From assembly GCA_905250025.1 (NCBI GenBank), contig CAJNOJ010000035.1, positions 372,001-436,000 of the forward strand: a DNA stretch of 64,000 bases. The letters are read 5' to 3'. A program made the translations under genes and the position numbers. This document shows positions 1 to 64,000 of this stretch, piece by piece. Under the pieces are notes generated by a model, which was not told the origin of the DNA, ran no database searches, and was given only the letters and a program-made list of their open reading frames with translations. This DNA is from Adineta ricciae. Taxonomy: Eukaryota > Rotifera > Eurotatoria > Adinetida > Adinetidae. Numbering within the stretch: the stretch's first letter is position 1; each line of letters starts with the position of its first letter.

Positions 1-3000
1 GCCAATCAATAACAAATGTCCGCGATCTAACCGAAGCACTCGGTAGATGCGCGTGATGTGCGCTAATGCATCATTGAATAGAACGACATCGATATTACCG
101 TACTGGTCTTTATATTCGACGACGATTTCATCAAATATTGCGCGTATGGCTGGATAATCTTGAAGGTCTTCATAGATCTTCGGTTCACCATCGTGCAAAG
201 CTGTTCGATAGTCAGCATAAAGAATAGGACTACGGAATAGATAGTTCTTTTGATCTTTGATCAAGCAATTTTCTTCCAGGATTTTCATGAATAATTCATG
301 ATCCTTAACATCATTGAAACGATCGGAAAAGACTCGAATACATTCGTGGATCCAAACACGAACAAATCGTTCTTTTGTATTGAATCGCTCGGGAGTTGTT
401 TGGAGAAGACTTTGAACAGTTCGACTGAGATCCCGTAATGAAAAGATATAATGCGATTTCAACGGTGTTGGAACAAATAGCCGCACAACATGATTGTAAA
501 TTTTTAATGTAGCATTGATCATACTTGAGATCATGTCTTGGATATCCGAACAGAATGTTACGACATGATTCTGTAAGATTGTAGAAAATATACGAAAGAG
601 AGATTCATGTGATGGTGATGGAATATAGAAAACGCTAAAGTGACTAAGAAAACGAGGGTCGAGGTGATTACTACTTCCACCTGGAACGAATTAATAAAGG
701 ATAGATTAATATCCGGTTCAAAGAGAATACATACTCGGAGTGTCCATCGCTACAATCCACTCGATATCGGTGGTAAATTTCCAATTCAACTCGTCGCTTC
801 GTTCGTACATCCCCTGTTTTTCGATCAATAGCTTCAAGAAAGCGATGGCTTGCTGAGTGCCGTACTGATCAATTTTTGGCATTGAAACATCGTCAAGAAA
901 GACGATTAGTTTCGTTCCGGCTGACGGTCCATACGTATCTTTCGAACGTTTTTCTAAATGACTTTCGATTGAACGCTGTACGTCAATTGACTTCGTTCGA
1001 AAGGAAAAATTCAATTTCAAATTCATATATTGACTAACGAAACGACGTAGATACGACAGAATAGTCGCGGTTTTACTAGATCCAGTATCACCGACGAATA
1101 GTACAGGATGGTGAATGCAGATCATCGACTGAAGTAACCATTCTAAAATAACTCCGAATTACTCAGTTGTCTTCGTATCGATGATCCCTTGTTATACCTA
1201 AACGAACTGTATCGACAGTAGGAACAAACAATTCTGTGAATCGCTGTGATCGGTCATGCTCATATTTTGGAATGAGATCATCCCAAATTTGCCACTGATT
1301 CAATTCCATTTGGAACACATGATCAAAGAGTAGCGGTTTCTCATGTGGCATCTGATTTGGTTTTGCTTTCGCACCAACGGTTGCAGTTGGAAGGCCGGAG
1401 AGGTATTTGATAAAATCATCGACAATGATTCGATCTTCTTGTTTCAAGCAAGCACCAAACGACCAGATCATAGCTTGAAGAAAAATTGCATGAATGACAT
1501 CCGCTGTTAGCTGTATCTGATTTTTCTTCTCATTGTTCATCAATGACAGAAACAAGAAGTCGAGTAGCTTTGTTAATTGTACGATAATATTTACTGGAGT
1601 TCTAAAATGAAGAAATCTTTTCAAATATACTCTCCTTATGTCAATGGTTGATTTACAGCGGGACAATCATTTTCATTCTTGGTCTTCGTTCCGTATCGGT
1701 TACACCTTGATAAATCAGATTGATCAGATTTTGGACGTATCGATCATAGAGTAATTCTAATTGATGCTTCTCATTTGACCGATCCGTGAAATTCCTATTC
1801 AACCATCGTTTCCATACTGGAGCGAGTCCTAGATTTTCCGGATCGACGTAAATCATTCCACAACGAGAAATAGTAGCTGGTGATGCATATTTTAAATCGC
1901 CAACTTCAAACAACAGGGAGCAATGATCTTGCAAACGGATACGTTCACCATTGGCTAATGTCAATAGTTTATTATCATCCATGACAGAATTCTGAAAAGG
2001 AAAATAATCGGTCGTCTTTCCAGTCGTATTTATCAAGAAAAGGCAACACCATATTTTCAATCCAGAGTGCATCCACATCACCATCAAATACGATACAGCG
2101 CCTTTCATTTCGCGTTGTTGACTGATTGATCATTCGGAAGAGTAGTGAAACAATACCGTCGGACCATTCGTCTGCAACAGGAAAGGTTTTCACATAATCT
2201 GACCATAAAACTCTGTATAGTTACGTGTTAATGGATCGAGTATTCCGTACAATTCAATCACGTTAACTGCTTTTGGGTTAAGCGTGTATAGACTTGTTTT
2301 TATTCCCATTTGAGTTTGTGCTTTCGCTAATATGTTCAGTATGACTGTTTTTCCTCCGCTGTACATTAAACATAAACTTAATTTCTCAGAAAATATATCA
2401 TTCAATCTCGTGTTTACCTCGTTGGTCCCACTAACATCGTCGAATGCCGTGTCATCATTGTTTTGTACAGCTGAATAATCTTATCGATTTGTCCCGAAAT
2501 TAGACTGTAACTTTGATCGGCTAGTGTAGTTTCAATAATTCGATTGAAATCTTCATAGTGTATCTCTGGACAATGAATATTAGGAAATAGATCGTTCAGT
2601 AACGCGTGAAATAGAGTGACATCATCAGAAATAAACTTTGGTACATTCATATCTTGCAAAGCTCTCAAAAGAACAATTTCTTCGCGATCATATCTCATGG
2701 TTGTACGTTTCAGATAACCAGCCATTGATAGAACAGCTTTGAAACTTCGTAAACCCCAATCATAATGATACTGAAACACAGAGTATGATCAAACAGTACA
2801 AATTTATCATGACACTACTTGTTTACTAATCAATTCTGATGCATAACGATACAATGTAACCATTTTCTTGGCTAATAATCTTGCACTGAGAAAACCATTA
2901 GCGAATAGCTTGATTTCTCCGATGTATTGCATATCAGGTACACTGAAAACGTTCAATTTTTTTTGTTGGAAATTCAAGGACTAGAAAGTCTAGTTACACG

Positions 3001-6000
3001 ACGACAACCGGCCGAAAGAGGGTTTTGACTGATTCGGGCAATTCTGTTCGTCCAGCATAGCCAGGATTCATGGTAACGAATATTCCCACAGTCGAATGCA
3101 GATGAATATAGTGATACTCGAAAAGAAACTCTGATTGTCGCAAGAAAAGTGCTTGTTGAATGGTTTTAACTTGAGTCGATATAACACTTAGCACTGATGC
3201 TTCAATACGATTGAATCTTTTGATCAGATTGTCTTTATCAGATGATTGTAAAATGATAGTCATATCTTACTCATCGAAACAACCCCAAGCGCCCGTCTGG
3301 CATAAACCATTCAAATTCTTGCCGATTGCTTGATAATCCATTCCTAAAATATTACCCAAAGTAGAATAGTCGTATTGTGTGATTCAGCTTCTCGATCGAA
3401 TACCTTCGCCACAATTGGTCACAACGCAGAGAAGACCCATGGCTTTTGCCAAATCCTTCACAGATTCTGTTTTACCCGTTCCTGCTGGTCCAGCTAGAAA
3501 CAGACAACGACCGGTATCGACACAGAATCTCGCAGTACATTCGACCAACCTGGTGCACATCCAAGAAACATCGATAAAGCCTAAGATGGAACTGATGAAT
3601 ACCTTATCATCAAGAATCGATAGTTACTTGAGTAATCGTCAAGTAGATTCGGTCTGTCAGTGGTGTTATAACAAGGCGACCATTCAAACCCATGTATTCA
3701 TAACCTAATCAGCAAAATAACCGTCGAATAGTAGTCAAAATCACAAACCATAGGGAAATTTTCCGTTGCATTGCTCCAAGTAAAGATTATCTTCTTTCAG
3801 CAACCAATAAAACCGCAATTGACTTTGCCATGCACTAAATTCGACATAATCAAAAACGTAATAAGATCATTTCGATCAACTCACAAATCATGAGGTTCGT
3901 TAATTCCATCACGAATTAAAACATCAACCATATCACGAGTGTGCACATCAATAGTAAGCACCGTTTCATATTTATTATACTCGTCTGATATAGGAAGTGA
4001 GAATAACGGTAAAAATGAAAGTAAGAAGTTTAATTACTTGATGTTAGAGATTTTCGCATTTCAAAAACAATTTCTTCAATCTGAACATTCAACTGTTTCA
4101 CGTAGAACTTCATTGCAGAACGTTGATTATGTTCTGTCATTTTATTGAATTGACTAAATCAAAGAATCGATTGAATAATACAATATCAACTCATTCGATT
4201 GCATACTCTTCGATTTCCCACGTACTCCACAATTGATTTACTGCTAACACGACCATTCCAATATATTGTCTCATCCATTCCAAACGATTTTGTTTGAATC
4301 GGTAATAAAAGGTAGCATCTTTCGTTATAGAACGATTCGAATATTTCATTTCTTTCTCGATATTTGACATCCACACTTCAACTTTTCCGTGACACTCAAC
4401 TGGATTAACGAATTTCATTTCTTCTCTCTCCATTGAGACCATTCCTATCACATAAATCATCGTTCGATGATGTTCTTCTTCTTGAGATAACTCGTTCTCT
4501 TGTTGAATGAAATTCAATGCAGCGATGTTATCAAACATTTTTTGCAAATATCCTTGAATGTCCTCCGAGTTCGATGATCCGATTATGGAGAGAAGTTCAT
4601 CGTCAGAAATGAAGTAAAATCGAGGAAATGATTGTCGTTTGGTGCCGAGATATTCATGTAAACTTTTCTGAATCTTTTCAGTTAAAGATAAAACTGATTT
4701 GAGTTCGTCGTATCGACCGGGATGAGTGCAGGCATCTTTCACTAGTGAATTTCTTGAAGTCTCTAGAAAACACGAGAGCAATACATAGCGACCAGTCGCT
4801 ACCATTAGTGAGGAGACGTGCCTAACATTATTTTTCGATATAGCTTATCTGCAGTATCGAAGCGTTTCGCTTCTTCACCAAACTGTAAACTCGAGCCGAT
4901 GAATATATTTTCTAGATACATCCATTTTTGCTGGACGACAGTCCAAATTTTGATCACGTCGGAGATCAAAGAGAGAACACGAATCCATTGTTCGACTTGT
5001 GAAAGATAAATTCCGACGAAACGCGACATTGTTATACCTCAAAAGGAAACAATTAAGTGATATATATAAGTATGGGCTGAAGTTTTGCAGTACCGTTGAG
5101 AAGTAGTATGGAATCTTCCAGTGCTTGAAGAATTTCATTCACTCCCGAGATCAAGAAACCACGATCTTGGTGTGCACTGACATTCGACGTATTACGCGTG
5201 TGTTTCTGGATTTGAAAACGCATGTTATTCCATTGTTGTTCGATATCTTTGAGATTCTTCTCAATTTGTAATTCTTTGATGGAAGTTTGGAGAATGTCTA
5301 GAATATACACTTGACCGGCTTTGACTCTTTGGACTATCGATATCGATTACTTTGAATGATTTCTTGATATTGATGTAAATTCATTTGAAAGATATTATCC
5401 AAGGTAAGAACATTGCTAGTTAAATCGATTTCTACATTGGTTTCGCGAATGATTTGTTGCCAATGACGTTCTCGTAATGCTTCGTGTTTTAAATCAAGCA
5501 TGATAGGAAGTGATGACCGAAAATCTACATAGATATGAATCGACAGCGGCTTCAAATAGTAGACATCGACCATGCAAGATGAATTCGCTCATACTTATGA
5601 AGTATCTTTCTACCGCACGGCCAACATTTGTGGATTTGATTTCCGATGGTAAACGTCGAAAAGCTTTGACGAATGAATCGACATTGACAATCAGTTGGCT
5701 GATATCCAGTTCGGACCAGAGGATATTAGCCCAAAGTTTTTCATTGTGTTTGAAATCATTGTAAAGGTTGAGTAGAATGTGCAGATTATTGATTTCTTGG
5801 TGCAAACGCGTCAGTTGTGGGTGATTTAGCAATGATATATGAAAAAGTTTCATCACATTGATCAAATCGATTTTTCGCTGTTCAATTTTATGAAGTTCAG
5901 TTTGATATTGTTGAGTCAGTTGGAAACTTCGCTGAAGATCATTTTCTATTGTGTATGGACCGAACTGATCGAATCGCTGGACGAGGTTATCGATCATTTG

Positions 6001-9000
6001 TTGAAAGAATTCAACATCATATTGAATTATTTCGCGAAAACGTTCACGAATCGATTTTAGACGATGTTGGATGACATGCGATTGTTGAACTATGTCTTTT
6101 AAACGAGGTTTCAGTGTTTGAATGAGAACCGAATCCGATTGAGGATATTCAAACTGATTTTCGTGTAAAATTCGATAGGATTGTTCAATGTCATCGATTG
6201 TATGTTCAATTGATTCTTGTTGCTGATGGACTCTATCAATTATATTCAAAACATATTTTAAATCAGGGACTGTGTCAGCATCGTGACGAAGACCTTGCGA
6301 AAGATTATTCAATACATCATTTGTTTCTTTGAGTTTAGTCGACATTTTTGTATACAAATGCTGACCGTAAAGATGAATCCAGCCTCGACAGTGGTATTTC
6401 AATGCTTGATAGAATTGCTTCAATGATAATTGTATGCAATAGAGATTTTGATTGTGAAGATGATGATCAAAGACTCGGTCAACTTTAGAAAACATACTCA
6501 TCATTTCATCATAGTCGGAGTAATGATGCGATTTCGAAATAAATTGACTGATCAATTTTTGCTTATCGTTTTTCCACAGATCGTTGTAGGCTAATAATTT
6601 GGTTAGTATGTGATTGATTGCAGTGACTAATCCCGAAGCATAAGCGCGAATTGGTTTCAACATTGAGATCTACGAAGACAAGTTTATTTCTTCAAAATAA
6701 CGATTTATCATCACTTACAACATCAGCATGTTGTCTAACATCGTTATAGAAAGTAAAATCCGGTGTTTCAATCTCTTCGTTTGATATGGATAATGACGGG
6801 CACGATATACAAGTGCCATGTAACCAACGTGTGAAGTACTTAGGTAGTTCACTGATGCCATAAGCACTCCGCCGGATCGAATTGACGATTTCTTCGAGTG
6901 ATGGTTGAAGTTTTATGCGTGGTGGTGCAAGGACAACTTCGACAGTGAATAGAGACGTAGCACCAAATATATTTTCGAAAAATTGACAAAGGTTACGAAT
7001 GACTAGTTCCACAAGAGATGTGAAAATTTCATGTTCCCAGTAAATGTAAAAAGAGCGCACTGGAAACCGTAAAGTTAATGTAAAACAAAACTTGAAACGA
7101 ATGAATAATTACTGACTGTTCTTATGTTTGCCAGTATTGGTACCGAAGACTAATGATTCGATTTTGGTTAGTATTGGTCCGATCAATTCAAAGCGGCGCT
7201 TCAAATTTGCAATGATCTCTTTTCGTTTTCTTTCCAGATATCCGAAGTATTCTCGACAAGTCAATAGACTTCCTACATGGATTTTCTCTGTGAACTGAAA
7301 TACACAGTTTTGTTAGCTTTATCACTTACCGTCTTCATGGCGTGGGACAACAGGATCTATTATACACAAACGAAAACTGTCCAAGTGCTCGCGAATGTCC
7401 GATGAAATTTTTCGACTTTGATTAAGAATGGAATGTAATTGATCTAAACGGCTTCGGCATTCTTTGATATAATCAATGGTTCCTATCTCCCCAAAAGATA
7501 TTCTCGACGTTCCTGGTTTGATTGAGGTTTGTAGTTGATCAAGATGTGACTGAAGAAGAGAAACTTCAATTGTGTCAAGCGATGCAAGTGTTAAATGGTA
7601 ATCTTCAAGCATTAAACGAAGTTCTTTTGATAATTGTTCGAATTTGGAGTATTGTAACGTTGTTTGACGAATCGATTCTGGTAAAAGAAATCCAAGTTTT
7701 TCTAAATTGTAACATTCGATTAAAGACTCTTTGAAGTCAGCATTGTAGTTTATTAAATATTTTAGTTCAATTTTCTTCTTCGTCCCTAATGTATCGTTGA
7801 CATACTGAAGGCGATGACACATTTCTTTGTGAGATTTCGGCTTATTTCCTAATGACTGCGCGATGTTGCTCGATACGGACACACGTGGAATGTCTTTTTT
7901 TGCAGCATAGAGTGACAATCGATGGCTTGGAACATCATGAATGTGATGGTCAAGAAAATACTCTGGTCGTTGTTCAACATCGATTAGTAAACTTTGTTTA
8001 AGATAGTTTGATAGTGTTTTCATGCAATTTCCAACCCATTTCGCATATAAGTCATCTTCGTATTCTTTTAACTGAGTTCCAACATCAATAAAACGTTGTT
8101 TTACTATTGCGCCTTGCTCCGATTGAAGAAATTGATTCAATGAACGTAATTTTATCATTGGCAGCTTTATCCGAGTAAATAGAAAACGAGCCCACTGGAT
8201 AGCACCCGAAACTGGCGGATACCCCTAGAAAAATCTTATGTCCAGGTACCCGACGAATGTCACTACGTACTTTGACTAGTGGCGGATTGTCTTTTTGTTT
8301 GTTGAACAAATCGACCATGGTATCGATTTCTTTGGAATATTTCGAAAGAATAGCTGTAAATTGTCGCATCATTTCATGTGCCAGTACATGATTTGTGTCA
8401 ATCCGTTGAAATTTCATTAACATATCCAATGCTGTTTCAGCTGAACGAAGTTGATTGAATGACACACGTATGAAAACTTTCGCTTCTTGCTCAATCACTG
8501 ACGAGCGGTGTTTAAAATCATCCATAAACAAACGCCATCGGTGAGCATTCTCACGGTTGAATATATCAAACTGACATGACGTAAAGGATTTTTTCAGATT
8601 GGTCACATGCTGAAGGACACGATCAACCATTTGTTCGTCGCCTGTTACCGCTTTCATATCAGAACTAAAGGTGTCATAAAATTCCTTTAAATTCAATGAC
8701 ATTTGGATTATATCATCAACGATCTGTGACATATAATCAGTCTTATCGAAAAGTATTCGATGATCAAAATTCCAACTTGAAAATCCACGTTTATCATTCT
8801 CGAGTTTGACTCGAACATTTTGATATTCTGTTTTCCATTGTAGTAACAACTGTTTAGCTTGGGAACAGAGATGTTCAATTTCTGTCAATGAGTTCGATGC
8901 AAACAGTGTTGATAAGTCGATTGTCTGTCGAACACGATTAATTATCTCATCAGCTATCTTTTCCATAAATGGAACGAACCGTTCATCTTTATTGTAGTGT

Positions 9001-10588
9001 TTCGACATGGTCCTGAAAAGAAAAGTGAAGCCCGTTGTTAGTCAGGCATTTCCTCGTGTGTACTAACCAAATCGTTTTTAAGCCTTGCATTAAATTTGGC
9101 AACATATGACTAACAGTTTGGAAGGACTTCGCCGTTTGTAAAATTTTCAAATGTCTTTCAATAGTCAGAAGAAATTTGTAGTTATCCATGGCTTCTAATA
9201 GGTAATTCTGCAGTTGACTTTTTATGCTATCGAATCCAGCAACTGAAGGACTATCGAGATCGGTTAGCATGTGTATAATTCTCATGACGTCGTCTAGAAC
9301 GAGGGAAGAAAATGAGAACGCAAATTTTTAGGAAAGCCCACCTCGTTTCATCTGTTCTAAGATTGAAGTGATTCGAACAGATCTCTCATGCCAAAATTCG
9401 ATTTCAGCGAGAGGAGTCGTTTGTATTACGCGTCTATTTAATTCATTGTTCAATTCTTCGTGTAAGATGCCCTCCCAATCATAGAGCAGATATTCCAGAT
9501 TTTCAATATATTCTTCTTCTGTTTCATCACCAGACATAGATAAACTCTTCGTTGGAATAGTTAATGTGAATTCGCCTTGCATCTGACGTACGGTCGATTG
9601 AATCTGTGAACAAAATCGATTCAAACTCACACGTAATTGATCACGCTCGGAAGTATCTTCAATCGAAGAGAATACTGAAAAGCAAGATTCATTTGAATGT
9701 TGATTTACCATGATTTACCTGACGACGGTTGATCCATGACTGATGGAAGTAAATGATTATAAACTAAAGACAATATCTCTACTAAAGATTCAAGTGAATG
9801 CTGTTCGGAAACGGTTCCTTCGATAATCGTCGCGTTCATAATCGCATTCATTTCATCGAAAGTTGATGATTGAAGTAAAGATTGTTGGGAATCGATTCGA
9901 ATGAAGTAAACAAACGACATTTTCATCGAGACGATGTTATGGTAATGCCGATATTCACAGTAGAGACGCGCTTCATGGTACGATTTTAATGCGAAATGGT
10001 AATGTTTATTATCGTACTGATTGACCACGAGAAGACGCTGGAGACTTCGCAGATTTTCATACAGTAGATCATTTGTATCATGGGTAGACGAACGAGCATT
10101 GTTGAAAACATAATCCACTACGAGAATCGAAAAATCATATTACATCAAAGCTTTCAAATCCTTTTTCTATTCTCCTTGTTCAAGTTTATACTCTAAAAAT
10201 TTACTTGGATATTCAGTTTCTGCGTCAACGGGTTCATTGATAGTCAAAACTATTTGTTGTTCATTCTCATCTTCGTCTTTCACACCAAACTACAAATACT
10301 TTCAAGCGATTCATCCCCACATCTTTTTTTTCGTTATACCTCGTCGACATCATCATCATCATCGAGAGTTTCAAACATCTGCCATACTTCTCTTCTTGAA
10401 TCTTCACGATAAAAGATCAGTGCATACAATCTTTCACGTATCATCGCATCCGAATGAAGAAATTCATCAATTAAATCTTCATTGAAACCATTATTTCGTT
10501 CTAACATACCGACGAATATCGATCTTTCAATATTCAACATATGACACGTTCGACGACAAAGCCATTCCAAACGAAAGTCATCTAACAT
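1..10588 (-). CDS. DNAH10: Axonemal dynein heavy chain, DNAH10-type inner arm, partial (N-terminus to start of AAA4)
   Basis: Motor subunit of a ciliary inner-arm (I1/f) dynein. The ATG at 10588 begins [10 protein letters not shown]-terminal stem and linker exons run to about 4190, including motif [16 protein letters not shown] near 8980. AAA1 has P-loop GPAGTGKT (about 3480, read on the minus strand), GAWGCFDE near 3290 and [16 protein letters not shown] near 3030. AAA2 has GPTSGGKT split by an intron at about 2345-2410. AAA3 has GDTGSSKT near 1090. The window ends at RGHLLLIG, the start of the AAA4 P-loop. The stretch [14 protein letters not shown] before AAA4 and the HYN-DER motif fit DNAH10 best among axonemal paralogues as I remember them. 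Introns are about 55 nt (for example 734-681, 1197-1143, and one of 55 nt near 1660-1605), each joining frames exactly. About 25 short exons. No break found. The family is certain; the paralogue is less so. Confidence 0.85.
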
Positions 10589-10625
10589 ATTCGGTCTACT
10601 CGATACGTCCGACTAGTAATCTGAT

Positions 10626-10640
10626 GTTCATCTAATGAAC
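10626..10640. promoter_or_regulatory. Perfect 6-bp inverted repeat upstream of dynein ATG
   Basis: GTTCAT and ATGAAC flank a 3-bp spacer about 40 bp before the dynein start codon, in the 197-bp gap downstream of SARS1. It has the shape of a dimeric factor site but does not meet the RFX X-box consensus (wrong fifth base). The function is unknown. Confidence 0.25.
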
Positions 10641-10785
10641 AGATCGGCGCGAAACATCTGTTTCTCGTTAGATTGACGGTAAATATCTTTATTTTTGTCT
10701 CAAGACATTCGGCTCACAATAAAAGTGAATGAAATGTCCAAAATAAGAACGGTTCTTGTTTAATGGTTCAACCAGATTGTTTTCC

Positions 10786-12698
10786 TTATTTTTTCTTAGC
10801 AGAAGCAGCTGCTTTTGATTCTTGTTCCACCGGTGCTTCTTTAACAAATGGAATCTTTTCCGCGTATTCTGAAAGACAAAACATCGTTCGCATCACAATG
10901 AACAAGAAGACAAGACACAAACTTTTCGGCATCAATGGTCGAAGAACTTCTGGTACAATAATACCATCGTCCGTTTGGTAATTTTCAAGAATGGCACAAA
11001 TTGTTCGTGTTGTTGCACACATGGTTGCATTCAACATATGAACATATTCCGACTATCGATCGAAGAAGAGAGATGGATGAATGAATGAACACTAACTGAT
11101 GGTGTGAACTTACGGATTCGTTGAGCTTCTTTGTTTGACCGTAACGAATTTTTAATCGTCTTGATTGATATTCAAGACAATTGGAACAGGAAACAAGTTC
11201 ACGGAATTTGCCTGAGCCGGGAAACCAAGCTTCTAAATCGAATTTCTTCGCCGCTGCGTTGTTCAATTCACCTAAATGACGAGTAGGTTTGGTCAGCTCG
11301 TTCACCAGAAATAGCCTATTCTCTACGTACCGGAAACAATATTGACAATACGATAGGGAATACCAAGTTGTTTATTGAATTCTTCGGCATTACCAATCAT
11401 TACTTCGAACATCTTCCATGACTCATTGTCATGAGGTGATGTAATGCAAAATTGTTCAATCTAAATCGAAGTCCCAGATACAAAGTCGCAGGAAAGCAAT
11501 GTTGTCATGTACTTTTTCAAATTGATGTACACGGAAAATACCACGTGTGTCTCGACCATGAGAACCAGCTTCTTGTCGGAAACAGGTGGAAATACCACCA
11601 TAACGAATTGGTAATCGTTCAGCCGCAAGCCATTCATCTCTGAAAATCATTCAAAAGATGGTTAGTACAATGAAACGTTAGCCTATCACTACCAACCGAT
11701 GAAACGCAGCGATAGCTTGTTCGGAAGTAGCAATCAAATATTTTTCTTCATCACTTGGCTCATCGGGTTTATCATTTTTACAAACAACCTAGACGAAACA
11801 TTCGGTTCGTTGATTCAGATTCTATTGTTCGACTTACCTTATAGAGTTCTTCATCGAATTGACTCAATTGTGCGACTTCCTGCATGACCTCTTTGCGCAT
11901 GAAGAATGGTGTGTACAAGATCTCGAAGTCTTTGTCATTTAGAATTCTTAATGCTAATTGAATGATTGCTTGTTCAAGAAACACAGCCGGGCCCTGAAGA
12001 AATCAAATAAATTTCAACAGTAACTTGTTTTCGACGAATCACACCTTCATGAAATAACCGCGAGATCCAGCAACTGACGCTCCACGATCTCCATCATAGC
12101 CGTCGATCATGTACATCAGATCGAAATGCGAGTACTTTTTTCGTGTTTCCACATCACCGAATGTTCGTTCAGTAACATTGTTATCCTAAACGAAAGACAA
12201 ATAATGTATTTGTCTTTAAGTTGATGAATGTTCAAATATATAGCTTACTTCATTATCACTGACTGGTACTGAATGATGAACAATGTTTCCAATTTCATGT
12301 AATGCGGCATTTCTGTCATTTTCAACTTTGATTAATTTTTCTTTAGCTTTCTCGATTTCGGTATCGATTAACAAACTGAGGCGTTTTATTTGTTTGATTG
12401 TCAATTTACCAATAGTATCCGCATTCAAATCATCCAAAGCAATTTTGAAACTTTCAGGAAATTCTTCCGAGTCACCTTCATTTTCCTTGGCTTGTTTCTT
12501 TGTTCCGACTGTTCGTCCGCAGAGATTTTTTATCTTGTTCCATTGATCAGCTTGATAACGGAGTGTTCGCCATTGAGAGTCTAAGTCCACGACCTGATCA
12601 ACAAGTTCGACACGTTTATAACGTTTCTTTTGAGAATCGCGAATAACTTGAGGATCGTGACCTTTTTCCGTACGAAACAAATCAATATCAAGAACCAT
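10786..12698 (-). CDS. SARS1: Cytosolic seryl-tRNA synthetase
   Basis: Charges tRNA-Ser with serine in the cytosol (class II aaRS). The ATG at 12698 gives MVLDIDLFR, as in animal SARS1. The N-terminal coiled-coil arm covers the first exon (12698 to about 12250). Motif 2 is visible near 11550 ([21 protein letters not shown]), and motif 3 near 11000 ([17 protein letters not shown]). The C-terminus is short and lysine-rich (ASAKKK). Introns are small. One of about 54 nt at roughly 10873-10926 has no in-frame stop, so it can be misread as coding; removing it restores PLMPKKYAEKIPF. The tail is shorter than in vertebrates and lacks their long basic extension. DNAH10 follows 197 bp downstream on the same strand. 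Length and motifs indicate a working enzyme. Confidence 0.95.
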
Positions 12699-13758
12699 AT
12701 TGACGATGTTTTATCTAAAAGAAACAGATACTAGATTTGAAATCACTATAATATACTATTTTTAGGTACATGCAATATGGAAGAATAATTGTGCACGTCT
12801 TCAACATATATTTAGTGGATGACATTGGATTTTCGTTGCGTCTCTAACAATTCTAGATGTCGCTAATGAATGATAGTCAGTATAACGGTAATATATATTG
12901 AATTGTGAGCTTTTGAACAGGTCGTAATTATCTCAAATAGCGTATGTCCGTATTTACGATTTCGTGAATCTAGACTTGCTATTTCCTCTCCGCATAGAAT
13001 ATCGTTTAGTCTGGGGACAGTATTTGATTATCTATCTGTATGTAGTCATGTTTAATAGGACGGGAAATGCATGTCCTATACATAAGTTTTGTTCCCTAAA
13101 CAATTAAACATTGTCGAAAGTGCGTCTATTGTTCATTTATGATCGACGATCCGTGATAACCTTGTGTTTTATGGAAGCTAGTTTATATCGGCTCATTGAT
13201 TTGATAAGATGCAGTAGAGAGAGATACACATGATTACTATAGCGCGAGTAGCTATTTCATTTATCAAGAGACTCATCAGTAATAAAAGACACTGAAGAGT
13301 TATGTGAAAATCTTGCCGGCATATAACCTGTTATGTTGTGTACATTTCTTCTCGTTTATACGATAGTTCGACGTATGCATTACAACATACATGATAGTAA
13401 GAAATATCGTGACCAACCAGAGAGAAAGGCTGAGTTATTTTGGGGATGGGAAGCAGAGAAGGAGAAGAAAAGAAGAAGAAGAAGAAGAAGAGCAACGACA
13501 CGAACTATTGATTGGCAAATATTATCATCAATATAGTCCTACGTATTATTATACAGAAATAAGGAAAAAAATACCATAGAGAGACAGGCAGAAAAGTGTG
13601 AAAGGCCATAAAGCCGCACTCATAAGACACACATACATAAACGCAAAGAGAAGAACGGCGTAGGAAAAAAGAAGATCGATATATCTTGCTATTTTTTGGG
13701 CACCATTTGATTCTAGCAGGCATCGCTTTAATATTGTTTTTCATTCAGTAGAACGAAC
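12699..13758. other. Intergenic region between divergent SARS1 and LIM genes
   Basis: About 1.06 kb with no convincing gene. It must hold both promoters. It contains a GAA/AGA run near 13456-13494 and several short stop-bounded ORFs without protein character. A TTTTTCATTCAG acceptor-like site ends at 13748, 10 bp before the LIM gene ATG. Confidence 0.6.
13456..13494 (+). repeat. GAA/AGA simple repeat
   Basis: A purine tract of AGAAGAAGA units upstream of the LIM gene. It creates spurious Lys/Arg/Glu-rich ORFs in all frames. Confidence 0.8.
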
Positions 13759-14631
13759 ATGTCAGGCGGCCCTACAACAAATCGTCCGTTGACGAAGACT
13801 CATTGTGAAGCATGTCGGAAAGTTTTTACGCCACGCGATGCCATGCAAATCTACCAGGATCGTTACTATCATCCACAATGTTTTTGTTGTTCACAATGTG
13901 GAAATACATTAGCAGGACGTCCGTTCTATCCGAAACCGAACAATCAGTTTCAATGTGAAAATTGTAATAATGCACTTGCGCCTATGTATGTATTAAAAAC
14001 ATAATCGAATCAGTGATGAAAGAGATTTTCTTCTAGTTGCTGCATGTGCAATGGAAAGATTCCATCTGGCACAACAGCGAAACGATTTAAGGATCGTCAT
14101 TATCATAGCGATTGTTTTCGGTAAATATTCTATGTTTATTTATCTACGAGTTTCTTCTTCTGCTTTCTTTAGCTGCTGCAAATGTACGGCAGTTATACCT
14201 GATGGTAACTAATCTACAACTTTGTTTACTATGAAAATGAAAGACGATTCTATGTAGGTCATAATTTTGTTGATATGCTCGATGGACGCTATCAATGTTT
14301 GACATGTTCAAAACATATCACTGGAATGTATCAAGGCAAAGAGCATGCGCCACATTTGGACAATAGTTATGGCGAAGTAACGCCTGTCCAATGCGACCAA
14401 GCAGGTCGAATACCTATATGCGATAAATGCACACGACCTGTACCGAGCGATGAAGAAGCTTTTCGACATGACACACGTTATTATCATCTAGATTGCGCAC
14501 GTTGCAATCGATGTCGTAGAAAACTTATCAATGTGCCATGTCGAAAACTTGGCTCTGCGTTAGGTAAGTGTAAAGAAAAACAGAAGACTGTGATGCATAC
14601 GTCCGTTTTAGTGTGTTATACATGTTCATAA
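13759..14631 (+). CDS. Protein with three LIM zinc-binding domains
   Basis: Probable protein-interaction adaptor; the LIM subfamily is not assigned. Five exons joined by small introns: 13759-13985, 14037-14120, 14173-14203, then about 14257-14563 and 14612-14631. LIM1 (residues about 16-73) reads CEACRKV ... HPQCFCCSQC ... CENC. LIM2 (about 80-132) reads CMCNGKI ... HSDCFRCCKC ... CLTC and is spread over three exons. LIM3 near the C-terminus reads CDKCTRP ... HLDCARCNRC ... CYTC. Each keeps the CxxC / HxxCxxCxxC / CxxC ligand set. The final intron (about 14564-14611) has no in-frame stop, so an unspliced reading adds GKCKEKQ and more. There are no other domains, so this is a small all-LIM protein comparable to CRP/FHL-like proteins. 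It converges with ANKUB1, ending 160 bp away. Confidence 0.8.
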
Positions 14632-14790
14632 TTTCATACTATGATTATTGATATTATTCTCGGCAAACAACATAAACGTACCAATATTACTAAAAGCACC
14701 TACCCAATGCGAAATACCCCTTACATAAGACGTATGGCTTTTTTTTTCGTTTTACTTAGAAAAAAAAGAAATAAAGGCAGAAAATGCATG

Positions 14791-17295
14791 TTAATCCGAT
14801 GTGGTTGGCTTTGAGATCGTGCGAATAGGTATTAACTTAACTTTTCCTTTATCAGCACGACGTATTCGTCTTTTAACTTGATTTTTAACCATTTCTTTGC
14901 TAATTTCGACTTGCTTAAGCCATGATTTTCTTTTGAAATAAGCAGCTTCTTCTAAACAATGTACCGCAGTTGATCGTGTCGATGCACTCGCATAGCGTTC
15001 GTAGGGTTGCACAGTTGATTGTCGAATATTTACATCTATGTGGGATTTAATTGGATTCAAACGTTGTAATGATGGTTGATCGGGTAAAGGAATATAGGTA
15101 TCGATATCGATCGATTGTCGTTCGATGGGCTTCGGCACAGAGAGCCGATTTGTTGATTTTTGTGGATAAACATTTGGTATGTCATCGACAGATTGTTTGA
15201 TTCGTGAATATAATTGTTGCCGTTTTGTTTCGAGACCCTGGTGAAATTCTTGATTGATACGTAACGATGCTATTCCATAGGCATCAGCTGATGACATGCT
15301 GACTGGGTGGTCGTCTGGTTTATTCATAGTGCGTATTGATTCGGATTTCTTTGCTAATGACGGACAACTTATCGAAGCTTTCAATAACGGAGGAGTAATA
15401 GGAGGTAAAGTTGTTGTTTTTTCCTCATTGATGACGATCGCTGGTATCGAAGGAAAGCTTTTCAGTGCTGATTTTCGTTCATCTAAAATGGATAGCGTTC
15501 GCTCTGTTCTTACATCTTTATCACCGTTACCTTCTATGCGTTGAATTCTTGTTGGTGCGTTGAAGAGTACTGACGATGTGAAGTCATTAGTTGAAGTATT
15601 GTCGTTTTCGGGAAAAGACTCAAATCGTCTCAATTCTGGTACAGTGATGTTCGACTGTTTCTGATTGTTTGACGAAGAGGATGAAGAATAGATGCTATCA
15701 GATATAATCGAAGGTTGTTGTTTGTTTGGATAGATCGATTTTCGAGGCGATGATAGGAGCACGGGTGGACGTCGAGTATGTCGTAGATTTTCCGCTGCGA
15801 TCTGCTTGGCACGTTTTCGTTCACTCAAAGCGATATCTTGGACAATCAGCTTTGTTTCAAAAATTTTCTGTCGTTCCTCTGCACTAAAGCCAAGATAGCG
15901 ATCGGATTCATTGGATTTTAACGCTGCGCTCTTTCGGACGTGACGAAGCTGCTCTTCCGGAGTTTCAAATGTATTATTGAAACCATCAATTAGAACTTTA
16001 TAACCAAGTAAACCGTGCAATGGGTAAACACGTTTGTTTTGATTTGAAGTCATAAACTGCCCGCCATATTTTTTCCAAGTTTTTTCACGAGCACGCTCGC
16101 ACCACCTTTACAACAATTAAGTGAAGCATGAGAAAGAGAGAGAGAGAGAATAGATAGACGTTTTTACCTGATAATTCTGTAATACAATGGCACAGAAACA
16201 TAAATAAGATTCGTTGATTTGTGATGAATTGCGCCAGCACTAATATTTGAACTTAACAAATCAGCTATATATTCAGCTGTTGAATTCAATGGGATCTTCA
16301 TATTGTATTGTTTATCGTAGAGATAGTAATAAATAACACGATAGCGTTGCTTGTCTTGTTTAGTCGTTGCTAGCAACGAACAACCTAATGCAATCATGTA
16401 AGGTAAACTATCTGTGATAGGATCACGAATTTGTGTGCATAAGATCGATTGTCGAACGAAAAGATCGACGAGCTTGACGTGTCCTCTTTCGACAGCAATA
16501 TGAATGGGACATTTTAACATCTCAGGAAACGCCTCTTGCGCTGCTTCACTTGACCATTGCCGCGAGGGATGTTCACCCACCGGTCGATCACTGCGAGCGC
16601 CTTGCTGCAGAGCTGTATTTGCTAATTCCATATGGCCTAAAATACAAGATGGAACATATGATCGAGTGAAACGACGAGAAAGAACTCGAACCATGAAATG
16701 CTGCTATGTGTAGAGCAATCTGTATTTGATAATGTCGAGAGAGATCATCATGCGCATATCGCCCTGTAAAACCTTTTACACAAGCATCGATCAATTTATC
16801 ATAACCTTGCCAAACTTTCAAATAGAGATGAGCATGTGGTTTTAAATCATAGTCAAATAATTTCATACGATCATATAAACGTTGTTTTCCATCGTATGTT
16901 TCAAGACAGAATACGCTCAGTGGTAGGCCTAATCGGTTCGAAAGAATCTTTCGTATGTTCCCAATAGTTGTGTCGATTGATATGTTTGAATCGAATAATT
17001 TATAGATTTGTTTATTGTAACTACAGTGAACGTAAAGATCAGCCGCTTTCTTTTCACGATACAAACAGCGAATAATCGAGCCCGATGGGATGCTTAATTC
17101 CGCCAAAGACCATTTCGGTTTGAGATCTGAGCCATTATAGCTGAGAACAATGGAAATTTCACCGGCACTACTGTCTTGAGCATTGAGATCGAATTCTTTT
17201 TTGACTAATGTCAGGATGTCTTCGACACGAGCAGTTTCCGTTACATCAATCAGTCGCATGGAATCCTTTGGAGGGTAGTAGACAAAGTAACGCAT
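14791..17295 (-). CDS. ANKUB1: Ankyrin repeat and ubiquitin-like domain protein ANKUB1
   Basis: Poorly studied animal protein. The ATG at 17295 gives MRYFVYYPP, aligned with the vertebrate start. A ubiquitin-like region covers about residues 1-100 (SYNGSDLKPKWSLAELSIP), followed by a second beta-grasp-like stretch (LPLSVFCLETYDGKQRLYD). Ankyrin repeats follow: ALHIAAFHGHMELANTALQQGAR is rebuilt across a 55-nt intron near 16640-16700, then CPIHIAVERGHVKLVDLFV. A conserved region GYKVLIDGFNN lies after the third exon junction (about 16100-16160). The last exon (14791 to about 16100) is long, Ser/Pro-rich and low in complexity, and ends with CLEEAAYFKRKSWLKQVE, matching the conserved tail of the family. 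An upstream in-frame ATG at 17573 could add MWKRINHEIAA through a roughly 220-nt intron; I kept the conserved start. Confidence 0.85.
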
Positions 17296-17573
17296 GTCTT
17301 TGAATGTAGCGGATGTTTCCTATGAAAAACAAATTGTCAGTATTTCCGTGATTTGCAAAATGTCGCTAAACAATCTTTAAAAAGAAATATTTTGTTTCTT
17401 AATCAAGAAAGTGCGTCCTGATGGAATTAAAAACAAAACTTCTTTTCACGTATCGATTCATTTCAGTTATTGAGAAAACAAGACAAATTTAGTGTTAGTC
17501 ATTTACATATTTTTGTCTTATCGGATGAAAGAGTACTTACAGCAGCGATCTCATGATTGATTCGTTTCCACAT

Positions 17574-18381
17574 TTTCAAGAAGATTTATCAATTTGTATC
17601 GAACCTCTCTTGTTTTTCTTTGTCTAGTTGATATTTTTACTTAAAGACATTCTCTTAACTAGTGTTTCATTGGCAGGGCCATTCAGCATGTCAGCAAACA
17701 AATTCTTATGAAAAATAAACATTATTTCATCGATCGTTATAGAGAAATTTACATTTCCTTCGCTGTGTGAAGAATCCACAAATGTGACTGCTGTTTTGAT
17801 GGTGTCAATGATTGTCGTAGTTAACATACATGAGCAATAGCAACAACTTGACAGTATTAAGTGGATGTTAATTTCTTAACGAAAAAGAAACGAAACGATC
17901 GTAACGGAGAATAAATTAGTAATTTGTTGTTGACAATAAAGAAAGAATGATGAAAAGTTAAAGTGTTTATATTTTTTCGAAGGCATCCGACGCGGTGCGG
18001 TGATTGTAAATTCTGAAATCTGTTGTGTAACTTTTGCCAATCTTTCTTCAATCTTCTCGCTTATTTTGATTACGTGAAAACCAAACAACTTCGTTGTTTT
18101 CCATTGTTTCACACCCTCATACTCCCGTACCTATATGGAGTCCATATAAAAAGATTGATTTAAGTATGCTTATCTGACGGATTTTGATGTCGCAAAGTTT
18201 CGAAATATGATATAACAAAAAATTAATTGATTCTTTCAACTTAATCCATGCACCCGTGCTCTTTTTTCATAACCATTGCACAGTATCGTATATGTAAAGC
18301 TGCACGACTGTGAATACCGTATCATATGAAAAAAATCGCAGTGGTCATTAATTTTCTTTTTCAAATCACAGAATAAGTGAT
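17574..18381. other. Gap between ANKUB1 and the glycoside hydrolase gene
   Basis: Minus-strand open stretches of 67 codons (17624-17827) and 78 codons (17876-18112) were seen. The latter has a helical MKQWKTTKLFGFHV start. I could not join them with good splice sites or recognise a family. They are either a small lineage gene or chance ORFs. The 3' end must carry the promoter of the downstream gene. Confidence 0.4.
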
Positions 18382-20133
18382 ATGGTACGACGTTGGCATT
18401 TTACTGCAGCGATTCTTATATATGCGTTTGCGGCACTTCCAATTATATCAACGGAAAGTATAACAGCATTTCAAGCTGATTCGTTTGTGGAAAGCATTGG
18501 TGTCAATACACATTGGGCATATCCTAACGTTTACACTAAGAATTATACTGGTTTACGAGCCAAACTCGGTGAATCCGGTATCCGTTACGTACGAGATGGA
18601 GCTTATACCAATATTATCTTCACCCGTGCAAATGATCTATACAACAGTTTTGGCATCAAAACAAATATGTTGACCGGACGATGGGTACCTGGCATGTGGC
18701 CATCTCCACTAGATCCAACGCAAATCGATGCAGAACTGAACGATATTAAAACTTTAGCTTTACAGGCGACAGCAGCAATAGAAGCTCCCAACGAATACGA
18801 TCACGCCCATGGCCCTGACACTGATTGGGCATCGACTATCAAGACGTACAGTGTTCTTCTATATAATAAAGTCAAAGCTGATCCATTGTTGAAAAATATA
18901 ACTGTCATCGGACCGTCATTCGTAGAATTCGAAGCCTATCAAACTATAGGCAATTCCGATTCATTTCTAGATCATGGCAACCAACATTTATACTATTGGA
19001 CCTATTGGCCAGGTTTTAGCGGGTACGATACTAATGGAACACGTAGTATCAGTTGGTATTTGGACTATGTTGCTCCCCAACAATCACCATCCCGTAAACC
19101 TGTCCAAGGGACTGAAGCTGGTCACACAAATTTCATCGACGTTGGCGGTATCTCCGAAGAAGCTGACGGGAAATACATGGCTCGCATATTTGCTGAATTT
19201 TACCGTCATGGTATTTATCGCACTTACAAATATGAACTTGTTGATCAAGCTCTGTCGGACAGAGAAGGATTCTTTGGTCTATTACGCAATGATTTATCCG
19301 AAAAACCAGCATTTCGAGCTGTGAAACACTTAATCGCGATATTAAGTGATAAGGGATCAAGTTTTACGCCAAAAGCGCTGAGTTATACATTGACTGGTAG
19401 TTTAAATAATGTTCGACAAATTCTTTTTCAAAAACGCAATGGCGACTTTTACTTGATGGTATGGACAGAAGTATCGAGTTGGGATGTGTCACGGAAAGTT
19501 AATCTGTATCCATCGTCGCAGCAGGTTCAGCTTATATTACAAGGTAGTTATAAACTATCCAATGCAACACTGTACACTTTCGACAACAACGCAGATTTAA
19601 ACATCTTCTATCTTCCTATTACTAACAATCAAGTTACTTTTAATTCAACTGACAAGATCAGTATTATTCGGTTGAGAAATGAAACTAATTCTATTACCGA
19701 AGGACTTTATCGAATAACGCCGAAATTTGCCGCTCATGCTGGCCTTTATGCATCTAGTAATCAGAATAATGCGTTTGTCAGTCAAGAACAATATTGGGGC
19801 AGTGCCAATCAACAATGGATATTTGAACCTATCGATGGCAATTTCTTTGTTATAAAGAATCGCGCTTTCGGTCGAGTGTTGACCGTCCACGGTTGTAACA
19901 CAGATGATGGAGGCGCACTACAAATATACGACTGGACGAATTCTGATTGTCAAAAGTGGACATTTGAACTTCTTCCAAATGGTTACTATCGTATCACGCC
20001 AAAGCATGCATTAAATCAATGCATTGAAGTACAAATGTGTTCCACGAGTATTGGCGCCACAGTTCTGCAATGGTCTTGGTCAAATAGTGATTGCCAACAA
20101 TGGAAGTTGGAATGGATTGGATCGACTTATTAA
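18382..20133 (+). CDS. Secreted clan GH-A glycoside hydrolase with C-terminal ricin-B lectin domain, intronless
   Basis: Probable extracellular polysaccharide hydrolase, 583 aa in one exon. Residues 1-26 form a signal peptide (RRWHF then a hydrophobic AAILIYAFAALP). A TIM-barrel-like region (about 30-330) starts SIGVNTHWAY and contains GIRYVRDG. A likely acid/base Glu is in EAPNE (Asn137-Glu138), and a likely nucleophile Glu in GTEAG (Glu245), the usual strand-4 and strand-7 arrangement of clan GH-A. A beta-rich linker (about 335-440) follows. A ricin-type lectin domain (about 446-583) has three QxW-type repeats (QQWIFEP, CQKWTFEL, CQQWKLEW). The exact GH family is not assigned (GH5/GH39-like). 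Lack of introns among intron-rich neighbours, and the bacterial/fungal domain combination, suggest acquisition by horizontal transfer. The downstream neighbour is an intronless sugar permease on the same strand. Confidence 0.75.
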   Translation: MVRRWHFTAAILIYAFAALPIISTESITAFQADSFVESIGVNTHWAYPNVYTKNYTGLRAKLGESGIRYVRDGAYTNIIFTRANDLYNSFGIKTNMLTGRWVPGMWPSPLDPTQIDAELNDIKTLALQATAAIEAPNEYDHAHGPDTDWASTIKTYSVLLYNKVKADPLLKNITVIGPSFVEFEAYQTIGNSDSFLDHGNQHLYYWTYWPGFSGYDTNGTRSISWYLDYVAPQQSPSRKPVQGTEAGHTNFIDVGGISEEADGKYMARIFAEFYRHGIYRTYKYELVDQALSDREGFFGLLRNDLSEKPAFRAVKHLIAILSDKGSSFTPKALSYTLTGSLNNVRQILFQKRNGDFYLMVWTEVSSWDVSRKVNLYPSSQQVQLILQGSYKLSNATLYTFDNNADLNIFYLPITNNQVTFNSTDKISIIRLRNETNSITEGLYRITPKFAAHAGLYASSNQNNAFVSQEQYWGSANQQWIFEPIDGNFFVIKNRAFGRVLTVHGCNTDDGGALQIYDWTNSDCQKWTFELLPNGYYRITPKHALNQCIEVQMCSTSIGATVLQWSWSNSDCQQWKLEWIGSTY

Positions 20134-20756
20134 AAAGGACAGCGACGATTTGAAATGCAAAAAATGTATAAATGAAATGAACAGTTCTTTGGTAATACAT
20201 ACAGTGCGAAGAAATAAACATGAGAAACGTATTAGTCACATATTAGTTTTCGAAGGCCTTCTCACTGATAAAAACGTGAATGAGAATGATGACATCCTCT
20301 TAATCGATAATTATCCCTCTTCATACTTTTAAAGGTGGAATTTCGTACCGGACATGGCATAAAGTGCTAAACTGTACCAAATAGCCATCTAGAGACCGAA
20401 GTCATCGACAAATGTTTCTCTTATTTTCATCGACGGATGAACTTCCACTCTTGTTTCACCCGATTTCATGCGTTTACATGATAGGAAAATAGCCTTTTTT
20501 AATTCTAATCCGCGAATTAGACGCTTCTTTACAATTGTTGAATAAGTCATGGCATTATTTCTAATACTTAACATTCCATTTTAAAAGTCAAACCAATGAA
20601 TATATCATCATAATGGCAAGAAGATAAACATGATCTTTTACATTAGCACCAGTACAAATGTTTACGTCGTAGGGCGAAGTATCAAAGAAAAACGATCTGT
20701 GCTTTAATTGTTGGTCATATAGAGTTTCTCAAAGTAATTCGATGTAAAGAAAATCA
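20134..20756. other. Intergenic between hydrolase and sugar permease
   Basis: About 620 bp with no recognisable gene. Short ORFs at 20024-20332 (overlapping the hydrolase end) and 20389-20574 (-) have no family signature. It likely holds the 3' end of the hydrolase transcript and the promoter of the permease. Confidence 0.5.
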
Positions 20757-22346
20757 ATGACAATCGCCACAGTAAACGAAATCCATCAACAACATAAGAA
20801 TATACAGCATGGCAAGTCATATTTCGCTGTACTATTGGCAGGATTTTCTTCCCTAGGCGGATGGTTTTTTGGATATGACCAAGGTGTAACTGGCGGGATC
20901 GTCGTGATGCCTTCGTTTAAAAATGATTTTTGTGTTGGTGTATACGGTAATGCAAGTGTTTGTGATTTACCAGTCGCGTCATTGCCTGCTGATTATCGCC
21001 GATATTTAGTACTATTTACATTGCTATACAACGTGGGATGTTTTGTAGGTGCTTTGTTTATTTCTTCTTTTGTTGCCGACAGATTCGGAAGACGGGCAAT
21101 CATCCTCACATCAGCAATTCTATTTACAGTTGGAACATCATTAGTTATATTTCCACCGGGTGGCTCGAAAAAGATCATGATTTTAATTCTTTTCGGTCGG
21201 ATTATTGAAGGGACAGGCGTAGGTTGTTCGTCATTTTCTTGTCCATTGTACGCATCAGAAATCGCTCCTACTCATCTTCGCGGTATGCTTTCAGGCTTTA
21301 TGCAAATGACCGTTGTTACCGGTTTATTTGCTGCTAATGTTGTTAATTATTTCCTACAAAATCATAAATGGGGCTGGAGATTATCGAATGGAATTATTCT
21401 TATTGCGCCATTAATTATCATCATTGGTATCTATATGTGCCCTGAAACACCGCGCTGGTTATTTAAAAACAAGGGCCGTGAAGCTGCAAAGAGAAGCTTG
21501 CAACGCATTCGCAAAGCCGATGACGTAACAACAGAATTAGATGCGATTGCTGACGCTATTCGAGAAGAAGGTAATCAAGTGTCTCTTAAAGAACTATTCG
21601 CAAGCAAGAAAATGGCCGAAAGATTAGCTGTCGGGATCGGCATGCATATCTTTCAACAAACAACAGGTATCAATCCTATTTTTACATTCGGTGGAATCAT
21701 TTACGAGAATGTTCTCGGAAAAGGTATTATATCTTTACTCATCTTATCCGGAATTAATATGTTAAGTACTATACCAGCTCTATTTCTGTTCGATCGATTG
21801 GGTCGACGCTTCCTTTTGATAGTCGGTGGTTTAGGTATGGTTATAGGTCATTTAGTTGCTGCCAGCGTATTCGTGGTCGGTTGTAGTGTTGTGAAAGTAA
21901 TGAACAACGTTACGGCAGGCAGCGAAGAGATTGTTACATGTCAATCGAGTGCAGGAATTCTAATGCTGATCTTTACAGTTGTTTTCGTGGCATTTTTCGC
22001 CGTATCTTGGGGGCCTATTGCTTGGATTTATGCTGCTGAAATTTATCCATTGAATGTTCGAACCAAGGCTGTTGCAATGTCAACAGGCAGTAACTGGTTG
22101 ATCGGTATAATTATGGCCTATATTCTCGAATTGATCAGTCCGTTAGGTATTCACGGTGTATTCTATCTCTTCAGTGGATTCACTCTCATAGCTGTTCTAT
22201 TCGTTTATCTATGCTGTCCAGAAACACGAGGAGTCTTATTAGAAGACATCGAGAACATATTTGATAATTTTCAAATGAAAAACAGAACAATTGTTAAACT
22301 GATACGACGATCATACGAAGGTGATCTCATTCGAACATATATGTAG
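20757..22346 (+). CDS. MFS sugar transporter of fungal/plant hexose-permease style, intronless
   Basis: Plasma-membrane sugar:H+ symporter or facilitator, 529 aa, about 12 transmembrane segments. Family signatures in order: GYDQGVTGGI in TM1 (about residue 40); DRFGRRA in loop 2-3; GRIIEGTGVG and YASEIAPTHLRG after TM4; PETPRWLF before the central loop; QQTTGINPIF in TM7 (sugar site); DRLGRR in loop 8-9; GPIAWIYAAEIYPLNVRTKA in TM10; PETRG after TM12. The GYDQGV start and QQTTGIN resemble fungal quinate/hexose permeases and plant STPs more than animal GLUTs, which usually have GYNxGV/INAP and QQLSGIN. One exon, co-oriented with the upstream glycoside hydrolase 623 bp away. Substrate not determined. 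Confidence 0.85.
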   Translation: MTIATVNEIHQQHKNIQHGKSYFAVLLAGFSSLGGWFFGYDQGVTGGIVVMPSFKNDFCVGVYGNASVCDLPVASLPADYRRYLVLFTLLYNVGCFVGALFISSFVADRFGRRAIILTSAILFTVGTSLVIFPPGGSKKIMILILFGRIIEGTGVGCSSFSCPLYASEIAPTHLRGMLSGFMQMTVVTGLFAANVVNYFLQNHKWGWRLSNGIILIAPLIIIIGIYMCPETPRWLFKNKGREAAKRSLQRIRKADDVTTELDAIADAIREEGNQVSLKELFASKKMAERLAVGIGMHIFQQTTGINPIFTFGGIIYENVLGKGIISLLILSGINMLSTIPALFLFDRLGRRFLLIVGGLGMVIGHLVAASVFVVGCSVVKVMNNVTAGSEEIVTCQSSAGILMLIFTVVFVAFFAVSWGPIAWIYAAEIYPLNVRTKAVAMSTGSNWLIGIIMAYILELISPLGIHGVFYLFSGFTLIAVLFVYLCCPETRGVLLEDIENIFDNFQMKNRTIVKLIRRSYEGDLIRTYM

Positions 22347-23967
22347 TATGATTGAAAGTAGAAATAGAAAATTGTGAAATAAAATCTTTCAAGACCGGTG
22401 CTCTTTTTCTATTCATTAATAAATGATTCTATTTTCGCATTATTCCATATAGTTCTTATACATTTCAAAAGAATATGGCGAATATTTGATAGGTGACTTT
22501 TTTTCTACCTCGATATCTTTCCAATGTATCAAGTGATCTCTAATGATTATTAGATTTCTACTTTTATCCATGATCTTTGTTGACTTATTCGTGGGGAAAA
22601 CAATTATTTACGTTGATGGAAAGGTAGGCGATAATGAAAAGAAGCGAACCACATTCGGATGAATTGTATGTTTAACATACAAAGGCATTTTATCTATAAT
22701 TCATAATAGAACAACGATGTTGACTTGTCGTTTAATGGAAGGTACAGTTCATACAAGTTCGATCATTTCATCGGCTCCAATATCTCGTGTTGGAACATTT
22801 GTATCTCCTGCGCAATCTTGTCGCGGTGATTTCTTCAGGTTACATTGTGCAGTATATAAGATCGGCTTAAGTAGGAGAAAGATCTCTTCGCGATTAGATA
22901 ACACAGATTCTCCACCAATTATTTAATGGCTGTTCAGAGCGAGCCTCAATGACCCATTCAGTGTTAACAATGAAATATCACAGAATAGAAGTATACAATT
23001 TATTGCATCACATCAATCTGATTACAATACGTCGGCGTATCTCACCAATCCAACGTATGTTCTCATTCCGTATTCACTCAAACTAATCGATACGAGCTTT
23101 ACCTTATCAGCATAGATTACGTTCAAGATAAACTTGATGATATTTTGTTCGCATCGGAAGTAGTTCAAAGTAATACAAGTGAAATACGGAGTGATGCTCC
23201 ACCTAACACGATACATTCATTGATATATTTATCGATGCATTTGAATCAGGCGATTTTCGTCGCCTACGCCAAGAACTCAAGCGAAATTCTAGCTGAAGTA
23301 ACATTTGCAGCGACGTATCAATCCGATAATTCATTTGTTGATTTCAGTTTTCAAACATTTGACTTTTATTTTCTAAATTTTCCATCTGGATGTACTCATT
23401 TCTCACTAACGACACGTCAATCGAGGTAATAGTTGTAAAATAGAAAACCTTCTCTTTTCGTTTCGCTTTAGTAGGCAATGGTTGGTGAACACCAATGTTG
23501 GTTTTCGTTACAGTAATCATCTCGTCCCGCGAACATGAAGTGGTTTAAGCGTTTATTATGTAACCATCAGTTCATTTCTTTTATCTTTGAATCAATGGAT
23601 GCATGTGGTCACAAAGTTTGCGACTACGAGTGTTCTTGTTGTTCAATGTTTGACGAAATCCGATGCATGTATTTTCATCTATGTGAGGACATCGATATCA
23701 GTTGCAAATCTAGGATTTCGCCATGTCTCGATCTTCCCTTTCTATTTGCATACGCTTGTGTCGTCGTAATCCCTGAAAAATAGAACAACAGTGTGATTGT
23801 AATTTACTTAAATGATTTTTATCAAACATGAATCATCGATAAACAGATGACGATATCAACAAGATTAAGTTGTATTTTTTATCTAAAATTACTCAGTTTT
23901 GTCAAGATATATATATACAGAAAGAAAAAATAGGACATAAAAACAAGCTCAGTACATTGACTTCACG
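22347..23967. other. 1.6-kb gap with possible decayed coding remnants
   Basis: No intact gene recognised. On the plus strand, open segments at about 22970-23110 (IASHQSDYNTSAYLTNP) and 23124-23429 (IYLSMHLNQAIFVAYAKNSS) read like extracellular protein but lie in different frames, with stops between them. A cysteine-rich ORF at 23535-23783 has no known pattern. Consistent with a decaying gene or chance. Confidence 0.35.
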
Positions 23968-25342
23968 ATGAGGACTATTTTGCTCCTATCAATAACGATT
24001 TTAGCACAAGTCTATCTAACAACAGCTGAATGTCCTCCAACAAAAGGATCGATTCAAAACCTACTCGATGAACTGAATGTTCCCGGAGCTGCTATTATTG
24101 TTCTCAATCGAGATGGCATTCTTTACGAACAAGCATTCGGATACCATACTCCTCCAATATCGGATTCACGCCGACCTATCGACACTTCGCAATCAATTTT
24201 CATGATAGCATCCATTTCCAAAACATTCGTTTCTGTAGCAGCAATGCAAATGGTTGAATCCAATCTGCTGAATCTGGACACGGATATCAACGAATATTTA
24301 TCTCCGTTAATGAAAATTATTCATCCATATCACCCGAATGTAACGATCACGACTCGACATCTGCTCACGCACACCGCTGGTATTGGACCAAATTGGGAAG
24401 AAGAGTCCAAACATTATCTTTCTGGTGATAAATTTACACAAACTAATCTGGGTGACGTTCTCAATGATTATTTAAGCCGCAAAAAAGGTTGGCTATCAAT
24501 TCCACCTGGAAATATCACATTATACTCAAATGTGGGTACTAGTCTAGCAGCATTTATCGTCGAGCGTCTTTCGGGCATGTCATATGAACAGTATGTACTT
24601 GAAAAAATCTTGAAGCCCCTAGGTTTGGATGACAAGAAAGCTGGTTTCCGTTTGAAAAACTTCGAAGATAACAAGGCAGCTCTCGTTGATCATTATGTGC
24701 ACAATGCTTCATTTCTTGAAACTTACCAACAAATGGGTCCACAAATGAACATTACTCAGGTAAAGTACAAGTACAATTTGTTGATATGACATTATACATC
24801 TTTTTTGCTAGGCAGGAAGCTCTGATTGGTTGTATATACCATTCTTTGGATTGAGTATATATCCATCTGGAGCGTTACGTATGTCAGCTCATTCATTGAG
24901 TATATTCTTTCGATCTTTTCTGAATAATTTTCCAAATCTTCTGCGCAATCCAAGTACAATGAATGAAATGCTATATATTTTTCCTCAGCAAGACTATATG
25001 AACATTTCGACAACTAAATTCAGTCTGATTTGGAATTGGCCACTTGTTCATGGACGACGTCTAGTTGGACACGATGGGTCTGTGCCTGGTATCACTACGA
25101 CGATGATGGCAAACGAAAAGAGAGATTTAGGCGTGGTAATATTAACCAATGGCGATATTACAAGATCAGACAGTGAAGCAATGCAAGTGAGACAAACCAT
25201 TCACAAGTTATTGACTCAAATGTTTGATTGTTACGAAACAAGTAAAAGTTTGGCCACCAATCAACAATACAATATCATATACATTTCGTGGATGCTTAGT
25301 ATTTTGTGCTTTTATATGTTTTGTTCTTCGACACAGCTGTGA
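23968..25342 (+). CDS. Secreted or membrane-anchored serine hydrolase, beta-lactamase/PBP4* fold
   Basis: Member of the class C beta-lactamase / penicillin-binding-protein-like family (Pfam Beta-lactamase type; animal relatives include LACTB-like proteins). Signal peptide MRTILLLSITILAQVYLTTA. The catalytic set is intact: SxxK as SISK (about residue 90), YxN as YSN in TLYSNVG, and the third motif as HDG in VGHDGSVPG. LTHTAGI and LKPLGLDD are typical family segments. Two exons: 23968 to about 24759, intron of about 52 nt (gtaaag...gctag), and about 24812-25342. After the catalytic domain the chain ends in a hydrophobic stretch (IIYISWMLSILCFYMF), so a C-terminal membrane or GPI anchor is likely. 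Esterase, peptidase or amidase activity is possible; substrate unknown. Upstream ATG with TATA-like TATATATA at about 23911. Confidence 0.8.
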
Positions 25343-25619
25343 ACACATTCTAGTTTTCTATTTTGCTTGACTCCTTACACGAATAATATTTCCTCAATAA
25401 ACAATTATCCCTACATTCATTTCGTATTATATAACACCAAAAGATGAATTTGAAAAGGCAGCACGAATATTTGTCACGCTACTGATAAATATTCGTCATT
25501 TCCATGAATCAGCAACATTGCATTACTCACACTGATCTGCCTTTTTTTTTATTAAAGTAAGCCATTGCGCCACTCAACTCTAACACGTCGCTAAGAAAGA
25601 TACAACCAAACTGTTCCAA

Positions 25620-27012
25620 ATGCCGATCGAAACGATCCCATCACTTAACACTGTACCAATTGAAATTGTCTATCGTATTCTTGATCAATTGGATCTCAGA
25701 GACATTATCTTCTCTATGCACGAAGTCCGCACACGTCTTAATGCGATTATTTACAGTTATTACCAATATATAGTAAATATCGTGCATGATCTGGAGATTA
25801 TCTTTTTGCCACGAGCATATAGACCAGTTTTGACTTATCTAGGGAGATAAAACATTGAATCTCTACAGTCAACTTCCCGATGGCCGAGGAACGGAATTTC
25901 TTTCCAATCTTCTTCTAAGAAACAACGTAACAATCAATCTGAACTTGTCCATTCTTTTTCTCGCGTTGAGTTTTTCGTTCAGACACTTGTTAACCTGGAA
26001 CTTGGCTGCAATCAAATAACTGCACTGGATGCAAAGCATCTTTACAATGGTATTCAAAACAATGAGGTAGAAAGACTAACTTGATAGAACTATAGCGGCT
26101 ATATTTCTACCATTCAGACACTGAATCTTGATTAAAATCACATCGGTGATCGAGGTGCTCAATATCTTGCTAGTGCATTACAACAAAACAACGTAAGACT
26201 TCATTGTTCTTTGATATGTTTCAATAATCGTTTCAGACAGACATTGACTACACTGTCTATTCGATTCAATGATATCTACTCATCAGGCGCGTCTTATCTT
26301 GCCAATGCTTTGCAGCCAAACAATGTAATATTTCATATTATCTAATGATAACTGGTAACAGTTGTTTTGTAGACACTCACTTCACTATTTCTTCGAGGTA
26401 ATTCTGTTGGCTGTCAAGGCCTTGAATATTTCGCTCAAGTTCTCGAAAACAATCAAGTACGAAATTAGAAATCTCAATCTTGAATTGATTGATTTCCTTC
26501 CTTCAAGACACTATCAACTCTCTGCCTTTCACATAATCATATTGGTTCTAGAGCAGTAGCATGTTTCGCTAAGACTCTACTAACAAATCGGGTATGATCT
26601 CTGTCTAGATGTTTCATTATGATCCTTGCATATTAAAAAGGCACCCACATCATTAAATCTATCTCACAATAAGATCGATAGAGAAGGGGCAAAACATTTT
26701 ATCGAAGTTTTGAAAAACAACAAAGTAAGATCCCTGCTATATCTAACCGAATAATTGCCTGGATGTTTTATACAGACACTGAATGTATTGAATCTTACCA
26801 GCAATGAAATTAACTTTCTAGGAGTCAAAGAGCTTGTCTCTGTTGCAATTGGAAATGAGGTGACATTGACTTATAATTGTTTTCTTGTCATATTTTGTAA
26901 CTACTTTGCATAGAAACTTTCGCTGCTAAACCTTTGGCGTAACGGCTACACTCCAGATCGAGAAATTGACCTACCATTAAACGTAAAGCAGAATCCAGCA
27001 ATACTTGTGTAG
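25620..27012 (+). pseudogene. F-box-like/LRR gene with one phase-0 exon per repeat; in-frame stop in third LRR exon
   Basis: N-terminal F-box-like segment (VPIEIVYRILDQLDLRDI), exon 25620-25771, splices in frame over a 72-nt intron to GDKTLNLYSQ... Leucine-rich repeats of the ribonuclease-inhibitor/NLR type follow, each encoded by one exon of about 84 nt ending in a (Q/K/L)xNN-type codon and separated by about 47-57-nt introns. Repeats include LVNLELGCNQI, LTTLSIRFNDI, LTSLFLRGNSV, LSTLCLSHNHI and LNVLNLTSNEI. The last exon ends KQNPAILV with stop at 27010-27012. The third repeat exon (from 26118) is two codons short and reads TLNLD-stop at 26133-26135. Either the gene is dead or that exon is skipped, which would preserve frame. 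Such genes scaffold protein interactions or substrate recognition by SCF ligases; the target is unknown. Confidence 0.65.
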
Positions 27013-27557
27013 CAACGATTTAAATCATGCCGACAATGATATCCTTCGAAGAAATCTACTCTTTGTGACGAATAAAACTTGACTTAGATACTGTGAATTG
27101 CAATTGAAAAGTTGTTTTGGTCTGATGCATCGAATATGTGTAGAATGTCGTGTAATATTGCTGACTGAGCAATACAGTTATGTTTCTTTGTTTAATAGAA
27201 TCAGAAGGATACGCCAAAAGAAAGAGTTAGAGAAGGAAACACTGTTTCACATGACAAAAAACACTATGTACATAAAAACTCAACAAAAAAAAACAAGACC
27301 AAATGCGCAAACAACAATTCAAGCATAAGATTTCTCGCCTTTCTATTGTCTTTCTCTCATATACATACAATACATATATATATATTGCAAAAACAAAAGA
27401 ACAAAATACAAGACAGCTTAAAATAAAAACAATTTTTTGTGGATGGGCTTGTGTATGCGTGCCTTTTTTGTTTGTTTCAAATATAGACGTACACAAATGT
27501 TCATTCATCGTCTTATCTGACCGAACTGGTTACTACGATTGATTAGTGAATTAATTT
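27013..27557. other. Convergent 3' region between LRR gene and KAT6
   Basis: About 545 bp without recognisable coding; AT-rich with a TA run near 27374-27384. It holds the 3' ends of the two convergent genes. Confidence 0.5.
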
Positions 27558-30500
27558 CTAACGTCGTCGATTTGACGATGATTGAGGTGTTGGATAATTG
27601 TAGGATGCTGTTGGTGTTGTTGAGTTACCAGTATACGGGTGTGAATTAATTCCATTCGGTGAATAACACATTTGTTGATTTGTAGGATACATAGGAGGTG
27701 ACGATGTCGGATAGTAAGGCATATAGTTCATCGGAATACCTGATGGCGAACAGTAATATGGCGACATATCTATCGGTGGTACTGATGAATATGGATACGG
27801 ATACATAGCTTGTCCGAAATTGTAATTCATGTTTGTTGAACTATCGAAACTATTCAATGCCATTGGTTGTTGCTGTTGATGTAGTAGTTGTTGTTGTTGT
27901 TGTCTTGCAACACTACTTCTTGTAGAGTAATTGTAATGATTGGATTGCGAAACAATCATCGATGTTGGTGATGTTAGACTAGGTGGTTGATCATCTATTG
28001 CATCGACCTCTTTCACTGCTTCTACTGTCGTTTTTAATTGAGATTCTATACGAGCAATTTTGGTTTCTTCATCAGTACTATTGATTGATGATGACGATGT
28101 TAGTAACGGATTTGCAAGAGCATCGGATGTCGACGACGGCGTTGTTAAGCTTGTTTCACGGCTTAAATTTGGTGGATCATTTTTCTAAACAGAATTCAAT
28201 GTCAAGATTTCCTTTCATTACATGAACATGATTCAACCTTTGTAGACGTAGAAGAAGAAATAGGCGGATCGATCAATGCTTGAACATTGGACGAAGTCCA
28301 AGCACGTTTTTTAAATGGTAACGGCGAATTAACCGGAGCTGGTGAACTATCGTTGGACTTTTCAGTTCCATCACTGATTTGTCTCAGTAAGAAATCTTGA
28401 TTATAAGCTAAAATAATTGATCGACATGCATAGATTCATTGATCTCAAATAAATAACAAGATCGAGTCGCTCGTTTTGCCTCGTGCGTGCAACTTATTAA
28501 CAAATAATAACCTCTCGTGTATGTGTAACTGTAACTAAAGCAAAAATCGTTGTCACACTCATCTTTCCCTACTACCGGAAACTAACCGAAACGATTTAGA
28601 AGTCCTGAGGAACTCTTAAATATGTAGACTAGAACGAAAACTGATACTAACGAATGGATTTTTTCAATGTTTCGCTAATTGTTGCTCCGTTGGCCATTTT
28701 GGTTAAATCAGTTTCAGATTTTGATACATGTGGTGTATTCGATAAACGTTTTGTTCGTCTTGGTAATCGAAATTCTTCATTGTTATCAGTCTGGACATCT
28801 ATATGAGCTTCTTCATTATCGTTGGTCTTGGGACTTAGATCAAATATTTTCTCTGACTTCGGTTGTTCAGTTTTGGCTGAAGTTTCTGGGAGTTTTTTCA
28901 GAAATTGATCCATTGTCAATTGTTTAAATGTTGGCTGTTTTGAGGGAGATTTAGGCGTAATCGGACTTCTTATTTTTTCTTCTTCTTCTTTTTCTTTTTC
29001 TTCGCCATCATCATCTTCGGTTGCATCTTTCGTTGATTCATTGACTAGAGAATCTCGCCGACGAGAAATATATTCTTGAGAATGCTCGTCCGTGTGATGA
29101 TTTTCAGTATTCGTTCCGCTTTTATTCGCTGCTCGACATTTCACGTAAACTGACCGACGTTTTCGTCCGAATTTCCTTCGTCGAACAATACGAACCGTTT
29201 CAGTTGTGTTCCCATGGTCAACCGCATCTGTCATATTTCCGGCAGATCTAAATCGGCAAACAAAGAAGATTTGATAATCGTTGTCAATTTAGGATCTCGA
29301 AATCTTACTCCGATGGATCAGATTCAATCTTTCTGAAAACGACTTCAATCATTTTCGTTTGATTTTCATAAGAATTCTCATCATTGATTAATAGAATTGG
29401 TTTGAGAACAGGTGTGAAGCGGAGAAATTCGCCGTCGAGTGACACCCAATGTGCGTGTTTGCTCTTTTCCGTTCTCATGATCTGTTCCATTTTTGTAATA
29501 TCAACATGAATGACTGGTCTAAAGACAACAACAACGCAGTCTCTCATTCAGTGAAGCTCGTCCTGTAACTCACTTTTCATTTGAGTACATCGTTAAACAA
29601 CCTAAATTTTGTAATGTGTCAAGTATATCATCCGGTGCCATTCCCGTTTCATTCATTAAGTTTTTTATTGTACATTTTGTATACTCCTTGTGATAGTAGT
29701 TTAACAGTTGCTGAACGATTTTGACTTTCCAATATGCTTCGTACGTTTGCGCGCCATGGGTTGATAGTGGTCTTTCAGGTGTTCCAATCTGATTCTCTTT
29801 TTGTGATAGTAAATAACTTAATTCAATTAAAAAACGTCCGTAGCCTCGACGTTGACAGTTAGGTAAAACGGTAATACAGGAGAGATTATATTTTTGTGGA
29901 CAATGTTTTTCTTTGGAGAAGTAACCGAGGAAGTGACAACCATTGGAATCATTTTTGGTTAAAACATAAAAAAGGAATGGTTCGACGTCATAGTAAAGCG
30001 TCTTGTGATCGAGAAATAATTTGGCTAAAAGACATAAATTTTGACAATAAATACGATTGATATTTCCGTCGACTTCGAACACCGAAAGGTCATCTTTATG
30101 ATAGATTTCATTCGCTGGAGGATGAAATGTTTGACATTTTTTCTGAAATAAATCAAAACGTCAAGTTCGTTACAGAAAGAGCTTTCTTTAATATCACATA
30201 CACGATGTCGATCGTAGACTTGTTCACATTTCATATATTTCAAACAGAATTCACAGACGAATAGACGTGGAACACGCGCATATTCTTGAGGATACGATGA
30301 TGAATACCAGGTTTTGATTAATTCACTACCAAAGACTATATAAGGCGGCCAACGTGTGTTATTGACATCATCCTCAACAACATCTGTTGAATGACGATAT
30401 TGTTCCGAACACTAGAAAAAATTCACATTCAAACAGGTGGAGACACTCGCCAAGCATTGCACATACGTCAGAGATGAGTTTCGTTGAATTCTTGCGTGCA

Positions 30501-32017
30501 TCAAGAAATAGGTAGACATCGTGAGCGACGATGGTATCGGGAAGTGAATCGTTAAGAAATCCTGGAGGTGTTGTATATTCTAAACAGAATGAACCATAAG
30601 TTATTGAAGAGATTCGTCGAAGGGGATTTACTTGACAGATCTAAATTTAGTTTTCGTTTTGAAACTGTTGCCTTTTGTTCATCATCAGTATCTTCATTTT
30701 CCGACTCGGCTTCTTCCACTTTGGCTTCTTTGCGTTTTGACGGCGATTTTTTTATCGAAGAAGCGTCCTTTGTTCGCTTTTTAGTTCCCACTGGTGTTGA
30801 CGGTGTGGGTGATATCGAATGTTTTCGTTTCTTCGATAATCGAGATGCATTCGCTTTAGTCGAGTCTTCACTCGCATGAGTACCCGATCGACGAATAGAT
30901 CGAGAAGATGCCGTTTCTGGCTCAGACGTAATTGACTTTTTAATTCCTGAACGTCGCACAGATGTAGATGGATTGGTTTGGGAGCTAAATATGAAGACTA
31001 GAATACAATTCCTCGAAAAAAGGAAGAGCAATTACTTTGAAGGTGAATCATCAGTTAAATTCAATGGCTTTCGCCGTATTCGTGGTATTTTTGATGATGC
31101 TAAGATGCTTCTTGCCAACGATTGACTTTTCTTCTTTGTCAAAGGAATTGTTTGAAGCCGTTTGAGTGCTTTCGAATTCGAGGGTTTATTACGTAAATAT
31201 TTCATTGCTTTCTGAATCGATTGTTGTCGCTGGATATTATTCATTTTATCTTTCTTCGGCAAGAAGAAGTTGGACATGCCATCGATGAGCTGTGCGACAG
31301 GACGTGTGATCACTGGAGGGATATCTTCTTCGCTCGAGTTCTGACTTCGAAGAGAACGTTTCGATGCGGTTTTCTTCAAGGATTTCTGTTTAGCTGCTTT
31401 GACTGTTCCGTCTTGACGACAATTAGCGCAAGCAAATTCACCCTTAGGTACATGGTTCAACGGTGGTGTACAACATTTCGGATGAATAGCTGCATCGCAT
31501 AAATCACAGAATAGTAGCTAATGAATAGAAAGTTGAGTACAAAAGATAATAAAATTCATATTCTTACTGAATCATCTCCTTTATGACAGACAATGCACTT
31601 TTTGCAATCCAAACATTGCCACTGAAGCGTTTTGATTTTTTCAATTAGTCGGTCCGAATATTTCAAACATGAAGGATGTCCTAGAAAAAAAACGAAGAGA
31701 ACACGTTCGTTTCTTTCCTAATTGTGTTCTCATTGAAGCAATCAATTGCAACGTACCGCAATTTCCACATTCAGCACAACTGATCATATCTTCAGGGATA
31801 CCTTGGGCATTTTTATCTTCATCACCCAAACAAAAACTACATACTCCCATCGGTTTGACAATTTTCTAGAGATATGAATGTGTATTTAAACATTTAGCTG
31901 AGGTAAAGTACGAACTTTCTTCTCATGAGTGCTTGTTGTTGTCGAGGATATTCGTCGTTTAGTTGAAGAACCTGTCGACGACGATGAGCGTCGATCAGCA
32001 GAGCCTTTGGCTACCAT
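27558..32017 (-). CDS. KAT6: MYST histone acetyltransferase KAT6 (MOZ/MORF)
   Basis: Nuclear lysine acetyltransferase (H3K23/K14 in the BRPF complex). Chosen start ATG 32017 ([14 protein letters not shown]), though an upstream exon is possible because an acceptor-like TTTTAG precedes it. Tandem PHD fingers: [14 protein letters not shown]...CAECGNC near 31800, then CxxC/HPKCC...CANC near 31440. [11 protein letters not shown] (31280) matches the family's linker. The MYST C2HC finger CEFCLKYMK near 30235 is completed after an intron by HRKKC. Catalytic core 29570-30082: [20 protein letters not shown], catalytic Cys in LSCITVLP, acetyl-CoA loop RRGYGRF, and Glu in GTPERPLS. The C-terminal half is acidic/Ser-rich, then Gln/Pro/Tyr/Met-rich (27558-28190), like the MOZ transactivation tail. 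The vertebrate N-terminal winged-helix/H15-like region was not found. Confidence 0.9.
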
Positions 32018-32835
32018 TTGTAATTGTTCAGTCAGATCATTTGAGTATAAACTAAAATTTAATTGATTTTTTTCAATGAAGAAAAAACAAATCGGTCAAT
32101 CTGACAGACGGAGAAGAATAATGTTGAAATATGACTCATCGATCAACCAAAATAATGCACTTCACAATTGAGGTTTATCATGAAAGTTGTCGCGTCGTGC
32201 AACGACATCTATACAATTATTTTTCAAAGCCTAGGAATTCTTATATCATTCTACTGGTTTCGTTAAACTTTACAGGAAATAGATTCTGCAAAAGTTTTGA
32301 ATTTAAATTTTCTGGAACATTCGCTCAGGTTAAATGGTAGTTTTCTGCTACGAGATCAGTGACATCTACATCGTTCTTTCACGCATCGATAATAGAGAAT
32401 ATCGTTGGAAGTATATTTTTCTATCTCTATTCGGCAATTTCATCCCGAAATCAGAAAATTATCCTTGAAAAACTCTGACTAACTAACATACTGCATGCAC
32501 ATTTTCTGATTTGCTCCGTACTATCAACCGATATAGACGCGAGTGTTTCTGGCACAGATGTCGCTTTTAATAATGATATATTAATGCATTTAAAATCAAT
32601 AATTCTATTTTAAAAAATTAATTTTCGAATTTCTAATGTTAATTTACATGAAATGACTATCTTTATCTACTCATCTATTTTTCGTCTATAGTCCAAGTTC
32701 TTATTACTGAACACTGCATTTTATCCAATGGAAACACTTGTTTATTTCCCGTCATTTTTTCATTTTACTAGTCTTTCGATTGTTTTCTAAGTTCAATTTT
32801 CTAATGTTTCTTCAATTTTAGAAAGAGTAACATTC
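32018..32835. other. Divergent intergenic region KAT6 / RPL14
   Basis: About 820 bp of AT-rich sequence between divergent genes. No coding seen. The 3' end is a long pyrimidine-rich stretch leading to TTTCTTCAATTTTAG (AG at 32820-32821), 14 bp before the RPL14 ATG. Confidence 0.55.
32806..32821 (+). promoter_or_regulatory. Splice acceptor just upstream of RPL14 ATG (5'UTR intron or trans-splice site)
   Basis: Pyrimidine-rich tract ending in TTTTAG, 14 bp before ATG 32836. It could end a 5'UTR intron, or receive a spliced leader. Confidence 0.45.
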
Positions 32836-33360
32836 ATGCCTTACGAACGTCTTGTTCAAGTAGGTCGTGTTGCCTACATTGCTTATGGTCCGGAGAAAGG
32901 CAAACTCTGCTGTATAACGAACATCGTTGATCAGACCCGCGTTCTTGTTGATGGTCCATCATCGCACGTACGTCGCCAAGCATTGAACATTAAAGCATTA
33001 CATTTGACTAAATACGTTCTCAAACTTTTACCTGGAGCACGCTCAAAAACTGTCAAAACTGTTTGGGATAAAAATGATGTCAACAAAAAATGGCAAGAAA
33101 CACGTTGGTTTAAGAAATTACAAGCCAAACATTTACGCGCCAAAATGACTGACTTCGATCGATTCAAATTGGTACATGCAAAACAAGCTTACAATCGTAT
33201 TGTAGCTGATGAATATAACCGATTGAAAAAGAAGAGCAAGGCCCAATTAGCAGCTAAGACCAAGAAGAGCAAACGTCGCACATTCGTTGCTAAATCGAAA
33301 CGTTTCGCCAATAAATTCAAGATTTTTGCTGCTCCTGCTGCTGCTGGCAAAAAGAAATAA
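32836..33360 (+). CDS. RPL14: 60S ribosomal protein L14 (eL14)
   Basis: Large-subunit ribosomal protein, 174 aa, one coding exon. An N-terminal SH3-like KOW domain begins YERLVQVGRVAYIAYGPEKGKL and continues with DQTRVLVDGPSSHVRRQA. The diagnostic segment KMTDFDRFKLVHAK lies near residue 103. The C-terminus is Lys/Ala-rich and ends AAAGKKK. The length is close to the non-vertebrate norm. A splice acceptor lies 14 bp upstream of the ATG. The vasa-type helicase starts only 190 bp downstream on the same strand, so the two may be co-transcribed. Confidence 0.97.
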   Translation: MPYERLVQVGRVAYIAYGPEKGKLCCITNIVDQTRVLVDGPSSHVRRQALNIKALHLTKYVLKLLPGARSKTVKTVWDKNDVNKKWQETRWFKKLQAKHLRAKMTDFDRFKLVHAKQAYNRIVADEYNRLKKKSKAQLAAKTKKSKRRTFVAKSKRFANKFKIFAAPAAAGKKK

Positions 33361-33550
33361 GCAAGAACGAATCGGCACCACGTTTTTGTTTCTTTGTTTT
33401 TCCGAAACAGTTACAACTTGAAAGAAAATAAAAATAAGAAGAATAATAAAGAATAAAACTTCATCTTGGGATTCTTGTTTAGTAACATCTTTCATTGCTT
33501 CTAGATCGCGTTTTGTTGTTGTAGTTGTTGCTTTTTTGTCTATTGTAATT

Positions 33551-36500
33551 ATGATTGAAGAATCCTGGGATGATGATGAGGGTACAGCTAAACCATTCGA
33601 ACAGGTTTGTTACTATGGAAAAAAACACTACTAGGAGACAAATGATTTATGGTTACATTTTTATTTTCTGTAGCAACCGGCAACATCAAAATTAGGTATC
33701 GGACGTGGAAAAGCAACATTTTCAGTGAACAATGCTGGTAAACAACACCGTGATATAAAATGTAGCATACGTTGAAAATTATATTGAATCTTTTGTCTAG
33801 AACCAGCACCTGTAACGAAATGGAATGGCGGCGGTGCGAGTACTTCAGGAAGCTTTAATACATTTCGTAGTACTAATAATGAAAATAGTAATCCCAGTAG
33901 TGGTGGAGCTTTTGGATTTCGCAATAATAGTAATAGTTTTGGTTGTAAGTATCGTTCAATTTTGAGAAATTCGCTAAAAGGTTCTTCCATCTAGCTCGTA
34001 ATGAACAAGGTTCATTCGGCGGTGCTGATAGCAGTGCATTCCGATCCGGCAATGACGGAGGTTCTCGTGGTAAGATTACTATACGTTGTTTCGACTTTTC
34101 CCATGAATTCAAGAATAGATTTGGTACAAAAGCTCGGTTTCCTTCTATTTAGCATGTTACAATTGTAAACAAAGTGGCCACATGAGTCGAGAATGTCCCG
34201 AACAACGTAAGGATTTTCAAGGAGGCCGTGGTGCTCGAAGCGGCGGCTTCCTACCAAGTACTGGAAATGAGCACAGTGGTTTTCGTTCATCAGCAAACAG
34301 TTCGAATACATTCCAAGCTATGCGAAATCAAAATGATAACGATGAAGCAAAGCCGACTTTTACGGGATGGCGAGGAGGTGCAGGAAGTGCCAATAACAAT
34401 GATTCAGACGAGACAAACAAACGTTCAGCATTTGGCAGTTCAGCAGCCCGAGGTGGTTTCACCAGCAGTGGTGCTGGATTTCGAGGTAAAGTAATCATTT
34501 GGTAGTCTAGATCATCAATAGATTCTTACAGGTAGTCGAGGCGGTGGTGGCGGAGCATTCAATTCAGGAGATCGAGGTAAGTCAATAAAGACCTCGTGTT
34601 TGGTCTGAATTTAATTTCATTCGATTTCAGAAAATCGCACCGGTGGTAGTGGCTTTGGTGGTGGCAATAACAGTGAGTTTCCGACATTTCGTTCGAATAA
34701 TCTAAACTATCTCAGCACTTGTTCTTTCAGATTGTTTTAATTGGTGAGTTAATTCGTATTATGAACTCTCGTGTTTCTATTATCTCTATATGGATGTCGT
34801 ATTAGTAATCAACCAGGTCATCAATCTCGTGACTGTCTAGAACCGAAAAAGCCTCGTGGTATGTACAAATAAACAATCGTCTGGCTATTATTCAGACCTC
34901 TCATTATCTAGAAGGTGGTGGTTTCTTTGGTGGTGGAAGAAGAAACGACAAAGTAAATCGCTTCAAATCGTCTCTATTCTTTCAAAATACGTTCTTCTGT
35001 GTCACGTTTAGGTATCTGATGATATCTTCGATCAACGTAAGTGTTCGGAAAATTTGAAGATGTCAAAACTGAATATAAATCTATGATGTTAGCGGGTGCT
35101 CGCGGTGGCGCACAGCCTGTGGAACGATACATTCCACCACCTGCACCGACAACCGAAGCTGATATATTCGGCGAAGCCGTATCTAAAGGTGAAAACTTCG
35201 GAAAATATCATCGCACCCAAGCACGTTGTACGCCCGAAGGTATGATCGTATGACTATTTTCCTTCCATCGATAGAACTTTTACTGATCTTAGGCAAAGTA
35301 AAACCAATTGAATTATATGAAGAAGCCAATCTTGACACACAAGTTCTATCAAATATTCGTCGGGCGCATTTTGAAGAGCCAACACCAATTCAACGGTATG
35401 CTTTACCATGTATTCAACAACGACATGATCTAATGGCTTGTGCTCAAACTGGTTCTGGTAAAACGGTATGTGCTGTGTTTTATTGCATCTAATGATTCGC
35501 AGAATATCGACTATGTAGGCTGCTTTCCTCTTGCCAATTATTTCCAATTTATTACAATATCATGCTGATGATTTATCTGCAAAGTGCGAACCACCCTCAC
35601 CTCTTTGTCTGGTTGTTTCACCAACACGTGAACTTGCTCTACAAACTGAACGCGAAGCACGAAAGTTTGCTTACCAAACACCAGTCATTCCATGTAAACT
35701 AGAACCAAAGCGACAGGAAATCCATTTGTACCAGTCACTTTTTCCTATTAGGTTCGGCTGTCGGTGGTCATGATACGTTCGCAGTTTCCGATCGACTTCG
35801 AGAAGGCTGTCACATTCTCTCAGCAACCACTGGCCGTTTGAAAGACATGGTTGAAAAAGGCCGCGTATGTGCAAAATACATACATCCTCAATCGACTTTT
35901 CGACTTTGTCTCTTGTAGATTTCATTGAAAAAAGTAAAATATTTTGTTCTTGACGAAGCTGATCGGTATGTACATGATTTATCGATGAGACCGATTCATT
36001 ATTGACCTTATTTTCGCAGAATGTTAGATACTGGTTTCGAACCCGACATTCGCAAATTGGAAGCTCTTGGTTTACCACGGAAGGAAGAACGTTTAACATG
36101 TATGTTTTCGGCAACATTTCCCGATGAAGTTCAACGGCTCGCTAAACATTTCCTACGTGAAAATTACGTTTTTCTTGCTGTCGGTATTCTCGGTGGTGCT
36201 AATGAAGATATTGCTCAAACAATCGAACTTGTTCCACAAGCCAATAAAAAGGACCGACTTTTTCAATTACTCGAAGAGAATCTCAGTAAGAACACTTCGA
36301 GTGAAATGATCATACATTGAAGTTACTTTTTTTCTTTGAAGAATCTGAACGTTGCTTAATCTTCGTTGAGACCAAACGATCAGCTGATTATATTGGTGCA
36401 TTGCTTTCACAACGTAATTTTATGAGTACAACAATGCATGGCGATCGTACACAACGGCAACGTTACGAAGCCGTACAACAGTTTACAAATGGTAAATGTC

Positions 36501-37067
36501 CAATTCTAGTTGCAACATCAGTGGCTGCTCGTGGTCTCGATTTTCCTCTGATTGGTTATGTTGTGAATTATGATCTCCCAGATAGTAGTGATTTTTATAT
36601 CCATCGAATTGGTCGTACTGGTACGATGAAGCCGTCGAATAATGAATGAAAGTCCAATGCGATATTATTTCGTTTAGGTCGTGCCGGTCACTTGGGTAAA
36701 TCAATTTCATTCTTTGATCCAGATCGTGAATCAGATCGCAATATTGCACCGGAACTTGTTCTAAAATTAGGCGAAGTAAAGCAAAATAGTCCCTGGTTTG
36801 TGTTTTGTACTTACGCATGTTAATCCCGATAGGCTGGCCAAGAAGTACCTGAATTTCTCAAACAATATGTCAACGGTGGCGGTGGTGGATTCGCTCGAAA
36901 TGGTTTTAATGGACGAAATACTGATGTAAATTTGTAATGACTATTCGTCATACATGAAAATCCGTTTTATTTGCTTCTAGATGCGTGCTGATACATTTAT
37001 TCATAGTCAAACATCTGGTCCAGCTGGTGGATCAGCGTCAGCCGGTGGTGCAGAAGATTGGGATTAA
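33551..37067 (+). CDS. DDX4 (vasa): Vasa/DDX4-type DEAD-box RNA helicase
   Basis: ATP-dependent germline RNA helicase of germ granules. About 17 small exons; ATG 33551 gives MIEESWDDDEG. The N-terminal half is Gly/Ser/Asn/Phe-rich with RGG patches and two CCHC zinc knuckles: CYNCKQSGHMSREC (34152-34193), and CFNCNQPGHQSRDC split by an intron (34733-34832). Helicase core: FEEPTPIQRYALP (Q motif), AQTGSGKT (I), PTRELA (Ia), DEAD (II, near 35956), SAT (III), ARGLD (V), HRIGRTG with RAG after a short intron (VI). Motif Ib reads SATTGRL where TPGR is usual. The C-terminus ends EDWD, the acidic-Trp tail typical of Vasa. Introns are about 45-65 nt. Lies between RPL14 and an RRM gene on the same strand. 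Confidence 0.9.
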
Positions 37068-37340
37068 AAAGATGTTCAATACCAGTGATATTTATGCTTA
37101 TATACATATATCCATTGATTTTCTAAGCTTTTCTTTCGTTTTGGCTGTATATAATCATCAATTTTAGAGACATACATCTAGAAGATCAGATATTTGTAGT
37201 AAGATATTGTGCCTTCGTTTTCTCTTCCTTTCGTTATTTGTTCTTTTTTGTTAATCATATGAAACAGGATAAAAATCTCAGATATGGTAGTTTTTTTTTC
37301 TCGCAAGAAAATATGCAAAGATATTGAAGATAGAAAATGA

Positions 37341-37353
37341 TTTTTTATTTTAG
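37341..37353 (+). promoter_or_regulatory. Acceptor-like site before the RRM gene ATG
   Basis: TTTTTTATTTTAG ends 16 bp before ATG 37370, in the 302-bp gap after vasa. No upstream exon is needed for the reading frame, so it is a candidate trans-splice acceptor. Confidence 0.4.
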
Positions 37354-37369
37354 ATCTTCTCATATCAGG

Positions 37370-38036
37370 ATGGACAGAGATGACGATCCGTGTAAATTAT
37401 TCGTTGGGTAAAGTTGACACCGTATTGTTCGTATGTCTTTGATTGTTCAATTGTTATTCAAGAGGGCTGACCCGATCGACAACGACCGAACACCTCCGAC
37501 ATTACTTCGAAACATTTGGAGAATTAACTGATTGCATTGTGATTAAAAATTTTGCGACGAAACTTTCGCGCTGTTTCGGTTTTGTTCAATTTACAATTCC
37601 ACAAATCGCAGATCGCGTTGTTGAGGCACGTCCGCATATTATCGATGGCAAAGAAATCGATGTGAAACACGCGTCAATCGAAAGTCATGAACGGCATCAA
37701 CAACAACTTGCTGCAGCCGCTGCAACGTCATCCTCCTTTCACGAGCCGAATCGTGATATGTCACCCGATCGACACAAGAAACGTTCTCGATGGGAAATGC
37801 AACAATCCAATGAATCCCATCGAAATTTCGCATTGCCACCTGACATGATCACAGTGAAATCCAATACTCACATCGCTTTTATTCAACGTGATATGATCAC
37901 TTATCCTGTACCTTTGAAATATGTGCGCGAAGAGAATTATTCAACACCGTCGAGTGATAATTCGTACTATCCTCAACAATCTCGTCATCAACATAATAAT
38001 AATTTTAACAATCGAATGTATCAAACTTCAAACTAG
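37370..38036 (+). CDS. Single-RRM RNA-binding protein of hnRNP A/B or Musashi type
   Basis: RNA-binding protein, likely nuclear or cytoplasmic mRNP. ATG 37370 begins MDRDDDPCKLFVG; a 55-nt intron (about 37411-37465) joins this to GLTRSTTTEHLRHYFETFG. RNP2 is LFVGGL and RNP1 is CFGFVQF (canonical RGFGFVTF with Arg-Gly replaced by Arg-Cys). The RRM ends near ARPHIIDGKEIDVKHA, the hnRNP A/B signature. The rest is Gln/Ala-rich, then Ser/Asn/His/Tyr-rich (YYPQQSRHQHNNNFNN), a prion-like low-complexity tail. Only one RRM is present, versus two in classic hnRNP A or Musashi. It follows vasa by 302 bp on the same strand. Confidence 0.8.
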
Positions 38037-38118
38037 AAAATAGATATATATATATATATTCTTTGTTTTCTCTTGTGTTGTACATAGTCAACAGAAAGAA
38101 AAAGAAATACACATTTGT

Positions 38119-38803
38119 TCATTTCGCTTTGGGTTCTTCTCCAGGTTGTCGAAGACTTTTGTCGTATTTTTTCGGTTTAAATTTGAAATATTCTTCAGCA
38201 TAAGCTGAGATTTCCGAACGAATCATGGGAAAGTTGAGTCGAGGATCGGCACGGTTCGATTTTAACTAGAGAAAAATCGGAATTATCCAAGAAAACCGCG
38301 TAACGATAAACACATACTAATGGTTCATGAAACCATCCAATCTCTTGACTTGTTGTTTGCGGTTCTCGATACTTTTTCTCTGGTTCGAGATTTGCTCGAT
38401 GTATAATATCAATAAATGAAGCTAAAACGACAAGAAGACAGACGATCTCGACAGAAAAAGAATCGTTCGCAGTGCTTACAATCTTCACCAGCACCTTCAT
38501 CTGGATAAACATTTGGCTTTGGTGTTAATGCTTCAGCTAAAACAACATACAGAATTTTAGTTACATACGATTCTCCTTTTGTGAAAGAAATTACATTTTT
38601 TGAATGGATTAACTGAATAGTTAGTGAAGAGTTTCTGGTTGGCCATCTCTTTGCGAATGGTTTCGACAAGAATTGCTTCTTGATGAACTTGATTTTTGGG
38701 CTCTCGGCCTTTCTTAGCATCCTTCGTTCCACCTTCCGCCTGAAAGATGCATATAGAAATTCTTCATTGAATGGAATAAAACATCTATGTATGACCCTAC
38801 CAT
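38119..38803 (-). CDS. CFAP144: CFAP144/FAM183 ciliary microtubule inner protein
   Basis: Small axonemal doublet microtubule protein (FAM183 family). The first exon is just the ATG (38801-38803), followed by a GT-AG intron of about 60 nt; the next exon starts AEGGTKDAKKGREPKNQ. Conserved segments: NQVHQEAILVETIRKEM, KLFTNYSVNPF, and the diagnostic KKYREPQTTSQEIGW followed by HEPLLKSNRADPRLNF. It ends QPGEEPKAK with the stop at 38119-38121. Four or five exons with 50-60-nt introns. The 3' end converges on the RRM gene (83 bp). A near-consensus X-box lies about 90 bp upstream, fitting RFX control of a cilium gene. Confidence 0.85.
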
Positions 38804-38891
38804 TATGATCAACAACTGAAATTGTCTACAAATAAAAGAAATTTTCGCTTTGTAGAATGTCTGTTACTTTTACCTTTCCTACGACATGCTT

Positions 38892-38907
38892 GTTGCCGTG
38901 AGACAAC
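38892..38907. promoter_or_regulatory. Candidate RFX X-box upstream of CFAP144
   Basis: GTTGCC-GTGA-GACAAC matches the RYYNYY and RRNRAC half-sites of the X-box. The spacer is 4 nt instead of the usual 1-3. It sits about 90 bp upstream of the start codon of a ciliary gene. Confidence 0.45.
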
Positions 38908-40393
38908 CTCTGATTGAAATAGTTAAATCGATAGAGAGAGACACATGCTGACTTGATCTTATTTTGAAGTAATACTGAATAATTCATAACAACAAACAAA
39001 CCAGTCTTTATTATAATGCATCGTGGAACCGATGCCCTCGACATTGTTGTTGACAATTCAAGAGTAAATCAGTCGCAGTGATTTCCACATATAACTTGCA
39101 GTCTTTCTACATCAGGTCGAACGGGTCGCTCACTTCTCAAAGTAAGATCAGCGAAACTAGCCGTTTACCAATTGATAAACGCGTGACTCAAAGACTAGTT
39201 GTTAATAGAGTAGATCGTAGTTTCATTCGATCAAGTCATTTCTTCTTAACAAGTGATTTGTTTAAACCATCTGTATTCTATTTGTTGACATTTTCTAGTT
39301 GTTGTCTATTTTCTCCACTAATTACACGTTCCGCCCCGAGAGAGAGAGAGAGAGCTTAGTCACATCAGTTCTCTGTATCCTGGCAGACCATCCGTTGACA
39401 TTGTTGTTTTGCTGCTCAGAGCCATTCAATATTGACTCCAAAAATGAACTTCACTAAGAACCAATATCTTCAATCGATTTTGCACGTTGATTTATCGTGG
39501 GAATACATGTCCTTTGGAAAATGCCTGAGGAGATATTAAAGTATGAAAATAAAGGTCATGAAAATGATTAATTCCTTCTCTTTCTCTTTCTCGTCCAGTT
39601 AAGATAAACACATAATCTAGACAGTTAAAAAACAAGTCGCAGACTAGGAAATCCGTATTAGTTTTTCTTTCTTTTGTTTTCCTATGATTGATTATCATTT
39701 GCAACTAATCTTCTCTTTCGAGTGAACTGGAAAGAAAAATACTCACTCGAAAACGTGACACTTCATAAACTCGATGACTGATGATATGACCTTGCTTGAA
39801 AACAGCTACAAACATTCATTCTTCTATACTCTATGGATATGCTTATATTTGAGTAATTCACTTAATCAAACTAGAACACGATGTGTAAATTCGAAAAATA
39901 ATCATATCGTGTTTTTTCCTCTTTTCGAGAATAATTGTGTTTGGATATCATCATTATTTTCCTTGACGATAGCTAGATGATCGATCCTTTATCTTTACAC
40001 ATACTCAAAATTAACTACTACGCTCGACATCTTAATGGTGAATGTCGGCTTTTCCTACGTCTCGACATTTTGTTCTTCCATTCTTCTTTTCTCTCTCTCT
40101 CCTATCTGTTTAGCATTCTATTCTATAACATTGCCGCGTGACATCATTTTCCACAGTCCTTTCGCTCTTCATAGCGTATTGCTTGTAAAAAACAGTCTTA
40201 CATCTGGAAAGAAATGTTGTTTTGCAATTTCTCATCATCTTTTCTTCTATTCTATTTCTTTTCCTTCTCACTTATTAAAGAAAGGAAGAAAAGAAATGTT
40301 CATGGAGAAGTAATATTCGCCTTAGCCAATTATCCACTGTGAAGGAATCATTGAGTTTTACGAGAAACAACAGAGCATAATTCAAAGATCAAA
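38908..40393. other. 1.5-kb intergenic region without recognised gene
   Basis: Between divergent CFAP144 and the two-TM gene. It has a GA microsatellite (39337-39355) and pyrimidine-rich stretches (for example 40085-40105). Open frames here (39078-39359, 40035-40313) are rich in Ser/Phe/Leu from pyrimidine tracts and look non-coding. Confidence 0.5.
39337..39355 (+). repeat. GA dinucleotide repeat
   Basis: About nine GA units in the gap upstream of the two-TM gene. Confidence 0.7.
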
Positions 40394-41238
40394 ATGGTCA
40401 TTTTTATGCCATACTATCGCCAGCGTGGGCAGAGTCTTCATTCCAACACGCGTACACGTCCGTCAACATCGTTAGCAAATGGACAGAATACTTCTGCAGC
40501 GACTATTCGAATGAATCGTTGTCGATTTATATCTAACATTCTCTGCCGATTCATCTGCTCACTTTTCCTATTGACTATCGCACTTTTTCTCTTTCAACTG
40601 TCGATCGACAATACTTCTAATCAGAAAGAAGGATCCAATATTATTGCTGCTATTCTACTAACAATCGCAATCATTTCCTTCATACGAACGTGTCAAAAAT
40701 TAAGGCGATACTATATCATTTTAGATACAAGACGTCGACTGATACAGGTACGCGAAGGAAAATGAAGAGGATATACTATTTTTTTCCTGATTAAATATAC
40801 GTATTTCAGAGATTACGTGAACGGCAGCAAGCATATGAATTGGCTCTTGCGTTAAATAATAGTGAAAATGCTGAGTACGTTATGAAGTTTGTTCTTCCTG
40901 TACAACGATCATTTTTTCGATTATGTAGATTTCTTCGAAATATTCCTAGTGATCTTCCGTCATACAAAGAACTATTTCCTTCCCAGCCAGATCTGCGTGA
41001 CACTGGCGCAGATTCCTCGTTATCGTTACCGCCACCATCCTATGACGACTTCGTCGAAACACTTGTTATTCCTCATTCTGGTGCGCGTCTTCCGATTACC
41101 GCTCATCCTATTTCATTAGCGAATACATCTTCGCCGCTCTCATCTTCTCAAATAACAACTAATGCTAATCGATGTCTATGGATTACTGATCAAGCACGAA
41201 GACCCCTTTGTATTCGCGGTTCTGTTACATATGTGTAG
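40394..41238 (+). CDS. Two-transmembrane protein with PPxY motif, family unknown
   Basis: Not recognised. Two exons: 40394 to about 40747, and about 40810-41238, split by an intron with donor gtacgc after CTGATACAG and acceptor TTTCAG. The N-terminus is polar and Arg/Ser/Thr-rich. Two hydrophobic segments (about residues 55-72, ILCRFICSLFLLTIALFLF, and about 83-97, NIIAAILLTIAIISF) are separated by a short loop with NTS, a possible glycosylation site. A basic helical region follows (RRYYIILDTRRRLIQ). The C-terminal domain contains PPPSYDDF, a PPxY motif that binds WW domains of NEDD4-family ubiquitin ligases. The layout (two TM plus cytosolic PPxY) resembles adaptor proteins such as NDFIP, but no sequence match is claimed. 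Confidence 0.65.
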
Positions 41239-41339
41239 AGTTGAGCAAAATTCGTACGAAATAGATTTGCATATGTTCGCAAGATGTTTATTTTGGAAAA
41301 GTTGCACAAAATAAGAATGACTAAGTGTGTTTTTCTTTT

Positions 41340-42814
41340 CTACACCATGTTTTGCACTCGACGCTCACGGTACTCATGATTGTCGATACCTGATTCAGCA
41401 TCTGTTTTCTCTCGACTATTATCGGAAACTTTTGATTTGGGATCAGGAGGTGCACGAGATCTCAGATCACTTATGTCCCACACTTTCAAAGATCCATCGA
41501 CTGATCCACTAAACAATCGATCGTCAACGATCTAAAACAAATCAAATAAGTGAAGAAAAAAAGCATGGTAATCAACTTAAGAATTGATTTCGAATAACCT
41601 GTATACAATTGACTGCTAATTCATGCGATTTGAAAGCACGTTTCATAACACCCGAACGTGCCTCAAAACATCGTACAATCGCATCACCACAACCAGTAAA
41701 GACTAGATCAAATTTATTCTTATTTTCATCATATGTACTTTAATCACCTTACCGAGATCATTTTCAAGCTGAATACATGATACTGAATGATGATGGCCTT
41801 TGTATATTCGTATACAGTCGCCAACATCTATAATCCAACAACGGACAGTATGATCAGCACTGAGCGAATACAATAACTTATTGGCGACCTAAAAAACAAA
41901 GAGCATCAAAACAGTGTATTTAGTCATTGAGCTTTCTATTTGTATTACAAGAATATTAATAACGGGTGCTTGATGAAGATCATAAATACGTAATTCATTT
42001 CCTCGATAGATATCCCAAACTCGAATAGTATTATCACCTGACCCTGTGAAGAGCACTTTCCCTTGAGCATCGGTTGCCAGACAAAGTACCGCTCCAATAT
42101 GACCTTCGAATGTTTTCAAACAATCGCCCGTTTTCAGTGACCAAGTTTTGGCGGTTAAATCCTGCGAGCCAGTAATGAGAATATCTTTGGTGTAGATATT
42201 CATTTCCTCTTCGAATGTACTCTCTTCCTCCGCATCGCGATTTGCCGGGATGAATAACAACGGAAGGAGACCATGATGATGACCGTGAAATGTACGAATA
42301 CAAGTTCCAGTACGATAATCCCAGCAGCGTGCTGTTCGATCGTACGACGTTGAGAAAATCAACTCTTCTAAACACAAAAGAAAAGTAAATTGCAAATTTT
42401 CATTTGATTAAATCTATTGAAAACGCTCTCCCTGTCACACTCTCTCTCTTTTCAATTACCGGTACAAGTGATTCGATTAACGATTGATGTATGGCCAGTG
42501 CAAATAAATACACATCGTGCACTTGGCATGTCCCACTTTCGAATAGTGTGATCAGCACTTGAGCTAACTAAATAACTATCCAGAATAACTATATGCGTGA
42601 TGTAATCCGCATGACCAGCAAGAACAGTGAGATATTCCACAGATTCAGTTCTTGTGCTCCATAATCGTATGGTGTTATCGTCCGAGCCCGTTGCCAGTAC
42701 ACTAGTGTCATCACTTAACGTCATACAGTTAATGCCACTTTCATGGTTTTCTAGTGTTTGCAAAAGCCAGTTGTTAGGGCGGCCAGCGCGATGTTTTGAT
42801 ACAGCAGTACCCAT
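41340..42814 (-). CDS. WDR86: WD40-repeat protein WDR86
   Basis: Beta-propeller protein of unknown cellular role. ATG 42814 gives MGTAVSKHR, an N-myristoylation-type start (Gly2, Ser6) also seen in the vertebrate protein; a longer upstream ATG at 42889 is less likely. WD repeats in order: SGINCMTLSDDTSVLATGSDDNTIRLW; DYITHIVILDSYLVSSSADHTIRKWD; GHTSIVNRI then LIFSTSYDRTARCWD; an acidic insert (EEESTFEEEM) within ILITGSQDLTAKTW; GHIGAVLCL...FTGSGDNTIRVWD; LLYSLSADHTVRCW; FTGCGDAIVRCFE; LFSGSVDGSLKVWD. GHTSIVNRI and YDRTAR are WDR86-specific as I recall. Six exons, small introns. The C-terminal tail is polar and ends RRVQNMV. Confidence 0.9.
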
Positions 42815-43636
42815 ATGAAAACTGAATTCAATCAATTCCGAAGAAAAAACGATTCTGATCGATGCTATGAGAAACAAAACCAATTCCAATATACCAGGTT
42901 TTCTCTTCTTCTTTTTCGTAATTCAGAAGTGTTTTGTCGTTCTATTGCTACACTCATGAATTAAGCACAAAAATCTCACGAGACAAGCCAAAAGTAGGAA
43001 TAATATAAATTACATGAACACCTTGTTATTCTCGTCTTCTGTGTTGCTGAGTACTGAAAAATCGCATTGAACTTTTTCCTATGTGCCTATAAATTAATTT
43101 CATAACATGGCAAATTAGTTTTCTTTCTTCTCTTCTCTTCTCTTTGTTAATCAATGAATCTTTGATCATGGACAAAGAAAAACCTTGAATGAGACTTGGA
43201 TGGTTTGTCAATTGTATCGAATAACAATGAATGTTTGTGTTTTAAATCTATGCGTCTTTAGGTTCAAATGACAAAAACATTATGAATAAATCTTTTCGTT
43301 CTCCTCATTATCTTCCTTCGTTCTTTCTATCTATCTCTCTCTCTCTCTTGATTTGCCTTTGATGCTAATCCCACTCACACATACAAATCACAAGTTCACA
43401 TGTGTGTTTTTTTTTCGTTAAATAAACGAAGGTTTACAGTATGTAATATGTCAAATTGACTAAAAATGATTTCTCTTCATCGTTCCTACTCTTCAAATTA
43501 TTGTATGCAAGTCCAGAATAATTTATGTCAATGATGTAACATATGCAATCTATCCCAGATGGCAAATTGTTCATTTGTCAGCATCGTCTTTTGTAAAATA
43601 TGCATCGACATCAAAGTTTAATGGCACAGCATCACC

Positions 43637-43681
43637 TTCTCTCTTTCTCTTGCTCTTTCTCTTTCTCTTTCTCTTTCTCTC
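43637..43681 (+). repeat. CTTTCT pyrimidine microsatellite
   Basis: Tandem CTTTCT/CTCTTT units forming a pure pyrimidine tract. Confidence 0.8.
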
Positions 43682-43942
43682 GTTATCCGCCTTCGTTTTC
43701 TCTTTCTGCTTTCACTTGCTCATTCACAATAAAATTTTAATCATCTCTAAACGAAACTTTGCAAGGATAATTTATGCTCAAACAATATATGCAAGTGTAG
43801 ATTTCTTCAGTTTCTTTTCTCTCCTTTTTTTTTCATGATGATCATCATCACCATCGTCGCCAGCGTTCTGCTTGTAGTGAATGACCTGAGCAAAGATGTA
43901 TGTACAAAGAATAAACACTTCTTGCACTATTCTATTGATCAT

Positions 43943-43980
43943 GAGAGAGACAGAGAGAAAGAAAGAAAGAAAGAAAGAGA
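43943..43980 (+). repeat. GA / GAAA purine microsatellite
   Basis: GAGAGA followed by repeated GAAA units. It is the purine counterpart of the pyrimidine tract about 260 bp upstream, so the two could pair. Confidence 0.75.
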
Positions 43981-45404
43981 ATTGTCGTCGCTCATTGAAT
44001 TTTGATAGTTGGCTTGGTTCTAACCTCTTCGATCGGATATGAAGAAAGAAAAAGTAGGCGTCTCTCTCTTTTCTACTCAGCTCATTTCCATTGTACTTTT
44101 CGTAGTACAAACATCAAGATACTGATTAGTACGTTAGTGATTGATATAAGAAACAAAACAAGTATACATTCCTTCTCCGGAAAAAAACGAATCTTCATAC
44201 ATTTTTGCATTCCGTATCTGTTTTCTCCTTCGTTTTTTTTCTTTGATATCGCAAAGAAACCGACTACATAGATGCAGATATACATCTAGAAATGTCAAAT
44301 CTGTGCAGTAAGGGTGAGTTATGATATTTACAAACGGTTGATTGTCTTCATCTTCTTTACCACTTTTTTTCATTTCCTTTCAATGTGTTGTGCTTTCTTT
44401 TGACCTACAACAGATATACAAATACAATGCTCGAAAACACGTCATCACTTTCGCCATCGCCGTGAACATGCGATACTAGAACCAACACTCGCTAGACATT
44501 TCTATTCAATCTGAATATCCAACTTGAAATCATACGTAAACGCGTCTCAATTGCTCTTTTGTTCGAAGTTAAACGAAGGAAATCGATGTCTGGTTTTGGA
44601 CGATAGATGACTGATGTATTATATTCATTCCGATCGCTGGAAAGACGATAGCATTGTCGTATTTATCATATTGATAAAAAAGAAATTGATGTTGTTTTTC
44701 ACATCGTCAGCATATAATTCCAGTGCCTTTTTTTTTCTAGATGCGTAGGTAGAGCATATATTTACGATGTCCGCTCTCATATTCTTTGTGAGTAATATTC
44801 GCTTATGAAAAACTAATCCATATATAACATTCGAGAAAAAAAGTATATTGACTATCAAAATGCAAGTTCCACTCTTTATGTCATCATTTTCGACTGACGT
44901 ATACGCTTTTGTTATAGAACTATTATAGACATTCAATCGTTTGCTGTATCACATTTTACTGTTTATTTCCTGAAATCATAAAAAAAGAGAGGGAGGAACG
45001 AGACCAGTACCAACTGCTCTTCTGCTCAAAATTACATTCTATTTGCATATATTCAATCGTCTGATTTTTTTTCTCCTTTGTTTTGTCAAGATTCTCTCTG
45101 GTATGTGCGCTTTTGAGTTTAACAGAATAGTACCAGTAAACGAGAGTCGGAGAGTGATTCGTTTTTTGTTCTTCTTCTTCTTCTTCGTCGTCGTCGTTTT
45201 CTATGTTTGATGCGTTTAATAAAGAAAAAACGATGCCCTTTTTTCAATAGAAATATAAGAGCAGATGCGTGTGAGTCTTCTCATAATGAGTCATTTGTAT
45301 ATATAGACATACGAATATATATATATATATGCGCTGTTTTAAACGGATATCTAATGAAAGTACGATTTTCTTTTCAGTAGATTACTTATACAGAAATATT
45401 CATC

Positions 45405-46611
45405 ATGGGTCACGGAGGTATGAGTTGTGGAATGAAGACAGCGCGTTGTCTAATGGTACTATTCAATATTGTCTTTTTCGTAAGTAGCTGTTTGGTTTCT
45501 CAAGTTTTTCTCGATTGAAAAGAATGTTTGTTTAGTTAATTGGTGCCGTACTTCTTGCACTGGGCATATACGTGATGGTTGATCCACGATTTCAAAAATT
45601 AAAAGAAATTTTACCACTTAATACAAGTATGTTGAGGATGAAAAGATATGTTTGTTCTCGAAGTTTCCATTTTCAGATGCGGGATTAGAACGAGGCCTGT
45701 CGTATCTTGAAATGATGGCCATCGTTGTGATCATTCTGGGCTCAGTTCTCTTAATAATCGGATTTCTCGGATGTTGTGGCGCAATGAAACAAGTAAAATT
45801 ATTTCTCACCTGCGTAAGTGCAAATCAATTGACAATTTCAATTCCGATAAAAATTGAATTTAGTATGCCATCATTGTCGCCCTGATTATAATCTTTGAAG
45901 TGGCAATAACAATTTATTTCGTTGTGTTTCAATCGAATTTTAAAGAAAGTTTCGTACCAAAATTAAAGGACTCCCTACGAAACAATTACCAAGGGCCACT
46001 AGGAGTAGCTGGCTATGGGCCCAAACCAACAGCTTACTCATTAGCATGGGACTTCATTATGTACAATGTATGTAATCATAATTGTTGCTAGATGAAATGT
46101 CTCATTCGATTTGATTTCAGCTGAAATGTTGTGGTGTGGAAAATAATACAGATTTTGATGGAGCTATGCAATGGAACCGTTCAAATCCATGGGCAGAACC
46201 CTTGGTACCACAATCTGCGTCATTTCGCTATCCATTGACATGCTGTCCGTTTCCAAACGGTCAATCGAATTGGAATAGTTTACCTGTCGACCAATTGAGT
46301 GAAGTTGCGAAGTGCGCTGTGTATGGCACAGGTGTTTACGAAACGGTCAGTTTGATTTGTTCGTAGATGAAACTTGATTTGAGAGATTATGATTTTTTCA
46401 GGGTTGCTACAATAAAGTCGTCGAAGTGCTCAATTCTGCCAAGACTTGGGTTATCGTTGGCGCCGTCATCATCCTTGTCATTGAGGTAAAAACCTACTTT
46501 CCTTGAATATATTCGTTGTCTTCATCTTCCTGTGTTTAGTTAATAACATTCATCTTTACTTTGGCTTTATGTTGTCGTCATAAGAAAGATATCATCTACT
46601 ATTCGTCGTAA
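45405..46611 (+). CDS. Tetraspanin
   Basis: Four-pass membrane organiser. ATG 45405 gives MGHGGMSCGMKTARCLMVLFN. Exon 1 is 45405-45479 and exon 2 starts at 45536 (LIGAVLLALGIYVMVD), with about 55-nt introns throughout. TM2 is MMAIVVIILGSVLLIIGFLGCCGA, the CCG-type end of TM2. TM3 is AIIVALIIIFEVAITIYFVVF. The large extracellular loop carries the diagnostic CCGVEN (KCCG), then LTCCPF, KCAVYGTG and GCYNKV, giving the usual disulfide set, plus NNTDF and NRSNPW as N-glycosylation sequons. TM4 is WVIVGAVIILVIELITFIFTLALC. The short tail ends KKDIIYYSS; its tyrosines could serve as a sorting motif. Subfamily not assigned. Confidence 0.9.
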
Positions 46612-48195
46612 GGATATTCAACAAGAGAAGAAACTTACAGTGTGCTGAAAAGAAAAGACATATATTTTTTGTTGCTCGTGTTTTTCTCCTTAGTTGTCCG
46701 TTGGAGTGAATGTAATTCAGATATATTTTTCTTTTGTGTCTGTATGGTAAGAAACGAAGAAGAATGGAAGTTCATCTTGTCTGACATCGAAAGCTTTTTA
46801 TCAAATAATCATTGTCGTCCGTTTTCTTTCTATGCTTCTGGTTGTACATGTTATTTCATTCTTTTCTTCTTTGAGAATGTTTTTACTAACTGTTTTCGTT
46901 TTCTTTCCCAACTATTTACTTGTTTATAATCGTTCTTTTTTTTTGGCATGATTTTCGAACATTAAAACGAATAAACACAATGAAAATGAAAAGCTGACAT
47001 TCGGCGAAGATCAATACAAATGGTAAGTCAAGAATTTGAATGCGTTTCAGAGCATTGACGTCGGAACTAATGCAGAAAAGAATGTTCGACAATGCTGTCG
47101 GATGGATTTCAATGTTTTTGCAATACTAATAAGGTGTATGCTAATCGTGTAACTTGAAAGAAAATAATATTTTCATAGAAATTTGAGCTGCTCAGAAGGG
47201 CAAAATGTACTCTTTACTTAGGAAATGTGGGTGCTTTGTTTCTTCTCATTGCATAAAGCTTAGCGATTTCGTTCAACTTAATCAATGATTGTCAATATTA
47301 CTTCGGTTCCATCGATTGCTCAAATCAATTCCGATGCAGCTGAGCCGATCAGTAGTGGTATTTACTAAAATTGACCGGTCAGAGAAGAATATTTTAATTT
47401 TCTTTGCACGCTTCTCTACAAATTCTACACTTTTAGCGAAGAATCGCTCTTGTCGGGACTGGAATTTCTCTAATCGCCGACAGTCATGTTTTACATTTAT
47501 AGTAACATTATGTCCCGTACAGATTCGATCGTAGGTATTCTTTGCACTGTAGGATTCGCTTGCTGTTGATTAAGTGTATTCGGTAATTGCAGACTGTTCT
47601 GTACGATTCACCGTCTTCCCCTAGGGAAGGTTTGCAACTGCTACCACATGAGTCATCATTATGTAAGGTTTTTGACAAACATATTTTTGATTGAAAGAGA
47701 CATAATTCTGTCTGTAAAATGTAACATTACGGATCGTTTTACTTTTTATGACTCACTTCAACCATCTTCGATAGTCGACGAGAACGACGAAAAGTCAATA
47801 AACGTCAATCATTCGAGTCTTTTTTCAAAGGTCTTCCACCTACGTATGCGCTTCAATTTTCCCCACTTTTTTCTCCTCAATGACATATAATCTCATATTT
47901 TTCTTTCTGACTTGAACTGCAGAACCTGTACGGATCATCGATGAATCATCCATCGGTAATTTTAACATAAAAACAGAGAATAAGGAAATCACGCTGCATC
48001 GATACAAAAGAAAAAGAAACAGTAGTCCTTAAAAAAGAAACGCTTTTTACTTTCTCCTATTCACGTTATGTTTTACACACAGCATCATAATTGTCCTTCG
48101 ATAAGTAATGCATGGGCACATTGATGTTTATTCTTTTATGATTATAAAGTGTCTTATTCTAATATTGACGTATCCATAGGTATTTTGACGCGAGC
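46612..48195. other. 1.6-kb intergenic region
   Basis: Tetraspanin 3' region followed by AT-rich sequence. ORFs at 46642-46929, 47289-47534 and 47648-47890 are Phe/Ser/Cys-rich pyrimidine-tract translations without family features. Nothing else seen. Confidence 0.5.
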
Positions 48196-49618
48196 ATGTT
48201 GCATTTACTTTTGGTATTCGTCGTTATCACGGGTACGTCATGTACTAAAATTGAACAAATCGTCGCATCTGCTGGGCAAGCGTTTTCATTCGACTGTCAA
48301 TTCGATGAATCAGTATTCTTCGCTAAACAACTTGACAATTGGTCTGAAATACAAGAGAATGATAATAAATATACGTCGTTAAATCTAAATTTTAACTATT
48401 TAATGGAAGAAAATATTTTACGTGTAACATCCAATTCCGTTGATTCGGTAAATCTGGGCTATTATGGCTGTCGAAGAGCTACATGGGCCACGCCAGACAT
48501 GAATCGTATCTACAAATTAGTCATAGCTGGTAACTCACGTTTACCTTTTTCTATCCTATCACGATATACATACTTGTTTTCAGATGTGCAGTTGTTCTAC
48601 TGGAGTTACACGTGTCATGCCCCGATCGGTTCATGTGTACGTACTGATGATTCCAACGATGACACGTTGAGCACATTCGAAGTCGCTGATCAAACCACTG
48701 TCAATTTATATTGCTGTGCTTCTGTGAATGGTTTAAAAAATATCAATGTGAAAATGAATCGAGTTGGCGAAACCCGAGGTGACATTCACATAAAACGAAA
48801 ACAAGAATTGGACGGTTCATGGGTTGTCTGTGCTAACCAACATACGCTTATCAAGCGAACATCATCGAGAAATCCACAGACGTTGAAATGCGAATTAATC
48901 ACTGATAACGAGCCATACTCTTCATTGTCGAGTTCGATTGTAGTAAAAGGTTTGTTGGCTTTGTTTGAAATACGACGGTGAAAGTGAAAGATTCTGTTTC
49001 TAGATGCTCTGCCAGCTGATTCAGATATTGATTCAGCTGATCATTATCAGCCATCCATGAAAGGCACTGACGATAGTTACTTCTCGGGATCAGCATCAGA
49101 CCGTCGTCGAGGAAAAGTAACGACTGGTGTGGCTTTGATATTCTTCTGCTTTGATAAAGATCAGATGTACTAAAAGTTTGAATTTACTTTTCTTATAGGG
49201 AAACGCATTGCTATTATTCTTGGGTCTGTTCTTGGCGGTCTTATTCTTGTCGGACTACTGGCGATTTTAGCATTGTTTCTTTGTTCTAAACGTAAAGGTA
49301 TGAAGTTATGAAACGAAAACTCGACCAAGAAAATAATCATATTGTATCTTTTACTTTTTAGGTTCACAAAAAAAGTAAGTGAAATGTTCTACAGTTGCCC
49401 ATTTTGTTCTACGATATACGGTCTAGTGACTTCTCATCTATTCCAACCAATGAAAAAATCAGTTCACTTCCTCAACAAAATCTCAAAGGTACGTTGTTCA
49501 CTTTGTCATAACTCGAGCATTCGAATATTCTCGATCATTATTTTTCTTTTCAGACGACTCTGATTATCTACAACCAACGCCGCTATATGAAAATACTTCC
49601 GTGTTTCTTCGACTTTAA
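48196..49618 (+). CDS. Single-pass receptor-like protein, Ig-like ectodomain, tyrosine-motif tail; family unknown
   Basis: Seven exons rebuilt by frame: 48196 to about 48528, about 48584-48950, about 49002-49130, about 49200-49295, 49362-49374 (13-nt microexon), about 49426-49490, about 49554-49618. Signal peptide MLHLLLVFVVITGTSC. The ectodomain has an Ig-V-like pattern (FDCQF ... LGYYGCRR, Cys pair with GYYGC), then a second Cys-rich part (YTCHAPIGSC, LYCCAS, WVVCANQ, LKCELI). A stalk of Asp/Ser follows. One TM segment, IAIILGSVLGGLILVGLLAI, is followed by the stop-transfer CSKRK. The cytosolic tail ends DYLQPTPLYENTS: YLQP fits a YxxP SH2 site and YENT a Grb2-type YxN site. It looks like a lineage-specific signalling receptor; ligand unknown. 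Confidence 0.65.
49362..49374 (+). other. 13-nt microexon in the receptor gene
   Basis: GTTCACAAAAAAA lies between TTTTTAG and GTAAGTG. It supplies SerGlnLys and splits codons on both sides. Including it keeps the transmembrane and tyrosine-tail exons in one frame. Confidence 0.6.
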
Positions 49619-50072
49619 CTACTAACTATTTGAACTGTTTTGCACGTACTAATAATGTTTTGTCTTTCATATAAAACATGTTCTCTCTTTTTGATGTACC
49701 CAAAATTTTTCTATTGATCTCTGTCACTCGGAATAATGTACCAATTTGAAAGTTCAGTGCATGTCATGTACGTCATTCTATCAATTAGCAAGTCAAAAGC
49801 ATTTTAATGAATACTTTCTTACCTGTATTGAATAATAGAGAATAGTTACAGAAGACTAAGGACAAGTAAAATTGTTTGCCTGATGTTAAAACATCGACAT
49901 CGACATAAGCCGTGTGATCTCAGTTTAGTTTCGAATATTTGTAGTGTATTTATTTTATGTCAATAAATAAGTGAGATGTACAAAGAAGACAAGGATGAGT
50001 ATGTATGTTTTGTAAGCGAGAAGGAAGGGTTAAATACAACTGCAATATGAAGAGTGATCCATTTTATACAAA
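49619..50072. other. Convergent intergenic region
   Basis: About 450 bp of AT-rich sequence between the convergent receptor and kringle genes. No gene seen. Confidence 0.5.
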
Positions 50073-50700
50073 TCATGCGAATTTGGCTTTGAAACGTTCA
50101 ATAAATTCAAGGAACTTGCTTCGAATATGACCGCCAATTCGCATAATTTCGTCGCGTAGGTTTTCGAAGAAGCTCTTACTAATAGCATCTGTGGCTGTTT
50201 CAACAGCCTCTTCGTGATATGTTGTTGACGTGGGTCTTGTGGCTAGTCATAAAATGTATTATAAGCATAGAATAATTCGATAGATATTCACTTACTAAGA
50301 CTTTCACAGACACCGCATGGTTTTGGTTCGAATTTATCACTATGAAGGACATAGCACCAAGGCCCATCAGGGCTATTATTCGGATTTCGACAGTAGTCTT
50401 TTGCCTCTTTTACCGACGCATCATTAAAGAAGTTTGGTTCAGTGACAACAGAGGGGAAAACCGTTTGCAAATGACTCCACAGTTCACATTCTTCGCCAAA
50501 TTTGCTCGTTGCCTGTTGGCCAGAGTAATGGGTAATACCATCTTCGGTAATACTACAATCTGTCGACGAAAATCGAGCCAATCTTAATCAACATGAATTC
50601 CTTCGACAATAAAGACTTTACCTGCTATACTTCTGACAATTGTCGGTGTGCTGGTTACACAAGCAACGATAGTGCAGACAATAAGTACACGCAGAAACAT
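50073..50700 (-). CDS. Small secreted protein with a single kringle domain
   Basis: Three exons. Exon 1 starts at ATG 50700 with signal peptide MFLRVLIVCTIVACVTSTP. An intron of about 64 nt ends at TCGTCGACAG and gives the in-frame join ADCSITEDG. Kringle domain: CSITEDGITHYSGQQATSKFG, ECELWSHL, then DYCRNPNNSPDGPWCYV and CGVC. The CRNP and PWCY motifs are diagnostic, and six cysteines are present. A second intron (GTAAGTGAATATC...GACTAG) joins LTTRPTSTTYHEEAVETATD. The last exon encodes an amphipathic helix (FENLRDEIMRIGGHIRSKFLEFIERFKAKFA). No protease domain, unlike plasminogen-family proteins. Probable binding module in extracellular space or body cavity; target unknown. Confidence 0.8.
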
Positions 50701-51163
50701 ATTCGCGTGCAAGGACAAAGATTAATGATGGCTGATATGATATGTTTATGTGCGTAATAATAATAATAATGAGATAGAAGCAGAAGAGAAAGAGACGTAT
50801 GCGACAAAGAAAAAGAATCTAGTTAACTGATGTTTTATCCATCTAGATACATCGATATTCGCTTCCCACATATATCAGACAGATGTCGCCAATGGCCAAT
50901 CAAGTCTTTTTCAAAGTAAAAATGTGAACAAATAAATTTTTTGCACTTGATTACATGTGTTTATTATGTTAAAATTAATCCGATCATCTTTTTTCCAAAC
51001 AGCAATACCATAGGTCAGTTAACTCATTCTATATCGAGTGATTCATACCCGTCTTATCCCATCATATGCGACGTACATGCGTGACGTTTACACTGAAATA
51101 TAAATTGCTAGTTTTCATTGGAAATCAAATTATGTCTGTCTTTGTTAAATACGGTTTTCTATT
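50701..51163. other. Divergent intergenic region, kringle gene / GOSR1
   Basis: About 460 bp with a TAA trinucleotide run near 50757-50770. No gene seen. It contains both 5' flanks. Confidence 0.5.
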
Positions 51164-51919
51164 ATGAATCGCACATTTGGTAATAATTCTTATTCTTCTA
51201 CGAACTCTCGAATGGCATCGGCACCAGGCACAGACTGGGAAGATTTACGTAAACAAGCTCGTCAACTTGAAAATGAAATTGACGCTAAATTAATGTCATT
51301 TTCAAAATTATGTTCAAATTATGTTGCACGTGATCACTCATCTCTTTTACCCTCCTCGCCATCGGCATCGTCCTTTGAAACCATGTCGATGGAAATCGAA
51401 AAACTTCTCGAACGTTTAGCGGACATCAACAAACGTATGACCGATGCCGTACCTGCACTGCTCGGCCCAAATACAGCTGCAACACATACATTGCAACGAC
51501 ATCACGAGATTTGTCAAGATTATCGACGCGAATTCGAACGAACGAAAGCAAACATACGAACATTTCAAACACGTGAAGATCTCCTGGTCAATAGTAACAC
51601 TTCCACTTCTGATATCAGTTCTCAAGGACTGAACAGTCGCCGACATGAGCACTATCTACGAGAAATGGAACACTTGAATAACTCACACAACCTAATCGAT
51701 AAACAGTTGGAAAGTATGGTCATGTTAAAAGACAATCTATTCGGTCAACGGAAGCATTTCATGAATATTACACATAAAGTCAAATCCATGGCTAATCGGT
51801 TTCCTTTGATGAATAATATTTTGCATAAGATTAAGTTGAAAAAGCGTAAAGATTCTCTCGTACTCGGTTTTGTCATTGCATGTTGTGTTATTTTTCTTTT
51901 TTGTTATATGTTTCGATAA
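51164..51919 (+). CDS. GOSR1: Golgi SNAP receptor complex member 1 (GS28)
   Basis: Qb-SNARE for ER-Golgi and intra-Golgi vesicle fusion; 251 aa, intronless. N-terminal habc region: DWEDLRKQARQLENEIDAKL and SFSKLC, FETMSMEIEKLLERL, HTLQRHHEICQDY, FERTKANIR. SNARE helix: RHEHYLREMEHLNNSHNLID through KVKSMANRFPLMNNILHKI. C-terminal anchor: KRKDSLVLGFVIACCVIFLFCYMF. Closely follows the animal GS28 pattern. The N-terminal extension of about 20 residues (MNRTFGNNSYSS) is longer than in vertebrates. The next gene starts 151 bp downstream on the same strand. Confidence 0.95.
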   Translation: MNRTFGNNSYSSTNSRMASAPGTDWEDLRKQARQLENEIDAKLMSFSKLCSNYVARDHSSLLPSSPSASSFETMSMEIEKLLERLADINKRMTDAVPALLGPNTAATHTLQRHHEICQDYRREFERTKANIRTFQTREDLLVNSNTSTSDISSQGLNSRRHEHYLREMEHLNNSHNLIDKQLESMVMLKDNLFGQRKHFMNITHKVKSMANRFPLMNNILHKIKLKKRKDSLVLGFVIACCVIFLFCYMFR

Positions 51920-52054
51920 ATCAAGAGAAAGTAAATAAAAGCAACTTCTCTCTTTTCTGTCCTTGCGCTCTCTCTTTTCTTCTGCTTCTTCTTCATTCAT
52001 TCATTCATTTGTTCTCAATAAAGAAATAAGCACTCGAATAACACCTCCTTCTAT

Positions 52055-52068
52055 TTCCATTTTTTTAG
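52055..52068 (+). promoter_or_regulatory. Acceptor site 2 bp before the ATG of the middle gene
   Basis: TTCCATTTTTTTAG is followed by AT and then ATG 52071. Lying 2 bp from the start and only 149 bp after the GOSR1 stop, it is a strong candidate spliced-leader acceptor. Confidence 0.5.
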
Positions 52069-52070
52069 AT

Positions 52071-53580
52071 ATGGATAACGAATGTCATCGTCTACTATAT
52101 AGAAATTCTTCGATAAGTTTATTTGAGAGTTACGTCTTCATAGAAAAATTCATCATCGACACACGATTATCATTCGTTGATCAGTACAAGCTATTCGATT
52201 TATTAAAAAAGTTACTACCAAATGAAGACAATCAGCTAACTTGCCAAGGCTTTCTTTCGTGGCTCGTTTGGCGTGTAGATCAATACAAAGATCAACAACA
52301 TGATGAAAGAGACATCCACACAAACAAAAGATTGTTCGATCAAACAATCAGAGACCAGAATGATGATTTGTTTCATAAACAATTGAGAATGAGTAAGACA
52401 TCTGTTTTGATTATCAACACAGAAATTTATTCATGAAGCCATGTCAGTCGTCCTTTTTACCATTTGAACCTTGTTTACTTACTGGACTTCCTAATTTTGT
52501 GTTGAGATAGTCTGAAATTATTGTCAGACACGAGCAAACCTATACCATGCTCAACTATTCGAAACTCTTCTATTGTCTCTATTGCTTTTCAATATATTAT
52601 TTAGGCCGGACGCATTCCGTATCCGAATCATGCAATGACACGTCTTTAGCTCACTACACTCAACAGCAATTGGAGCACGATGGGAACAAGTCTTCAGGTA
52701 AGATAAACATACTTTCTTTGTTTTATTTCATCATCTTGAATTGAATATCTAGATATTCATCAACAGATCGACCGTTTGCAATCGATCGTCCTTCGTCTTG
52801 CATCGAACATTGATACTCTCAACCAAAAGTCAAACATTCGAGATAGACCACCATCTTTTTTCGAAACACATATCAAACACGAACATATCGAAGATGTAGG
52901 AGAACGCTTTCCTTTGAAAAAATACTCTTGAAACTAATACATTCGATTCTAGAATGAACCATCCGAGTTGGAGATGGACGATGAACATGAAGATGAAGTA
53001 TTAGACACAAACCAACATTTAGATTATCCTGCTAGTACATCGACAAATTTGCCATATGCAATTCATCCAATGTCTACGAAAACAATTGTAAGTCAATTTT
53101 TTCAACGAATTAGTAGTGTTTCATCTGCATAATAGATGTACAATGGACGAAATATGATGAAACATCTTCGGCCACGGACAACATTGACTAGTTTTGCTCG
53201 GCATGTTGCTAGCGATCTGTTTTCACGCGAAGAAATCATGGCTAAACTACATGTGGATCACAATAACGAACGGGATGTCCTTCTTCGACGTACGTTATTG
53301 ACGATTAACATTTGATTTTTCAGTAAAATGTAATTTTTATGCAGACTGCATATGTACAGCTTGGAACTTAAGCGAACAGGAACTGTATTTGATGTGGCCC
53401 AAAATTCGGAATGCTTTGTTACAGCTGCGTCGCGATGCGATCGCTGGTAAATGCATTCGTATGGATGGCAAAAGAAAGTCTCACGAGCACCAGCATCAAC
53501 ATAAATCCGACAATTTTCATCATTATCATAGCGATGACGATGATGATGACACTCCTATCAAGTCTGACCCTTGTACATAG
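52071..53580 (+). CDS. Unknown nuclear-type protein with possible BEN-like C-terminal domain
   Basis: Not recognised. Six exons rebuilt: 52071 to about 52393; about 52602-52698; about 52752-52897; about 52953-53088; about 53136-53289; about 53344-53580. The first exon is helical (YVFIEKFIIDTRLSFVDQYKLFDLLKKLLP, SFLSWLVWRVDQYKDQ without close match). The middle has a short coiled stretch (IDRLQSIVLRLASNIDTLNQK) and an acidic patch (EMDDEHEDEV). A compact domain follows (RPRTTLTSFARHVASDLFSREEIMAK ... HCICTAWNLSEQELYLMWPKIRNALLQLRRD) that recalls BEN domains (RLF-type SREEI, then final helix), a guess only. The tail is His-rich, then Asp-rich (HEHQHQHK, HYHSDDDDDD). MRPL33 starts 97 bp downstream. 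Confidence 0.55.
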
Positions 53581-53649
53581 ATTTTAGCACAAGAAATAAA
53601 CGAAAACTTGACGGCAATCCCGAGTTTTATGCAAATTGTTTCTTACGAT

Positions 53650-53660
53650 TTCGATTTTAG
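53650..53660 (+). promoter_or_regulatory. Acceptor-like site before MRPL33
   Basis: TTCGATTTTAG ends 16 bp before ATG 53677, in a 96-bp gap after the preceding stop codon. Too little room for an ordinary promoter plus 5'UTR intron; candidate trans-splice acceptor. Confidence 0.5.
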
Positions 53661-53676
53661 ATAGAAAGTATTCATC

Positions 53677-53913
53677 ATGCGTTTGTCCTGGATATTGAAC
53701 GCAGCGAAAGGTGGTCGACAATTATTGGTCAATTGCGAATCACAAGCAACAGGCCATCGGGTGATGCGCATACGTGAGAAAACGCAAGACAAATTAGAAT
53801 TTCTACACGTCGATCCATGGATTGATCAAGAAGTTCTGTACAAAGAAATCAGAAAGATCAAAACATTAGAAAAACAAAAAGTTCGCGAACTACATCTTGG
53901 CCGAGTAGTATGA
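53677..53913 (+). CDS. MRPL33: Mitochondrial ribosomal protein L33 (bL33m)
   Basis: Small mitoribosomal large-subunit protein, 78 aa, single exon. It keeps the bL33 core: LLVNCESQATGHRVMRIRE, then KLEFLHVDPWIDQEVLYKE with KKIR-like IRKIKTL. It lacks the Cys pairs of zinc-binding L33, as do animal mitochondrial forms. The first residues (MRLSWILNAAKGGRQ) are basic and hydrophobic, fitting mitochondrial import. A C-terminal extension (EKQKVRELHLGRVV) goes beyond the human length (65 aa). It is the third member of the tight GOSR1-unknown-MRPL33 run. Confidence 0.85.
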   Translation: MRLSWILNAAKGGRQLLVNCESQATGHRVMRIREKTQDKLEFLHVDPWIDQEVLYKEIRKIKTLEKQKVRELHLGRVV

Positions 53914-54239
53914 TGTTCTGTTTTTTGTATTTCATACAAAATAAATAGCATAGGTATATACACATCACGTTCCTTGCCATTCGCTGCGCGTATTGAAGAG
54001 CAATTCAGTTGAAACTTCCTTCTAGCAGTATGATTAAAGTTATTCAACAGACTTTTACATTTATTCAATGATCATCATTAATATACATAGAGATTAATCC
54101 TATAGTTACTAAAAATAATAGTAATTCTGCTTTCTACAGAACGTTTCGGTTACAAAAGCTAGAAAATATACAATTTATAATATTCCTCTGTTGCATATAC
54201 TGTTTTTATTGAGATTCTGTACGATAAATTGATTCGAAA

Positions 54240-57200
54240 TTACGGGTAATTCGCGGCGAGTTGAACAGTGGGACCCATTTCGGATGGAGGATAGAGATTC
54301 GGCCGAGCTTTGAATCGCTTTGTTGCTATATCGATTTCGTATGTGGCACCACGAATGTAATCAGGAGTGATTTTCTCCGACCGAGGAGCATGAACAAATC
54401 CCAAACAGATCTAAACAGTACATTGGACAAATTTCAAGAACGAAATAGATTCATAGGACATACTTGTTTGCCGATTGTAAATCCATATGCTGCCGATGTA
54501 ACAAATCCGCAGAATTCACCGTTGCGATAGATTGGTTCTTCACTCCACGGCCTAAAATGACGAGGATTTTGCTAAGAAAAATATCGAAGGAAGATTAAGT
54601 TAGTACCATGGATCTGAATTAAGATTATGATCTTCAAGTTGAAATTGAACGAAGCGCTTGTGAATGCCTTCAGCTCGTTGTTTAAGTAGCGCTTCTTTGC
54701 CAATGAAATTTTTCTAAACGAGCGAATTACATATTCTAAATTAGTATCGAGAAATTTGTATGTCCAGTTACATCGAATGAAACATGGTATTCTCGGTTTA
54801 AATGGAGTGGTGTTGTTTTCTTGTCGATATCATGCCCCCATGATGGATACATCCGTTCGATTCGAAGAGTACGCTGTGCGAAATAACTAAATTCTTCGAA
54901 TGTAACTCGATGTTGATTCATAATCTACAATCTTACCCGGCATTTATAATTCCATAGTCTTTACCTTGCTCCATTAACAGGTCGTACACGCATAATGCAT
55001 ACTAAAAAAAAATCAACAATAGGCGATTTTGAGAGTCAAATCAAATCTTACTTCAGATGGGATATATAACATGAAACCATCTTCGCCTGTATGTGTTAGT
55101 CGCATAGCATAGATATGACTGACAAAACCAACATCGATTTCCTCGAATGAAATTTATAATAACAATCTTTGACGATCAAATGTGGATCATTTACTTGGCA
55201 AGTCATTCGTCCAAAATCACTGAAATTCTCGTCACTTAGTTCACTTAGTAAAAATTTGGCTTTCGGACCGATGACGTTCAAAGCTGTGTAGAGTGAGGTA
55301 ACATCCGAAAGAAATACTGATCCATTTCGAGGAACGTGCGCTTTCAACCACTTCATATTCCGAGTTGATTGTGATGTTGGACTTACCAAAAGAAAACTAA
55401 GAGAAACGCAGTATTTTCAACGAAATCAATCTGCTAATTTACTGATTATCATCGAGACGTATAACTGAACAATCATTTTCGTAGCCACCTCGCTCATTCA
55501 ACATTCCCGTATGTACAATGGTACCGATTGGTTTATCGATATTATCGGCGCATAGTACTTGAAGAAAATCAACCACACTTCGGTCTGCTGATTTGAGTTC
55601 GTATTTTGTAAATGATGTCATATCGATAACAGCTACACCTCGTCGACAAGCATTATACTCTTTAATGACCGTATTAAACCATCGAGGTTTACCAAAAGAG
55701 CCTTGTTTGCTGAGATCGACGAAGTCGACTAGAAAAGAAAACAAAGAAACATACGTTTAAGTTAAATTGAAAAAATACTGATTTGATGGAATTTGTACGT
55801 ACTTTTTCCCAGTTCATCAGGTTTGAAGAACAACGGTCGCTCATAGCCAAGCACTTCGCCGTAAGCAGCGCCTGCCGCTTGCAATTTCGGATGCAATGCT
55901 GAAACACGTAGTTTTCGTCCTGTTCGATACAATGACATACCATAAGTTGGATATTTCAATGAATATTGCTTTCCTATAAGTGAATTATGATCTGTACAGA
56001 AATGTATAGAGCAGTTATGAGAACTATACCTGGTATTTCCCGAAGACGATCCTCAAGAAATCGTTTATTCGTATGTAAACGCATAAACCGTCGTATGTCC
56101 ACTGGCCAAGTGCTTAAATTCGTATTTCCATGGTAGATCAGTTCAGCAATATATTTGCCCACCCCGCCTGCGAGTGCAATTCCATTACCGTTGGCTCCTG
56201 ATGCAACGAAATAATTATCAATCTAAACAGCTTCGTTAAAGTGAATAGTCTTCATTTGATTCTAATAACTTACTTCAGCGGATTCATTCATAATTAATCG
56301 ACCGTCGGGTGTATAACTCTCCGCACCGGTTATTAGTGTTTCACACTGGCTTTCCGCTAGAATAGGAAATCGTTTGATTGCATTGCTCAATATCCAGTCT
56401 AGGAGGAATTGATTTCTACTTGAAGCCAGGATCGATCAATGAGTAAACTTACGGAAATCATCCCAATTCTCGGGTAATAATGAAAAATGAAACGTATCCG
56501 GGACTCCATTTGAAAAAATAGGTTTTGACTGTCTCAGAAAGCCACCGATTAGAACACTACGGTCGGCTAATGGTTGAATATAGAAGCGTTCTTCAGGATT
56601 ATGTATTGTAGGGACATCATCAGGAAGTTTTTCAATCGGCTTTGTTTTCATACAGATGTATTCTAAATTATATTCATTGATCAGAAACAATTCATTCGAT
56701 GTGTATTTCGATCGTATGATTACCACAAGCTTGAGTAGGAATTCGTACACTTGGTGATGCTTGAAATCCAAGTTCACGTGCCCACTAAAGTGCACAATTA
56801 GGATTTACTTATGCAAAGAAGAGAAAAAGTAAACTTACTATTCCAGTACAATTAATAAATATATCACATTTTATGTTGCCTTTGGATGTAACCGCACCTG
56901 AGACACGATCCGACTTACCACTACTTTGTTTTTCAGTAAGAATCTCTTCCACCGTACAATCTTCGATGATTTGAACTCCTAGAGAAGAAAACTATGTAAA
57001 AAGAAACTTGTTTACCACTAGCTTCACCTTTGCCTATTGCCAACTGTGCAAGTGTTAAAGTTAACGAAACAGGATCAACCATAAAATCGTTGGGCATCCA
57101 CAGACCACCCTTTAATGAAATTCCATCTATGGTTTAGAACGAGTTACATTGATTTTTACGATACCCAAACTTCATGTGAATTGATAATGGGCACTTTGGC

Positions 57201-57834
57201 TTGTAGCTTTTCATGACTCAATATCTCACAATTTAATCCCAATGCGTTCGTAACAGTATATTGTCGTTTTAATGTATGAAGACGATCAGCTGTTTGCGCA
57301 ACCCATAAACTTCCCTTTTCGTCGAAACCTATGTACAGCATACATAGTATAACGATTGCAAGCAAATAAATATACCAATGGTATGCCCCTCTCTATGCAA
57401 CTGTTCATATAATTCTCTTGAGTATTTTGTGAAATGTGTTTCCACTACTGTTTTCTGTAAATGCGTCACTTGACCAGAACTCTGCCATGTTGAGCCGGAT
57501 GCTAGTCTGTATTTCAAAAGAGAATTTCAGTCGACCGTTTCCTTTCTCCAATGATGTTTTACTTTGCTTTTTCAACGAGCACAATATCTTTCACGCCGAT
57601 GTGACTGAGATGGTATGCAACTGATTGACCGATGATACCACCGCCGGCGATGAGTATATTACATGAAGATGGAGGTTGTTCAGTTAGTATTAAATGCGGA
57701 GTCGGATGAACATGATGAGGAACTGTTGGAGATTCATGTGAAACTAAACGATGTGGAATGAAGCTCAAGCATGAAAGGAAAGTTCTGTTTTTCAAACAAA
57801 TATTGCCGCAAGTAGATAGCTTATGCTGCAGCAT
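54240..57834 (-). CDS. PDPR: Pyruvate dehydrogenase phosphatase regulatory subunit (FAD/aminomethyltransferase-fold)
   Basis: Mitochondrial matrix protein that regulates PDH phosphatase; homologous to dimethylglycine and sarcosine dehydrogenases. Start ATG 57834 (MLQHKLSTCGNICLKNR) looks like a mitochondrial presequence. The FAD site is AGGGIIGQSVAYHLSHIG with IVLVEK. Further blocks: LASGSTWQSSGQVTHL, GSLWVAQTADRLHTLKRQ, and GFLRQSKPIF (about 56530). The C-terminal GcvT-like half has VIDMTSFTKYEL, IVHTGMLNERGGYENDC, VTSLYTALNVIGPKA, LRIERMYPSWGHDI, and the tail EEPIYRNGEF ... VCLGFVH ... YEIDIATKRFKARPNLYP. MLNExGGYENDC and the EPIYRNG tail favour PDPR over SARDH/DMGDH. About 14 exons with short introns. 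No break found. Confidence 0.85.
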
Positions 57835-58031
57835 GTAAGCTTGCAAGCATCTGAAAATGCAACTATCTAAATACAAAAGAAAAGTATTTGTATTATTAAG
57901 TAATAAAAACTAATTGTTCTTATGGATACAGGAAGGAGCGAGAGAGAAAGAAAAAGGACAAAATAAAACGGTAGAGGACTAGGATATATTCATGATTTCG
58001 AGTCTATTGGATGTTAAGATGAAGAGGAAAT

Positions 58032-58364
58032 TTAATGATCAGCTTTTTTGCCCGATTGGTTTTTGTCCGCTTTGGCTTTTTTCGGTTTTGACGATGTACG
58101 ATTTGAACCGTTGTATTTTTGTAAATTGGACATGATGTAGATTGGATAAATCATTGGTACAGACAGAAATAAACCTAATGCGATTAATTTCTCCTGGAAG
58201 AATAAGACAAAGAGTATAGAGAACAAAGAAGAAAATAATTAGATGTTTACTGAATTTGTCACTTTATTAAGTGGTGGACCAGCCATTAAGAGTGCGCTTC
58301 CGTTACGACGTGGCATCATCATTAGAGCTTGACGTCGAACGACTTGAGTCAAAAGGCCAGACAT
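58032..58364 (-). CDS. Small single-TM mitochondrial-type protein, possibly COX8-like
   Basis: Two exons: 58364 to about 58252 and about 58199-58032; donor TCA|gtaaac, acceptor TTCTTCCAG. The N-terminus is basic and amphipathic (MSGLLTQVVRRQALMMMPRRNGS), fitting mitochondrial import. One hydrophobic helix (EKLIALGLFLSVPMIYPIYIM) is followed by SNLQKYNG and a Lys/Ser-rich tail. The arrangement EKxI-G...F....P......L..Y recalls cytochrome c oxidase subunit 8, which has a similar size and topology, but identity is weak and the charged C-tail is longer than usual. Neighbour PDPR is also mitochondrial and on the same strand (198 bp downstream). Confidence 0.5.
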
Positions 58365-58935
58365 TGTTGAAAATTTGTTCAAAGTACAATTATCTGAAAT
58401 CAATCGAGTCACTGTTGCAAACAAAATAACGCATAATAGTTTCCTGAAATTTATGCTAGAAGAGAATGAACTAAACCTTGAGGTAAAGAAAATCATCATA
58501 ATTAGTTCTCTTTCATATTCAGAATGCGTATTTTTATCGAACGCGCCGTCTACATTCGTTATAAAACATGACTCGTGCGATGGATTTTATCAATGTTCTC
58601 AAAATCTCTATACGACAGTTATTTATAGTCTTGTTGATGCTGCCAAAACCGAATAATGCTTATGATTGTAAACAATGCTTTATGCTTGGTGATTGGTTAG
58701 AATTTTTTCTTGATATTCAGCTCGAATCATAAATTTAGTTTTCGAAAACAAGTTAAATATGTAAAACCGAAATATATTTTTTATCGAAACGACTGGCACC
58801 ATCTTCTGGTTGGTAATTGCAATTCTAACCAATCGCAATGTTGCGCACGATGTGCACGTAAGACAGATACACACATCGTATAGCATTTACGAAACAGTAA
58901 ATCTTGCGCAAGTTGATTTCCTTTCTAAGGGTTGT

Positions 58936-59700
58936 ATGGATGAAGAATTAAGTGTATTAAAATCCATTTACTTGGAAGATCTAGAAATCGATTCGGGTGA
59001 CCCAACAACGATCACGATTACAATCTTTTCCAACGGTGATGAAAACGATCTCGATCAAGATAAACGACTTCTACGTATAACATTCGTTGCTGAACTTCCG
59101 TCAACATATCCTGATACAGATTCGCCTAAAATAACACTTTGTCGCTCGCGTGGTTTGACCGATGAACAACTAGATGAATTGAATTCATCAATTACAACTT
59201 GCCTTCAGTCGAATCTTGGCTCATGCGTACTCTACGAATGTATCGAACTAATTCGCTCAAAATTATCTTCCTATGATCTTCCATTTGAATCCTGCGCCAT
59301 ATGTTTAACTTCGATGACAGATCGGAATGAAATCATTAAAACAAACTGCCATCATTTTTATCATAAAACTTGTCTTAAACCTTATGTTGATATGCGGAAG
59401 ACAGAATTGGAAGAAAAATATCGCGAATTGAAGAACAATGGTTTCTACATCGAACGAGATTTTCGCCAAGATATCGAAGATCCTGTATGTCGACAAATTC
59501 TTTCGAGTCACGTTATCGAACAGCTACCAGATACTTCGACTATCGAAACAGTGTCAAGTGAAGAACACCAAGAACTAATTCATCAACTTTCACCACATGT
59601 TCGACAATGGCAAGAACGCACACAAGCACTTTTCCAACAACAAAAAGAGAAAGGAGGCATTATCGATCTTGATAAGAACCAAGAAATGATATTCACGTGA
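58936..59700 (+). CDS. RNF25: E3 ubiquitin ligase RNF25 (RWD + RING)
   Basis: E3 ligase known to act on stalled ribosomes and NF-kB signalling in animals. ATG 58936 chosen because the RWD domain begins MDEELSVLKSIYLEDLEI; an upstream ATG at 58810 adds a non-conserved stretch. RWD continues to about residue 115 (YPDTDSPKITL, RGLTDEQL). RING: CAICL, then CHHFYHKTC, a long insert (about 40 residues, as in RNF25), then DPVCRQ. The seventh ligand, normally Cys in CPVC, is Asp here. The tail RTQALFQQQKEKGGIIDLDKN matches RNF25's conserved segment after the RING. The protein is much shorter than vertebrate RNF25, lacking the Pro-rich C-terminal half. Single exon. Confidence 0.85.
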   Translation: MDEELSVLKSIYLEDLEIDSGDPTTITITIFSNGDENDLDQDKRLLRITFVAELPSTYPDTDSPKITLCRSRGLTDEQLDELNSSITTCLQSNLGSCVLYECIELIRSKLSSYDLPFESCAICLTSMTDRNEIIKTNCHHFYHKTCLKPYVDMRKTELEEKYRELKNNGFYIERDFRQDIEDPVCRQILSSHVIEQLPDTSTIETVSSEEHQELIHQLSPHVRQWQERTQALFQQQKEKGGIIDLDKNQEMIFT

Positions 59701-59899
59701 AATAATTTTCTATTTTTTTATGTTATTTATTTGTTTTTCTTCAATATTTTTCGCATTGAAGTCGATCTATACATACATTAAAAAGAAAAGGATTAAACGT
59801 GTTCTGTTTTTTTCCTGTTGAACGTCAATGCGACGATCAAGAAAGAGTTCACTTTTATTTTCTTTATTATTTCTTTGCGAGAACACCACATTCAAATGG

Positions 59900-61404
59900 T
59901 CAATTCAAAATGTCCCATAGGCTACTCAAAGTATATCCCTGTGGTAGTTTTTCTATAGCCAAGCCAAGTTCTTCCGAATAGACAGGTTCACGATCACGTT
60001 TACCCGTATCCGTCAAATAGGTCTACATACGAGACGTCAATAAATATAGAACTTCAAAGCATCACTGATTACTTACAGCGTATGAATCTGTATGTTCTCG
60101 GCTTTGTAAGATTTCGATGTCATCAACTAGACTTTCCAGACGCGTGGCTGGCTGATCTGGTTGTTGTTCTTCGATTGAATACTCAACACCAAATTCCGGA
60201 TTGGCGAAATAGCTAAGAAAAGAGAAACATGTCGTTGATGGTCAGCACAATTCTCCTTCTTCAATCTACCTTTTGTGAAGGGTAATAATTTCTTTGTGAA
60301 CTTCTCGAAGTTTTTCCTCAGGTGCTATTTGAAAACCGAGCAAGTAGTTTCCACTCTGATAATATCGAAAAATCACCGTACTTTATGTAGTAGATTATAA
60401 TGCTCTTACGTATGGCGTTGTTTCAACAACGAGTGCAACACCGAATTTCGAATCACGAATTTTGATACTTTTAGTTTGATAATACGGTACACTAACATTA
60501 AAGTTTTCATTCAGTTCTGCGTGCCATATGAGACGAATGTCCGTGATGTGAAAGATACCCAGATTACCCTTGAGAAATAGAATAAACCATCACGATTTTT
60601 CTTGTTTTTCGAAAAGAAATGGTAGAACTATACTTGATCAGAAGATAGGTTCCATACTCCATTGTATCGACTATGCAGACGTTCTTTTGGTAGAATACGT
60701 AGTTGACCTTTGTTAAGTAATGATGATCGAAGGCGAATTTCACGATAGAGACGACTTGAATCATAAGCTTTATGAACAGCGACGATTGAATTGAGCATTG
60801 CACTTGAACCAGTCACCAAATTTGTAAAAATAAATTCATAACGTGATGAACCTGATTTCGTCAAGAGATAGACTGATTCTGTGCTGCCACGAAGTTTCTT
60901 CGAAGAGAAAAACATGAGAAGTGAGAAAGTTCTCTGAAACTATTCATACCGATTTGGCATTTCGAGCAGTGATAGTAACGAGTGCATGTAAACCAATAGC
61001 TTATAAAGAATTATCGAACTAGAATCGAGTATCTCATTCAGAATAATAAACTTACAAAGATTCGTACGCGTCGAGGAATGACTATGCCAAATGAGACGAA
61101 TATTAGTTATGATAAGCTTTCCTAGACGATTAAAAAGCCACGATTTTCTAGGATTTCCTAAATGTATATCCTATAGTTGTGAAAGTTACCCTTATCGCCA
61201 TTGTTTCCTTTGGTATCTTCGACTGAACTAAGAGTGTCGATAATACATTCACCAGATCGGCACTTAATGTCACTGGAAATAAATCAACATTGGTATATGC
61301 TTTGCAAATATGTACAAACAATGCAGTTACTTTGGTGGCACATCGAAGCGAATCTCTCGATCGTACCACACAGCCATGTTTGCTTCTTGGGTTGCAGATG
61401 CCAT
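59900..61404 (-). CDS. BBS5: Bardet-Biedl syndrome 5 protein (BBSome subunit)
   Basis: Phosphoinositide-binding subunit of the BBSome, which moves membrane cargo in cilia. ATG 61404 begins [21 protein letters not shown]. Two PH-like (DM16) domains follow. The first has [27 protein letters not shown], then [28 protein letters not shown] and [19 protein letters not shown]. The second starts [36 protein letters not shown], with [15 protein letters not shown] and [10 protein letters not shown]. The C-terminal block [23 protein letters not shown] is diagnostic. About seven exons with short introns; stop at 59900-59902. Head to head with a secreted-protein gene, 82 bp between start codons. Confidence 0.95.
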
Positions 61405-61486
61405 GATGTCCTTTGGAACTTCTGAACTTTCGATCGTATGTTTTACTCTGATGAAACGCAATGATATTCTGACTTGTCAATCAGCC
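61405..61486. promoter_or_regulatory. 82-bp bidirectional start region, BBS5 / secreted protein
   Basis: The two ATGs (61404 minus, 61487 plus) are 82 bp apart with no intervening coding, so they share 5' sequence. No X-box was visible here. Confidence 0.5.
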
Positions 61487-61971
61487 ATGATGTTCAAGAA
61501 ATTCAGAGAGGTTTCTTCTCTCCCATGTTACTCCGTTCTTTTTTTCTTACTCATATTACAGATGTCACTTTGTTCTTGTTCGTCATGTTTGACAATTCCA
61601 TCGTCGTCGTCGTCCAAATGCAAATGGAGTGGATCTAGTGATTCTTATAGGTTAACGTCGTCGTCTTCGATCACAACTGTTTCGACTTTGTCGAATAATT
61701 TTCCTCAGGTAAACTTTTTGAACTCGATACTATTTTGTCGATGCATTCAGAGATAATATTTTAGGGACAGGATTGTATAAGTGAAGATGGTGCTGATAAC
61801 GGTCAACAATGGGTGTTTGCAACAGCAAAAAGAGCTCAAAATTGTCATATTGAAAAGAATGTAGGTCTTTCTGAATACGTACAACTCGAATTTCACGAGA
61901 AAACTCGCTGTAGGTATCTCTACAAGATCAACCAGATAAGAAAAATAGCTGTATACTTAAAGCAATTATGA
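61487..61971 (+). CDS. Small secreted Ser/Cys-rich protein, family unknown
   Basis: Two exons that join exactly in frame: 61487-61708 and 61765-61971 (intron 56 nt, GTAAAC...TTTTAG), 142 aa. The N-terminus MMFKKFREVSSLP then YSVLFFLLILQMSLC is a signal peptide or anchor. After it comes a Ser/Thr-rich stretch (SSCLTIPSSSSSKCKWSGSS), then GQDCISEDGADNGQQWVFATAKRAQNCH and a basic C-terminus (KTRCRYLYKINQIRKIAVYLKQL). Several cysteines could form disulfides. No family recognised. Coding is supported mainly by the clean exon join; expression is unproven. Confidence 0.5.
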
Positions 61972-62378
61972 CACAAAAGCAAATTGTTATTTCTGATTCA
62001 TCTACAACTCGATCGACTATCATTCCAAATAAACATCTCTCCATGAAAGTAATATTCCATGTTTAATCAATTAAATTTTCGCTTTTCAAATCAAGGTGTA
62101 GATTTTGTTTTCATATGTGAACTTTAATAAATCGTGTAATCTCGTTTTTTCTCTTACTGGTGAACGTATTCTACATTACATCTTTTTCTGGAGATGAGAT
62201 GAATTGAGTCGCGAAGCTTCTAAAATACCTGATGACTTCGGACATGTCAGAATCCAGTGCAAAATAGGTTGACACAGAAAAAGAGTAAGATATGCATGTC
62301 ATCCTGTTATCAGCGTGTTTATTTAAATAAATATACAACAGTCAATAGCACAACAATGCTTTTCTATCAAATAAAGTG
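61972..62378. other. Intergenic region upstream of acid sphingomyelinase
   Basis: About 400 bp of AT-rich sequence; no gene seen. Contains the 3' end of the secreted-protein gene and the promoter of the next one. Confidence 0.5.
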
Positions 62379-64000
62379 ATGACGATGATGATCGTTCGAT
62401 GTTTTTACATCAGTATCTATCTACTATTCACCTTCAATCAATGGCACTCTCTTCCGATTGTTCCACCGAACATACAATCTAGCGCATTGACACCGTGTGA
62501 ATTGTGCAACATTCTGCTACCTATTGCCAAAGGTCTCATTGCAGTTAATGAATCATCACTGATCGAAAAACTAGGTATAACATTATGTCAATACTTACAT
62601 CTTGCGGATGATGAAGTTTGTGCTGGTATGATTGATGAATACAATCCTGTGCTGATCGAAGTACTTCGCCATAGTCCGTTGGCAACACATGAGATTTGTG
62701 GCGTTGCTTTTGGATGTATGCGGCAAGCAGATATCCCTGCTCTTCAATGGAATGTCACTTTTCCTCCATCGACTGTGCAAATTTCTTCCTCGGACATGCG
62801 GTCACGTGCTCAAGCAACCATTTCGATTCTTCATCTGGCTGATCTGCATATTGATACAAAATATACACCTGGTTCAAATGCGAATTGTGGTCGACCGCTC
62901 TGTTGTCGCGATGGCAAACCAAGACCGGGTGAGCTTGGTGCCCAGTTTTGGGGTGACTATCGCACATGCGATCTGCCAGCATGGACAGCGGAAAACATGT
63001 TACAGTATATTAGTCAAGTAGAAGAACAAATCGATTTCATTTATTTCACTGGCGATATTGCACCACATGACGTTTGGCAACAAACGCAAGCAAAAGATCT
63101 CGAAGAAATATCTTTTACTACTCGTCTATTGAAACGAACATTTCCGAACAAGAAAATCTATCCATGTGTAGGAAATCATGAAGCAGCACCACCGGATCTG
63201 TTCTCGACTAACGATATGTCTTGGTTGTATACAAATTTAGTTGATCAATGGATCGGTCAATTTGGTTTAGATGAACGTACACGTGATACAATACTCAAAG
63301 GTGGTTACTACACTACAATGATTGCATCGAATCTTCGGCTGATATCTTTGAATATGAATTATTGTACAGAGAATAATTATTGGCTTTTTATCAATTCAAC
63401 AGATCCTCTCGGACAATTGAAATGGGTATGTTTCCTTCGTCGTCGAATCTTCTATAGTAATGAAAACTTTCTCATGGATCTTGTAGATGATTCAATGGCT
63501 GCAGTATGCTGAAGATCATCAAGAAAAAGTTCATATTATCGGACATCATCCACCACGAATGTGTATGGTATCATTCAGTTGGGCATACTACAGCATTGTT
63601 AATCGATATCAAAATACGATAACCGGCCAATTCTTCGCTCATACTCACAACGATGAATTCATGCTTTTCTATGATGAAAAAGATTCTAAACGACCAGTAA
63701 GTTCAGTTCGAATGCTCAAATTTCAAGAATAACTTATATTTTTTCGAAGATTTCTGTTGCTTATATTTCACCGTCATTCACAACCTATCCCAATCTTAAC
63801 CCAGGGTATCGAGTATATACAGTCGATGTGAGTGTCACAACAGTTCTAGAAACAAAAAAAAAACCATCATCCAACGCATTTCTTAGGCTATCAATACAAC
63901 GTATGTATTAGATCACCGCACTGTCATTCTTAATCTGACAGCTACGAATCTTTACAATACTACGAAGTTTACAATGGAATACTCAGCCAAATCAGCGTAT
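62379..64000 (+). CDS. SMPD1: Acid sphingomyelinase (sphingomyelin phosphodiesterase), partial
   Basis: Secreted or lysosomal zinc phosphodiesterase that hydrolyses sphingomyelin to ceramide and phosphocholine. First ATG 62379 ([20 protein letters not shown], signal peptide). Saposin-B domain about residues 35-115 ([15 protein letters not shown] ... [12 protein letters not shown] ... ICGVAFGC; Cys pairs intact). The metallophosphatase domain has the metal-binding set DLHID, GDIAPHD, GNHEA, GHHPP and HTHNDEF. GHHPP replaces the usual GHIPP, and AHTH the usual GHTH. An intron of about 60 nt (about 63427-63486) joins LKW to [12 protein letters not shown] further intron near 63700-63750 leads to [23 protein letters not shown], and another near 63831-63887. 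The C-terminus lies beyond the window. Confidence 0.9.

Follow-up and report, generated by a model that had tools for sequence, protein, structure and literature searches.

Gene pair and genomic setting

The occurrence of two adjacent genes without introns in the genome of the bdelloid rotifer Adineta ricciae, one for a glycosidase carrying a lectin domain and one for a sugar permease, raises the question of where these genes came from, whether they arrived together and what they may serve for. The original prediction regarded them as a probable catabolic pair of non-metazoan origin, acquired as a unit or placed together later. The window, i.e. the whole stretch of DNA analysed, comprises 64,000 nucleotides (C35:372001-436000). 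As predicted, the genes are adjacent on the plus strand and uninterrupted, with open reading frames (ORFs) of 583 aa (18382-20133) and 529 aa (20757-22346) that each end in their single stop codon. For comparison, intron medians of 55 and 58 bp, presumably referring to A. ricciae and A. vaga in this column order, have been reported together with an ancestral tetraploidy (PMC5916493).

16588..17295, minus strand: left flanking gene with a weak ubiquitin-like match; it anchors the collinear region, with 53% identical relatives on contigs C76 and C18
18382..20133, plus strand: intronless gene for a probably secreted, PslG-like glycosidase of 583 aa that ends in a ricin-B lectin
20757..22346, plus strand: intronless gene for an MFS permease of the sugar porter family (529 aa)
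32836..33360, plus strand: ribosomal protein L14, with an 89% identical relative on C76; it anchors the collinear region on the right

The flanks consist of ordinary eukaryotic genes. Different domains of a dynein heavy chain are matched by four minus-strand ORFs between positions 1163 and 9008, and the part of the window containing this stretch (1-13000) holds 27 ORF fragments of at least 70 aa, not all of which are exons. Downstream of the pair, a MOZ/SAS acetyltransferase, the ribosomal protein L14 and a SNARE protein are encoded. Contamination was considered and rejected, since the pair is situated among the dynein, ribosomal L14 and SNARE genes, its GC3 of 0.33 compares with 0.31-0.35 in the neighbours, and the block holding it is present twice. 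The dN/dS values relative to the second copy of the pair (0.12 for the glycosidase, 0.08 for the porter) indicate that both genes are under constraint.

Copies and collinear regions

The pair recurs 76.6 kb away at C35:466981-470944 with protein identities of 96% (glycosidase) and 97% (porter). Both occurrences belong to a block of about 76.6 kb which is present head to tail at C35:364929-441485 and 441487-518309, with one base in between and 93-94% identity, and the window lies inside the first block copy. A run of 50 N was observed at C35:363385. The synonymous divergence between the copies of the pair (0.16 and 0.17) resembles that between further glycosidase copies on C266 (0.14), which are 8 kb apart, and that between porter relatives on C68 (0.17), which are 64 kb apart; such similarity suggests pairs of alleles in all three cases. 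The pair 76.6 kb away is thus probably the other allele, and the simplest account of the C35 block is that two haplotypes were joined in the assembly. Homologous copies linked on one scaffold have been described for A. vaga, along with two tandem cases in A. ricciae, in a source whose legend uses the wording “introduced during scaffolding” (PMC5916493).

The genome holds genes in sets of four. Relatives of the genes at 14791-16053 and 16588-17295, of the MOZ/SAS gene and of the ribosomal L14 gene were detected on C76 in conserved order and orientation, and C18 carries relatives of the first two and, in part, of the MOZ/SAS gene, again in the same order and orientation. Between these anchors on C76 and C18 the genome searches listed no match to the glycosidase, the porter or an adjoining serine hydrolase gene. 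The insert therefore seems to reside on one of two ancient copies of the region, having been gained after the doubling or lost since.

Other glycosidase genes were identified on C89 and on C266, where two genes stand in tandem and each occurs in two copies, one of them apparently broken. Fragments were seen on C555 and C906, and near relatives of the porter on C68, C417, C259 and C248. One glycosidase paralogue on C266 (10645-12522 and 19250-21285) possesses a Ser/Thr-rich repeat linker between the catalytic and the lectin domain; its other copy looks broken at a duplicated stretch of 214 bases.

Domains, fold and active site of the glycosidase

The first gene had been predicted to encode a secreted clan-A-type glycosidase with a ricin lectin and two catalytic glutamates, and each of these features found support.

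18382..18456, plus strand: hydrophobic N-terminus, judged by eye to be a probable signal peptide (mean Kyte-Doolittle value of 1.66 for residues 7-25)
18445..19695, plus strand: catalytic domain; closest structure PslG; without a listed Pfam match (E up to 10)
18793..18795, plus strand: codon of Glu138, which aligns with PslG E165 and is the predicted acid/base
19114..19116, plus strand: codon of Glu245, which aligns with PslG E276 and is the predicted nucleophile
19699..20112, plus strand: ricin-type beta-trefoil lectin domain (Pfam)

The lectin lies within residues 440-577 (PF14200, E 1.9e-21; PF00652, E 2.8e-8). Six N-glycosylation sequons and the hydrophobic start fit a secreted protein, and judging from these sequence features the enzyme is probably secreted.

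For the catalytic part no Pfam match was listed at E values up to 10, a range in which the HMMER filters drop most matches above about 0.1. We therefore compared folds, using a predicted model rather than a solved structure as the query. The AlphaFold model of the catalytic domain reached a pLDDT of 95.3 with 73 diverse alignment rows (32 with six near copies). PslG, an exopolysaccharide hydrolase of Pseudomonas aeruginosa (PDB 4zn2, 5bx9, 9g17), ranked first in Foldseek and in a second structural comparison (VIA-align), and also in a profile search. In the structural comparison PslG and one GH39 enzyme led the other rows shown by about 5 Z units, with GH30 xylanases and other families following behind PslG.

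Glu138 is part of an APNEY motif and Glu245 of a TEAG motif. Both columns (E117 and E224 of the fragment) are invariant in all 73 sequences of the family alignment, which 72 of the 85 listed bacterial domains had entered. In the profile alignment with PslG the NE and TE of both proteins share columns; the PslG glutamates occupy chain positions 139 and 250 by hand count, which the offset of 26 in the structure numbering converts to 165 and 276. E165 and E276 are described as key residues of PslG (PMC9075953). The rotifer protein shares this fold, according to the predicted model, and the aligned glutamates; it is, however, only about 16% identical to PslG, occurs in an animal and carries a ricin lectin as well as, probably, a signal peptide. 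The identity to the GH39 enzyme of Bacteroides cellulosilyticus (5jvk) is about 18%, and the host and domain set differ. Following the clan-A rule, we take Glu138 to be the acid/base and Glu245 the nucleophile.

Since the protein did not match the Pfam model of GH39, it was not filed as GH39. Likewise, Glyco_hydro_39 was absent from the Pfam families listed at E values up to 0.01 for the 73 members of the family alignment, four families being listed in this search, each in one member.

Bacterial relatives of the glycosidase

A scan of genome contigs revealed 78 bacterial loci encoding relatives of the glycosidase, the best of them with 40% identity in a Spartobacteria MAG. All six rotifer sequences fall into a single clade (100/100) in a tree of 49 rows, and this clade is joined (100/99) to the loci L043 (Spartobacteria) and L044 (Planctomycetota). 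A tree of 96 rows, of which the 49 are a subset, agrees. The trees are unrooted and the rotifers are the only eukaryotes in them; wherever a root is placed, except on the rotifer branch itself, the rotifer sequences come out nested among bacteria. L043 and L044 look bacterial on account of their GC content of 0.64 and about 90% coding sequence. The sequence collections searched comprised prokaryotes, phages and plasmids. As far as the prokaryote collections tell, a transfer of the glycosidase from bacteria is well supported, in line with the predicted non-metazoan origin. Viral contigs gave no match when scanned with patterns from the rotifer protein, a method that detects close relatives only.

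Glycoside hydrolases of bacterial or fungal origin have been reported from bdelloid rotifers (PMC11258130). The present enzyme would join these horizontally acquired carbohydrate enzymes. No report of a PslG-like enzyme in rotifers was found among the titles and abstract openings listed in searches of open papers, which mostly do not include subscription journals.

The bacterial family (L037-L120) extends over eleven phylum groups, as judged by the record titles, and has no fitting Pfam model; some members are joined to ricin or PA14 domains, and the family merits a model of its own. One copy (L047), from a MAG named Tatlockia (Legionellaceae), is very like that of the cyanobacterium Chlorogloea, and its contig is probably misbinned.

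The ricin domain was not seen in the first-branching rotifer copy on C89 or in L043 and L044; it is present in the other rotifer copies. The lectin may therefore have become fused to the enzyme within the rotifer lineage, after the transfer, the alternative being a loss in the C89 copy. The same catalytic family is combined with a ricin domain in Granulicella tundricola (WP_013573206.1), but there the lectin is N-terminal, and in a Saprospiraceae locus (L054) with a C-terminal ricin domain as in the rotifer, which is nevertheless not the nearest relative in the tree.

Predicted role of the glycosidase

Genes of exopolysaccharide type were found in 28 of the 78 bacterial glycosidase loci (median 16.5 kb) versus 2 of 20 control chunks. 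The latter, each 12.5 kb long, were taken from four plasmids that themselves carry the glycosidase; one of the two control matches lies in a glycosyltransferase cluster on such a plasmid. At a slightly different threshold the same nine queries detected genes of exopolysaccharide type in 29 of 80 loci. Within the bacterial loci Glyco_trans_1_4 was matched by 8 of 141 nearest ORFs and Glycos_transf_2 by 6 of 83 far ORFs; with glycosyltransferase rates so similar, nearness itself does not appear to be the signal. These counts refer to 141 of 145 near ORFs (two very long ones and two of L037 were left out) and 83 of 84 far ORFs (one long ORF of L040 was left out); L086 and L119 were omitted from the picking of ORFs, and six further loci gave no gene with the simple caller used. 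The rotifer gene itself is not located among exopolysaccharide biosynthesis genes.

We propose, as a reading with an even chance of being correct, that a bacterial matrix hydrolase was turned into a secreted digestive enzyme and that the sugar porter was recruited independently. A bacterial glycosidase of exopolysaccharide type, with the fold and active site of PslG, would have entered the rotifer lineage from a bacterium whose gene was most like those found in Planctomycetota and Verrucomicrobiota, and would then have multiplied in the rotifer. The product would act as a secreted, retaining endo-glycosidase, with Glu138 as acid/base and Glu245 as nucleophile, and the lectin domain may hold it on sugar-rich surfaces. 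Its most likely task would be to loosen the polysaccharide matrix of the bacterial films that such animals graze, and the separately recruited porter may import hexoses.

It is conceivable, and we consider it a serious competitor, if not the expected outcome, that the glycosidase is bacterial but cleaves another polymer, such as a plant, algal or fungal wall glycan, in the manner of xylan-active GH30 and GH39 enzymes, PslG being merely the nearest solved fold. The low identity to PslG, the GH30 xylanases and other families that follow it in the fold ranking and the fact that xylanases can bear ricin domains are consistent with such a substrate. The distance of about 5 Z units that separates PslG and the one GH39 enzyme from all other rows shown, the first rank of PslG in the profile search and the exopolysaccharide-type genes that accompany the glycosidase in some bacterial loci argue for a matrix polysaccharide instead. 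A role in defence, with the secreted lectin-enzyme directed against fungal or bacterial attackers, appears improbable given that the fold is nearest to that of an exopolysaccharide hydrolase.

Extending the digestive reading, it may tentatively be imagined, as a rather doubtful possibility, that an animal lineage took up a bacterial biofilm-matrix hydrolase, added the lectin in its own genome and expanded the gene (at least C35, the two C266 genes and C89) into a dedicated slime-opening enzyme. If so, food behind a biofilm matrix would be the biochemical reason for a bacterium-grazing animal to keep the foreign gene. In addition, a family of bacterial glycosidases emerges that is widespread, poorly covered by Pfam and a source of candidate anti-biofilm enzymes.

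The sugar porter

The assignment of the second gene as an MFS sugar permease agrees with its sequence matches: the protein covers profile positions 5-452 of 452 of Sugar_tr (PF00083, E 1.3e-105) and scores 314.9 bits with TIGR00879 (cut-off 237.8), which places it in the sugar porter (SP) family. The best solved match, over residues 15-503 of 529, is the plant hexose symporter STP10 (7aaq; 216 bits, E 1.3e-62), ahead of bacterial GlcP (171 bits) and human GLUT1 (157 bits). The rotifer porter may take up hexoses, STP10 belonging to another kingdom and the rotifer substrate being a prediction only. The motifs of the porter presumably have a fungal look. Among 194 genomes from the phylum to which G011 (a Verrucomicrobia MAG) belongs, 87 gave a porter match; their best score of 191 bits versus 216 bits for STP10 is not decisive for the donor.

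Joint or separate acquisition

That a single donor supplied both genes as one catabolic unit is suggested by their adjacency on the same strand and their shared lack of introns, and by one verrucomicrobial locus (L083), in which a porter-like ORF and the glycosidase ORF are divergently oriented and about 1.5 kb apart. This was, however, the only one of 84 bacterial loci with a sugar-porter-like ORF near the glycosidase, many of the loci having short flanks, and neither L043 nor L044, which hold the closest relatives, contained such an ORF. Furthermore, 5 of 12 glycosidase-bearing bacterial genomes, including the nearest relatives G001 and G002, gave no porter match at E values up to 0.001, some of the 12 being MAGs and possibly incomplete. 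The other glycosidase genes (C266, C89) and the near porter paralogues (C68, C417, C259, C248) have no contig in common, and the genome searches listed no match to either gene in the collinear regions on C76 and C18. Taking these findings together, the transfer as a unit, one of the two routes originally proposed, is very unlikely, and the linkage expected in bacterial genomes is confined to L083 among the 84 loci. The two genes probably came to lie close to each other within the rotifer genome and not through a shared transfer. A joint use following chance placement is possible, and extracellular cleavage with subsequent uptake may plausibly form one pathway.

Vertical metazoan genes that lost their introns, to which the base composition and GC3 like those of neighbouring genes would correspond, are the least probable source, since the glycosidase groups within bacterial genes and the porter scores higher with both STP10 and GlcP than with human GLUT1.

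The pair is adjoined by a gene for a serine hydrolase of beta-lactamase fold (23968-25342) with one short intron, for which a single GT-AG intron fits in six solutions of 40-79 nt. The genome search listed no match to it in the collinear intervals on C76 and C18. It yielded 17 rows in the genome that match almost the full query at 42-100% identity, among them the gene itself and its second copy, and the gene is another candidate for foreign origin and expansion.
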